39,269 nt of DNA from Bacteroidota bacterium (GTDB lineage: Bacteria > Bacteroidota > Bacteroidia > Chitinophagales > LD1): positions 11,275 through 50,543 of the forward strand of contig JAPLES010000029.1 in NCBI GenBank assembly GCA_026391075.1, read 5' to 3'. The notes under the pieces are model-generated. The model worked only from the letters and a program-made list of their open reading frames with translations, was not told the origin of the DNA and made no database searches. Position 1 is the first letter of the stretch. The number at the start of each line of letters is the position of its first letter. Below, in pieces: positions 1 to 39,269 of this stretch. A program made the position numbers and the translations under genes.

Positions 1-636
1 AGCTCCCGAAGAAACTTTGATGTTATAGCGTTCACCAACACGCGCAAGTGAATCACTATAGAGGGTAACATCTACTTGTAGTTTTTTTGTCTGTAGTTTT
101 ATGGCTTGGTATTGCTTTGACTTTGCATCTTTAGCGTGTTGCTTATTAATTTCATCTACTCTATGCACAATAGTATTAATGATATCTGCAGCAAGTTTTG
201 GATCGGTATCGTAAAGCGAAATTTGAATGGCATCGCGTTCTGTTTTTATGGCTTCGTATTTTTTTTCAAATTTTTTGCGCACCATCGTTCGCCAATAAGC
301 TTTGCTTTTGTCTATCTTATAATGCTCAGCAATGTGAAACGAATCAATCACATAATCAAGCACAGGATTTGAATTGGCAATAGTGAGTATGCGATTCACA
401 TCGGCCTTTCCTCCGAAGTATTCAATGTAAGTGGCAATTTCACCAAACAAAACTCCCCGGTCTGAAAGCGACATATTTTTTGGGTAGAAAGTAGAGTACG
501 AGAAGAACCATTCATCCATTACAAACACCGAAAATAAACTGGCACTTAATCCTGAAACAACGGTCAATACTAAGATGTGCTTCTTCCATTTAAGAAGTGT
601 TCGAACAGCGGCAAGTAAATTGAAATCTTTATCCAT
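1..636 (-). CDS. Wzz/chain-length-determinant-like protein, 3' end cut by window
   Basis: The reading frame is open from an ATG at 634-636 to the window edge, giving 212 codons without a stop, so the C-terminus is missing. The protein starts MDKDFNLLAAVRTLLKWKKH and then has one hydrophobic membrane segment at about residues 20-40. A long charged helical region follows, containing DPKLAADIIN, the type of motif found in the periplasmic domain of Wzz/GNVR polysaccharide co-polymerases. Such proteins sit in the inner membrane and set the length or export of surface polysaccharide. It lies 53 bp downstream of the flippase on the same strand, probably in one operon. Whether a C-terminal tyrosine kinase or second membrane helix exists cannot be seen. 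The family call is good; the exact role is inferred. Confidence 0.75.
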   Translation of the reverse strand, partial: MDKDFNLLAAVRTLLKWKKHILVLTVVSGLSASLFSVFVMDEWFFSYSTFYPKNMSLSDRGVLFGEIATYIEYFGGKADVNRILTIANSNPVLDYVIDSFHIAEHYKIDKSKAYWRTMVRKKFEKKYEAIKTERDAIQISLYDTDPKLAADIINTIVHRVDEINKQHAKDAKSKQYQAIKLQTKKLQVDVTLYSDSLARVGERYNIKVSSGA

Positions 637-689
637 GTTTATTTTTTGATTGATGTTTTTGCTTCGAAAGCGCGCTAAAGTAAAATAAT

Positions 690-2138
690 TTATGAAGCGG
701 CTTTTGTGCGGAGAATGGCAGTAAGTTTTGATATTGGAATGAGTTTAAACACAACGGCAATCAGCAAGCAACCTGCTATGGAAATCATAAACTCAGTCAT
801 CCATCCAACAGGAATTTTAAGTGCTGTAAAAATCACAACTACAGAACCAATGATAAAGCCGAAAATCTTAAACGCATCTGTTCGGTCATAGTTTAAATTA
901 AACTGACGATGCGCTGCAATAAAATGAATAAGCGCAGCTATCAATTGTGTAAGGAGTGTGGCATAGGTTGCTCCCAATGCTCCGTATGCAGGAATTAGAA
1001 AAAGATTTAAGCACACATTCAACAACATTCCTCCAACAGCAATACTGTTCAAAATTTTCAAACTTCCGTGAGCTGTAAGCAGTGTTCCGAAAATGTAAAC
1101 GCTACTCATAGGTACAAAAGTAATCATCAGCCATCCGAAAATTTCTGCCCAATAAGTTGTGGAATGCTGATAGAGCAAACTCATAATTTCGTTGCGGAAG
1201 AAGTAGCAATTGCCTGCCGCAATTATAGATAACACCAGCATCAGTTCAGAACTGAACTTTACTAATTCATTAATGTTTTCCTTTTTGCGAATCATAGATG
1301 CAAACAACGGCAACAATAAAGTAGCAAACAGAAATCCGAATTGATTAGCTGCATCGAGTAAGCGAAACGAAGCTGCGTAAATCCCCGCTTCATTTTTTCC
1401 ATCGGGCAACATGCGTTCAATCATTACTCCGTCAATGCGATAGTAAATTCCCATAAGCAAAGCAAGCAACGCGAAAGGCGCGCTCTTGAGTAAAATTTTT
1501 CGCGTGAGTTTTAGTTGCCAAATTTTTACGCGAACAACAACTCGTTTACCAACGATGAATGCTGCAACAAGCGCTGTAATAAACAGCGCAGCGGTTTGCG
1601 CATAAATGAAATGCATGATGCTGAACGAATCTTTAAACGCGGGGTAGTAAAGCAATGCAAGGCAAAATAGAATCGTAAGCAAACGGTCGAGAATCGAAAC
1701 AACAGAATCCGTTTTGAAAAGTTGAAGTGCGGCAATATTAGAACGGAAGTAAAGAATTGCTGAAAGCAGAATTTGATTCACTACCAACGCCAGCAACATT
1801 TTTAATTGCAACTCGTTGTAGCCGCTCCAGTAAGCAGATAAGAAAGTGAGCGAGAAATAAACTAAAGCGAGAAAAAATTTTATCACTACAAGATTCAAAA
1901 AGTATTCTCCTAAGCGTTTTGAGTTTCTTGAAACTGCACGATTATTAAAGTTGTTGATGCCGAAATCGAGAATGATATTGAAGAGGAAAGAATAGTTGAA
2001 CAGCGCAAAGTAAAGTCCGTAATCAACGGTGCCAATTTTGTTTTGAACCACGCGGTCAATACCAAAAATCCAAAATGGCTTAACTATCAGGTTAACCGCA
2101 AAAAGGAAAATAAGGTTGGTGGCAAATTTTTTCCGCAT
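690..2138 (-). CDS. Polysaccharide flippase (Wzx/MATE-like, MOP superfamily)
   Basis: This 482-residue protein is almost entirely hydrophobic, with about 12-14 predicted membrane helices. The N-terminal block (KPFWIFGIDRVVQNKIG, then YGLYFALFNYSFLFNIILDF) is typical of lipid-linked oligosaccharide flippases, in which the first helices are followed by a conserved G-x-Y segment. The length suits the family (about 420-500 residues). It would move undecaprenyl-linked sugar repeats across the inner membrane. It precedes the Wzz-like gene by 53 bp and is divergent from a GT4 glycosyltransferase that starts 38 bp away, which supports a surface-polysaccharide role. The substrate cannot be deduced from the sequence. 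Confidence 0.85.
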   Translation of the reverse strand: MRKKFATNLIFLFAVNLIVKPFWIFGIDRVVQNKIGTVDYGLYFALFNYSFLFNIILDFGINNFNNRAVSRNSKRLGEYFLNLVVIKFFLALVYFSLTFLSAYWSGYNELQLKMLLALVVNQILLSAILYFRSNIAALQLFKTDSVVSILDRLLTILFCLALLYYPAFKDSFSIMHFIYAQTAALFITALVAAFIVGKRVVVRVKIWQLKLTRKILLKSAPFALLALLMGIYYRIDGVMIERMLPDGKNEAGIYAASFRLLDAANQFGFLFATLLLPLFASMIRKKENINELVKFSSELMLVLSIIAAGNCYFFRNEIMSLLYQHSTTYWAEIFGWLMITFVPMSSVYIFGTLLTAHGSLKILNSIAVGGMLLNVCLNLFLIPAYGALGATYATLLTQLIAALIHFIAAHRQFNLNYDRTDAFKIFGFIIGSVVVIFTALKIPVGWMTEFMISIAGCLLIAVVFKLIPISKLTAILRTKAAS

Positions 2139-2154
2139 CGTGAACTACAACGGC

Positions 2155-2184
2155 TAAAAGTAATATTATTGTCGGGTGAGCAAA
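2155..2184 (-). promoter_or_regulatory. Candidate promoter of the flippase-wzz operon
   Basis: On the minus strand TTTG (2184-2181) is separated by 18 bp from TACTTTTA (2162-2155). The consensus of the Bacteroidota primary sigma factor is TTTG, about 19-21 bp, TAnnTTTG, so this matches except for the last base of the -7 box. The element overlaps the GTG start of the divergent glycosyltransferase, so the two promoters probably interfere with each other. Inferred from motif only. Confidence 0.35.
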
Positions 2185-3345
2185 CGCAAAGCAATAGCTG
2201 TGAACACGCGGTTTCTGATTAAAAATAAATTGGAAGGCATTGGCTTGTTTACTTATGAATCGCTCAAGCGAATTACAAAATCGCACCCGGAAATTGATTT
2301 CTATTTTTTGTTCGATAGAAAATTTGACCAAGAATTTATCTTCTCACAAAATGTTCATCCCGTTGTTCTATTTCCGCAGGCACGCCATCCTTTTCTTTGG
2401 TATTGGTGGTTCGAAATTTCAGTGGCTCGTTGGCTGAATAAAAACAAACCCGATTTGTTTTTGTCTACTGATGGTTATGGATGCTTGAATAGCAACGTTT
2501 CTCAAGTCCTCGTTATTCACGACATAGCGTTCGAACATTTTCCGGAACACGTATCGTTCCTTGCCAGAAAATACTATCAATATTTTATGCCACGCTTTGC
2601 TGCAAAAGCAAATCGCATTGCCACTGTTTCTTCATTTTCGAAACAGGATATTGTTTCGCATTACCATGTCTCAGCGGAGAAAATTGATGTGGTTTATAAC
2701 GGAGCAAAAGAAGTTTACAAACCGGCTACGGATGCGCTAAAAATTTCTGTGAAACAGAAGTATGCCGAGGGCAAAAACTATTTTGTTTACGTTGGTTCCA
2801 TTCATCCGCGCAAAAATGTGAAGCGGTTGTTGTTGGCGTTCGAGCAATTCAAACAAGCCACTAATTCTGATTTCAAACTTTTAATAGTTGGAAGAAAAGC
2901 ATGGAACTTTACCGATGTGAATGAAGCGTACTCTAAAATGAAATTTAAGGAAGACGTGAAATTCATCGGACACATTCCACCAAATGAATTGGGAGAAATT
3001 GTAGCAAGTGCTTTTGCCATGGTTTATGTTTCTCTCTTCGAAGGTTTTGGAATTCCTATTGTGGAAGCTATGAGTTGCGAAGTGCCGGTGATTGCTTCGA
3101 ATATCTCTTCAATGCCCGAAGCTGCCGGTGATGCAGCTTTGTTGGTGAATCCGAATTCAATAGAAGAAATTTCTTCTGCCATGAAAAAAATGGTGGAAGA
3201 TTCTGCGCTTCGAAGTTCGCTGATAGAAAAGGGAAAAATTCAAATTAAAAAATTCAATTGGGATTTAACTGCTAAAATACTTTGGAGCAGTTGCGAAGGT
3301 TGTCTGCACCAAAGATCGGACAAACAAATTCTAGACGGAGGGTGA
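2176..3345 (+). CDS. Glycosyltransferase family 4 protein
   Basis: A 389-residue GT-B glycosyltransferase starting at GTG (2176). The N-terminal acceptor domain contains VLVIHDIAFEHFPE (111-124) and IATVSSFSKQDI (148-159), then YVGSIHPRKNV (205-215) opens the donor domain. The nucleotide-sugar site shows the GT4 EX7E motif, E289-GFGIPIV-E297. The C-terminus PVIASNISSMPEAAGDAA is also typical. It transfers a sugar to a growing lipid-linked or polysaccharide acceptor at the cytoplasmic membrane face; donor and linkage are unknown. It is divergent from the flippase. The last 14 residues (from about 376) are encoded by a degenerate copy of the intergenic repeat at 3302-3321, so the tail is probably recently acquired and non-functional. 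Confidence 0.88.
   Translation: MSKRKAIAVNTRFLIKNKLEGIGLFTYESLKRITKSHPEIDFYFLFDRKFDQEFIFSQNVHPVVLFPQARHPFLWYWWFEISVARWLNKNKPDLFLSTDGYGCLNSNVSQVLVIHDIAFEHFPEHVSFLARKYYQYFMPRFAAKANRIATVSSFSKQDIVSHYHVSAEKIDVVYNGAKEVYKPATDALKISVKQKYAEGKNYFVYVGSIHPRKNVKRLLLAFEQFKQATNSDFKLLIVGRKAWNFTDVNEAYSKMKFKEDVKFIGHIPPNELGEIVASAFAMVYVSLFEGFGIPIVEAMSCEVPVIASNISSMPEAAGDAALLVNPNSIEEISSAMKKMVEDSALRSSLIEKGKIQIKKFNWDLTAKILWSSCEGCLHQRSDKQILDGG
3302..3321 (+). repeat. Degenerate arm copy of the 3351-3408 palindrome
   Basis: The 20 bases here match the left arm at 3351-3370 at 17 of 20 positions (shared core GTCTGCACCAAAG). They lie inside the 3' end of the glycosyltransferase reading frame and encode its unusual tail. 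This makes three related arm sequences within 110 bp. Confidence 0.7.
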
Positions 3346-3350
3346 ACATA

Positions 3351-3408
3351 GTCTGCACCAAAGGTCAGGCGGTTGACTTTAAAAAAATGCCTGACCTTCG
3401 GTGCAGAC
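3351..3408. repeat. Palindromic intergenic repeat (REP-like)
   Basis: Left arm 3351-3370 starts GTCTGCACCAAAGG and ends TCAGGC. Right arm 3389-3408 is its reverse complement except for one base (19 of 20 pairs). The 18-base loop is A-rich. The transcript would form a long stable hairpin between the glycosyltransferase and the DinB-like gene. It resembles a terminator or a REP-type mobile palindrome, and lacks a clear trailing T-run on the plus strand. Confidence 0.8.
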
Positions 3409-3420
3409 AAAAACAATAAC

Positions 3421-3972
3421 ATGCGAAAATCAAAGGATGAAATCATTAACGAATTGAAAGAAAGTTTCGATTCGCTTATTACTGCTTCGGCTGCGGTCAG
3501 CAATGAAATGTTCAATGTTTCGAAAGAAAATAGATGGACAACGGCTGAAAATATTTCACACTTGGTTAGCGCAACAAAAATGACGACCATGGCTTTTGTG
3601 CTGCCTAAGTTCCTTCCCGTTTTGTTGTATGGAAGACCAGGACATGCTTCGCATAGTTATTTGAAAATAGTAGAGAACTATGAAAAGAAATTGGAAGGCG
3701 GTGCAAAGGCAACCGGAGTTTATGTGCCGAAGAAAACTAACTACGAAAAAGAAAAGCTGAATAATAAACTACAAGCAGAAGGTGAAAAACTAATTCGTGC
3801 TATTGTAGAAAAATGGAACGATGAGCAACTCGACCATTATCAAATTTCACATCCTATTTTAGGATTGCTTACTGTTCGTGAACTCGCGTACTTCACTATT
3901 CATCACAACGCTCATCACCTAGAAACTATAAAGAAGTATTACCTGGCTTCAGTAGGTTCAAACCAAACTTAG
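3421..3972 (+). CDS. DinB-like superfamily protein
   Basis: A 183-residue protein beginning MRKSKDEIINELKESFDSL. I chose the ATG at 3421; the frame is open further upstream to a TTG at 3373, but that extension would translate the loop and right arm of the palindrome. The protein looks like a four-helix DinB/YfiT-type fold: a tryptophan-containing WTTAENISHLV segment with His47 and a C-terminal HHNAHHLETI with His162/His166, the usual positions of the three metal-binding histidines. DinB-like proteins include thiol-dependent transferases and many uncharacterised stress proteins, so the reaction is not predictable. The 3' end overlaps the convergent hutH by 15 bp. Confidence 0.7.
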   Translation: MRKSKDEIINELKESFDSLITASAAVSNEMFNVSKENRWTTAENISHLVSATKMTTMAFVLPKFLPVLLYGRPGHASHSYLKIVENYEKKLEGGAKATGVYVPKKTNYEKEKLNNKLQAEGEKLIRAIVEKWNDEQLDHYQISHPILGLLTVRELAYFTIHHNAHHLETIKKYYLASVGSNQT

Positions 3973-5448
3973 TCCACGCATAAAATCTACCGTCACCTGA
4001 ATGTCATCATAAATGATTCTGTCTTTGTCATAGAACGGAACAATTTTGCGGTAGTCAGATTTTATTTTTTCAATCAACGGAGAACTCTTCAATGGCTTAC
4101 GGAAATCAAGCGCCTGCATAGCCGTCATAAATTCGATGGCTAAAACTTTTTCAATGTTGTAAACAATCTTGTAAGTTTTTACCGCGGCATTAGCGCCCAT
4201 GCTCACATGGTCTTCCTGTCCATCGCTCGAAGTAATTGTGTCAACACTCGCGGGAGTTGCCAATTGTTTATTCATAGAAACAATTGCTGCAGCGGTGTAT
4301 TGCGGAATCATCAAGCCCGAATTCAATCCCGAATCATTCACCAAAAATTTCGGAAGATTTCGTTTGCCCGAAATCAATTGAAACGTTCTTCGTTCAGAAA
4401 TACTGGCGAGTTCGCTCATCGCAATTCCCAAATAATCCAAGCCTATTGCCAACGGCTCACCGTGAAAATTTCCACCGCTGAGAATTAAATTTTCTTCTTC
4501 AAAAATCAACGGGTTATCGGTAACCGCATTTATTTCCCTTTCAAAAACATCGCGCACTTGTGCTATGGCATATTTCACAGCTCCATGTACTTGCGGCACA
4601 CAACGAAACGAATACGGGTCCTGAACGTTTTCTTTTTGCTCTTTAGCTATTTCACTTCCTTCTAAAAATTTCAAAACGTTTTGTGCGCTTTCAATTTGCC
4701 CTTGATGATTTCTTACTTTTTGAATAGCCGGATGAAACGGATTTGTTTGTGCATCAAAAGCATCTACCGAAATAGCCGCTGTAAAGTCAGCTAATTTTTC
4801 AACGCGTTCTGCTTCCATAAGGGAGTAACATCCCCAAGCACTCATAAATTGAGTTCCGTTTAATAATGCCAATCCTTCCTTAGCCTTTAATTTTATTGGA
4901 GAAATATTTTTCTCCTTCAACACATCAGCTGCATTTCTCTTTTCGCCTTTATAACGAACAGTTCCTTTACCAATAAGCGGAAGTGTAAGGTGAGCCAAAG
5001 GGGCTAAATCGCCACTGGCACCAAGCGAACCTACTTCCCAAATGATGGGAAAGATTTCTGCGTTGAATAACTCTGCAATTTTTTCAACTGTTTCAACCGT
5101 TACTCCTGAATGCCCTTGTGCCAGTCCTTTTATTTTTAGAAGCAACATCAGTTTTACCACTTCATTTTTCACTTCATCGCCCATGCCGCAGGCATGGCTC
5201 ATCACTAAATTTTCCTGTAGTTGTTCGAGTTGGTCAGGAGCAATTTCAACATCGCACAACGCGCCAAAGCCGGTATTGATGCCGTAATGTTTTGCTCCGG
5301 GTTCAGCAATTTTTCTCTCTAAATATTTGCGACACGAATCAATCTTTTTTTTCGATTCATCACTCAGTTCAATTTGATTCCCATCGGCAATAAAATTACG
5401 AAGGTCATCTAAACTGATAGGTTGGTTGCTAATGGTAAATGTGCTCAT
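3958..5448 (-). CDS. hutH: Histidine ammonia-lyase
   Basis: A 496-residue aromatic amino-acid lyase, converting L-histidine to trans-urocanate and ammonia in the cytoplasm, the first step of histidine degradation. The MIO prosthetic-group tripeptide Ala144-Ser145-Gly146 lies in GSLGASGDLAPLAH. The catalytic tyrosine is in YGINTGFG (Tyr55). The selectivity loop reads LVMSHACG (His85), as in histidine lyases, and not the His-His or Phe-Leu pairs of tyrosine/phenylalanine lyases. Length is normal. No hutU, hutI or hutG is nearby, so the gene stands alone here. A TACATTTG box (5477-5470 on the minus strand) 21 bp upstream of the ATG is a candidate -7 element. Confidence 0.9.
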   Translation of the reverse strand: MSTFTISNQPISLDDLRNFIADGNQIELSDESKKKIDSCRKYLERKIAEPGAKHYGINTGFGALCDVEIAPDQLEQLQENLVMSHACGMGDEVKNEVVKLMLLLKIKGLAQGHSGVTVETVEKIAELFNAEIFPIIWEVGSLGASGDLAPLAHLTLPLIGKGTVRYKGEKRNAADVLKEKNISPIKLKAKEGLALLNGTQFMSAWGCYSLMEAERVEKLADFTAAISVDAFDAQTNPFHPAIQKVRNHQGQIESAQNVLKFLEGSEIAKEQKENVQDPYSFRCVPQVHGAVKYAIAQVRDVFEREINAVTDNPLIFEEENLILSGGNFHGEPLAIGLDYLGIAMSELASISERRTFQLISGKRNLPKFLVNDSGLNSGLMIPQYTAAAIVSMNKQLATPASVDTITSSDGQEDHVSMGANAAVKTYKIVYNIEKVLAIEFMTAMQALDFRKPLKSSPLIEKIKSDYRKIVPFYDKDRIIYDDIQVTVDFMRGLSLV

Positions 5449-5469
5449 ACAGCGTTAAGTAGTATGCGC

Positions 5470-5477
5470 CAAATGTA
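5470..5477 (-). promoter_or_regulatory. Candidate -7 box of hutH
   Basis: TACATTTG on the minus strand fits the Bacteroidota TAnnTTTG -7 consensus. No good TTTG -33 element lies 19-21 bp upstream, so support is partial. The rest of 5449-5607 shows nothing else that I can identify. Confidence 0.35.
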
Positions 5478-5607
5478 TTTCTTCTTTGAAATATTACTGC
5501 ACGAGCGCTGAAAGCTAATTTGTGAATGACTAATCAAGAAAAAATTTGGCCCCGGCAGCATCATCGGTTCGATCTATTAGGAATTGGGATTACGCGTAAG
5601 TAATTTG

Positions 5608-6975
5608 CTAAAACGAAGTTCCTAACTTTAAATAAAGTCCGGCACCGTAGTAATGGTTAGGAGCACACAAACCAATTAGATTAGGTGTGCCAATAGAAAA
5701 ATCAAAATGTTTCCAGCATTTGACTAATTCAAAACCAAGATTGAATTTACTGTAACCACCGCCACCTGCACTTACACTCACCAGTAAATCTTTCTGAATA
5801 AAATAATTGGCTTTCACAAAACCATACACAAAATATTTTGGCAGATAACGGTACTGTAAACCAAAACTCAACACCAATTTATCGTGCAATAAAGGTTTTG
5901 AAAAAACCACGTTCACACTAAACGGCATAAACAGTGAATAAGAATTAGTTGATTTAGTGGGAAGATAAGAACGCACCGCGCTGTCTAATTTTAGCGTGTC
6001 GAATGTTTGGCTACTAAACGTAGTTAAGTCGGGCAAAACAAAACCCGCAAAATGAGCACTCTTTACGGCAGAATAATTCACCGGATTTTTTCGGTAAAAA
6101 GTATAACCAATGTCAGCCACATCTAAACTCAACTTCCATTTATTTTTATTCATAAAAGCAATATGGAAATCGCCCGAGCCGCCTATGCCGTTTAATTGAC
6201 CAAATTTGGTAGCTCCTTCTTTTGCCGTATTGAAAGTGAGATCATAATTGAAATCTAAATATTCGCCATCCACTGCAGTATAAATGCTGCTATGCCCTGT
6301 TCGAATTTCCTGCTGATTAAACACTTGCAAAAACGAAAGCCCTAAGCCCACATCCATTTGATAATTGCCGTAATCAAATTTCTTTTTTACACCTGCCGAT
6401 ACCTGATTATACAAGTAGTTATAGAACCGAATATTGCTCAGGTCGGCACTGTCACCTTCAAAACGGGCGTTGCCATAAAACGCTAACTCAAAAGCTTCTT
6501 TACCGGCACTCAACTCACGCATTTGCCTATGATTGAAAGTGAAAAAGAAACTGCAATCCAATCTTTTTACATAATGCCGAAGAGTGTAACCTGTTTTCAA
6601 TTGGTCTTCAAAACGAAGGCGGTCGTTAATTCTTCCATCAATTCTATCAATCAGTCCTCGTGTAATATTTTGTTTGAACAACAATCCGAAAACCAAACCT
6701 GCCGGCATTTCTTTAGAGTTGGCAGCGTAATCTAAACACACTGTGCTTCTCCAGGTGGCACTATCTCTTAAATCTTCATTAAAAAAATAATTGATGCCCG
6801 AATTAGTGTAGTTATAAAGGCGCGAGTTGTTTTCGTTGGTCGAAAATTTTATCTTTTTTCCCTTTACCACTTCGGTGGAATCAGCAGCACTTAGCATAAA
6901 CGTTAAGCACATGAAAAAGAAAAGGGCAACAATATTTTTTGTGAAATGCAATGGTCTAAGGAGATGTCTATTCAT
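5608..6975 (-). CDS. Outer-membrane beta-barrel protein, DUF5723-like
   Basis: A 455-residue protein with a signal peptide (hydrophobic VALFFFMCLTFMLSA at about 16-30). The rest alternates polar and hydrophobic residues in strands rich in Tyr, Phe and Gly, and ends YGAGLYLKLGTSF, a terminal Phe typical of barrels inserted by the BAM complex. The segment LDFNYDLTFN and the overall layout recall the Bacteroidota DUF5723 family, recognised from memory. It probably sits in the outer membrane; the function is unknown. It is 43 bp downstream of a large lipoprotein gene on the same strand, so the two are likely co-transcribed and may form a surface complex. Confidence 0.65.
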   Translation of the reverse strand: MNRHLLRPLHFTKNIVALFFFMCLTFMLSAADSTEVVKGKKIKFSTNENNSRLYNYTNSGINYFFNEDLRDSATWRSTVCLDYAANSKEMPAGLVFGLLFKQNITRGLIDRIDGRINDRLRFEDQLKTGYTLRHYVKRLDCSFFFTFNHRQMRELSAGKEAFELAFYGNARFEGDSADLSNIRFYNYLYNQVSAGVKKKFDYGNYQMDVGLGLSFLQVFNQQEIRTGHSSIYTAVDGEYLDFNYDLTFNTAKEGATKFGQLNGIGGSGDFHIAFMNKNKWKLSLDVADIGYTFYRKNPVNYSAVKSAHFAGFVLPDLTTFSSQTFDTLKLDSAVRSYLPTKSTNSYSLFMPFSVNVVFSKPLLHDKLVLSFGLQYRYLPKYFVYGFVKANYFIQKDLLVSVSAGGGGYSKFNLGFELVKCWKHFDFSIGTPNLIGLCAPNHYYGAGLYLKLGTSF

Positions 6976-7018
6976 AATTCTTGCTTCGTGTTTCTAATTC
7001 AAATTAATTTTTGTGCAT

Positions 7019-9136
7019 TTAGAACTTGGCGTTCACTTTGTAATTAAACCGCGCAGTAAAGGTTATGCCTAAAGTATAATCGCTGTAAATTTTGGTAGGT
7101 AAGCCATTGCAAAGTTGCGAAGGGGTGCTATTGAAATCTGCAGTGGCAACTGCGTGGCGCGCCAATTTTACTTTAGTCATTCTATCTTCCGAAACATACA
7201 AAGGCACTTTACTTTTGGTAGGAGCCTGCACTTTGCAATTAGCATCGGGTACTCCACCTGCTATATGTGCGTTCGATGTCAGCGTATCTACCACTTGCCA
7301 GTTTTCATCGTATAGCAAAATTGAAATGTCTGCATCAATTGGATATTTGTTTTCGGTAATCAAATTCAAAACTCCATCGGTTATGCCATTGATGTTGGTA
7401 TTGGTTTCTGAAATATTAAAATCGAATGTATCGAGTAACACTAAATGATATGCCAATATAGAAAGCGGTATTTCGGCATTCAACGAAATTTTTAAACCAC
7501 TCTCGAGGTAAGCGAAATCGCGGTACTGTCCGTTATTGCCATTTACATTGGTGCGTACTTCTACATCATAAATTAATTTGTTAGGCAAAATGCCAAGCAA
7601 ATCTTTAATGTTTGAATTTGAACTGTTGATGACAAATTCGTTATGCGCTGGTGTCAATGGAAAATCGGTGGCCCGATTAATCACCAGTGCTTGTCCCACG
7701 ATTGGACCACCCAAATTTACCGAGCCGTTATTTTGACTAACAGCGGTTAGTCCGTTTATTTTTACTTGTCCATCCACGCCTATTCCATTATCAATAGTAA
7801 ATTTCATGTTCACATCCTCCAACTTAACCGAGCCGCTTTTAAAAATGTCGAGGAAGGCAAAATCGGTACTATCCTTTCCAACCAAGGTATCGCGACCGGC
7901 ATAACCTTTAATGTAGTTAGGGGCTACATCGGTAATCTCATAACGAATGTTGATGCTATCGGCAGTAGTAATGTGGTGGATGAGTCCATCGGAATCAATA
8001 TGAGCTACTACTCGCTGCGTGTAAGAATTAAATTTTGAACCGTCTTTACCACTCAGGCTTATGGCAAATCCTGTTATATCAATCAAGGTATCAATAGTTA
8101 CATTTCCTCCAGGAGGTGCAGCAGGTGTGGTAGTGTATTCATGTAATGGCAAACCATGGCTATCGAAAGCGCCAACAAGCGTGTAGTCCAAATAAAGTTT
8201 CTGCTGTACCGAGCTGGTAATAAAAATATGCAGAAATCCGGAGCGCGCATCCACATAGGTAAATTTGCGGTCAGCAATTTCCTGAGTCAAATCTTCGGTA
8301 ATGTCCACCACATTTTGTGTGGGAAATTTTGCCCACGCCTCTGAAGCTCTAAGCGTGCGCACCGTGGCCTGCAATTCGATGTAATCGGAAGTATCAATAA
8401 GCACCGAGTTTCCTGAACTGCCCGGGGAACTTAAATTGTTGATGACAAAATCAAGATTATTGGTAATGCGCGAACCGGCAATGGGGATATGGAATACAAT
8501 AAAATCATTAGCCGGCACGGGTTGTTGCAATGAATAAGTACCCACCACCGATTGGTCATCGGTATTAATCAAAGTAATTGTAGCGGTAGAAATAGGAATT
8601 GGTAAATGATTGGTAGCAACCACTTCTACATCGCCCGAGCTTAAATAGGCACTGTCAAAAAGATCAGGGGCAGCGTAATGAAACGGTGGCATAGACAAAC
8701 CGCTTACCGCAGGAATTGGCAATTGGTTTCCGTTGAAAGTAATTAGAAATTGACCAAGGGCTTGTGTGCTTGGCGTGAGTAAAGCATTCTGCGCCAGCGT
8801 ACCTAACGAGGCTCTTACATTGATATTTTGATTGGGTAAACGCAATTCAGTCAGGTTGAATTTTTGACCAATAGACGTATCGGGAATATGAATGATTTGG
8901 TCGGCCAGATTGAAATTATAGAGTTGCGAATTGTATACCAGCTTCATTGAATTATCAGGATTCGTTTTCAAAATACCGGTATCCTTTACTAAGTTTCGAA
9001 GGGTAAGATTAGTGGTGGCAATAGGTATGAGAAGTTCTGTATCCCAATTTGTCTTTGCATCCTTTTTACAAGATGAAAGAACGGAAACAACAATAAAGAA
9101 ACAGACGATGTTTTTGAAAACGTTTGACAATTTCAT
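7019..9136 (-). CDS. Large secreted lipoprotein of unknown function
   Basis: A 705-residue protein with a lipoprotein signal: basic N-terminus, hydrophobic IVCFFIVVSV and a lipobox LSSC with Cys23, followed by KKDAK. The mature part is beta-rich, with Asn/Asp/Gly turns and many short strands. The N-terminal segment (NWDTELLIPIATTNLTLRNL) recalls a group of Bacteroidota lipoproteins of similar size, but I cannot name a domain. It is expected in the outer membrane or periplasm, lipid-anchored. It is the first gene of a two-gene unit with the DUF5723-like barrel. No catalytic motif is visible. Confidence 0.6.
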   Translation of the reverse strand: MKLSNVFKNIVCFFIVVSVLSSCKKDAKTNWDTELLIPIATTNLTLRNLVKDTGILKTNPDNSMKLVYNSQLYNFNLADQIIHIPDTSIGQKFNLTELRLPNQNINVRASLGTLAQNALLTPSTQALGQFLITFNGNQLPIPAVSGLSMPPFHYAAPDLFDSAYLSSGDVEVVATNHLPIPISTATITLINTDDQSVVGTYSLQQPVPANDFIVFHIPIAGSRITNNLDFVINNLSSPGSSGNSVLIDTSDYIELQATVRTLRASEAWAKFPTQNVVDITEDLTQEIADRKFTYVDARSGFLHIFITSSVQQKLYLDYTLVGAFDSHGLPLHEYTTTPAAPPGGNVTIDTLIDITGFAISLSGKDGSKFNSYTQRVVAHIDSDGLIHHITTADSINIRYEITDVAPNYIKGYAGRDTLVGKDSTDFAFLDIFKSGSVKLEDVNMKFTIDNGIGVDGQVKINGLTAVSQNNGSVNLGGPIVGQALVINRATDFPLTPAHNEFVINSSNSNIKDLLGILPNKLIYDVEVRTNVNGNNGQYRDFAYLESGLKISLNAEIPLSILAYHLVLLDTFDFNISETNTNINGITDGVLNLITENKYPIDADISILLYDENWQVVDTLTSNAHIAGGVPDANCKVQAPTKSKVPLYVSEDRMTKVKLARHAVATADFNSTPSQLCNGLPTKIYSDYTLGITFTARFNYKVNAKF

Positions 9137-9281
9137 TCGTTATTTTTTATGAAGGTTCTAAAATAGAAAAAGGATGGTAGTGAGGAGTGAAATTACCTCC
9201 TAAATATCAACTTGCCAGTTTTTGTAATCCTGCAATCAAAAAAATAACTGGATAACTTTTTACATGAACCAGCACTAAAAC

Positions 9282-9319
9282 AAAACGAGAGCAACCATGG
9301 CATGGCTTGCTCTCGTTTT
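9282..9319 (-). terminator. Rho-independent terminator of the S8 protease gene
   Basis: An almost perfect inverted repeat: the left arm AAAACGAGAGCAACCATG pairs with the right arm ending GCTTGCTCTCGTTTT, with a single bulged base. It lies 36 bp after the protease stop codon. On the minus strand the stem is followed by a T-rich run, and because both ends are A/T-rich it could also work in the other direction. The rest of 9137-9354 contains no gene I can support. Confidence 0.8.
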
Positions 9320-9354
9320 TAAACAAGTAACTAAACGGAATTCTTTCTTGATAT

Positions 9355-12324
9355 CTATTCGCTTTTCACCAAACGAATGCAGCCATTTTTTGTTCCAAGA
9401 TTATAGCGCACTAGGTAAATTCCTTTGCTCCACAAATCGGTATTTATCAATATCGAATTTTCACCAACAGGCAAACTAAGGTAGAACTGCTTTACTTCCT
9501 CGCCTAACATATTCACGATACTGATTTTTACATCCTCCTCTGTTTCGGCACTAATTTGCAAGGTGCTATAGGACTTTGTTGGATTTGGGCGAAGTGATAT
9601 TTCAAATTTTGTTTCCATCCTATTTTTTGTTTCATCGGTTTTAAAAATAGGAGGAACTATAGGCATTTGGGTAGTGTCGTAGGTATACCAGTCTAATTGA
9701 TATGTTTTGGTGGCATGACCAAAACCTGCAGGGTCAAACACACGCGCAGTTTGTGTAACAATATTGGCGCTGTTTTGAAAAGATGGATTAGGATACCAAA
9801 TAAAACGGTTACCGGTTGCTTGTGTTCCGTTCATACTTTGCCGTAGCAAAAGTCCGTTGGCATCCAGCAATTCAAAATCGTAATTCTGTGCATTATTAGA
9901 AAGTGTAAAACGGTACATCACCATAGTAGTATCCGTAGTAAAACTAAAATGATCTACATCGGTGCCGGGGCAAATATTTCCAACATAAGAAGTTCCTGAG
10001 GCTATAGGATACGCTGTAGCTAACAAATCGTTGTTCTCATAATTATCAGCGGTACAACTGTTCGTAATCCATCCATCGAGCCGGTAATAAAGTTGCGCGT
10101 TGTTTTGCTGTGTAGGACAATAAATTTTCACCCAGTATTGTGCTATAGGCGCATTGGGATAGAAAATATATTCATTCATCGTTCCCGGATTGTTGCTGTA
10201 AGTAATCAAGGCACCGGCTGGGCTATACAAATCCATACGATAGTTAGCGGGCAGCTGAGTAAGCGAAAGATTGATGTCGGGAAATTGCGCTGAGTTGGAA
10301 ATATGAAAAAAATCAAGATCATTCTTCGGACAAATTACAGCAAGATTTCCGGGTCCGGTATTGGAACCCACACCCATGTTAATGGGTCGTGAAAAAACAT
10401 TCAAGTTGTTGTTTTCATATTGATCGAATGCACAAACCACTACTTGCTGCATAGTCCAAAAAATTGTTCCTGCATTAAATGGCGACTGTGCTCCACCGGG
10501 GCATACACTTTGCACCACCACGTTGTAAGGCGTAAACGGTAGTAAACCGGGAATCAAAAAATTATTTACTGCGCTGGGAGCCATAAACCACGGTCCATTG
10601 GGATACTGCTGCCAGTTGACTATGTAGGTAACTCCAGCACCCATATTATTCCAACCCACCGTAATTGTGTTTGCTGTAAACGCAGGAGAAAATAAACCTG
10701 TTGGTGGATTGCCGCAAGGCGAAGCAGACATAACTGGATTGTTTGCGTTTATACGACCATAGCCCATGGTATTTTGCCAACTGCCATTGGGATGTGCGGC
10801 ATTGGTGGTATAAGTTACTCCACCTACTTTATCGCAGTTGCTCTCCAATATTTGACGTGCTTGTGCACCAGTGAGCGCATTATTTGCAGAAAGGATTAGA
10901 GCACACACGCCTGCAGCATTAGGACACGCGGCTGACGTACCATTAAACACAGTATTAAAATCTGTAGGGTTAGTACCGGCCACCCCTAAATTATCGGTAG
11001 TAAAAATCTTTACACCAGGTGCCATTACATCGAGCGTATTTCCAAAATTACTTCCCCAAAAATTTTCACCATCACAGCTGGTTGGTGATTTTCGTTGATC
11101 GCACATGCTGGTTGCGCCTACTGTTATTACTTCTGCTCGATTAGAAGGATAAAGTATAGCTGTGTTATTCGTATTGCCGCTGGCAAAAAGCACAAGCGCA
11201 CCTTTCCCGTTTCGTCCTAGAGTAACCGCATTCGTAAGCGCAGTATTTATTACAGCAGCTGTTGGCCCTCCACTCCAAGAGTTACTCAACACGTCTGCAC
11301 CATTCTGCCACGCAAAATTAATAGCGTTCGCTACTCCTTGATTGGTTGAAATATGAGCCATTCCTTTTGCAGGGCTGGCAAAAAATCGAACAGGCATTAA
11401 CTTACATCCAAACGCTACACCGGCTACCAATGTTGCGTTGTTACCGTTGGCTGCTGCAATACCTGCGCAAGCCGTACCGTGATTATCCCAAGCGTTAGCA
11501 GCGCCACCAAGATTTGCAATGGCATCAAAACCGGGCACTAATTTTCCTGCAAATTCATGATGGTTTAAATCCACTCCATCATCAATAATGGCTATGGTAA
11601 TATTCGGGGTGCCGGTAGTAATATTCCATGCTGCCTGCACATCCATATCCGCATCATTCAATCCATTTTGCACCGTTGCTGCGCCTAGATTTTCTAATGA
11701 CCATTGCTGTGGTACAAACGGATCGTTTGGCACAAAATCAGGACTTAGAAAAAGTAGAAAGTCGGGCTCGGCATATTCTACTCCAGTAGTTTGAGCTAAA
11801 ACATTGGCAAGATCAAGTGCCGTTTTGGCGCGGCTGTCAATAACTTTAAAATGAAAGAGGTTAGGTTCAAATTTATTTTTGTTTACAAACAAAGCACCAA
11901 AACTTTCTGCCACTTTACGAACAGCAGAAAAATCGGTACTGGTTTTTGTCTTCACATAAAAATTATCGGTTACCCCAAATTTACTTCCGGTGTTTTCGAA
12001 AACCGGATTTGCATAACGCACGTTTAAATTCTTCAAAAGTATTTGCTGCGCATCTTTCCACTGTACATCGGTAATTGCTTTTTTTAGTGTTATTGAATAA
12101 ACCTGAAATTCTTGAAGGTAGAAAATCTCAGCCTGAGCAAAGGCTGTTTTGTCTACTATTCGCTTTAGTTGCAATGCCGAAAAGCCGGGTTTCGTACCCA
12201 CCAAAAACGTGTTCAAGTTTTGGTTCAAGTTTGTTTTCCCATCGGGAGACATGTAATAGTATTCGGCCGGACGAGCAATTAAAAAAAAGAGAAAGAAGAG
12301 CGAAGAGGTTAAAATCTTTTTCAT
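9355..12324 (-). CDS. Secreted S8 (subtilisin-like) serine protease with T9SS sorting domain
   Basis: I start at the ATG at 12324 (989 residues), where MKKILTSSLFFLFFL forms a normal signal peptide; the frame extends 13 codons upstream to a TTG. A propeptide-like region fills about residues 20-190. The catalytic triad is Asp248 (AIIDDGVDLNH), His282 (DNHGTACAGIAA) and Ser464 (NGTSAACPNAAG), with oxyanion Asn384 (ASGN). Next come a fibronectin-III-like domain (about 535-620) and two PPC-like beta domains, each opening with a YENN motif. The last about 80 residues (LRPNPTKS to IRLVKSE) are a type A T9SS sorting domain, so the enzyme should be exported by T9SS and attached to or released from the surface. 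A strong terminator follows. Confidence 0.9.
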   Translation of the reverse strand: MKKILTSSLFFLFFLIARPAEYYYMSPDGKTNLNQNLNTFLVGTKPGFSALQLKRIVDKTAFAQAEIFYLQEFQVYSITLKKAITDVQWKDAQQILLKNLNVRYANPVFENTGSKFGVTDNFYVKTKTSTDFSAVRKVAESFGALFVNKNKFEPNLFHFKVIDSRAKTALDLANVLAQTTGVEYAEPDFLLFLSPDFVPNDPFVPQQWSLENLGAATVQNGLNDADMDVQAAWNITTGTPNITIAIIDDGVDLNHHEFAGKLVPGFDAIANLGGAANAWDNHGTACAGIAAANGNNATLVAGVAFGCKLMPVRFFASPAKGMAHISTNQGVANAINFAWQNGADVLSNSWSGGPTAAVINTALTNAVTLGRNGKGALVLFASGNTNNTAILYPSNRAEVITVGATSMCDQRKSPTSCDGENFWGSNFGNTLDVMAPGVKIFTTDNLGVAGTNPTDFNTVFNGTSAACPNAAGVCALILSANNALTGAQARQILESNCDKVGGVTYTTNAAHPNGSWQNTMGYGRINANNPVMSASPCGNPPTGLFSPAFTANTITVGWNNMGAGVTYIVNWQQYPNGPWFMAPSAVNNFLIPGLLPFTPYNVVVQSVCPGGAQSPFNAGTIFWTMQQVVVCAFDQYENNNLNVFSRPINMGVGSNTGPGNLAVICPKNDLDFFHISNSAQFPDINLSLTQLPANYRMDLYSPAGALITYSNNPGTMNEYIFYPNAPIAQYWVKIYCPTQQNNAQLYYRLDGWITNSCTADNYENNDLLATAYPIASGTSYVGNICPGTDVDHFSFTTDTTMVMYRFTLSNNAQNYDFELLDANGLLLRQSMNGTQATGNRFIWYPNPSFQNSANIVTQTARVFDPAGFGHATKTYQLDWYTYDTTQMPIVPPIFKTDETKNRMETKFEISLRPNPTKSYSTLQISAETEEDVKISIVNMLGEEVKQFYLSLPVGENSILINTDLWSKGIYLVRYNLGTKNGCIRLVKSE

Positions 12325-12360
12325 AAAAAATGATTTCGTGAAATAATGCAGCCTTAAAGA

Positions 12361-12392
12361 CAAATACTATTCCTAACCCTATTTATAGCAAA
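12361..12392 (-). promoter_or_regulatory. Candidate promoter of the S8 protease gene
   Basis: On the minus strand TTTG (12392-12389) is followed after 19 bp by TAGTATTTG (12369-12361), a -7-like box with one extra base relative to TAnnTTTG. It is 36 bp upstream of the chosen ATG, which supports that start over the TTG at 12363. Confidence 0.4.
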
Positions 12393-12404
12393 ACTATTAA
12401 CTTG

Positions 12405-12429
12405 GGTTCATGAACTTTTAAGTTGAACC
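12405..12429. promoter_or_regulatory. Operator-like dyad between divergent genes
   Basis: GGTTC-ATG-AACTT-TT-AAGTT-GAACC: ten base pairs in two perfect blocks, interrupted by a three-base bulge on one side. It lies in the 175-bp divergent spacer and abuts TATATTTC (12430-12437), a one-mismatch -7 box for the plus-strand gene at 12500. It could be a regulator site; it has no T-run and is not a terminator. Confidence 0.4.
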
Positions 12430-12499
12430 TATATTTCTTTAATTCGAAACAATTATGCTTAGTTAAAAGAATTTTTAGCAGGCATTTTATCCCAATATT

Positions 12500-14038
12500 A
12501 TGAATTCTCAAGAGCCCATTTTTGCACTCATAAAAGGAATGACTCAAACCGAGAAACGTGCGTTTAAGCGTACGGCTTTTCTAAATAAAGCTACTGAGGC
12601 TGGTCACTTTACCATACTTTTTGATGCCATTGACAAACAAAAAATGTATGATGAAGCAAAGTTGAAAAAGCGTTTACCTGCCGGAGCATTGCGAAATAAT
12701 TTTGCCACCTTCAAGTATCAATTATATCAGTATCTACTCTACGTGCTAGCCGATTACCACTATAGCATTTCTTCGGAAAGTGTAGTGGCTCACTTACAAC
12801 ATCAAGCACGAGTGCTTTTTCGCAGAGGATTATTAGCACAGTGTCATAAGATACAGTTGAAGGCAATGGCAAAAGCAAAAGAGCATGAGTTGTTTGCACA
12901 AATGCTCGACATGCTGGAACAAGAGCGTGCCACTGTTTCTTTTTTATATCACGGTCAGGATCTGCTCTTGCGATTTGAGAAAATTTTGCAAGAAAAAAAG
13001 TATGTCATGGCTATGCTTTCTAATCTAGGAATATATGAAGCTCTACGCGATCGACTTTATTCTTTCTATGTAAAAACAGGTGTAGGTAGAACAGCTGCCG
13101 ATGCAAAAATTTTAAAAGCAATTATGAGCGCTCCTGTTTTAAAATCAGAAAAGGAGGCTCTTTCTGTTCGTGCCAAATTGATGTTTCACTACCCGTGGTA
13201 TACCTACGGATTTATAATAGGAAATACCAAAATGATGCTGTTACATGCACGAGCACAAATTCAGATATATGAGTTGAGCATAAACATGATAAAAGATAAC
13301 CTGACTAAATACCAGCACCAGTTACATCAGTTGGCCACCGTGGAAAGCGATTTGTTTCTAGAAAAAGATTTTTTGCATACGCTTGCAAAAATTCGTGAAT
13401 TACCTACGAAGTATTCCAAGCAATGTACAGATTTTACCCATGCAAATATTATTGAATCGGTGCTCTATTTTGAACTGGACTATGCCGAAACGAAAGCTGA
13501 ACCCGAGCGGGTAACAAAAATTTTAGAGGAACATGAGAACGAATTAGAACACTATTTACCCATGTTTACCGAAGCAAGTGTGGTAGTGGTGTTCTATAAA
13601 ATTGCTACACTGTTAATGGAAGCCGGTAAACCGAAACAAGCATTGGATTGGTTTGAACGTATTATGGCTTTCAGAAATCAACCGGTGCGCGAAGACATTC
13701 AAGCATTCACGCGAATCCTTCAACTGATGTGTTATTTCGAAATTGGCAGTCTTAAAATTTTGCCAAGTGTGTTGAAGAGCACATATAGGTCGCTAAATAA
13801 AAAAGACCGGTTGTATCCATTAGAAAAAATGTTTTTGGCTACTATGCATAAATTGGCAAATAAGCCGGAGAAGAAAGTGAAGGATTATTTCATAGAGTTA
13901 AGGCACGAAATGTTAGCGTTGCAGAAGGATGAAAATGAAGCATACGCATTGCAATATTTCCCTTTTATAGAATGGGTAACCGCACAAATCGAAAACGTTA
14001 GCACTGCTCAGGTGATGAAAAGAAACAACAAAAAATAA
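12500..14038 (+). CDS. Helical protein of unknown function (TPR-like)
   Basis: A 512-residue cytoplasmic protein without signal peptide or membrane segment. The N-terminal FALIKGMTQTEKRAFKR resembles the start of a family of about 500-residue Bacteroidota proteins that I know only as hypothetical. The rest is predicted mostly alpha-helical with regularly spaced aromatic and Leu/Ala residues (for example ALDWFERIMAF near the C-terminus), which suggests TPR-like helical repeats and a protein-binding role. The tail is basic (VMKRNNKK). It stands alone, divergent from the S8 protease and convergent with the next gene (20-bp gap). No catalytic motif was found. Confidence 0.65.
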   Translation: MNSQEPIFALIKGMTQTEKRAFKRTAFLNKATEAGHFTILFDAIDKQKMYDEAKLKKRLPAGALRNNFATFKYQLYQYLLYVLADYHYSISSESVVAHLQHQARVLFRRGLLAQCHKIQLKAMAKAKEHELFAQMLDMLEQERATVSFLYHGQDLLLRFEKILQEKKYVMAMLSNLGIYEALRDRLYSFYVKTGVGRTAADAKILKAIMSAPVLKSEKEALSVRAKLMFHYPWYTYGFIIGNTKMMLLHARAQIQIYELSINMIKDNLTKYQHQLHQLATVESDLFLEKDFLHTLAKIRELPTKYSKQCTDFTHANIIESVLYFELDYAETKAEPERVTKILEEHENELEHYLPMFTEASVVVVFYKIATLLMEAGKPKQALDWFERIMAFRNQPVREDIQAFTRILQLMCYFEIGSLKILPSVLKSTYRSLNKKDRLYPLEKMFLATMHKLANKPEKKVKDYFIELRHEMLALQKDENEAYALQYFPFIEWVTAQIENVSTAQVMKRNNKK

Positions 14039-14058
14039 TTTTTTAAGGAGCTGTTTTT

Positions 14059-14850
14059 CTATGGCACAAAATAATTGGGTCGCAATTTGCCGAAGTCATC
14101 CAGGTATCCTGCATAAGCAGTAAGACCGGTTATAAAAATGTAATCGGTAGGTTTTTTAATAGGAACATATCCATAACCACACAGCACTATTCCATTGTTT
14201 CGCGAAGGAAAAATAGCGGGATCAATTTTTCGGACAGTGGTATTCAACACCATTGTAGTGTTATTGTTTTGCAGGGTGTAGGAAGGCGACAGAAATTCTT
14301 CAAAAATTCCATTCTCTGTTATACTAAAATAGAAACCCGAAGTAAAACCCGGAATAATCGTATTAGCGTATGCCTCATCTTCAAAATAGTAGAGTTGCGC
14401 TTTTATCAAGGCAATTGTTTGTTTCCCTTTTAACTCAGTTTCTTTGTTGTGACGGTACGTTGAAATTTCATACTTGCCTTTGAAAGCAGCAGGGTCAATG
14501 GTAACTTGATTGGTTGCAAAAATTAGCGTTGCAGAATTAACAGAATCTAACTGAGCCGAAGCGACAGGACTTATACCTGAAATGTTTCCATTCTGGTCTA
14601 AAGTAAAATCTATGTATGCGCCATAACGATGATTTTCATCCACAATAATTCCAGTCCCAGTATTAATATAATGAGGACCAGGAACCAGCAAAACAGTCTT
14701 TACTCCTTGATGAAAAGTGCCGTTACCGTTGCTGTCAATTTCAAAACCACCAGTGTAAGCACCGGGGTTTATAGTGATGGGAAACTTCTGCGAGAAAACG
14801 GAAAGCGATTTGAAAAATACAAGGCAGAGAAGCAGAAATATTTTTTGCAT
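14059..14850 (-). CDS. Secreted two-repeat protein of unknown function
   Basis: A 263-residue protein with a clear signal peptide (MQKIFLLLCLVFFKSLSVFS, cleavage near Gln21). The mature part contains two tandem units of about 91 residues: unit 1 opens ITINPGAYTGGFEI (25-38), unit 2 opens VTIDPAAFKGKYEI (116-129). Each ends in a similar strand (SATLIFATNQ; TTMVLNTTV), and a third start (RKIDPAIF, 208-215) is cut short. Units alternate strands with Gly/Asn turns, so a beta-rich extracellular or periplasmic fold is likely. I recognise no named domain. It follows sufE by 44 bp on the same strand and could be read through from the suf operon. Confidence 0.6.
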   Translation of the reverse strand: MQKIFLLLCLVFFKSLSVFSQKFPITINPGAYTGGFEIDSNGNGTFHQGVKTVLLVPGPHYINTGTGIIVDENHRYGAYIDFTLDQNGNISGISPVASAQLDSVNSATLIFATNQVTIDPAAFKGKYEISTYRHNKETELKGKQTIALIKAQLYYFEDEAYANTIIPGFTSGFYFSITENGIFEEFLSPSYTLQNNNTTMVLNTTVRKIDPAIFPSRNNGIVLCGYGYVPIKKPTDYIFITGLTAYAGYLDDFGKLRPNYFVP

Positions 14851-14894
14851 AAAGCGAATATAATACTGTCTACATTTTTTGATAAAAAGATCAA

Positions 14895-15311
14895 TCAGGA
14901 AAATGCCGAAGCGTAAGCTTTCATTTTCACAATCATAGAACTCAAACCATTTGAACGTTGCGATGAAAGATGTGCGCGCAGATTTATTTTGTCAATGAAA
15001 GAAAGAGGAGAAGAGATAATTTCTTTTGCACTTTGCCCTGAAAGAACGCGAACGAGTAGAGCAATAATTCCTTTAGTAATAGCAGTGTTTGAATCGGCTT
15101 CGAAAAAAAGTTGTCCATCTTTTTCATAAGCATGTAACCATACTTTGCTCTGGCAACCTTTCACTAAAAAATCATCGGTCATATATTTTGCATCGAGTGC
15201 AGGAAGTTTTTTGCCAATGTCAATGATGTATTCGTACTTGTCCATTTGGTCATCGAACAACTCGAATTCTTCTACAATTTCATTTTCAATATCACCTACA
15301 GACTTTTGCAT
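14895..15311 (-). CDS. sufE: Cysteine desulfuration protein SufE
   Basis: A 138-residue sulfur-acceptor protein. It takes persulfide sulfur from the desulfurase SufS and passes it to the SufBCD scaffold during Fe-S cluster assembly in the cytoplasm. The active-site cysteine is Cys53 in VKGCQSKVWL, the family signature. The C-terminal LSSQRSNGLSSMIVKMKAYA also matches SufE. It is the last gene of the suf operon and is separated from sufS by an ICMT-like gene. The start ATG at 15311 gives a normal family length. Confidence 0.93.
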   Translation of the reverse strand: MQKSVGDIENEIVEEFELFDDQMDKYEYIIDIGKKLPALDAKYMTDDFLVKGCQSKVWLHAYEKDGQLFFEADSNTAITKGIIALLVRVLSGQSAKEIISSPLSFIDKINLRAHLSSQRSNGLSSMIVKMKAYASAFS

Positions 15312-15353
15312 GGGTCGAAAATAGTAATGGCTATCACACCTTAAAGTTATCCA

Positions 15354-15947
15354 TTAATATAAAAACGGAATCACCTTTTTCACTTTCAATTTGTAATGGC
15401 GGTAGCTATCGCCAAATTCTTTTTCAAGTTTTTTTTCTTCCAGTCCTATGCCTATTTCTAAATAGATAAAAGAAATAAATACTCCGGCAGCAGTCATTTG
15501 TGTTGGAATAATAAGAGCCAAACCTATAAGTGCCACTATGATACCGGTGTATATAGGGTGACGCACAATCGAGTTCATTCCACCGGTATTTAATACAGGT
15601 TCAGTGTTATTGCTGCGTTTCGTATTTACAAAAGCACTCAGCCCTGTAAAATCGGTAAATCCATATTTTAAAATACTTAAGGCAATAATAAAGAGGCCAG
15701 CTATAGCAAGAAAAATGCCGCCATATTTTATTGGAACTACTGAAGAAAAGATATAGGTGTAATCGTGTTTGTAAATAAACAGCCATGTAATAACGCTCCA
15801 TAGTAATACAGAGAAAAGCGTAAAGAATAACCTATAAAATTGAAAAAGAGAAGCACTGCATTTTAGAAAAAAATCTTTCACTCCTTCGCTTGCTAGCCAA
15901 CTATGCGAAGCATAAAAGAAAACCAGTAGTAGAATAAAATAAAACAT
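15354..15947 (-). CDS. ICMT/NnrU-like integral-membrane methyltransferase family protein
   Basis: A 197-residue inner-membrane protein with about five hydrophobic helices. The C-terminal half has the isoprenylcysteine-carboxyl-methyltransferase-type signature GGMNSIVRHPIYTG (Arg129-His130-Pro131), then EEKKLEKEFGDSYRHYK, the conserved Glu/Tyr block that closes the SAM and substrate pocket. Bacterial members act on poorly known small or lipid substrates. It lies between sufS (29 bp) and sufE (42 bp) on the same strand, so it is probably co-transcribed with the suf genes. No link to Fe-S assembly is known to me; this may be only positional. Confidence 0.75.
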   Translation of the reverse strand: MFYFILLLVFFYASHSWLASEGVKDFFLKCSASLFQFYRLFFTLFSVLLWSVITWLFIYKHDYTYIFSSVVPIKYGGIFLAIAGLFIIALSILKYGFTDFTGLSAFVNTKRSNNTEPVLNTGGMNSIVRHPIYTGIIVALIGLALIIPTQMTAAGVFISFIYLEIGIGLEEKKLEKEFGDSYRHYKLKVKKVIPFLY

Positions 15948-15976
15948 ACTTAAATTTAGCAGCTTAATTAAAGGAA

Positions 15977-17185
15977 TCAGGAAAGTATTTTCACCGCACG
16001 TTTTAGTGCATTGGCTGTTGCATCAATTTCTTCTTTGGTGTTGTAAAATGCAAATGATGCGCGGCAGGTTCCCTCCATTTTTAATCTATCCATTAATGGT
16101 TGACAGCAGTGATGACCTGTGCGAATAGCGATGCCTTGTTCGTTGAGCAGAACACCTAAATCGTAAGGATGAATATCGTTTACGAGGAACGAAATAACAG
16201 AAGCTTTGTTTTTAGCTGTTCCCACAATTCGCAAACCTTCCACTTCTAAGAATTTCTCCGTTCCGTATGCAAGTAGTTCATCTTCATAGGCAGAAATGTT
16301 TTCTAAACCAATTTCGTTGATGTAATTCAATGCCGCGCCTAATGAAATTCCTCCTTCAATATGCGGAGTGCCTGCTTCAAATTTATAAGGCAAATCGTTG
16401 TAAGTAGTTCCTGCAAACGAAACACTCTTTATCATTTCTCCACCGCCCATGTATGGATTCATTTTCTCTAACAGTTCTTCTTTACCATAAAGAATTCCTA
16501 TTCCTGTTCCCGCAAAAACTTTGTGTCCGCTAAAGCCAAGGAAATCGCAATCCAAATCTTTTACATCTACTTTCTTATGTGGTAAGGCTTGCGCTCCATC
16601 AATAAAAACTACTGCACCCACTTCATGCGCTGCGCGAATAATTTCTTTTACAGGATGAATAGAGCCGAGAGCATTAGAAATATAGGCAATGGAAACAATC
16701 TTCGTTTTTTCTGAAAGCAGTTTGAGATATTCTTCGAAGATTATTTCACCTGAATCTGTGATAGGGATTACGCGAAGTGTTGCGCCTTTTTCTTCGCACA
16801 GCATTTGCCAAGGAACAATATTACTATGGTGTTCCATTTCGCTTACAATAATTTCATCACCGGCTTTGATAAACTTTCTTCCATAAGAAGTAGCTACCAA
16901 ATTTACCGCTTCGGTAGTGCCACGCACAAAATTTATTTCGCGCTCGCTGGCGTTTATATGTTGTGCAACAGTCTTGCGCGCGTCTTCATATTTCTCTGTA
17001 GCCATTTGCGCTAAGTGATGCGCACCGCGATGAATGTTGCTGTTGTATTGTTTGTAGTAATCTTCAATTGCGTTGATAACCGCCAAAGGCTTTTGCGAAG
17101 TAGCCGCGTTGTCAAAATAAATCAACGGCTTGCCATTTACATGTTGATGTAAAATGGGAAATTGAGAGCGGATAGAATCATTCAT
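15977..17185 (-). CDS. sufS: Cysteine desulfurase SufS
   Basis: A 402-residue PLP-dependent group II desulfurase, converting L-cysteine to L-alanine and giving a protein persulfide. The PLP lysine is Lys222 in GFSGHKVFAGTG. The catalytic cysteine is Cys360 in RTGHHCCQPLM, and the first histidine block is EMEHHSN (117-122). Compared with E. coli SufS the signature reads CCQP where that enzyme has CAMP. The ATG overlaps the sufD stop codon as TAATG, indicating translational coupling. It works with SufE, encoded two genes downstream. Confidence 0.95.
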   Translation of the reverse strand: MNDSIRSQFPILHQHVNGKPLIYFDNAATSQKPLAVINAIEDYYKQYNSNIHRGAHHLAQMATEKYEDARKTVAQHINASEREINFVRGTTEAVNLVATSYGRKFIKAGDEIIVSEMEHHSNIVPWQMLCEEKGATLRVIPITDSGEIIFEEYLKLLSEKTKIVSIAYISNALGSIHPVKEIIRAAHEVGAVVFIDGAQALPHKKVDVKDLDCDFLGFSGHKVFAGTGIGILYGKEELLEKMNPYMGGGEMIKSVSFAGTTYNDLPYKFEAGTPHIEGGISLGAALNYINEIGLENISAYEDELLAYGTEKFLEVEGLRIVGTAKNKASVISFLVNDIHPYDLGVLLNEQGIAIRTGHHCCQPLMDRLKMEGTCRASFAFYNTKEEIDATANALKRAVKILS

Positions 17186-18492
17186 TAGAAATTCACTTTT
17201 AATTCATCCTTCAACTTATCGCACAAAAACTGACGAATAGGTTTGCTGTGCACATGGTCAATTACTTCATGAGCAAAGGCATAAGTGAGAATTTGAATGG
17301 CTTCGGGTTTCGAAATGCCGCGTGCGCGCAAATAGAAAAGTGCGTTCTCATCTAATTGCCCAACGGTAGCCCCATGACTGCATTTTACATCATCGGCAAA
17401 AATTTCCAATTGCGGTTTTGAATTGATGCTGGCATCATTTGAAAGTAACAATGCTTTGCTCGATTGAAACGCATTTGTTTTTTGCGCGGTTGGTTTTACA
17501 AAAATTTTTCCGTTGAAAACGCCTATGGCTTCATCGTTCAACACGCCTTTATATAATTGGTTACTGGTGCAGTTTGGTGCAACATGGTCAACCAAAATAT
17601 GATTATCAATATGTGCATTTTCTTTACCAAAATACAAACCGTTTAAATCGGCATGTGCGTTTTCGCCAATCAATCGTGAGGTAACATTATTTCGAATGAC
17701 AGGTTTGCCAGTGCCAGTGTTTGGCGAACAAAAAGTAATGGTAGCCGCGCTAAATTTTCCATCTCGCTCCACTTGACTTTCTAACGTATGAATGCCAATG
17801 GCGTTGCTCACTTCCAATTGCAACTTCACAATATCCATAGACGAATTCTTGCCCACATACACTTCCGAAACATGGTTGTATTGCACGTTTATATTACTCG
17901 CATTGCGAAAATCTTCGGCTATCTGAATAGAACCACCATCTTCTACTATCGCTAAACTTCTTGTTTGTGTAAACGCATTGACATCAGAAGCCGTGAAGAA
18001 ATATTGAATGTAGATGGGTTCATTAACCAAAACATTTTTTTGCACGTGAATGAACGCGCCATCATTTACAAACGCAGTATTGAGCGCAGCAAAATGTTCT
18101 TCGGAATAGTTAATCAGTCTACCGAAATGTTTTTCTACTAAAGATGTATGTGTGCTAAAGGCTTCTTTCAAACTGCAAATAGTTAAACCTTTTAAATCAG
18201 GAACAATGCTCAACTCCTGATGAAAAACTCCGTTCAAAAAGATAATTCGAAATGCATAAGGCGGTAAACTGGCAATGTAGTTTTTAACGGCTGCATTAAC
18301 CTGCGAATCTGCGGGAGTAAGTGACAGTTCTTCGTTGAGTTTTGTTTTTATGTTGGTGTATTTCCATTCTTCATGGCGTGAAGTAGGAATGCCAAGCTTT
18401 TCAAAAGCGGTGAACGCACTTTTTCTTAACTCAACAACATTCGTGTTACTGACTTCAGCAAATTGTTTTTCTATATTTTCAGTGAGATTCAT
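17185..18492 (-). CDS. sufD: Fe-S cluster assembly protein SufD
   Basis: A 435-residue member of the SufBD family; SufD pairs with SufB and the ATPase SufC to form the SufBC2D scaffold. The C-terminal core contains FVKPTAQKTNAFQSSKALLL and the ADDVKCSHGATVGQLD block; its histidine in CSHGAT corresponds to the residue in E. coli SufD thought to help bind the nascent cluster. The N-terminal region has the expected SRHEEWKYTN segment. It lies 76 bp after sufC and overlaps sufS by one base. Confidence 0.94.
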   Translation of the reverse strand: MNLTENIEKQFAEVSNTNVVELRKSAFTAFEKLGIPTSRHEEWKYTNIKTKLNEELSLTPADSQVNAAVKNYIASLPPYAFRIIFLNGVFHQELSIVPDLKGLTICSLKEAFSTHTSLVEKHFGRLINYSEEHFAALNTAFVNDGAFIHVQKNVLVNEPIYIQYFFTASDVNAFTQTRSLAIVEDGGSIQIAEDFRNASNINVQYNHVSEVYVGKNSSMDIVKLQLEVSNAIGIHTLESQVERDGKFSAATITFCSPNTGTGKPVIRNNVTSRLIGENAHADLNGLYFGKENAHIDNHILVDHVAPNCTSNQLYKGVLNDEAIGVFNGKIFVKPTAQKTNAFQSSKALLLSNDASINSKPQLEIFADDVKCSHGATVGQLDENALFYLRARGISKPEAIQILTYAFAHEVIDHVHSKPIRQFLCDKLKDELKVNF

Positions 18493-18506
18493 GTCAAAAT
18501 TTATTT

Positions 18507-18536
18507 AACCACTAAGAACAGTAAGTTCCTTAAGAC
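18507..18536. repeat. 9-bp periodic repeat in the sufC-sufD spacer
   Basis: Three successive nonamers end in TAA: AACCACTAA, GAACAGTAA, GTTCCTTAA. They occupy the 76-bp gap between sufC and sufD. Similar periodic intergenic sequences are, from memory, common in Bacteroidota; their role is unknown. Confidence 0.45.
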
Positions 18537-18568
18537 CTTTTGGATTTCATTTCCGAATTATCAAATTT

Positions 18569-19327
18569 TCAAATTAACTCTCCAACCTCTTCTTTTATCC
18601 AATCATATCCCTGCTCTTCTAATTTCAACGCCAATTCTTTTCCTCCGCTTTTTACAATTCTTCCTCCATACATGACATGCACAAAATCGGGAACGATGTA
18701 ATTCAGCAAACGTTGATAGTGCGTGATAATTAGAAAACTTCTGTTTTTACTTTTTAATTGATTTACTCCATTAGCCACAATGCGAAGCGCATCAATATCT
18801 AAACCCGAATCAGTTTCATCTAATAAACAAAGCGCAGGTTCAAGCATTGCCATTTGAAAAATTTCGTTTCGCTTTTTTTCACCGCCACTAAATCCTTCAT
18901 TGATAGAACGACTGGTGAACTCTTTATTCATTTCCACCAACGCTAATTTCTCTTTCATCAGTTTCAAAAAATCTTTTGCATCCATTGGGTCGAGACCATG
19001 ATGTTTGCGCTTAGCGTTTACTGCGGCTTTCATAAAGTTAGTGGTACTTACGCCTGGAATTTCTACAGGATATTGAAAAGCCAAAAACACACCTTCCCGC
19101 GCACGCTCATCGGCACCCATTTCTAATAAATTTTTCCCATTGAAAATTACTTCGCCCGAAAGCACTTCGTATTCTTCTTTGCCTGCAAGGGTTGAAGCCA
19201 AGGTTGATTTGCCGGTTCCGTTTGGTCCCATGATGGCATGAATTTCTCCATCCTTAATTTCAAGATTGAAATCACTAAGGATTTTCTTTTCGCCTATGGC
19301 TACCGTTAGATTTTTGATGCTTAGCAT
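18569..19327 (-). CDS. sufC: Fe-S cluster assembly ATPase SufC
   Basis: I start at the ATG at 19327 (252 residues, [15 protein letters not shown]), which matches SufC family length; the frame continues 17 codons upstream with Lys/Arg-rich sequence atypical of SufC. It is an ABC-type ATPase: Walker A GPNGTGKS (34-41), Q-loop FLAFQYP, ABC signature [11 protein letters not shown] (146-156), Walker B CLLDE (167-171), then the TDSGLD loop typical of SufC and the H-loop [12 protein letters not shown] binding reshapes the SufBCD complex during cluster assembly. It is preceded by an unusually long 173-bp spacer after sufB. Confidence 0.95.
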
Positions 19328-19500
19328 TCTTCTTCGTTTTTCTTTTTGTAAGTTCTGTATTTTCAGATGCGTAAGCATCTTTTCTTAGTTCTTCGTAAAT
19401 CGGTTTTAGGATTTTAGAATAAATCGTTTTGCCGATTTTGTATCCTCTAAATATTTTCAGAATCATTTTTCACAGCAGATTATTCAGATTAACGCAAATT
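19328..19500 (-). other. sufB-sufC spacer with hairpins and periodic repeat
   Basis: This 173-bp gap within the operon contains a perfect hairpin with a GNRA-type loop on the plus strand (AGATGC-GTAA-GCATCT, 19365-19380), a second perfect inverted repeat AAATCG/CGATTT (19421-19438), and next to the sufB end a periodic CAGATTA motif (about 19475-19500). A 63-codon frame starting at ATG 19466 on the minus strand runs through it and overlaps the sufC start; its Lys-rich product has no recognisable domain and I do not call it a gene. Confidence 0.5.
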
Positions 19501-20946
19501 TTATCCCACGCTTCCCTCTAATGATATACTCAACAATTTTTGCGCCTCCACCATAAACTCCATCGGCAACTGCTTAAAAACTTCTTTGCAATAACCGTTT
19601 ATAATCATGCTCACTGCTTCTTCGTTTGTCAATCCTCTTTGATTGCAATAGAATAATAAGTCTTCGCCAATTTTTGAAGTTGTGGCTTCATGTTCTACTT
19701 TACCAGTCATGTTCTTTATTTCCAGATAAGGAAAAGTATGCGCCCCGCATTTATCGCCAATCAATAAACTATCGCACTGCGAAAAGTTATACGCGTTGTC
19801 TGCCGTCTTGTGAACCTGCACTTGCCCGCGATAAGAGTTTTGTGATTTACCTGCGCTAATTCCTTTGCTTACAATTCTGCTTCGCGTGTTTTTACCAATG
19901 TGAATCATCTTGGTGCCAGTGTCGGCTTGCTGATAGTTGTTAGTAACAGCCACAGAATAAAATTCACCTATAGAGTTATCTCCCTTTAAAATACAAGAAG
20001 GATATTTCCATGTGATAGCAGAACCGGTTTCTACCTGTGTCCAGCTAATTTTTGAATTCTTTCCCTTGCACATGCCGCGCTTAGTTACGAAGTTGTAGAT
20101 ACCGCCCTTGCCTTCTTTATCTCCTGGATACCAATTCTGAACGGTAGAATATTTTATCTCCGCATTGTCCATGGTTATGAGTTCTACTACTGCTGCATGC
20201 AATTGATTTTCATCGCGCATAGGTGCTGTGCAACCTTCGAGATACGAAACATAACTTCCTTCTTCAGCAATAATTAATGTGCGTTCAAACTGTCCTGTGT
20301 TTTCTGCGTTAATACGGAAGTAAGTAGAAAGTTCCATTGGGCAACGAACGCCTTTTGGAATAAAAACAAAACTCCCATCGCTGAAAACTGCGCTGTTTAA
20401 AGCTGCATAGTAATTATCCCGCTGAGGAACTACGCTTCCTAAATATTGCTTCACCAGTTCCGGGTGCTCACGAATAGCTTCTGAAATTGAACAGAAAATA
20501 ATTCCTTTTTCTTTCAACGATTCGCGAAAAGTAGTAATCACACTTTCGCTATCCATTACATAATCAACTGCTACACCCGCCAATAACTTTTGCTCCTGAA
20601 TGGGAATTCCGAGTTTGTCGTAAGTGCTACGAATTTCAGGGTCAACATCATCTAAAGAGTTGATGACTTTTTTCTTTTTCTGTGCTGCGTAATAAATAAT
20701 GCTTTGGAAATCTATGTTCGGAAAGTGAACGTTCTGCCATTTGGGTTGTTCCATTTTCAACCATGCTTTGTAGGCTTTCAAACGCCACTCGAGCATCCAC
20801 TCGGGCTCATTTTTTTTGGCAGAAATAAAACGGACCGTGTCTTCACTCAAACCAACAGCGGCAAACTCCTGCTCAATGTTGGTGGTGAAGCCATATTTGT
20901 AGTCGTTACCTACTACTTCGTCAATAATTTTATCGTTCTCTGCCAT
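19501..20946 (-). CDS. sufB: Fe-S cluster assembly protein SufB
   Basis: I start at the ATG at 20946 (481 residues, [19 protein letters not shown]); the frame extends 12 codons to a GTG, but that extension runs across the predicted promoter box. SufB is the scaffold subunit that receives sulfur from SufE and builds the Fe-S cluster with SufC and SufD. Family hallmarks are [35 protein letters not shown] and the C-terminal [19 protein letters not shown], which contains the cysteine (of CGAHT) equivalent to E. coli Cys405. First gene of the suf operon. Confidence 0.95.
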
Positions 20947-20960
20947 AAAAATTGTGGGTG

Positions 20961-20968
20961 CAAATCTA
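20961..20968 (-). promoter_or_regulatory. Candidate -7 box of the suf operon
   Basis: TAGATTTG on the minus strand is a perfect TAnnTTTG match ending 14 bp before the sufB ATG, implying a leader of about 10 bases or less. The -33 position has no TTTG and is covered by the dyad at 20984-21002, as expected of a regulated promoter. Confidence 0.55.
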
Positions 20969-20983
20969 ATCGGATTTTGCACA

Positions 20984-21002
20984 GTTTAGACAGGTTCTAA
21001 AC
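20984..21002. promoter_or_regulatory. Perfect dyad at the suf promoter, possible operator
   Basis: GTTTAGA-caggt-TCTAAAC: two 7-bp arms, perfectly complementary, with a 5-bp spacer. It starts 15 bp upstream of the -7 box, so it spans the -33 region of the suf promoter. A dyad this size fits a dimeric helix-turn-helix regulator. Which one is unknown; no regulator gene is adjacent. It could alternatively be part of an MFS-gene terminator, but there is no T-run. Confidence 0.5.
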
Positions 21003-21037
21003 AAAATTAAAGCAGATAAAGTTCATGAAATGAGGAA

Positions 21038-22300
21038 CTATTCCTCGATAACTGTGCTGATAACCGGGGCAACCTCAGCATTGAAGGCAAAGAAAAAAAC
21101 TAAACCCGCGAGTAATGTCATTGCTGCAGCAACAATCATTGGCAAGCGAACATCAAAGTTCAAAAGAAAACCTGCGATGATAGGTGGAATGGTAAACGCA
21201 AACGACTGCATAGATTGTTGAATGCCGAGCATTTCGCCTTGACTATCCTTGGATGCTAATGACGAAACAATACTTGTTTGGTTGGGTTGTGTGAGTCCTT
21301 GAAAAATGGCGATGAAAGGATTGCAGAAGTAAAGTAGATAGGGTTGGTCAGGTACTAATACCAATAGAATTGCCATCGCTAATCCAAACAAAGAAAAGCG
21401 CAACACCTTTGAAGGTGCTAAGCGTTTAGCTACTTGCCGAGTAATTCCCCCTTGTGTAATCGCAATCCAAATGCCTATGTAGCCAAACAACATTCCTATT
21501 TGCGCATTGGTAAAATGAAATTTATGTATGAGGTAAACCTGGTTGAACTGCATAAAAAAACTCCAGCCGAATGCTTGAAAAAATATGGTAAGCAGTATCA
21601 CCCGCATGTTCTCCATGCGAATTGCTTTTCGCAAATTGTGAATGCCCGCAAAAATGGTTAGCTCTTTTGTTTCGACAGGAACAAAGGTTTCTGGAAATTG
21701 TTTGTAAACGTAAATCATGTTTACCACGGTAAGAAAAGCGGTGAACACTAATGGAGTGGAAGGATTGAACCACGAAACAATTGATGGGCTAGAAAGAATT
21801 CCCCCAAGTGTTGGTCCAAGAATAAATCCTAAACCAAAAGCCATTCCTACAATACCAAAGTTTTTTGCTTTCTCTTCCGGTTTGCTTACATCGGCTAAAG
21901 CAGCGAGTGCGATAGAAATATTTCCTCCCATAAAACCTGGGATGGCGCGCGATACAAAAAGCAACCACAATAATTTGGTTTGAATGGCGTAAGCAAAAAG
22001 TGCATAGCCAATAAAAGTTCCGATGAGCGAAATCTGAAGAATTCTTTTTCTACCAAATCTGTCGGCTAAAGTTCCAAGTATAGGCGCACCGAAAAATTGA
22101 AAGAAAGGAAACGTAGCAGCGAAGAAACCGTACATGATGTTTCTTGTGTGCTCTGCCATTTCGGGCGGAAGAATACTTTGTGCAGGATTCAGAAATAAAT
22201 TTGGAGTAATAGGAATGATGATTCCAATGCCGAGCATATCAATAAACACAGTAATGAAGACAGCGAGAAGTGGACTGATTTGCTTTTTACCCTTAGACAT
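21038..22300 (-). CDS. MFS transporter (DHA1/TetA-like)
   Basis: A 420-residue, 12-helix major-facilitator transporter. The first helix carries DMLGIGIIIP, and motif A between helices 2 and 3 is GTLADRFGRKR (76-86). Motif C, the antiporter signature, is in helix 5 (GMAFGLGFILGPTLGG). These place it with drug:proton antiporters related to TetA, exporting an unidentified compound across the inner membrane. It follows the peptidoglycan-binding gene by 34 bp on the same strand. Naming it a tetracycline pump would go beyond the sequence. Confidence 0.85.
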   Translation of the reverse strand: MSKGKKQISPLLAVFITVFIDMLGIGIIIPITPNLFLNPAQSILPPEMAEHTRNIMYGFFAATFPFFQFFGAPILGTLADRFGRKRILQISLIGTFIGYALFAYAIQTKLLWLLFVSRAIPGFMGGNISIALAALADVSKPEEKAKNFGIVGMAFGLGFILGPTLGGILSSPSIVSWFNPSTPLVFTAFLTVVNMIYVYKQFPETFVPVETKELTIFAGIHNLRKAIRMENMRVILLTIFFQAFGWSFFMQFNQVYLIHKFHFTNAQIGMLFGYIGIWIAITQGGITRQVAKRLAPSKVLRFSLFGLAMAILLVLVPDQPYLLYFCNPFIAIFQGLTQPNQTSIVSSLASKDSQGEMLGIQQSMQSFAFTIPPIIAGFLLNFDVRLPMIVAAAMTLLAGLVFFFAFNAEVAPVISTVIEE

Positions 22301-22334
22301 TATGGATTTGAAATTGGGAAGTGCTTTGCTAAAA

Positions 22335-23396
22335 TTATTCTTTCACTCCCAACGCCTTCAATGGTTCAAGATTTAAATTACCAACGGGCAATCCTTTGTC
22401 TTGCTGAAATTTAATAAGCGCCTGTTTTGTTTTTCCTCCCATTTGGTTGTCAATAACCCCGGGGTCGTATCCTTCGCGTTTCAATGCGTTTTGAATTTCA
22501 GAAATTTTATTATCGGTTACCATTGGCTCACACAAAACTTCTTTCCATTCCTGATAGCCGCCTTTTTTAACCAATACTTTTTTCATTATGGTTTTGTAAG
22601 TAGCCGGTACATCAATTTTATTTTCGCGCTCGGCTTCAATTATTTTTTTGCGTGGAACTACTTTTGTTACTGCAGCTACATCCACTTCGTTGGTAAAAGC
22701 TGGCGTTTTCTCTACCTTCTTACTTACTTTAGTATAAATTGCGGGCACTTCCTTCAAGCACCACACTTCACAATCTTTCGGGTTTGCCGATAAACAATTC
22801 TTATCAGCTTTTCCTCTCACCCACATTTTTGTGGCTTCTGTTACTAATTTATTTTCTGTAACGATTTCATATTGAGCAGGCGTGGTAACCGATCTTTTTG
22901 AAGCGGCTTTTACCATAATAGTATCATAAACTGTTTCATACTTAGCTGGTATTTTTTCAATTTTAACCGAAGCAGGTTTGTCAATTAACTGTTCTTCTTT
23001 TATTTCATACTGGTCAGGAACCAAACAATGCGCATAACACTTTCCGGGCACTCCATCTGCCGGAAAATCAGGCGCACCATTCGGACTGCTTGATTTTGTT
23101 GGCGTTATTGCCTCAACTGTTTTCACGGGCTCAACAACTTTAATTTCTTCCTTTTTGGCAACCGGAGTTTCTTTCACAGTCTCTTGCTTAGCAACTTTTT
23201 TAGGCTGGTCTTTTTGTTCAGCAGGAGTGTTTGGCGGCATTGGAATAGTTTTTCCACCTTCCCAAAGTACTGCGTTTGGGTTTTCGCTTTTGTACTTATC
23301 AATATTCGTCTTGCCCGTGTTAATGAAAATTTGCGCCTTTAACGAAAGGATAAAGAAAGTGGCAAATGTTGACAGTAAAAATTTGGATGGCTTCAT
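22335..23396 (-). CDS. Secreted repeat protein with C-terminal peptidoglycan-binding domain
   Basis: A 353-residue exported protein (signal peptide FLLSTFATFFILSLKAQ). After a Pro/Lys-rich linker (about 50-105) it has five units opening with a [VIT]P-x-x-Y pattern: VPDQYEIKEEQL (126), IPAKYETVYDTI (149), TPAQYEIVTENK (172), VPAIYTKVSKK (217) and VPATYKTIMKK (263). Cysteines cluster before some units (GKCYAHC, CEVWC, VLC), suggesting disulfides. The last about 55 residues (ISEIQNALKREGYDPGVIDN onward) are a PG_binding_1 domain. It probably anchors to the cell wall. Similar PGKCY/PxxY repeats occur, from memory, in Bacteroidota OmpA-type proteins. Confidence 0.8.
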   Translation of the reverse strand: MKPSKFLLSTFATFFILSLKAQIFINTGKTNIDKYKSENPNAVLWEGGKTIPMPPNTPAEQKDQPKKVAKQETVKETPVAKKEEIKVVEPVKTVEAITPTKSSSPNGAPDFPADGVPGKCYAHCLVPDQYEIKEEQLIDKPASVKIEKIPAKYETVYDTIMVKAASKRSVTTPAQYEIVTENKLVTEATKMWVRGKADKNCLSANPKDCEVWCLKEVPAIYTKVSKKVEKTPAFTNEVDVAAVTKVVPRKKIIEAERENKIDVPATYKTIMKKVLVKKGGYQEWKEVLCEPMVTDNKISEIQNALKREGYDPGVIDNQMGGKTKQALIKFQQDKGLPVGNLNLEPLKALGVKE

Positions 23397-23417
23397 AACA
23401 ATGGTTTATGTGTTGTT

Positions 23418-23450
23418 CAAATGTAGATTTTAATCAAATGTAGCCACAAA
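23418..23450 (-). promoter_or_regulatory. Candidate promoter of the peptidoglycan-binding gene
   Basis: Two TACATTTG boxes lie on the minus strand (23425-23418 and 23442-23435). The nearer one is 21 bp from a TTTG -33 element (23450-23447), a good match to the Bacteroidota promoter. The -7 box lies about 21 bp upstream of the ATG. Confidence 0.6.
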
Positions 23451-23505
23451 AATTTCCGTTGCAATTACAAACAGTTTATTCTTGCGTGTTTCAAAAAATA
23501 TTCAA

Positions 23506-24330
23506 ATGGAAAATACAGAACAGTTAAGAGAGCAGATAGAACAGGCCTGGGACGACCGTAAACTTTTGCAATACGAGAAAACTCAGCTAGCCATAAAAGA
23601 AGTAATTGAATTGCTCGACAAGGGCAAAATAAGAATGGCGGACCACAACCTTGCAGGTTGGACGGTGAACGAATGGCTCAAGAAAGCGGTGATTCTCTAT
23701 TTCCCGATTATGCAAATGGAAACTATTGAAGTTGGTCCGTTTGAGTTTCACGATAAAATTCCGTTGAAGAAAAATTATAAGGAACTAGGTGTGCGCGTAG
23801 TACCTCACGCTATTGCACGCTATGGAAGTTATGTAGCAAAGGGCGTAATCATGATGCCGAGTTATGTAAACATAGGGGCGTATGTAGATGAAGGTACCAT
23901 GGTAGATACCTGGGCAACCGTAGGCTCATGTGCGCAGATTGGAAAAAATGTTCACCTGAGTGGTGGCGTTGGAATTGGCGGTGTGTTAGAACCCATTCAA
24001 GCGGCTCCTGTTATTATAGAAGACAACTGTTTTATTGGTTCCCGCTGTATAGTTGTGGAAGGTGTGCGTGTTGAAAAAGAAGCGGTGCTAGGTGCTAACG
24101 TGGTGTTAACTATGAGTACAAAGATTATTGATGTGACTCAAAAAGAACCAATCGAATATAAAGGTGTTGTTCCTGCTCGTTCAGTAGTTATTCCCGGAAG
24201 TTATACCAAAGAATTTCCTGCGGGAAAATATCAAGTTCCTTGTGCTCTCATTATTGGCACCCGAAAAGAATCTACTGATAAAAAGACTTCGTTGAACGAT
24301 GCGCTGCGTGAACACAGCGTGGCCGTGTAG
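23506..24330 (+). CDS. dapD: 2,3,4,5-tetrahydropyridine-2,6-dicarboxylate N-succinyltransferase
   Basis: I start at the ATG at 23506 (274 residues, MENTEQLREQIEQAW), the usual DapD length; the frame reaches 8 codons further to a TTG. The enzyme uses succinyl-CoA to N-succinylate tetrahydrodipicolinate in the lysine/diaminopimelate pathway, so it feeds peptidoglycan synthesis. Residues about 105-205 form a left-handed beta-helix of hexapeptide repeats containing YVNIGAYVDEGTMVDTWATV and VHLSGGVGIGGVLEP, strongly conserved in DapD. The gene stands alone, divergent from the peptidoglycan-binding protein. Confidence 0.95.
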   Translation: MENTEQLREQIEQAWDDRKLLQYEKTQLAIKEVIELLDKGKIRMADHNLAGWTVNEWLKKAVILYFPIMQMETIEVGPFEFHDKIPLKKNYKELGVRVVPHAIARYGSYVAKGVIMMPSYVNIGAYVDEGTMVDTWATVGSCAQIGKNVHLSGGVGIGGVLEPIQAAPVIIEDNCFIGSRCIVVEGVRVEKEAVLGANVVLTMSTKIIDVTQKEPIEYKGVVPARSVVIPGSYTKEFPAGKYQVPCALIIGTRKESTDKKTSLNDALREHSVAV

Positions 24331-24557
24331 TGAGCTGGATAAGGCCGTATGGTAATCATGTTGCAAATCTTCATGAAAGAAGAGAGTCGTTCATTATTTC
24401 ATTAAAGCCAAAATTTATTTCGTTCGGTACGTCTTTAATCTAAAGGCTCCATCGGACGTTTCGAAAAGCACGTGGGGGAGCAGTTTTTTATTTTCTCTTT
24501 AAGATTGTGCCGGTCGTTTGCATAATTCTACCAAGTCTTTTGCAGAAACTTGACTGC
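24331..24557. other. Intergenic, nothing recognised
   Basis: This 227-bp region between the convergent dapD and rsmI genes has no open frame worth calling, no strong hairpin with a T-run and no match to RNA motifs I know. Confidence 0.6.
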
Positions 24558-25226
24558 TTAAACATTTGAAATCACCACTACAAATTCACCTCTCGGTTCT
24601 TTTTTGGTGAAGTGCAAAATCAATTCATTGGCTGTGCCGCGAACTGTTTCTTCAAACATTTTCGAGATTTCGCGACTACACGAAATCTTTCTTTCAATGC
24701 CTATATGCTGCTTTAATTCTTCCAACAGTTTTAAAATACGGAAAGGAGATTCATAGAGGAGAATTGTTTTTTCAATAACTGCAATTTCTTTCAGTTTGGT
24801 TTGTCTGCCTTTTTTGTGCGGAAGAAATCCAATGAATACAAATTCATCGGTAGCAAATCCTGAATTGACTAAAGCGGGAACAAAAGCAGTAGCACCGGGC
24901 AAACATTCCACTTGAATATTTTCAGCAATGCAAGCGGCAATTAAAATATGACCGGGGTCGGAGATGCCGGGTGTTCCACCATCGCTTACTAAAGCAATGT
25001 TGATTCCTGATTTAATTTTTTCCGTGACTGATTCAACGGTTTTGTATTCGTTGAATTTATGGTAGGGGAGAAGCTGTTTCTTAATTTGAAAATGGTCGAG
25101 CAGTTTTTTTGTTTGGCGCGTGTCTTCTGCCAAAATTAAATCCGCTTCTTTTAGTATGCGCAAGGCACGAAGCGTAATGTCTTCTAAATTTCCAACGGGT
25201 GTAGGAACAATGTATAACTTAGACAT
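24558..25226 (-). CDS. rsmI: 16S rRNA (cytidine(1402)-2'-O)-methyltransferase
   Basis: A 222-residue tetrapyrrole-methylase-fold enzyme that uses SAM to 2'-O-methylate C1402 in the ribosomal P-site. Signature elements are IVPTPVGNLEDIT (6-18), AEDTR (33-37) and the SAM loop SDGGTPGISDPG (81-92), then LPGATAFVPALVNSG. It is about 60 residues shorter than E. coli RsmI because the C-terminal extension is absent; I believe this is normal in Bacteroidota. The ATG lies inside a heptamer repeat array, separating it from purS by 69 bp. Confidence 0.93.
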   Translation of the reverse strand: MSKLYIVPTPVGNLEDITLRALRILKEADLILAEDTRQTKKLLDHFQIKKQLLPYHKFNEYKTVESVTEKIKSGINIALVSDGGTPGISDPGHILIAACIAENIQVECLPGATAFVPALVNSGFATDEFVFIGFLPHKKGRQTKLKEIAVIEKTILLYESPFRILKLLEELKQHIGIERKISCSREISKMFEETVRGTANELILHFTKKEPRGEFVVVISNV

Positions 25227-25296
25227 TAGACGTTAGATTTAAGACGTTAGACAAATTCAACGTTCTATCGTCTCTTGTCTAATTTCTGTTGTCTGC
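25221..25296. repeat. Two converging heptamer (AGACGTT-like) repeat arrays
   Basis: On the plus strand five successive 7-base units start with AGA: AGACATT, AGACGTT, AGATTTA, AGACGTT, AGACAAA (25221-25255). On the minus strand the same pattern runs the other way in the last part of the spacer (AGACAAC, AGAAATT, AGACAAG, AGACGAT). The two arrays form an inverted repeat that includes TTAGACAA/TTGTCTAA (25247-25254, 25275-25282). The element fills the purS-rsmI gap and includes the rsmI start codon. Confidence 0.65.
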
Positions 25297-25547
25297 TATT
25301 CAGCTATTAACTCAAACTTAAATCCTTCCATAATAGGATTAGCGAGCAGTTTCTTGCAGGCATTTTCTACCTGAGTTTGTGCTTCTTCCTTAGTGTTTGC
25401 GCTCAATTTGATAGTGATGTGTTTGCCAACACGCACATCATGTACTCCATTAAAATTCATTTTTTGTAAACCGTGCGCAACAGCTTTGCCCTGCGGGTCG
25501 AGTAATTCTTTGAGAGGCATTACGTCAATTTCTGCTCTGTAATTCAT
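25296..25547 (-). CDS. purS: Phosphoribosylformylglycinamidine synthase subunit PurS
   Basis: An 83-residue protein that, with PurL and PurQ, forms FGAM synthase in purine biosynthesis. Family hallmarks are VMPLKELLDPQGKAVAHGL and VRVGKHITIKL, and the length is typical. Standalone PurS pairs with the small-type PurL. The ATG overlaps the pssA stop as ATGA, so it is translated with pssA although the pathways are unrelated. No purL or purQ is in the window. Confidence 0.92.
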   Translation of the reverse strand: MNYRAEIDVMPLKELLDPQGKAVAHGLQKMNFNGVHDVRVGKHITIKLSANTKEEAQTQVENACKKLLANPIMEGFKFELIAE

Positions 25548-26272
25548 TTCGAAATAATTTTTTGTGTAATTGAAATCAGGATGTAAAGAATAATAATTAG
25601 CGATACCGCTGCGAATTTAAAAGCCACTAATAAACCAAGCGAAAGAATTATAAACACGTAGCGCAATTCATTTTCTTTCCAGTCAAACGATTTGAATTTA
25701 AAACCAAACATGGGCAAGTCAACCAGCATTAAAACGGAAAGTGCAGCAATCGTGCTGTATAAAACTTTGCCACTTAAAATGTGATGCGCCAATCCAAAAG
25801 GATTATGAAGTAATATCAGCAACAAACCCACCACAAAGATGGTAGCTGCCGGTGTGGCAAGTCCATAAAAATTTTCTGACTGACGTGTATCTAAATTGAA
25901 CTTAGCTAAACGTAATGCAGCAAACAGCGTAACTATAAATGCAGGAACGGAATAAGCATACATTCTGTTGAGCGAAAAAACCATATCGCTGGTTTCGAAT
26001 TTCATAAACAGCAGATGAAACAAAATTGCACCAGGCACAAAACCAAAACTTACTACATCGGCTAATGAATCCAACTGCTTTCCTATTTCACTTGAGCTCT
26101 TTGTAAAGCGTGCAGCAAAGCCATCAAGAAAATCTGCCACCAAAGAAATCAATACACAATAGGGAACCCATTCGGTTTGATAACCGAAAAGAAACACAAT
26201 AGCTAAACAACCTGCAAAGAGATTGACGAGTGTGACCAGATTGGGAAGGCTAAACAGGTAACTCCGTTTCAT
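25544..26272 (-). CDS. pssA: CDP-diacylglycerol-serine O-phosphatidyltransferase
   Basis: A 242-residue inner-membrane enzyme that makes phosphatidylserine from CDP-diacylglycerol and L-serine, the precursor of phosphatidylethanolamine. The CDP-alcohol phosphotransferase motif is complete: Asp47-x2-Asp50-Gly-x2-Ala-Arg55-x8-Gly64-x3-Asp68-x3-Asp72. The N-terminal SLPNLVTLVNLFAGCLAI and several hydrophobic helices match PssA type II. It is 10 bp downstream of pepP and overlaps purS by 4 bp. PgsA-type paralogues share the motif, but the NLVTLVNLFAG start favours PssA. Confidence 0.88.
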   Translation of the reverse strand: MKRSYLFSLPNLVTLVNLFAGCLAIVFLFGYQTEWVPYCVLISLVADFLDGFAARFTKSSSEIGKQLDSLADVVSFGFVPGAILFHLLFMKFETSDMVFSLNRMYAYSVPAFIVTLFAALRLAKFNLDTRQSENFYGLATPAATIFVVGLLLILLHNPFGLAHHILSGKVLYSTIAALSVLMLVDLPMFGFKFKSFDWKENELRYVFIILSLGLLVAFKFAAVSLIIILYILISITQKIISK

Positions 26273-26282
26273 ACAATCATTT

Positions 26283-27578
26283 TTAATTCTTACTGTTCAT
26301 AATACTTTCAATCTCTTCTGCTTCAATTGGAATATTTGCCATCAGGTCAATTGGTTTGCCTTTTGTAACAAGGAGATTGTTCTCAATTCTAATTCCTAAT
26401 TTTTCTTCACGAATGTAAATGCCCGGCTCGCAGGTAAGCACAGCCCCTGCTTTTAGTTTGTCGAAACGGTTGCCTACATCATGCACATCTAAACCAAGAA
26501 AGTGTGCAGTGCCATGAGGAAAATACTTTTTATAAAGCGGATTGTCTTTATCTTGTTTCTTTACATCGGCCGCTTTAAGCAAACGAAGTTTAATCAATTC
26601 GTCTTCCATTATTTTTCGAACCTCATTGTTCAAATCGTTGAGCACCATTCCTGCAGTCATCAATTGCGCAGCAGCGCGATGCACACGAAGCACAGCATTG
26701 TAAACAGATTTTTGTCGTGAGGTAAACTTGCCGCTTACAGGTACTGTGCGTGTTAAATCGGCATTGTAATTTGCATATTCAGCAGCGCAATCCATCAATA
26801 CTAATTCACCCGCCTTGCATTGCGCTTCGTTCGAAATATAATGCAATACACAAGCGTTTTCACCGGTGGCAACAATGGGTTCATAAGCATGACCTGTGCC
26901 GCGGTTAATCATATATTCATGAGTAAGTTCAGCTTCAATTTCATATTCCCATACTCCGGGTTTAATAAACTTAAGCGCGCGTAAAAATCCTTTGTTCGTA
27001 ATGTCGATTGCCTTGCCTAACAGGTCCACTTCAAATTTCGATTTAGCAACGCGAAGCGCATGAAGAATTGGTGAACTGCGTACGTATTTATGAAGCGGAA
27101 AATCGTGCATCACTTTGCGCGCAAATTTTACTTCGGTGGTTTCACCCATGGAAACACTTCGGTCGTGTTCGTTCGTATTTAAATAAACGTGCTCGGCATA
27201 ATGCATTAGCATATTAAAGATGCGCTCGAATGAATCATTCGTAAATGCTTCTGCCACTCCTGAAATTTGTTTTGCTTCTTCAGTAGTGTGCTTCTTGCCT
27301 TCCCATGTCATAATGAGTTCATTGGTTTTGCGAATGAATAACACTTCGCGGTACATTTCCTCGGGTGCATCAGGAAACAAAATCAAAAACGTTTCTTCCT
27401 GGTCAATGCCACTCAGGTAAAACAAATCGGGATTCTGCCGCCATTTGTAACTCGCATCGGCACTTCGGGTAATCATATCGTTGCTTACAAAAACGGCTAA
27501 AGAGTTTTTCCTCATCTGCTTTGTAAAATTCTTTCTGTTTTGTTTAAACAGCTCTGAGTTTATGACATCGTAACGCAT
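26283..27578 (-). CDS. pepP: Xaa-Pro aminopeptidase (M24B family)
   Basis: A 431-residue cytoplasmic metallopeptidase that removes an N-terminal residue before proline. The five metal ligands of the pita-bread fold are all present: Asp263 and Asp274 in MDCAAEYANYNADLTR, His359 in HGTAHFLGLDVHDVG, Glu384 in CEPGIYI and Glu399 in IRIEN. The N-terminal domain (RKNSLAVFVSNDM, then QNPDLFYLSGIDQEE) matches PepP. It leads the operon-like series pepP-pssA-purS-rsmI. A TACATTCG box 18 bp upstream is a possible variant -7 element. Confidence 0.93.
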   Translation of the reverse strand: MRYDVINSELFKQNRKNFTKQMRKNSLAVFVSNDMITRSADASYKWRQNPDLFYLSGIDQEETFLILFPDAPEEMYREVLFIRKTNELIMTWEGKKHTTEEAKQISGVAEAFTNDSFERIFNMLMHYAEHVYLNTNEHDRSVSMGETTEVKFARKVMHDFPLHKYVRSSPILHALRVAKSKFEVDLLGKAIDITNKGFLRALKFIKPGVWEYEIEAELTHEYMINRGTGHAYEPIVATGENACVLHYISNEAQCKAGELVLMDCAAEYANYNADLTRTVPVSGKFTSRQKSVYNAVLRVHRAAAQLMTAGMVLNDLNNEVRKIMEDELIKLRLLKAADVKKQDKDNPLYKKYFPHGTAHFLGLDVHDVGNRFDKLKAGAVLTCEPGIYIREEKLGIRIENNLLVTKGKPIDLMANIPIEAEEIESIMNSKN

Positions 27579-27632
27579 AGAATAATTGTTGAAAGGCGAA
27601 TGTAAATATTTAATGAAAGGAGGAAAGCAGAT

Positions 27633-27679
27633 GCCAAAGACTGTGCTTCGACAGGCTCAGCATGACAAATTTCTTTGGC
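27633..27679. repeat. Nested palindromic element after lepA
   Basis: Outer arms GCCAAAGA (27633-27640) and TCTTTGGC (27672-27679) pair perfectly; an inner TGCT/AGCA stem (27644-27647, 27659-27662) encloses a core TTCGACAGGCTC. The element starts at the base next to the lepA stop codon. The core resembles a repeat I recall from many Bacteroidota intergenic regions. It could stop or stabilise lepA mRNA. Confidence 0.65.
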
Positions 27680-29470
27680 TTAGTCGTTCAACTTCAACAC
27701 CGCAATAAACGCCTGTTGAGGAACTTCTACTTTACCAAACTGGCGCATTTTCTTTTTACCCTTCTTTTGTTTTTCGAGGAGTTTGCGTTTACGCGAAATA
27801 TCGCCACCATAACATTTAGCCGTAACATCTTTGCGAATAGCCGAAATGGTTTCGCGGGCTATAAATTTTGCCCCGATAGCTGCCTGAATTGGAATCACAA
27901 ACATTTGTCTTGGTATAATCTCTTTCAGTTTCTCGCACATTCTGCGGCCAAAGTCTGCGGCCTTGCTGCGGTGAATCATGGCCGAAAAGGCATCTACCTG
28001 CTCAGAATTTAAAAGGATATCGAGCTTTACTAAATCTCCGGGGCGGTAACCAATAGGAGAGTAGTCGAACGAAGCATAACCGCGAGAGATAGATTTTAAA
28101 CGGTCATAGAAATCGAAAACAATTTCTGCCAACGGCATTTCGAAATGCAGTTCAACTCTGTCTTCGGTCAAATAACTTTGATTGATAAGAATACCGCGCT
28201 TGTCCATACACAAAGTCATGATGGCACCAATGTATTCGGGTTTCGTAATTACCTGTGCTTTGATATAAGGTTCTTCAATGCGTTCAATGCGCGTTATATC
28301 GGGCATATCAGCCGGATTGTGAATAGTTACCTTATCGCCATTGCTCAAATAAGCATCGTAACTTACCTGAGGCACAGTAGTAATGATGGTCATATCATAC
28401 TCGCGCTCTAAACGTTCCTGCACAATTTCCAAATGCAGCAAACCAAGGAATCCGCAACGGAAACCAAAGCCGAGTGCAATAGATGTTTCAGGTTCGAATA
28501 CTAAAGAGGCATCGTTGAGTTGTAATTTCTCTAATGAATCGCGAAGGTCGGTATAATCATCATTATCCATTGGATAAATACCCGCAAATACCATCGGCTT
28601 CACATCTTCAAAACCATGAATGCCCTCGGCACAGGGATTGTTTTTGAGCGTAATGGTATCGCCTACTTTAATTTCCTTAGCGCTTTTTACACCGGTAACA
28701 ATGTAGCCTACATCACCGCACTTTACTTCGGGGCGCGGTTCTAAATCAAAGCGCAGAATGCCTACTTCATCGGCAATATAATTTCCACCGGTGTTGAAGA
28801 AATGAACCTGATCATTTTTCTTTAATGAGCCATCCATAATTCGGAAATAGGCAATGATTCCTCTGAACGAATTGAACATGCTGTCGAAAATCAAGGCGCG
28901 CAACGGTGCATCAGGATTTCCTTTTGGTGATGGAATACGCTCAATGATGGCATCGAAAATTTTCTCTACTCCAATACCCGTTCTGCCACTGGCGTGAATA
29001 ATATCTTCGCGTTTGCAATCCAACAGGTTGACCATTTGGTCTTCTACCAATTCAGGATTTGCACCTTCCATATCAATTTTGTTGATGATAGGAATGATGG
29101 TTAAGCCCTGCTCCATTGCCAGATAAAGATTCGATATAGTTTGAGCCTGAATACCCTGCGATGCATCAATCAACAACAACGCGCCTTCACAAGCGGCAAG
29201 CGAACGCGAAACTTCGTAACTGAAATCAACGTGTCCCGGAGTATCAATCAAATTCAACACATACTTCTTTCCGTTTCTGAGAAAATCTAATTGAATAGCG
29301 TGGCTCTTGATAGTAATACCGCGCTCGCGCTCTAAGTCCATATTATCGAGAACGGTGTCCATCATGTTGCGTTCACTAATGGCTTTAGTGGTTTCAATTA
29401 ATCTATCGGCAAGGGTGCTTTTGCCGTGGTCAATATGAGCTATAATGCAGAAGTTGCGTATGTTTTCCAT
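27680..29470 (-). CDS. lepA: Elongation factor 4 (LepA) GTPase
   Basis: A 596-residue translational GTPase that binds ribosomes and helps initiation/assembly or back-translocation under stress. G motifs are AHIDHGKST (11-19), DTPGH (76-80) and NKID (130-133), and the switch I region contains ERERGITIK. Domain order is G, II, III and V plus the LepA-specific C-terminal domain with [31 protein letters not shown]-type residues (seen from about residue 525; only the key segments are cited). The ending [17 protein letters not shown] is conserved in LepA. Length is normal. A palindrome follows the stop codon directly. Confidence 0.97.
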
Positions 29471-29659
29471 GTTTTCAATTCCCGCTTTACGGGAGAGGGC
29501 GCGAATATAAACGCAATTAGCAAAAATGAGCTGTGTAGTTGTTGATGAAGTTTGGAGGAAGCAATTGGCTTCTCAACAATTGGCAATAATCAGACAGCCA
29601 CACAAACTGAAACTTGTGCAACTGTTACACCGTATAAAATTATACTTAGCTTAACCCTT

Positions 29660-30061
29660 GTGAGAAAGATTATTGTTTTAACCCTACTTACTGTTTGCTT
29701 TTATACATCGCGCGCTTCGTGGGATGTGCTCTTTTGCACCAATACAGATAGCTTGGGAAACTGCAAAGGCAAAGGCGAAACCTTTAATTGGAATGGCGAT
29801 AAAACGCCTATTGAATTAATTGTGCTGAATAAAGACGGGCTTGGTTTAGATAAGATTCGTTACATGATTTTCAACATGAAGACCGACAGAGAAGGAAAAT
29901 TGTATGCCGATTTATCGCTTAAAACAAGACCCAAATCTCTTTTCGCAGTAAAAAGGATTTACTTTTATAAACCCGGCTACTATAAAGTTGATGTGCTTGA
30001 TGTCAACAACAATTTTCTTACCACCGGGTTCATTACCATTAGTGATAGACCGGAGCAATAA
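29660..30061 (+). CDS. Small secreted protein of unknown function
   Basis: I prefer the GTG at 29660 (134 residues), which puts the signal peptide VRKIIVLTLLTVCFYTSRAS at the N-terminus; the frame extends 36 codons upstream to a TTG, but that part has no matching features. The mature chain is a single small domain with Cys pairs (FCTNTDSLGNC) and beta-strand-like segments (GYYKVDVLDVNNNFLTTGFI). The ending looks like an Ig-like or beta-sandwich fold. I do not recognise the family. It is divergent from lepA and convergent with the polyprenyl synthase (8-bp gap). Confidence 0.5.
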   Translation: MRKIIVLTLLTVCFYTSRASWDVLFCTNTDSLGNCKGKGETFNWNGDKTPIELIVLNKDGLGLDKIRYMIFNMKTDREGKLYADLSLKTRPKSLFAVKRIYFYKPGYYKVDVLDVNNNFLTTGFITISDRPEQ

Positions 30062-30069
30062 CAAATTTC

Positions 30070-31053
30070 TTAAAAATCTCTGGTGTGAACGGCCTGTGCT
30101 AATTTAAGCAACAGTTCTTTTTGCTCTTGCTTTACATCAACCGATTGGAGCGATTCAATAGCAGCAGAATAGAGTTCATCCATGCGCTTTTCGGTATCGG
30201 CTTTTACACCGAGTGCATTAAACAAGTTTTTTACTCCCGCTATTTTCTCTTTTTCATTCTTGTTCTGCAATAAAGCGTAGAGTTCATCGCGCTGTGCTCC
30301 TTTGGCTTTGTGCAAAGCAGTAATCAGCAAATACGTTTTTTTGTTTTGAAGAATATCGCCACCTATTCGCTTGCCCACTTTACTGCCTTCGCCAAATGCA
30401 TCGAGATAATCGTCTTTAATCTGAAATGCCAAACCGAGATTAATACCAAAGTCGTAAATCTTTTGTTGATTGATTTCATTGGCTCCTGCCAACACTGCAC
30501 CTAATTGCAATGAACATGCGAGCAACACCGAAGTTTTGTATTCAATCATCTTGAGGTATTCGGGTTCGCTTACATTTTCGCGCTTTTCAAAATCCATATC
30601 CATTTGCTGTCCTTCAAAAATTTCAATAGCTGTTTTGTTGAAGATTCGCAACACTGCCGGAATAAACACAACCGGAATATCAATAAGGTATTTATAGGCG
30701 TAAGCCAGCATTACATCACCGGCTAAAATTCCAGTATTGATGCCAAAGAGTTTATGAACAGTTGGTATGCCTCTACGTATGTCGGCATTGTCCATTATAT
30801 CGTCATGCACCAACGTAAAATTGTGAAACAGTTCCATAGCAAAAGCAGGATTCAATGCCTGTTGCACATTGCCGCCAAATAAATCGGCACTCATCATTAA
30901 CAGCAACGGGCGAATTCTTTTGCCCTTAATGCTCATGATATGTTTAACAGGGTCATACAGCCCCGATGGACTTTCATTGAAATTACTGCTGCTGAATTTT
31001 TGTTCGTAAAAGGAGAGGAGTTCTTCGGGTGGATACATATAAGGATGGGGCAA
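30070..31053 (-). CDS. Polyprenyl (isoprenyl) diphosphate synthase
   Basis: A 327-residue trans-isoprenyl diphosphate synthase, elongating allylic diphosphates with isopentenyl diphosphate. It shows both aspartate motifs: FARM Asp84-Asp85-x2-Asp88 in LVHDDIMDNADIRRG and SARM Asp214-Asp215-x2-Asp218 in FQIKDDYLD, plus GKRIRP (44-49) and the EGQQMDMDFE block. A Phe is at position -5 from the FARM (FTLVHDD), which in known enzymes tends to limit the product to short chains, but product length cannot be fixed from this alone. It is divergent from a T9SS protease. A link to the nearby DprE1-like pair is speculative. Confidence 0.9.
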   Translation of the reverse strand: MPHPYMYPPEELLSFYEQKFSSSNFNESPSGLYDPVKHIMSIKGKRIRPLLLMMSADLFGGNVQQALNPAFAMELFHNFTLVHDDIMDNADIRRGIPTVHKLFGINTGILAGDVMLAYAYKYLIDIPVVFIPAVLRIFNKTAIEIFEGQQMDMDFEKRENVSEPEYLKMIEYKTSVLLACSLQLGAVLAGANEINQQKIYDFGINLGLAFQIKDDYLDAFGEGSKVGKRIGGDILQNKKTYLLITALHKAKGAQRDELYALLQNKNEKEKIAGVKNLFNALGVKADTEKRMDELYSAAIESLQSVDVKQEQKELLLKLAQAVHTRDF

Positions 31054-31110
31054 TGATAAATATTTTTTAAGGTGGAAAGGTATGGCGTTACTTAGTCTCC
31101 CTTACTAATT

Positions 31111-31118
31111 TACTTTTG
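31111..31118 (+). promoter_or_regulatory. Candidate -7 box of the second S8 protease gene
   Basis: TACTTTTG matches TAnnTTTG, 60 bp upstream of the ATG at 31179. No clear TTTG is at the -33 distance, so support is moderate. Confidence 0.4.
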
Positions 31119-31178
31119 TGCATACAAGATTTACATGATTGTATAGTTAGAAGGAAATAAAAATTTTACCTGTTCCAA

Positions 31179-32834
31179 ATGAAAAATAGTATAGCTCTAC
31201 TCTGTTTACTTAGTTTTATTTCTACTTCACTATCGGCACAAAACAATTACTACTGGGTAAAATTTAAAGACAAAAACAATAACTCTTATTCACTCAGCAA
31301 TCCTTCGCAATTTCTTTCGCAACCCTCCATTGACCGAAGAACAATTCAGCAACTTAGTTTAGACTCTACCGATTTACCCATTACAGCAAAATACGTGGAT
31401 AGTATTCTGCCTTTTGTAGATGAATTAAAACATCGTTTAAAATGGATGAATTCAGTAGTTGTAAAAGTAAACACGTTGGCAAATTTGGATTCTATCAAAC
31501 AGTTTTCGTTTGTAGATAGCATTGGCGGTATTGAATTTTTCCCGTCACGGGCACTTCACAATAAGTTTGAAACGGAAGAAGCCTTTACAGTTGACCAGCA
31601 CATTACTTATCCAAGTAAATATGGTGCTGCATACCATCAAATAAATATGTTGAATGCCGATTTGCTTCATCAAATGGGTTACACCGGTAACGGAATAACG
31701 ATTGCGTTAATGGACAACGGTTTCCACAATGTAGGAACAACCCCTGCTTTTGATTTGGCTCGTAATAGAATCGTAAACACTTGGGATTATGTAAATAACG
31801 AAGCCGATGTTTACAACGAAGGCGACCACGGTGCTCAAACTTTTTCTTGTATAGGGGCAAATGTTTCTGATAAATATATTGGCACTGCGCCCAATGCCTC
31901 TTTTATTTTAAATCACACCGAAGACAATAGTGCAGAGTGGGTAATGGAAGAATATAATTGGGAAGCTGCGGCTGAAGTTAGTGATAGTGCGGGTGCAAAT
32001 ATTTTTACCACTTCGCTTGGCTATACCGAATTTGATGGAGGAATAGGTAGCCATGCCTACAAAGATTTAACGGGTGATAAAACGGTTATTACACACGCAG
32101 GTAACATGGCGTTTAAAAAAGGAATTTTGGTTTTGAACAGTGCCGGCAACGAAGGGGCAAGCCCATGGTTTAGAATAAGTGCCCCTGCCGATGGCGATGA
32201 TGTATTAACCATTGGAGCAGTTGATTCAGCTGAACACGTAACTAACTTTAGCAGCAGAGGACCAAATTTTGCAGGAAGAATTAAGCCGGATATTTGTGCA
32301 CAAGGTTCGCGAAGCGCAGTGATTGATGCGGCAGGTTTTATTGGAACCAATAGTGGTACTTCGTTTAGTTGTCCTATTGCAGCCGGTTGTGTGGCTAGTT
32401 TATGGAGTGCTTTTCCAGATAAGAAAGCAACAGATATTCGCGATGCCATCATGATTAGCTGCGATAATTTCTGGACTCCCGACAGTACACATGGTTACGG
32501 AATTCCTAATTTTTACAATGCATACTTGTTACTCAAAACGAATTACAGCGAAAAAATTCTTCGTATTGATGGGGAAATGGTAGTGTATCCAAATCCATTT
32601 AATACAGACTTGAATATTTCAATGTATAACGCCAATCCGCGCGATGGTGTGGCACATAAAATTGAAATCTTCAATTTGCTGGGTCAACAAATTTTAAGTC
32701 GCGAAGTTTATTTAAGAGCAGCTACTTTCGAAATTGTTCAACTCGACATAGTAAAACAATTAGCTGCCGGAGAATATATTTTACGAATAGATGGCGATAA
32801 GAATAATTCCTATAGGTTGGTAAAGGCAAAGTAG
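31179..32834 (+). CDS. Secreted S8 serine protease with T9SS sorting domain
   Basis: A 551-residue protein with a signal peptide (MKNSIALLCLLSFISTSLSA, Gln21 next). The subtilisin triad is Asp179 (IALMDNGFHN), His217 (GDHGAQTFSCIG) and Ser395 (GTSFSCPIAAG), with oxyanion Asn324 (SAGNEG). The last about 85 residues start with VVYPNPFNTDLNI and end with RLVKAK, a type A T9SS sorting domain, so the enzyme is exported by the type IX system. Unlike the protease at 9355 it has no Fn3 or PPC domains. A propeptide of about 150 residues precedes the catalytic core. Confidence 0.9.
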   Translation: MKNSIALLCLLSFISTSLSAQNNYYWVKFKDKNNNSYSLSNPSQFLSQPSIDRRTIQQLSLDSTDLPITAKYVDSILPFVDELKHRLKWMNSVVVKVNTLANLDSIKQFSFVDSIGGIEFFPSRALHNKFETEEAFTVDQHITYPSKYGAAYHQINMLNADLLHQMGYTGNGITIALMDNGFHNVGTTPAFDLARNRIVNTWDYVNNEADVYNEGDHGAQTFSCIGANVSDKYIGTAPNASFILNHTEDNSAEWVMEEYNWEAAAEVSDSAGANIFTTSLGYTEFDGGIGSHAYKDLTGDKTVITHAGNMAFKKGILVLNSAGNEGASPWFRISAPADGDDVLTIGAVDSAEHVTNFSSRGPNFAGRIKPDICAQGSRSAVIDAAGFIGTNSGTSFSCPIAAGCVASLWSAFPDKKATDIRDAIMISCDNFWTPDSTHGYGIPNFYNAYLLLKTNYSEKILRIDGEMVVYPNPFNTDLNISMYNANPRDGVAHKIEIFNLLGQQILSREVYLRAATFEIVQLDIVKQLAAGEYILRIDGDKNNSYRLVKAK

Positions 32835-32868
32835 CCTCATCGGTTTTTTATTCTCCAAAACTACGAGG
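32835..32868. terminator. Weak bidirectional terminator candidate
   Basis: Between convergent genes, CCTC (32835-32838) and GAGG (32865-32868) pair outside, and GTTTT/AAAAC (32843-32847, 32857-32861) pair inside, across small internal loops. A-rich and T-rich flanks favour a terminator, but the stem is imperfect. Confidence 0.3.
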
Positions 32869-32870
32869 TG

Positions 32871-33602
32871 CTAGAGTTTCATTCGTTTGAAAATACGTTC
32901 AGGAATTAATTTTATTACCAGCATGATGTACCGCCAAATAGGTAATACATAAATTTCGTTTCTGTTTGAATCTATAGCATGCATAATTTGTTCCGCTACT
33001 TCTTCAGCAGTTGCGGTAATAAATTTCGGCAACTGCAAATGTGCGGTCATCGCAGTTTTTACATAGCCGGGCTTTACCGTAAGCACTTGCACGTTATACA
33101 CGCGTAATCTATTTCTTAAACCACTGAGGTAAGTAGTTAAAGCCGCTTTACTGCTGCCGTAGAAATAATTGGATTGCCTTCCTCTGTCTCCTGCCACCGA
33201 TGATATTCCTACAATAATTCCTTTGCGCTGTTGTTGAAATTTGCTCGCGAACAGTTCGAGTATAGAAACTGCTCCTACATAATTTGTCTCTATAATTTTG
33301 AGCATCTCTTTGTTATTCTGCTCGGCTAATTCTTGATTTCCTAAAAAGCCGAATACGCAAAACACGGCATCGCTATTTTCAGGAATCTGTTGCATAAAAG
33401 AAACGTGACTTGAATAATTCAGTGCATCAAATTCAACAAGTGAAACAGAAATATGGTAAGCAGTTTCTAATTCCATCTTCATCGGTTTCATTTCTGCAGC
33501 ATTACGAGCAGCCAACACTAAATCAACTTTGCGCTTTGCTAAGTTAACGGCTAAGGCTTTAGCCATGTCTGATTTTGCTCCAAGAATTATTGCTGTTCTC
33601 AT
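32871..33602 (-). CDS. Short-chain dehydrogenase, DprE2-like
   Basis: A 243-residue SDR-family oxidoreductase. The dinucleotide fold starts AIILGAKSDMAKALA, a variant glycine motif typical of DprE2-type enzymes, and the catalytic residues are Ser135, Tyr148 and Lys152 (Y-x3-K in YGSSK). The C-terminus has hydrophobic and basic residues that may aid membrane association. Its ATG overlaps the stop of the DprE1-like oxidase as ATGA. In actinobacteria DprE1 and DprE2 act in sequence to epimerise polyprenyl-phosphoryl ribose to the arabinose form, and the pairing here suggests an analogous two-step sugar epimerisation. Confidence 0.8.
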   Translation of the reverse strand: MRTAIILGAKSDMAKALAVNLAKRKVDLVLAARNAAEMKPMKMELETAYHISVSLVEFDALNYSSHVSFMQQIPENSDAVFCVFGFLGNQELAEQNNKEMLKIIETNYVGAVSILELFASKFQQQRKGIIVGISSVAGDRGRQSNYFYGSSKAALTTYLSGLRNRLRVYNVQVLTVKPGYVKTAMTAHLQLPKFITATAEEVAEQIMHAIDSNRNEIYVLPIWRYIMLVIKLIPERIFKRMKL

Positions 33603-34969
33603 TTTATATAACCAATCCTTTCGGCTTGTGCCGAACTGAATTTTTTAGTGGGATTGAACTTCTTTACTACGTTTTGAAACTCCTGCAATTTTGGATAACC
33701 TTTTTCCATGGCCGTTAAATTCATTCGCGCATCTTTAGCTAAATAAATTCTTCCACCTAATTTTAAAACTACTTCATCCAACTTATCGAGCAAAGCAAAT
33801 AAAGTATCGGTGCGCTTAAAATCCAATGAAACGGTGAACCCTTTTAACGGAAAACTAAGCAGCGCATTTTCATCACAGTCACCGAATTGTTTTAGCACAG
33901 CTAATAAACATTTATCGTTAGAAGCAAAAACTTCATCTAAAATTAGTTGTGTTCCTTCTTCAGCAAATAAGGTTGGCAATACAAATTGGTATTGCAAAAA
34001 ACCTTTTCTCCCGTAGAGTTTATTCCAATCTAAAATAGTATCAAGCGGAAAAAAGAAATCGGAGAAAGGAATACTAGCCGAATCCTTTGCTCTTAGTTGT
34101 ACTAGCCATTTTATTCGATTAAAAATTTGAACTAATCGCCATTGCAGAAACCAGGAAGGCAAGTAGAAAGGAACCCGAAAAGTTTTTTTCATCCTTACCT
34201 TCAATAGGTTTAGTTTTTTTTTGGCCGACAATTCTACCAAAGTGTTGGGTCTTGCCAATGTTAGTATGCCCTTGTAATTTTTATTCTTTTTTGAAAGACA
34301 ATCTATCCATGCTACTTTATGTTCTGCCGAATTGTTTTCTCGAAATGCGTGAAACAGTTCTGATAGACTATTGCAAAAAATATTTTCTACGTGCAGATAA
34401 ACAGATTCAATTGGCACTACTCGAAAGGTAACTTGCCATATAAACCCTGTTAACCCCATACCGCCACAGGTAGCCCAAAATAAATCTGGCTCAACAGTGC
34501 GTGAACAAACCATTGTTTCGCCACTTGCTAAAAGCAATTTCATTTCTGTTACATGTTTCGAAAAACTGCCTTGAGCAAAATGATTTTTTCCATGAACATC
34601 ACAAGCCACAGCACCGCCAATTGTAATAAACTGTGTGCCCGGCACAACCGGTAAAAAATATCCTGCAGGAACAGTTAGTTCTAAAATTTGCGCTAAGAGC
34701 ACTCCGCTTTCGCAGGTGATTGTTCTATTTGTTTTGTCAAAATCAATGATGTTGTTTAGTCCTAAACAGGAGAGAAGAGGAGCGCCTAATGAAGAGTCGC
34801 CATAACTTTTTCCGTTACCGCGAGCGGTCAAATGCTTTTGAGTTAATACATACTCGCGCAACTGATGAACAGTACTGCTTTCGAAAATTGCACTTGTTGA
34901 GGCAGGATAATTTCCCCAACCGGTAACTTCGTTTTTATGAACTGTATTATTTTTTTTAATGCTTCCCAT
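33599..34969 (-). CDS. FAD-linked oxidase, DprE1-like
   Basis: A 456-residue FAD-binding enzyme of the vanillyl-alcohol-oxidase fold. It matches the DprE1 pattern throughout: TGWGNYPAS (16-24), LTARGNGKSYGDSS (47-60), VPGTQFITIGGAVACDVHGK (109-128), QGSFSKHV (133-140) and LFWATCGGMGLTG (163-175). The catalytic lysine of M. tuberculosis DprE1 (K418) corresponds to Lys412 in LAKDARM. The segment around M. tuberculosis Cys387 (WNVCVDF) aligns with FTVSLDF here, so that cysteine is replaced by Ser381. It would oxidise the 2'-hydroxyl of a polyprenyl-phosphoryl sugar. Substrate and product are inferred. Confidence 0.82.
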   Translation of the reverse strand: MGSIKKNNTVHKNEVTGWGNYPASTSAIFESSTVHQLREYVLTQKHLTARGNGKSYGDSSLGAPLLSCLGLNNIIDFDKTNRTITCESGVLLAQILELTVPAGYFLPVVPGTQFITIGGAVACDVHGKNHFAQGSFSKHVTEMKLLLASGETMVCSRTVEPDLFWATCGGMGLTGFIWQVTFRVVPIESVYLHVENIFCNSLSELFHAFRENNSAEHKVAWIDCLSKKNKNYKGILTLARPNTLVELSAKKKLNLLKVRMKKTFRVPFYLPSWFLQWRLVQIFNRIKWLVQLRAKDSASIPFSDFFFPLDTILDWNKLYGRKGFLQYQFVLPTLFAEEGTQLILDEVFASNDKCLLAVLKQFGDCDENALLSFPLKGFTVSLDFKRTDTLFALLDKLDEVVLKLGGRIYLAKDARMNLTAMEKGYPKLQEFQNVVKKFNPTKKFSSAQAERIGYIK

Positions 34970-35170
34970 CTTTTTTACGCAAGCGCGAAAGTCTAATTTT
35001 TTATCAAGCTATAGTCAGCATCTGTTATCGCGAAATCAATTCAACGCAAGTTGTAAGAGTTGAAACGTTATTGAAAGGCGAAGTACTCTTGCACTGGTTT
35101 GTTGGCTGCTATTACGCAGGCAACAAATGCAAATGCGAGAACCTATTAAATTGCTGACCTAAATTTTTCT
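34970..35170. other. Divergent spacer, no element assigned
   Basis: This 201-bp region separates the DprE1-like gene from the O-antigen ligase gene. I see no TAnnTTTG box with a matching -33 on either strand and no strong hairpin. It presumably holds both promoters. Confidence 0.5.
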
Positions 35171-36487
35171 ATGCGTTTTATTCAGCTGCTCTATGTTGCT
35201 TTGTTTTTTTGTTTGCCGCTTTCGGTAGAAAATTTGAGTTTGGGTTTTGGTATAAATATTCCAACTGAACCTATCGAACTGCTCATAGCCATTTGTCTTA
35301 TGTTTCAATACAAGGCAATCATTCTAATGCTGCAAAGCGTTTACAAAAATCCCTTGTTCATTTCTATTGTAGGGCTTTCTGTCTTCTCTTGGTTGAGTTG
35401 TTTCAGTTCGCAAATGGCTATTGTATCCATTAAGTACACCTTGATTGAAACTTTGCATTTGCTCGTGTTCGTGGGTGGAATTTTCCTGGTAGAAAAAGAA
35501 AATCCGAAATTCTTTTTCAAATGTATGCTTGCCTACAGTCTCACTTTCGTGGCTTTGCTTTTTCATGCCTGGTATTTACAAGCGCAGTACAATTTTGTTA
35601 TTGATTTTTCTGCGGCCGCTATGCGCCCTTTTTATAAAGACCATCCGCTATACGGTTCGGCTATTGCCTTTCTGCTGCCTTTTTGGGGGTACTTATCTTT
35701 TGCTAAAACAAAATTTCCTTCATCTGCAGCTTTAAAAAAAGTAGCGCCATTTGTTTTACTGATACTGCTCATAGGTTTGTTTCTTTCCTTCTCACGCGCG
35801 GCCTGGTTTACTTTTGTTTTTGCTTTAATTTTCTCGCTCTTGCTTTACAACTTCAGAAATAAAATACAGCAGCTAATCTTGGTTCTTACATTTTTTTCAA
35901 TTGTAATTCTGCTATGCGTATCGCTCTTTTTTAAAATTGCACAAACTGCAGAAGCTGTGAAAAGTAGTTCTGTCAAAAATCAATTTCTTTCTGCCTTCAA
36001 CTGGACTTATGATATAGCAAATTTGGAACGCCTTAACCGCTATAAATGCGCTTTACGAATGTTTAAAGAAAAGCCACTTACCGGTTTCGGAAACAACATG
36101 TATAAGTTCAGTTACTTTAATTACCAGCAACCAGAAGAGATGACCCGAATTAGTTTGTCCCACCCAATTGCAAACGAAAGATTAGGCACCGGTGGTAATT
36201 CACATTCCGATTATTTGGCCACGCTTACCGAATTAGGCATAGGAGGATTTGCTTCTTGGTTTGGTATTGTGTTTTTCGCGTTGTGGTTTTCGTTGTGCAA
36301 ATTTTTTAGGGAACAGCAAACAATTTTCTTAGTCATTTTTTTTGCTTTACTCACATATGTACTACATGTGGCTGTAAATAATTTTATGCATGAAGAAAAA
36401 ATTTCAGCTCTTTTTTGGATGTGCTGCGGAGTAATCTTAGCAAGTGGTTATCATTCCAACGTGACAAAACTTACGAATGCTGGCTAA
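35171..36487 (+). CDS. O-antigen ligase/polymerase (Wzy/WaaL family) membrane protein
   Basis: A 438-residue inner-membrane protein with about 11-12 hydrophobic helices. It carries the O-antigen ligase-type core: FLSFSRAAWFT (204-214), then a long periplasmic loop containing LTGFGNNMYK and RLGTGGNSHSDYLATLTELG. These Gly, His and Arg residues are typical of Wzy_C enzymes that ligate or polymerise undecaprenyl-linked glycans at the outer face of the inner membrane. Ligase and polymerase are hard to tell apart from sequence. It overlaps the methyltransferase gene by 11 bp and heads a two-gene plus-strand unit. Confidence 0.85.
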   Translation: MRFIQLLYVALFFCLPLSVENLSLGFGINIPTEPIELLIAICLMFQYKAIILMLQSVYKNPLFISIVGLSVFSWLSCFSSQMAIVSIKYTLIETLHLLVFVGGIFLVEKENPKFFFKCMLAYSLTFVALLFHAWYLQAQYNFVIDFSAAAMRPFYKDHPLYGSAIAFLLPFWGYLSFAKTKFPSSAALKKVAPFVLLILLIGLFLSFSRAAWFTFVFALIFSLLLYNFRNKIQQLILVLTFFSIVILLCVSLFFKIAQTAEAVKSSSVKNQFLSAFNWTYDIANLERLNRYKCALRMFKEKPLTGFGNNMYKFSYFNYQQPEEMTRISLSHPIANERLGTGGNSHSDYLATLTELGIGGFASWFGIVFFALWFSLCKFFREQQTIFLVIFFALLTYVLHVAVNNFMHEEKISALFWMCCGVILASGYHSNVTKLTNAG

Positions 36488-37151
36488 AATAAAATCGTAT
36501 TGGAATACAAAACTCAGAACGCTTCGTTATGCTCAAATGAGCCGTCAAGATATTTTCAATTCTATTTATAATAACAGAACGTGGACCGGTATGCGAAATG
36601 AAATTCCTGTTTCAGGAAGAGGTTCCATGCTGGCAAATACACAGGGAGTAAGAAAAGGACTGGAGGAGATTGTGGAAAACTACGCTATTAATTTAATGGT
36701 TGATATAGGATGTGGCGATTTTACTTGGATGCAAAAAACAAATCTGCCGGGGGTGTATTACACAGGCACCGAAATTGTATCTGCGCTTGTTCACCAAAAC
36801 GAAAAATTATTTGGTTCATCAACTCTAAAATTTATTGAACTTGATATTTGCAAACACGAATTACCAAAAGCAGATTTAATTCTTTGTCGCGATTGTATGG
36901 TTCACCTTTCTCTTTCAGAAATTTCAATGGCCATAAAAAATATTCAATCTTCAAACGCTACCTATTTACTCGCCACTACTTTTACAGGAATTACAGAGAA
37001 CAAAGAGATAGTTACCGGTTTATGGCGACCAATTAATTTGGAATTGCCGCCTTTTAATTTTTCCACACCTGAATTTTATTTGAAAGAGGATGATCAACCG
37101 GTAAATTCAAACGGTATTGAAAAAGCCTTAGGCTTTTGGAAATTAAAATGA
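36477..37151 (+). CDS. Class I SAM-dependent methyltransferase
   Basis: A 224-residue Rossmann-type methyltransferase. Motif I is LMVDIGCGDF (73-82). An acidic residue at the end of beta-2 (YTGTEIVSA) and the motif IV-like LILCRDCMVHLSL follow. The N-terminal YNNRTWTGMRN and SGRGSML segment is found in methyltransferases from polysaccharide loci, from memory. Overlap of 11 bp with the ligase gene implies coupled translation and probably methylation of the same glycan. Its last 9 bp overlap the convergent GNAT gene. Acceptor unknown. Confidence 0.8.
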   Translation: MLAKIKSYWNTKLRTLRYAQMSRQDIFNSIYNNRTWTGMRNEIPVSGRGSMLANTQGVRKGLEEIVENYAINLMVDIGCGDFTWMQKTNLPGVYYTGTEIVSALVHQNEKLFGSSTLKFIELDICKHELPKADLILCRDCMVHLSLSEISMAIKNIQSSNATYLLATTFTGITENKEIVTGLWRPINLELPPFNFSTPEFYLKEDDQPVNSNGIEKALGFWKLK

Positions 37152-38066
37152 ATCGAGGTCACCAAGTGTAACGCCAATTTTGGAGAGCGGAAAAGCGGAA
37201 CTCAAATTGTGATATAAAATCTTCCAGGAACCCACATTCGGATATAATGCAGCAAAAGATTTATCGAGTTGAGAACCACCATGCGTTTGAAAATAAATAT
37301 TGGTAGCTCCCAAACTTTTAGCTCGCGATATCAACACGGTCATAACTTGTTTTAATTCAACGGGCGAAACAATATCCATATCACCAATAAAAAGTGAACC
37401 GTTTAGTTTAAGCCAAACTTTTTTGCCTTGTATAGTTACAAGAATACTTCCACCAAATTTTTTGTAATCAAAAAAAGAACGGTCGCGAACGGTTGTAACA
37501 TAATCGCATTCACGCAACGAGTGCAGCGGAAATTCATTTGTTATTTCCAAACCTAAAATTTTTTCAAGAGACTTTTGTTTGTATAAAAACTGATTCGTTT
37601 TTCGGGTAAGGTAGGAGGTGTAACGGTTGGCTATAGGAATGCAATACCCATTGATGTTAGGAGTGGGCAACCAGTTTAATTTTTTTGTAGCACTTTTAAC
37701 TGAAGCATCATTTGGGAAACCCCAAATGAAGGATACATTTTCGTTCTGCAAATCTTCATATACATAGTCCATTAGCATTTTAAAAATTCCTTGTTTCATG
37801 TAAAGCGGGTGAGTCATGCTATCAACCGATTGAACAGCTAGTTCTTTCTTGCCTTGATATTCGAGAGCGTATGGAATCATACCGGTAAAACCCGCTGCAG
37901 TTTGATTGTCGAAAGCGAAATATCCGTATTTACTTTCGGTGAGATGGGCGGTGTTATATTTAGAAGCGAAATAGGAAACCGGCAATTGCTTTTTGTACAG
38001 ACTATAATAAAGTAGCGGAAGATGATGAAGATTGGAATCAGAAAGACGTTCGAATCGGTAATTCAA
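37143..38066 (-). CDS. GNAT-family N-acyltransferase
   Basis: A 307-residue GNAT protein. The acetyl-CoA-binding core is at about 75-105: VQSVDSMTHPLYMKQGIFKM (motif A region), followed by FIWGFPNDAS. The C-terminal half is a second, GNAT-like beta/alpha region, as in polysaccharide- or peptide-acylating members of the family. It is expected to transfer an acyl group from acyl-CoA to an amino group in the cytoplasm. It overlaps the deacetylase gene by 4 bp (ATGA), so the two are made together; a shared amino-sugar substrate is plausible. Confidence 0.75.
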   Translation of the reverse strand: MNYRFERLSDSNLHHLPLLYYSLYKKQLPVSYFASKYNTAHLTESKYGYFAFDNQTAAGFTGMIPYALEYQGKKELAVQSVDSMTHPLYMKQGIFKMLMDYVYEDLQNENVSFIWGFPNDASVKSATKKLNWLPTPNINGYCIPIANRYTSYLTRKTNQFLYKQKSLEKILGLEITNEFPLHSLRECDYVTTVRDRSFFDYKKFGGSILVTIQGKKVWLKLNGSLFIGDMDIVSPVELKQVMTVLISRAKSLGATNIYFQTHGGSQLDKSFAALYPNVGSWKILYHNLSSAFPLSKIGVTLGDLDSF

Positions 38067-39058
38067 AATTTTTTATTTGCGATAAACAAAACCTGATTGT
38101 AAGCCGAAAGATATGGATTAGTACCAAACTGATAAATGATATCGTTTGCTTTAATTTTTCCTACTACATCCATTTGAGCAAACAGTTGATGCGAATAGTT
38201 TGCCTTGCGCGTAAGTTGAATCGTTCGTTCATCGTAACCACCGAAAGGGGCAGCGAAAAACTGCACTTCTTTTTCAATAACACTTTCGAGAATTTGTTTC
38301 GAAGAATTTAATTCATCTGTTACTTCTTCGTTCGAAAGAAATGGCAAATTGGTATGCGTGTAACCATGCGAACCTATGGTGAACAACGAATTTTGACTAA
38401 GCTGTTTTACTTGTGTGGCACTCATTAATTTCCAGTAAGGATCCATCGATTCTATTTTCATAAAACCGGCATAGGGTAGAAGCGAGGCATATAATGTTTC
38501 AATAAAAATTCTATTCTGTTTTGTGATATGCTTGTTAATGGGTTCTCCGCTTGAATGAAAATATTTTCCCCATCTATCTTTTTGGTATTCTTCATTTCCA
38601 ATGGTCATGCAAGTAGGAGCGTATGGGCTTGCATGGTCAACCAGATCGGGCCAGAGTACATCTTTTCCCTGATGCCATAAGGGACTTATGAAAAAAGTGG
38701 CAGGTGCTTCGTATTTTTCAAGTAGTGGTTTGGCGAGTGAGAAATTACTTTCGAGTCCATCGTCAAAGGTGATTACCACATTTAGTTTGGTGTCATCCAC
38801 GTGGTCATTTACATAATCATTCAATGAAATAATATTGGTGAAATTTTTGAGTAACTGAATTTCTTCCTCAAATTTTTTGATGCTGATGAACTTTGTGTTG
38901 ACAGAGGTATCATTTTTAAAATCCACACCATGATAGCCGATAACAATTTTTCCCCGAGCGTTTTTTAAAAGGTCGGAAGGTAGGTGTAGTGCACGCCACA
39001 TACCTTGCGCATAATATTTTTGAGAACGAAGAGTTTGATGGATTACAGCTAAATTCAT
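38063..39058 (-). CDS. Polysaccharide deacetylase (NodB/CE4 family)
   Basis: A 331-residue protein with the NodB fold: motif 1 ITFDDGLES with Asp99/Asp100, motif 2 SHGYTHTNL with metal-binding His231 and His235 (H-x3-H), and motif 3 APFGGYDE (270-277). It removes N-acetyl groups from a sugar or glycolipid. There is no N-terminal signal peptide, so it may act on a cytoplasmic lipid-linked intermediate. The middle has a long insertion (about 135-215) between motifs 1 and 2, as in polysaccharide-operon deacetylases. It is the first gene of a pair with the GNAT. Confidence 0.88.
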   Translation of the reverse strand: MNLAVIHQTLRSQKYYAQGMWRALHLPSDLLKNARGKIVIGYHGVDFKNDTSVNTKFISIKKFEEEIQLLKNFTNIISLNDYVNDHVDDTKLNVVITFDDGLESNFSLAKPLLEKYEAPATFFISPLWHQGKDVLWPDLVDHASPYAPTCMTIGNEEYQKDRWGKYFHSSGEPINKHITKQNRIFIETLYASLLPYAGFMKIESMDPYWKLMSATQVKQLSQNSLFTIGSHGYTHTNLPFLSNEEVTDELNSSKQILESVIEKEVQFFAAPFGGYDERTIQLTRKANYSHQLFAQMDVVGKIKANDIIYQFGTNPYLSAYNQVLFIANKKF

Positions 39059-39090
39059 TAAGCACTAAAGTTGAAATGAATAGTAAAAAG

Positions 39091-39125
39091 AAAAGGGAAC
39101 TCTTTATTCGAAAGAATTCCCTTTT
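39091..39125 (-). terminator. Terminator after tRNA-Leu
   Basis: AAAAGGGAA (39091-39099) pairs with TTCCCTTTT (39117-39125), and an inner TCTTT/AAAGA block extends the stem. On the minus strand it is followed by a short T-run (CTTTTTA). It ends tRNA transcription just before the deacetylase gene. Confidence 0.75.
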
Positions 39126-39126
39126 A

Positions 39127-39211
39127 TGGTACCGAAGGTGGGAATCGAACCCACACACCTTGCGATACACGATTTTGAGTCGTGCGCGTCTACCAATTCC
39201 GCCACTTCGGC
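39127..39211 (-). tRNA. tRNA-Leu (CAA)
   Basis: An 85-base class II tRNA. The acceptor stem is GCCGAAG paired with CTTCGGT (the first pair is a G-U wobble), then discriminator A and an encoded CCA. The anticodon arm is CACGA-CTCAAAA-TCGTG with anticodon CAA, reading UUG leucine codons. The T arm is GTGGG-TTCGATT-CCCAC, and a long variable arm fits leucine. Confidence 0.96.
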
Positions 39212-39227
39212 CTTTTAAAACGGGCGG

Positions 39228-39257
39228 CAAATCTAAATCAAAATTGATTTTTTCAAA
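39228..39257 (-). promoter_or_regulatory. Promoter of tRNA-Leu
   Basis: On the minus strand TTTG (39257-39254), 18 bp, then TAGATTTG (39235-39228): a near-perfect Bacteroidota primary promoter. The first tRNA base is 17 bases beyond the -7 box, giving a short 5' leader. Confidence 0.7.
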
Positions 39258-39269
39258 GGAAACTGACAG

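Follow-up and report, generated by a model that had tools for sequence, protein, structure and literature searches.

Arms at the end of a glycosyltransferase gene

Can a palindromic repeat enter a gene, rewrite the end of the encoded protein and persist there, and what are its other copies doing in the genome? The question is raised by the 3' end of a group-1 glycosyltransferase gene in a 39,269 nt stretch of a Bacteroidota genome (the window), where an earlier note had described three related 20 bp arms, two of them forming a 19/20 palindrome with an 18-base loop. This description was borne out by the window sequence: arms are present at 3302-3321 (+), 3351-3370 (+) and 3389-3408 (-), and the second and third are 95% complementary over 20 nt and lie 18 nt apart. 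Searching the window at up to three mismatches gave exactly these three matches (100 shuffles: mean 0.00, largest 0), and the nonamer GTCTGCACC has a fourth, isolated occurrence at 11293. The features of the locus are listed below, where G015 is a congener of the window's own genome (G000), and G004 a third genome from which the corresponding gene ends were fetched.

2176..3345 (+), group-1 glycosyltransferase gene (Pfam PF00534, 8.1e-36); unit 1 and the spacer code for its residues from about 376 onward
3302..3321 (+), repeat unit 1 (GTCTGCACCAAAGATCGGAC), inside the glycosyltransferase gene; its left flank makes it the counterpart of the single G015 unit
3322..3350 (+), spacer of 29 nt, without counterpart here in G015 or G004; contains the present glycosyltransferase stop (TGA, 3343-3345)
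3351..3370 (+), repeat unit 2 (GTCTGCACCAAAGGTCAGGC); the right flank, GGTTGACTTTAAAAAAATG, is like that of the G015 unit
3371..3388 (no strand), loop of 18 nt between units 2 and 3, from the arm positions and the fold
3389..3408 (-), repeat unit 3 (GTCTGCACCGAAGGTCAGGC), inverted, with a GGC end in common with unit 2
3421..3972 (+), DinB-superfamily gene (Pfam PF12867, 2.4e-10), with its ATG 12 nt past the large hairpin

The RNA fold of 3346-3415 has an energy of -37.3 kcal/mol (z -9.7), and none of 200 shuffles was as good. A hairpin of this stability might serve as an intrinsic terminator for the glycosyltransferase transcript, but no T-run follows it on either strand, and a terminator scan of 3200-3500 found none at 3351-3408, although the loop limit of 8 in that scan would miss an 18 nt loop; we regard termination as highly improbable. 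Against Rfam at gathering thresholds, the window gave no match for the hairpin and a single hit elsewhere, a tRNA gene at 39130-39211 (-).

The glycosyltransferase frame opens at 2176 and runs for 389 codons, which puts nucleotide 3302 in codon 376, in agreement with the proposal that the repeat writes an odd C-terminal tail from about residue 376. In G004 the enzyme ends in SSCEKVLNNL* and the DinB ATG lies 9 nt past the stop, an empty site. The G015 protein ends in SSCERSLHRRSDR*, the final residues being one repeat unit, and that of the window's species in SSCEGCLHQRSDKQILDGG*. Within the genus, G000 and G015 have a repeat-coded tail and the other 16 of 18 genomes lack it, and the close homologues without the repeat end differently, which removes the possibility that the tail is common to homologues regardless of the repeat.

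The flanks of the single G015 unit are split between two units in the window, the left one matching unit 1 and the right one unit 2, and among the 22 arms of the two genomes the GGC end is private to units 2 and 3; units 2 and 3 therefore look like later additions. Unit 3 is probably an inverted copy of unit 2, as judged from the common GGC end. The in-gene copy, shared with G015, is thus the older insertion, and the palindromic pair looks like a later gain in the window's lineage, which reverses the suggested order of an element that had 'duplicated and ran into a gene'. The glycosyltransferase provides an example of a REP-like insertion rewriting a protein's end and persisting.

At the same locus in G015, a 388-aa gene (L028:306-1472) separates the repeat unit from DinB. 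Among the 18 genomes, G010 has a counterpart of 82% identity, three others have weak matches and G000 has none. The gene lacks a Pfam hit and scores 5e-14 with PDC-S11, a candidate defence family of PADLOC.

A dispersed family and its insertion history

The genome of the window consists of 3,606,139 bases in 91 contigs and is 98% complete. A search of it with the 20-mer at up to three mismatches gave 10 matches (reversed control pattern, 0), so that the arm is not unique to this site. With a degenerate pattern, 11 arms were found at eight places, each with at most two mismatches, while the reversed control gave four matches at up to three mismatches; the inferred dispersed palindromic repeat family is thus real. 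Its unit is a 22 bp quasi-palindrome, GGTCTGCACCGAAGGTCAGACC, and copies outside the window are mostly identical to it or one to two bases off. A unit alone can form a hairpin with a 9 bp stem, one bulged C and a 3 nt loop (-10.8 kcal/mol as RNA, -5.5 as DNA). Copies are dispersed, mainly extragenic and of low number, with eight places in G000 and nine in G015 (95% complete). Closely spaced inverted pairs occur at window units 2 and 3, at the C85 site of G000 and its G015 orthologue, and at the C4 site of G015, and all other sites hold single units. Information content across 22 arms, which come from two genomes with orthologous copies included and so are not independent, is about 1 to 2 bits in the 20 nt core and about 0.5 bit or less just outside it. 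The single higher outside value, 0.76 bit, lies a few bases upstream of the core, and in our reading may reflect the A of the stop codon in several copies.

At up to three mismatches, the 22-mer matches six of 198 genomes, among them G000 (8 matches) and G015 (10), and none of the other 16 congeners. The remaining four (G187, G164, G145 and G092) are more distant genomes with one or two matches each at two to three mismatches; these were taken as chance, and both G187 matches lie inside a longer repeat. By this search, the family is confined to the congener G015 among the 197 relatives. A scan of public species genomes with a 19-base degenerate form, GGTCTGNACCNAAGGTNAGACC, from which near-identical records were possibly excluded, returned two stretches, both from one Bacteroidetes MAG, and the same pattern had no match in the viral contigs scanned.

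Six of the eight G000 places are orthologous in G015, by flanks and neighbouring genes, and in the same orientation, and one of the six is an inverted pair with the same 25 nt spacer in both genomes. The description of the family as 'active' is not supported, given its few copies and the six of eight places common to a related species. Together, G000 and G015 have 11 known sites, and the gene ends were fetched in G004, G015 and G000. At these 11 sites, G004 has nine clean empty sites, one rearranged region and one without an orthologue found; in one empty site the stop TAA is followed directly by ATG (L093 and L097). Two sites found only in G015 are empty in G000 (L026, L036) and one found only in G000 is empty in G015 (L033). 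For each genome, the orthologue search went on to score 40 of its 80-91 first-look candidates, and among those scored there was no orthologue of the L038 site in G000 or G004, or of the L027 site in G015; for L027, the choice between two G004 hits was made by the neighbouring gene.

A tree of seven neighbouring genes joined G000 and G015 against G004 with support of 98/97 when all columns were used, an alignment that favours this grouping because the repeat-coded tail is included. Support was 95/96 without the tail and 91/94 without the glycosyltransferase, while the glycosyltransferase alone, tail left out, gave 92/74, so the sister grouping appears moderately supported once the trait's own columns are dropped. 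Comparison with the clean empty sites of G004 shows that the units are insertions. The simplest history is that they entered before G000 and G015 diverged and that some one-sided events followed.

Position after stop codons and conservation of the core

Nine of the 11 sites start 5-14 nt past the stop codon of the upstream gene, and in seven of these nine the nearest unit has the orientation of that gene. The other two are the glycosyltransferase itself and a site 9 nt ahead of the start of an M23-peptidase gene. Given intergenic placement, the chance of nine in 11 being so placed is roughly 4e-8, a value for which the background was the window by itself, with 31 ORFs by a crude gene call and 3133 intergenic bases. 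The literature already describes REPs that lie less than 20 bp from a gene end, that supply a stop codon or that sit inside a gene (PMC3733652, section 15), and E. coli REPs less than 16 nt past a stop are reported to lower translation (PMC12306157). By a different REP finder, however, the latter paper finds only 446 of the 4,072 REPs of E. coli at 15 nt or less from a stop, so that a post-stop position is no rule for REPs.

At five shared sites outside the window (6 arms), 112 of 120 positions of the 20 nt core are identical between G000 and G015 (93%). The adjoining 12 nt agree at 49 of 73 alignment columns on the left and 43 of 74 on the right (together 92/147, 63%). Further out, at bases 13-60, where coding and non-coding sequence are mixed, the agreement is 257/291 and 227/294. 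In nine neighbouring genes, as far as they could be aligned, fourfold-degenerate sites are 63% identical (862/1366); identity at codon positions 1 and 2 of neighbouring genes is 96%. Core differences are about five times fewer than those at silent sites (8/120 against 504/1366), and retention of the core comes close to that of codon positions 1 and 2. The core differs from the adjoining bases (Fisher p 1e-9) and from fourfold sites (1.5e-13; 5e-14 with the first arm of the window included, 129/140), while adjoining bases and fourfold sites do not differ (p 0.93). This comparison, made on 6 arms from two multi-contig genomes in which copies were found by consensus search and nearby non-coding stretches are also conserved, suggests selective retention of the hairpins, which may serve as RNA elements at 3' ends. 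The 22 arms carry 23 substitutions from the consensus, nine at unpaired positions, seven that keep the pair and seven that break it, with no compensatory double change in the stem among them. Since seven of the 14 substitutions at paired positions break the pair, and none is compensated, the constraint looks sequence-specific rather than purely structural.

One non-coding neighbour is itself strongly conserved: 13-60 nt from the unit at L017/L034, 48 of 48 bases are identical between G000 and G015. The stretch lies upstream of an iron-containing alcohol dehydrogenase gene and is perhaps its promoter.

Three alternatives bear on these numbers. The units could be functionless fossils of a REP-like family, inserted ancestrally and now drifting, with core conservation a small-sample or search effect. 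There are few copies and no linked transposase, and copies were found through their likeness to the consensus, all as such a history would have it. Drift at the silent rate, however, describes the adjoining bases and not the core, and the three testable one-sided sites (L026, L036 and L033) are empty rather than decayed in the other species, so the conserved cores were not simply picked out by the search. We think a drifting fossil unlikely.

A continuing turnover, in which an enzyme re-inserts or converts units at existing unit sites, would renew the core and scramble its neighbours. This would suit the adjoining 12 nt, which are less alike than bases further out, and those units that are common to both genomes yet have differing linkers; stop-to-core linkers are poorly alike in some G000/G015 pairs, and could also be compatible with independent insertion. 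Adjoining bases are nevertheless as well preserved as silent sites, the six shared sites have their units in the same orientation, no cognate enzyme is seen beside a unit in G000 or G015, and 22 bp is short for homologous conversion, and we find turnover of this kind quite unlikely.

Finally, a quasi-palindrome under apparently sequence-specific constraint might be the operator of a dimeric DNA-binding protein, and at some sites (L022, L027, L032) the unit does lie 12-15 nt ahead of the next ATG. Such a regulon is improbable in our estimate: the units come after stop codons and in either orientation, the genes ahead of them show no evident relation (methylmalonyl-CoA mutase, LytTR regulator, polyphosphate kinase, FAA hydrolase, FecCD permease and a secretion-tail-domain protein), and the precise empty sites of G004, one of them TAA then ATG, indicate that the units arrived as insertions.

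Whether single REP copies are useful to the host or debris is an old open question, and the combination of few traceable copies, clean empty sites and a silent-site yardstick makes it directly testable in this clade. In the literature searched, which took in few of the subscription papers, there was no report of the unit or of site-by-site conservation of REP cores, and it is this site-by-site retention of the core that seems most worth following up.

Relation to known repeats and Y1 transposases

Comparison with known systems places the unit close to REP/BIME/REPIN elements and their RAYT (TnpA-REP) enzymes. Like them, it is a short palindrome (theirs are 20-40 bp), dispersed, single or in inverted pairs, and found near gene 3' ends, sometimes supplying a stop or lying inside a gene (PMC3733652, section 15). 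Unlike them, it has few copies and no GTAG/GTGG tetranucleotide at its foot, and no RAYT gene flanked by the unit was found. The canonical tag implied by a REP-type reading is missing: GTAG, GTGG or CGTC occurs within 8 nt of the foot in one of 22 arms. Since two defining features were tested for and are lacking, the foot tag and a RAYT flanked by the unit, the unit falls outside the canonical GTAG class, yet it works like a REP, as a small hairpin beside stops, single or in inverted pairs, and once in a gene end.

CGTC-tagged repeats are likewise a palindromic family without a dedicated transposase (PMC3733652), but our unit has no CGTC tag. The 'atypical secondary structures' of Bacteroidetes TnpA-Y1 subclass 2.6 also lack GTAG (PMC6006769); they flank their gene, whereas the unit flanks none found, a separation made by description and not by sequence. 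The sequence YIHQNP is found in two of the resident Y1 genes (L013 and L015), in keeping with the motif that PMC6006769 lists for subclass 2.6. Rickettsia palindromic elements (RPE) resemble the unit as palindromes inserted into genes (PMC3733652, section 15), although RPE-1 is longer (PMC3733652), a comparison made by description alone.

Four Y1-transposase genes are present in G000 (L012, L013, L014 and L015) and three in G015. Three genes score 85.8, 75.9 and 65.0 bits with the NCBIfam REP-associated tyrosine transposase model (cut-off 80, passed by one), and the fourth (L012) fits an IS200/IS605 model. No unit lies beside any of the four G000 loci at up to six mismatches, the L014 stretch ending 69 nt past the gene, or beside the three in G015 at up to five mismatches, where other repeats adjoin the genes. 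L013, L014 and L015 are each bracketed by their own type of inverted repeat. The predicted link to a RAYT gene is unproven: Y1 genes are present, but none was found adjoined by the unit. With no Y1 gene of G000 or G015 flanked by it, the family is without a visible driver in either genome. Precedents are REP classes whose RAYT is not found in the strain (PMC3686654) and the CGTC repeats, which have no dedicated transposase (PMC3733652).

We consider it rather probable that the units form a small REP-like family with ancestral insertions, one of which supplied an enzyme tail, that was spread by an HUH enzyme and whose units are now selected as 3'-end elements. On the simplest history, six insertions date from before the window's species and G015 diverged. 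One unit landed in the last glycosyltransferase codons and replaced the native end with a new tail, and the window's lineage then gained a second unit and an inverted third. Because no cognate transposase was found beside the units, their mode of spread is assigned by analogy, as single-strand hairpin transposition by a RAYT/IS200-type HUH enzyme unlinked to any copy found. The units may now be held at their sites by selection: transcribed 5-14 nt past a stop, the hairpin could act at the 3' end of the message by slowing terminating ribosomes, as reported for REPs of E. coli that follow a stop by no more than 15 nt (PMC12306157), or by shielding the upstream message from 3' exonucleases. More tentatively, this could be an orphaned REP-like family with individual insertions domesticated, the core being selected at orthologous gene ends almost as strictly as codon positions 1 and 2 while its surroundings drifted at the silent rate, and one unit now forming an enzyme C-terminus.

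The same genome holds other palindromes next to Y1 genes. RAYT-like genes L013 and L014 are flanked by their own inverted palindromes of the AGTCATGC and CGCAGGGTC types, and the IS200-type gene L012 (G000:C44:55572-55916) has, by eye, small CCGAAGGACTT- and CTCCGAAGGAGT-like palindromes upstream. A second palindromic family, AGGTGTCWGACAY, with nine half-sites, is linked to the RAYT-like gene L015 and has like habits, with inverted pairs beside stops and one gene tail written. At L112:1501-1533 (G000:C33:56953-56985) it writes the neighbouring gene's tail, KVSDTSKVSDT*, and it adjoins or overlaps gene ends at two further places (L116, L118). At L111, about 1475-1515 (G000:C6:103604), a unit of this family lies in an open frame, apparently as an in-frame insertion, and the frame resembles an adenylate-cyclase domain by eye.
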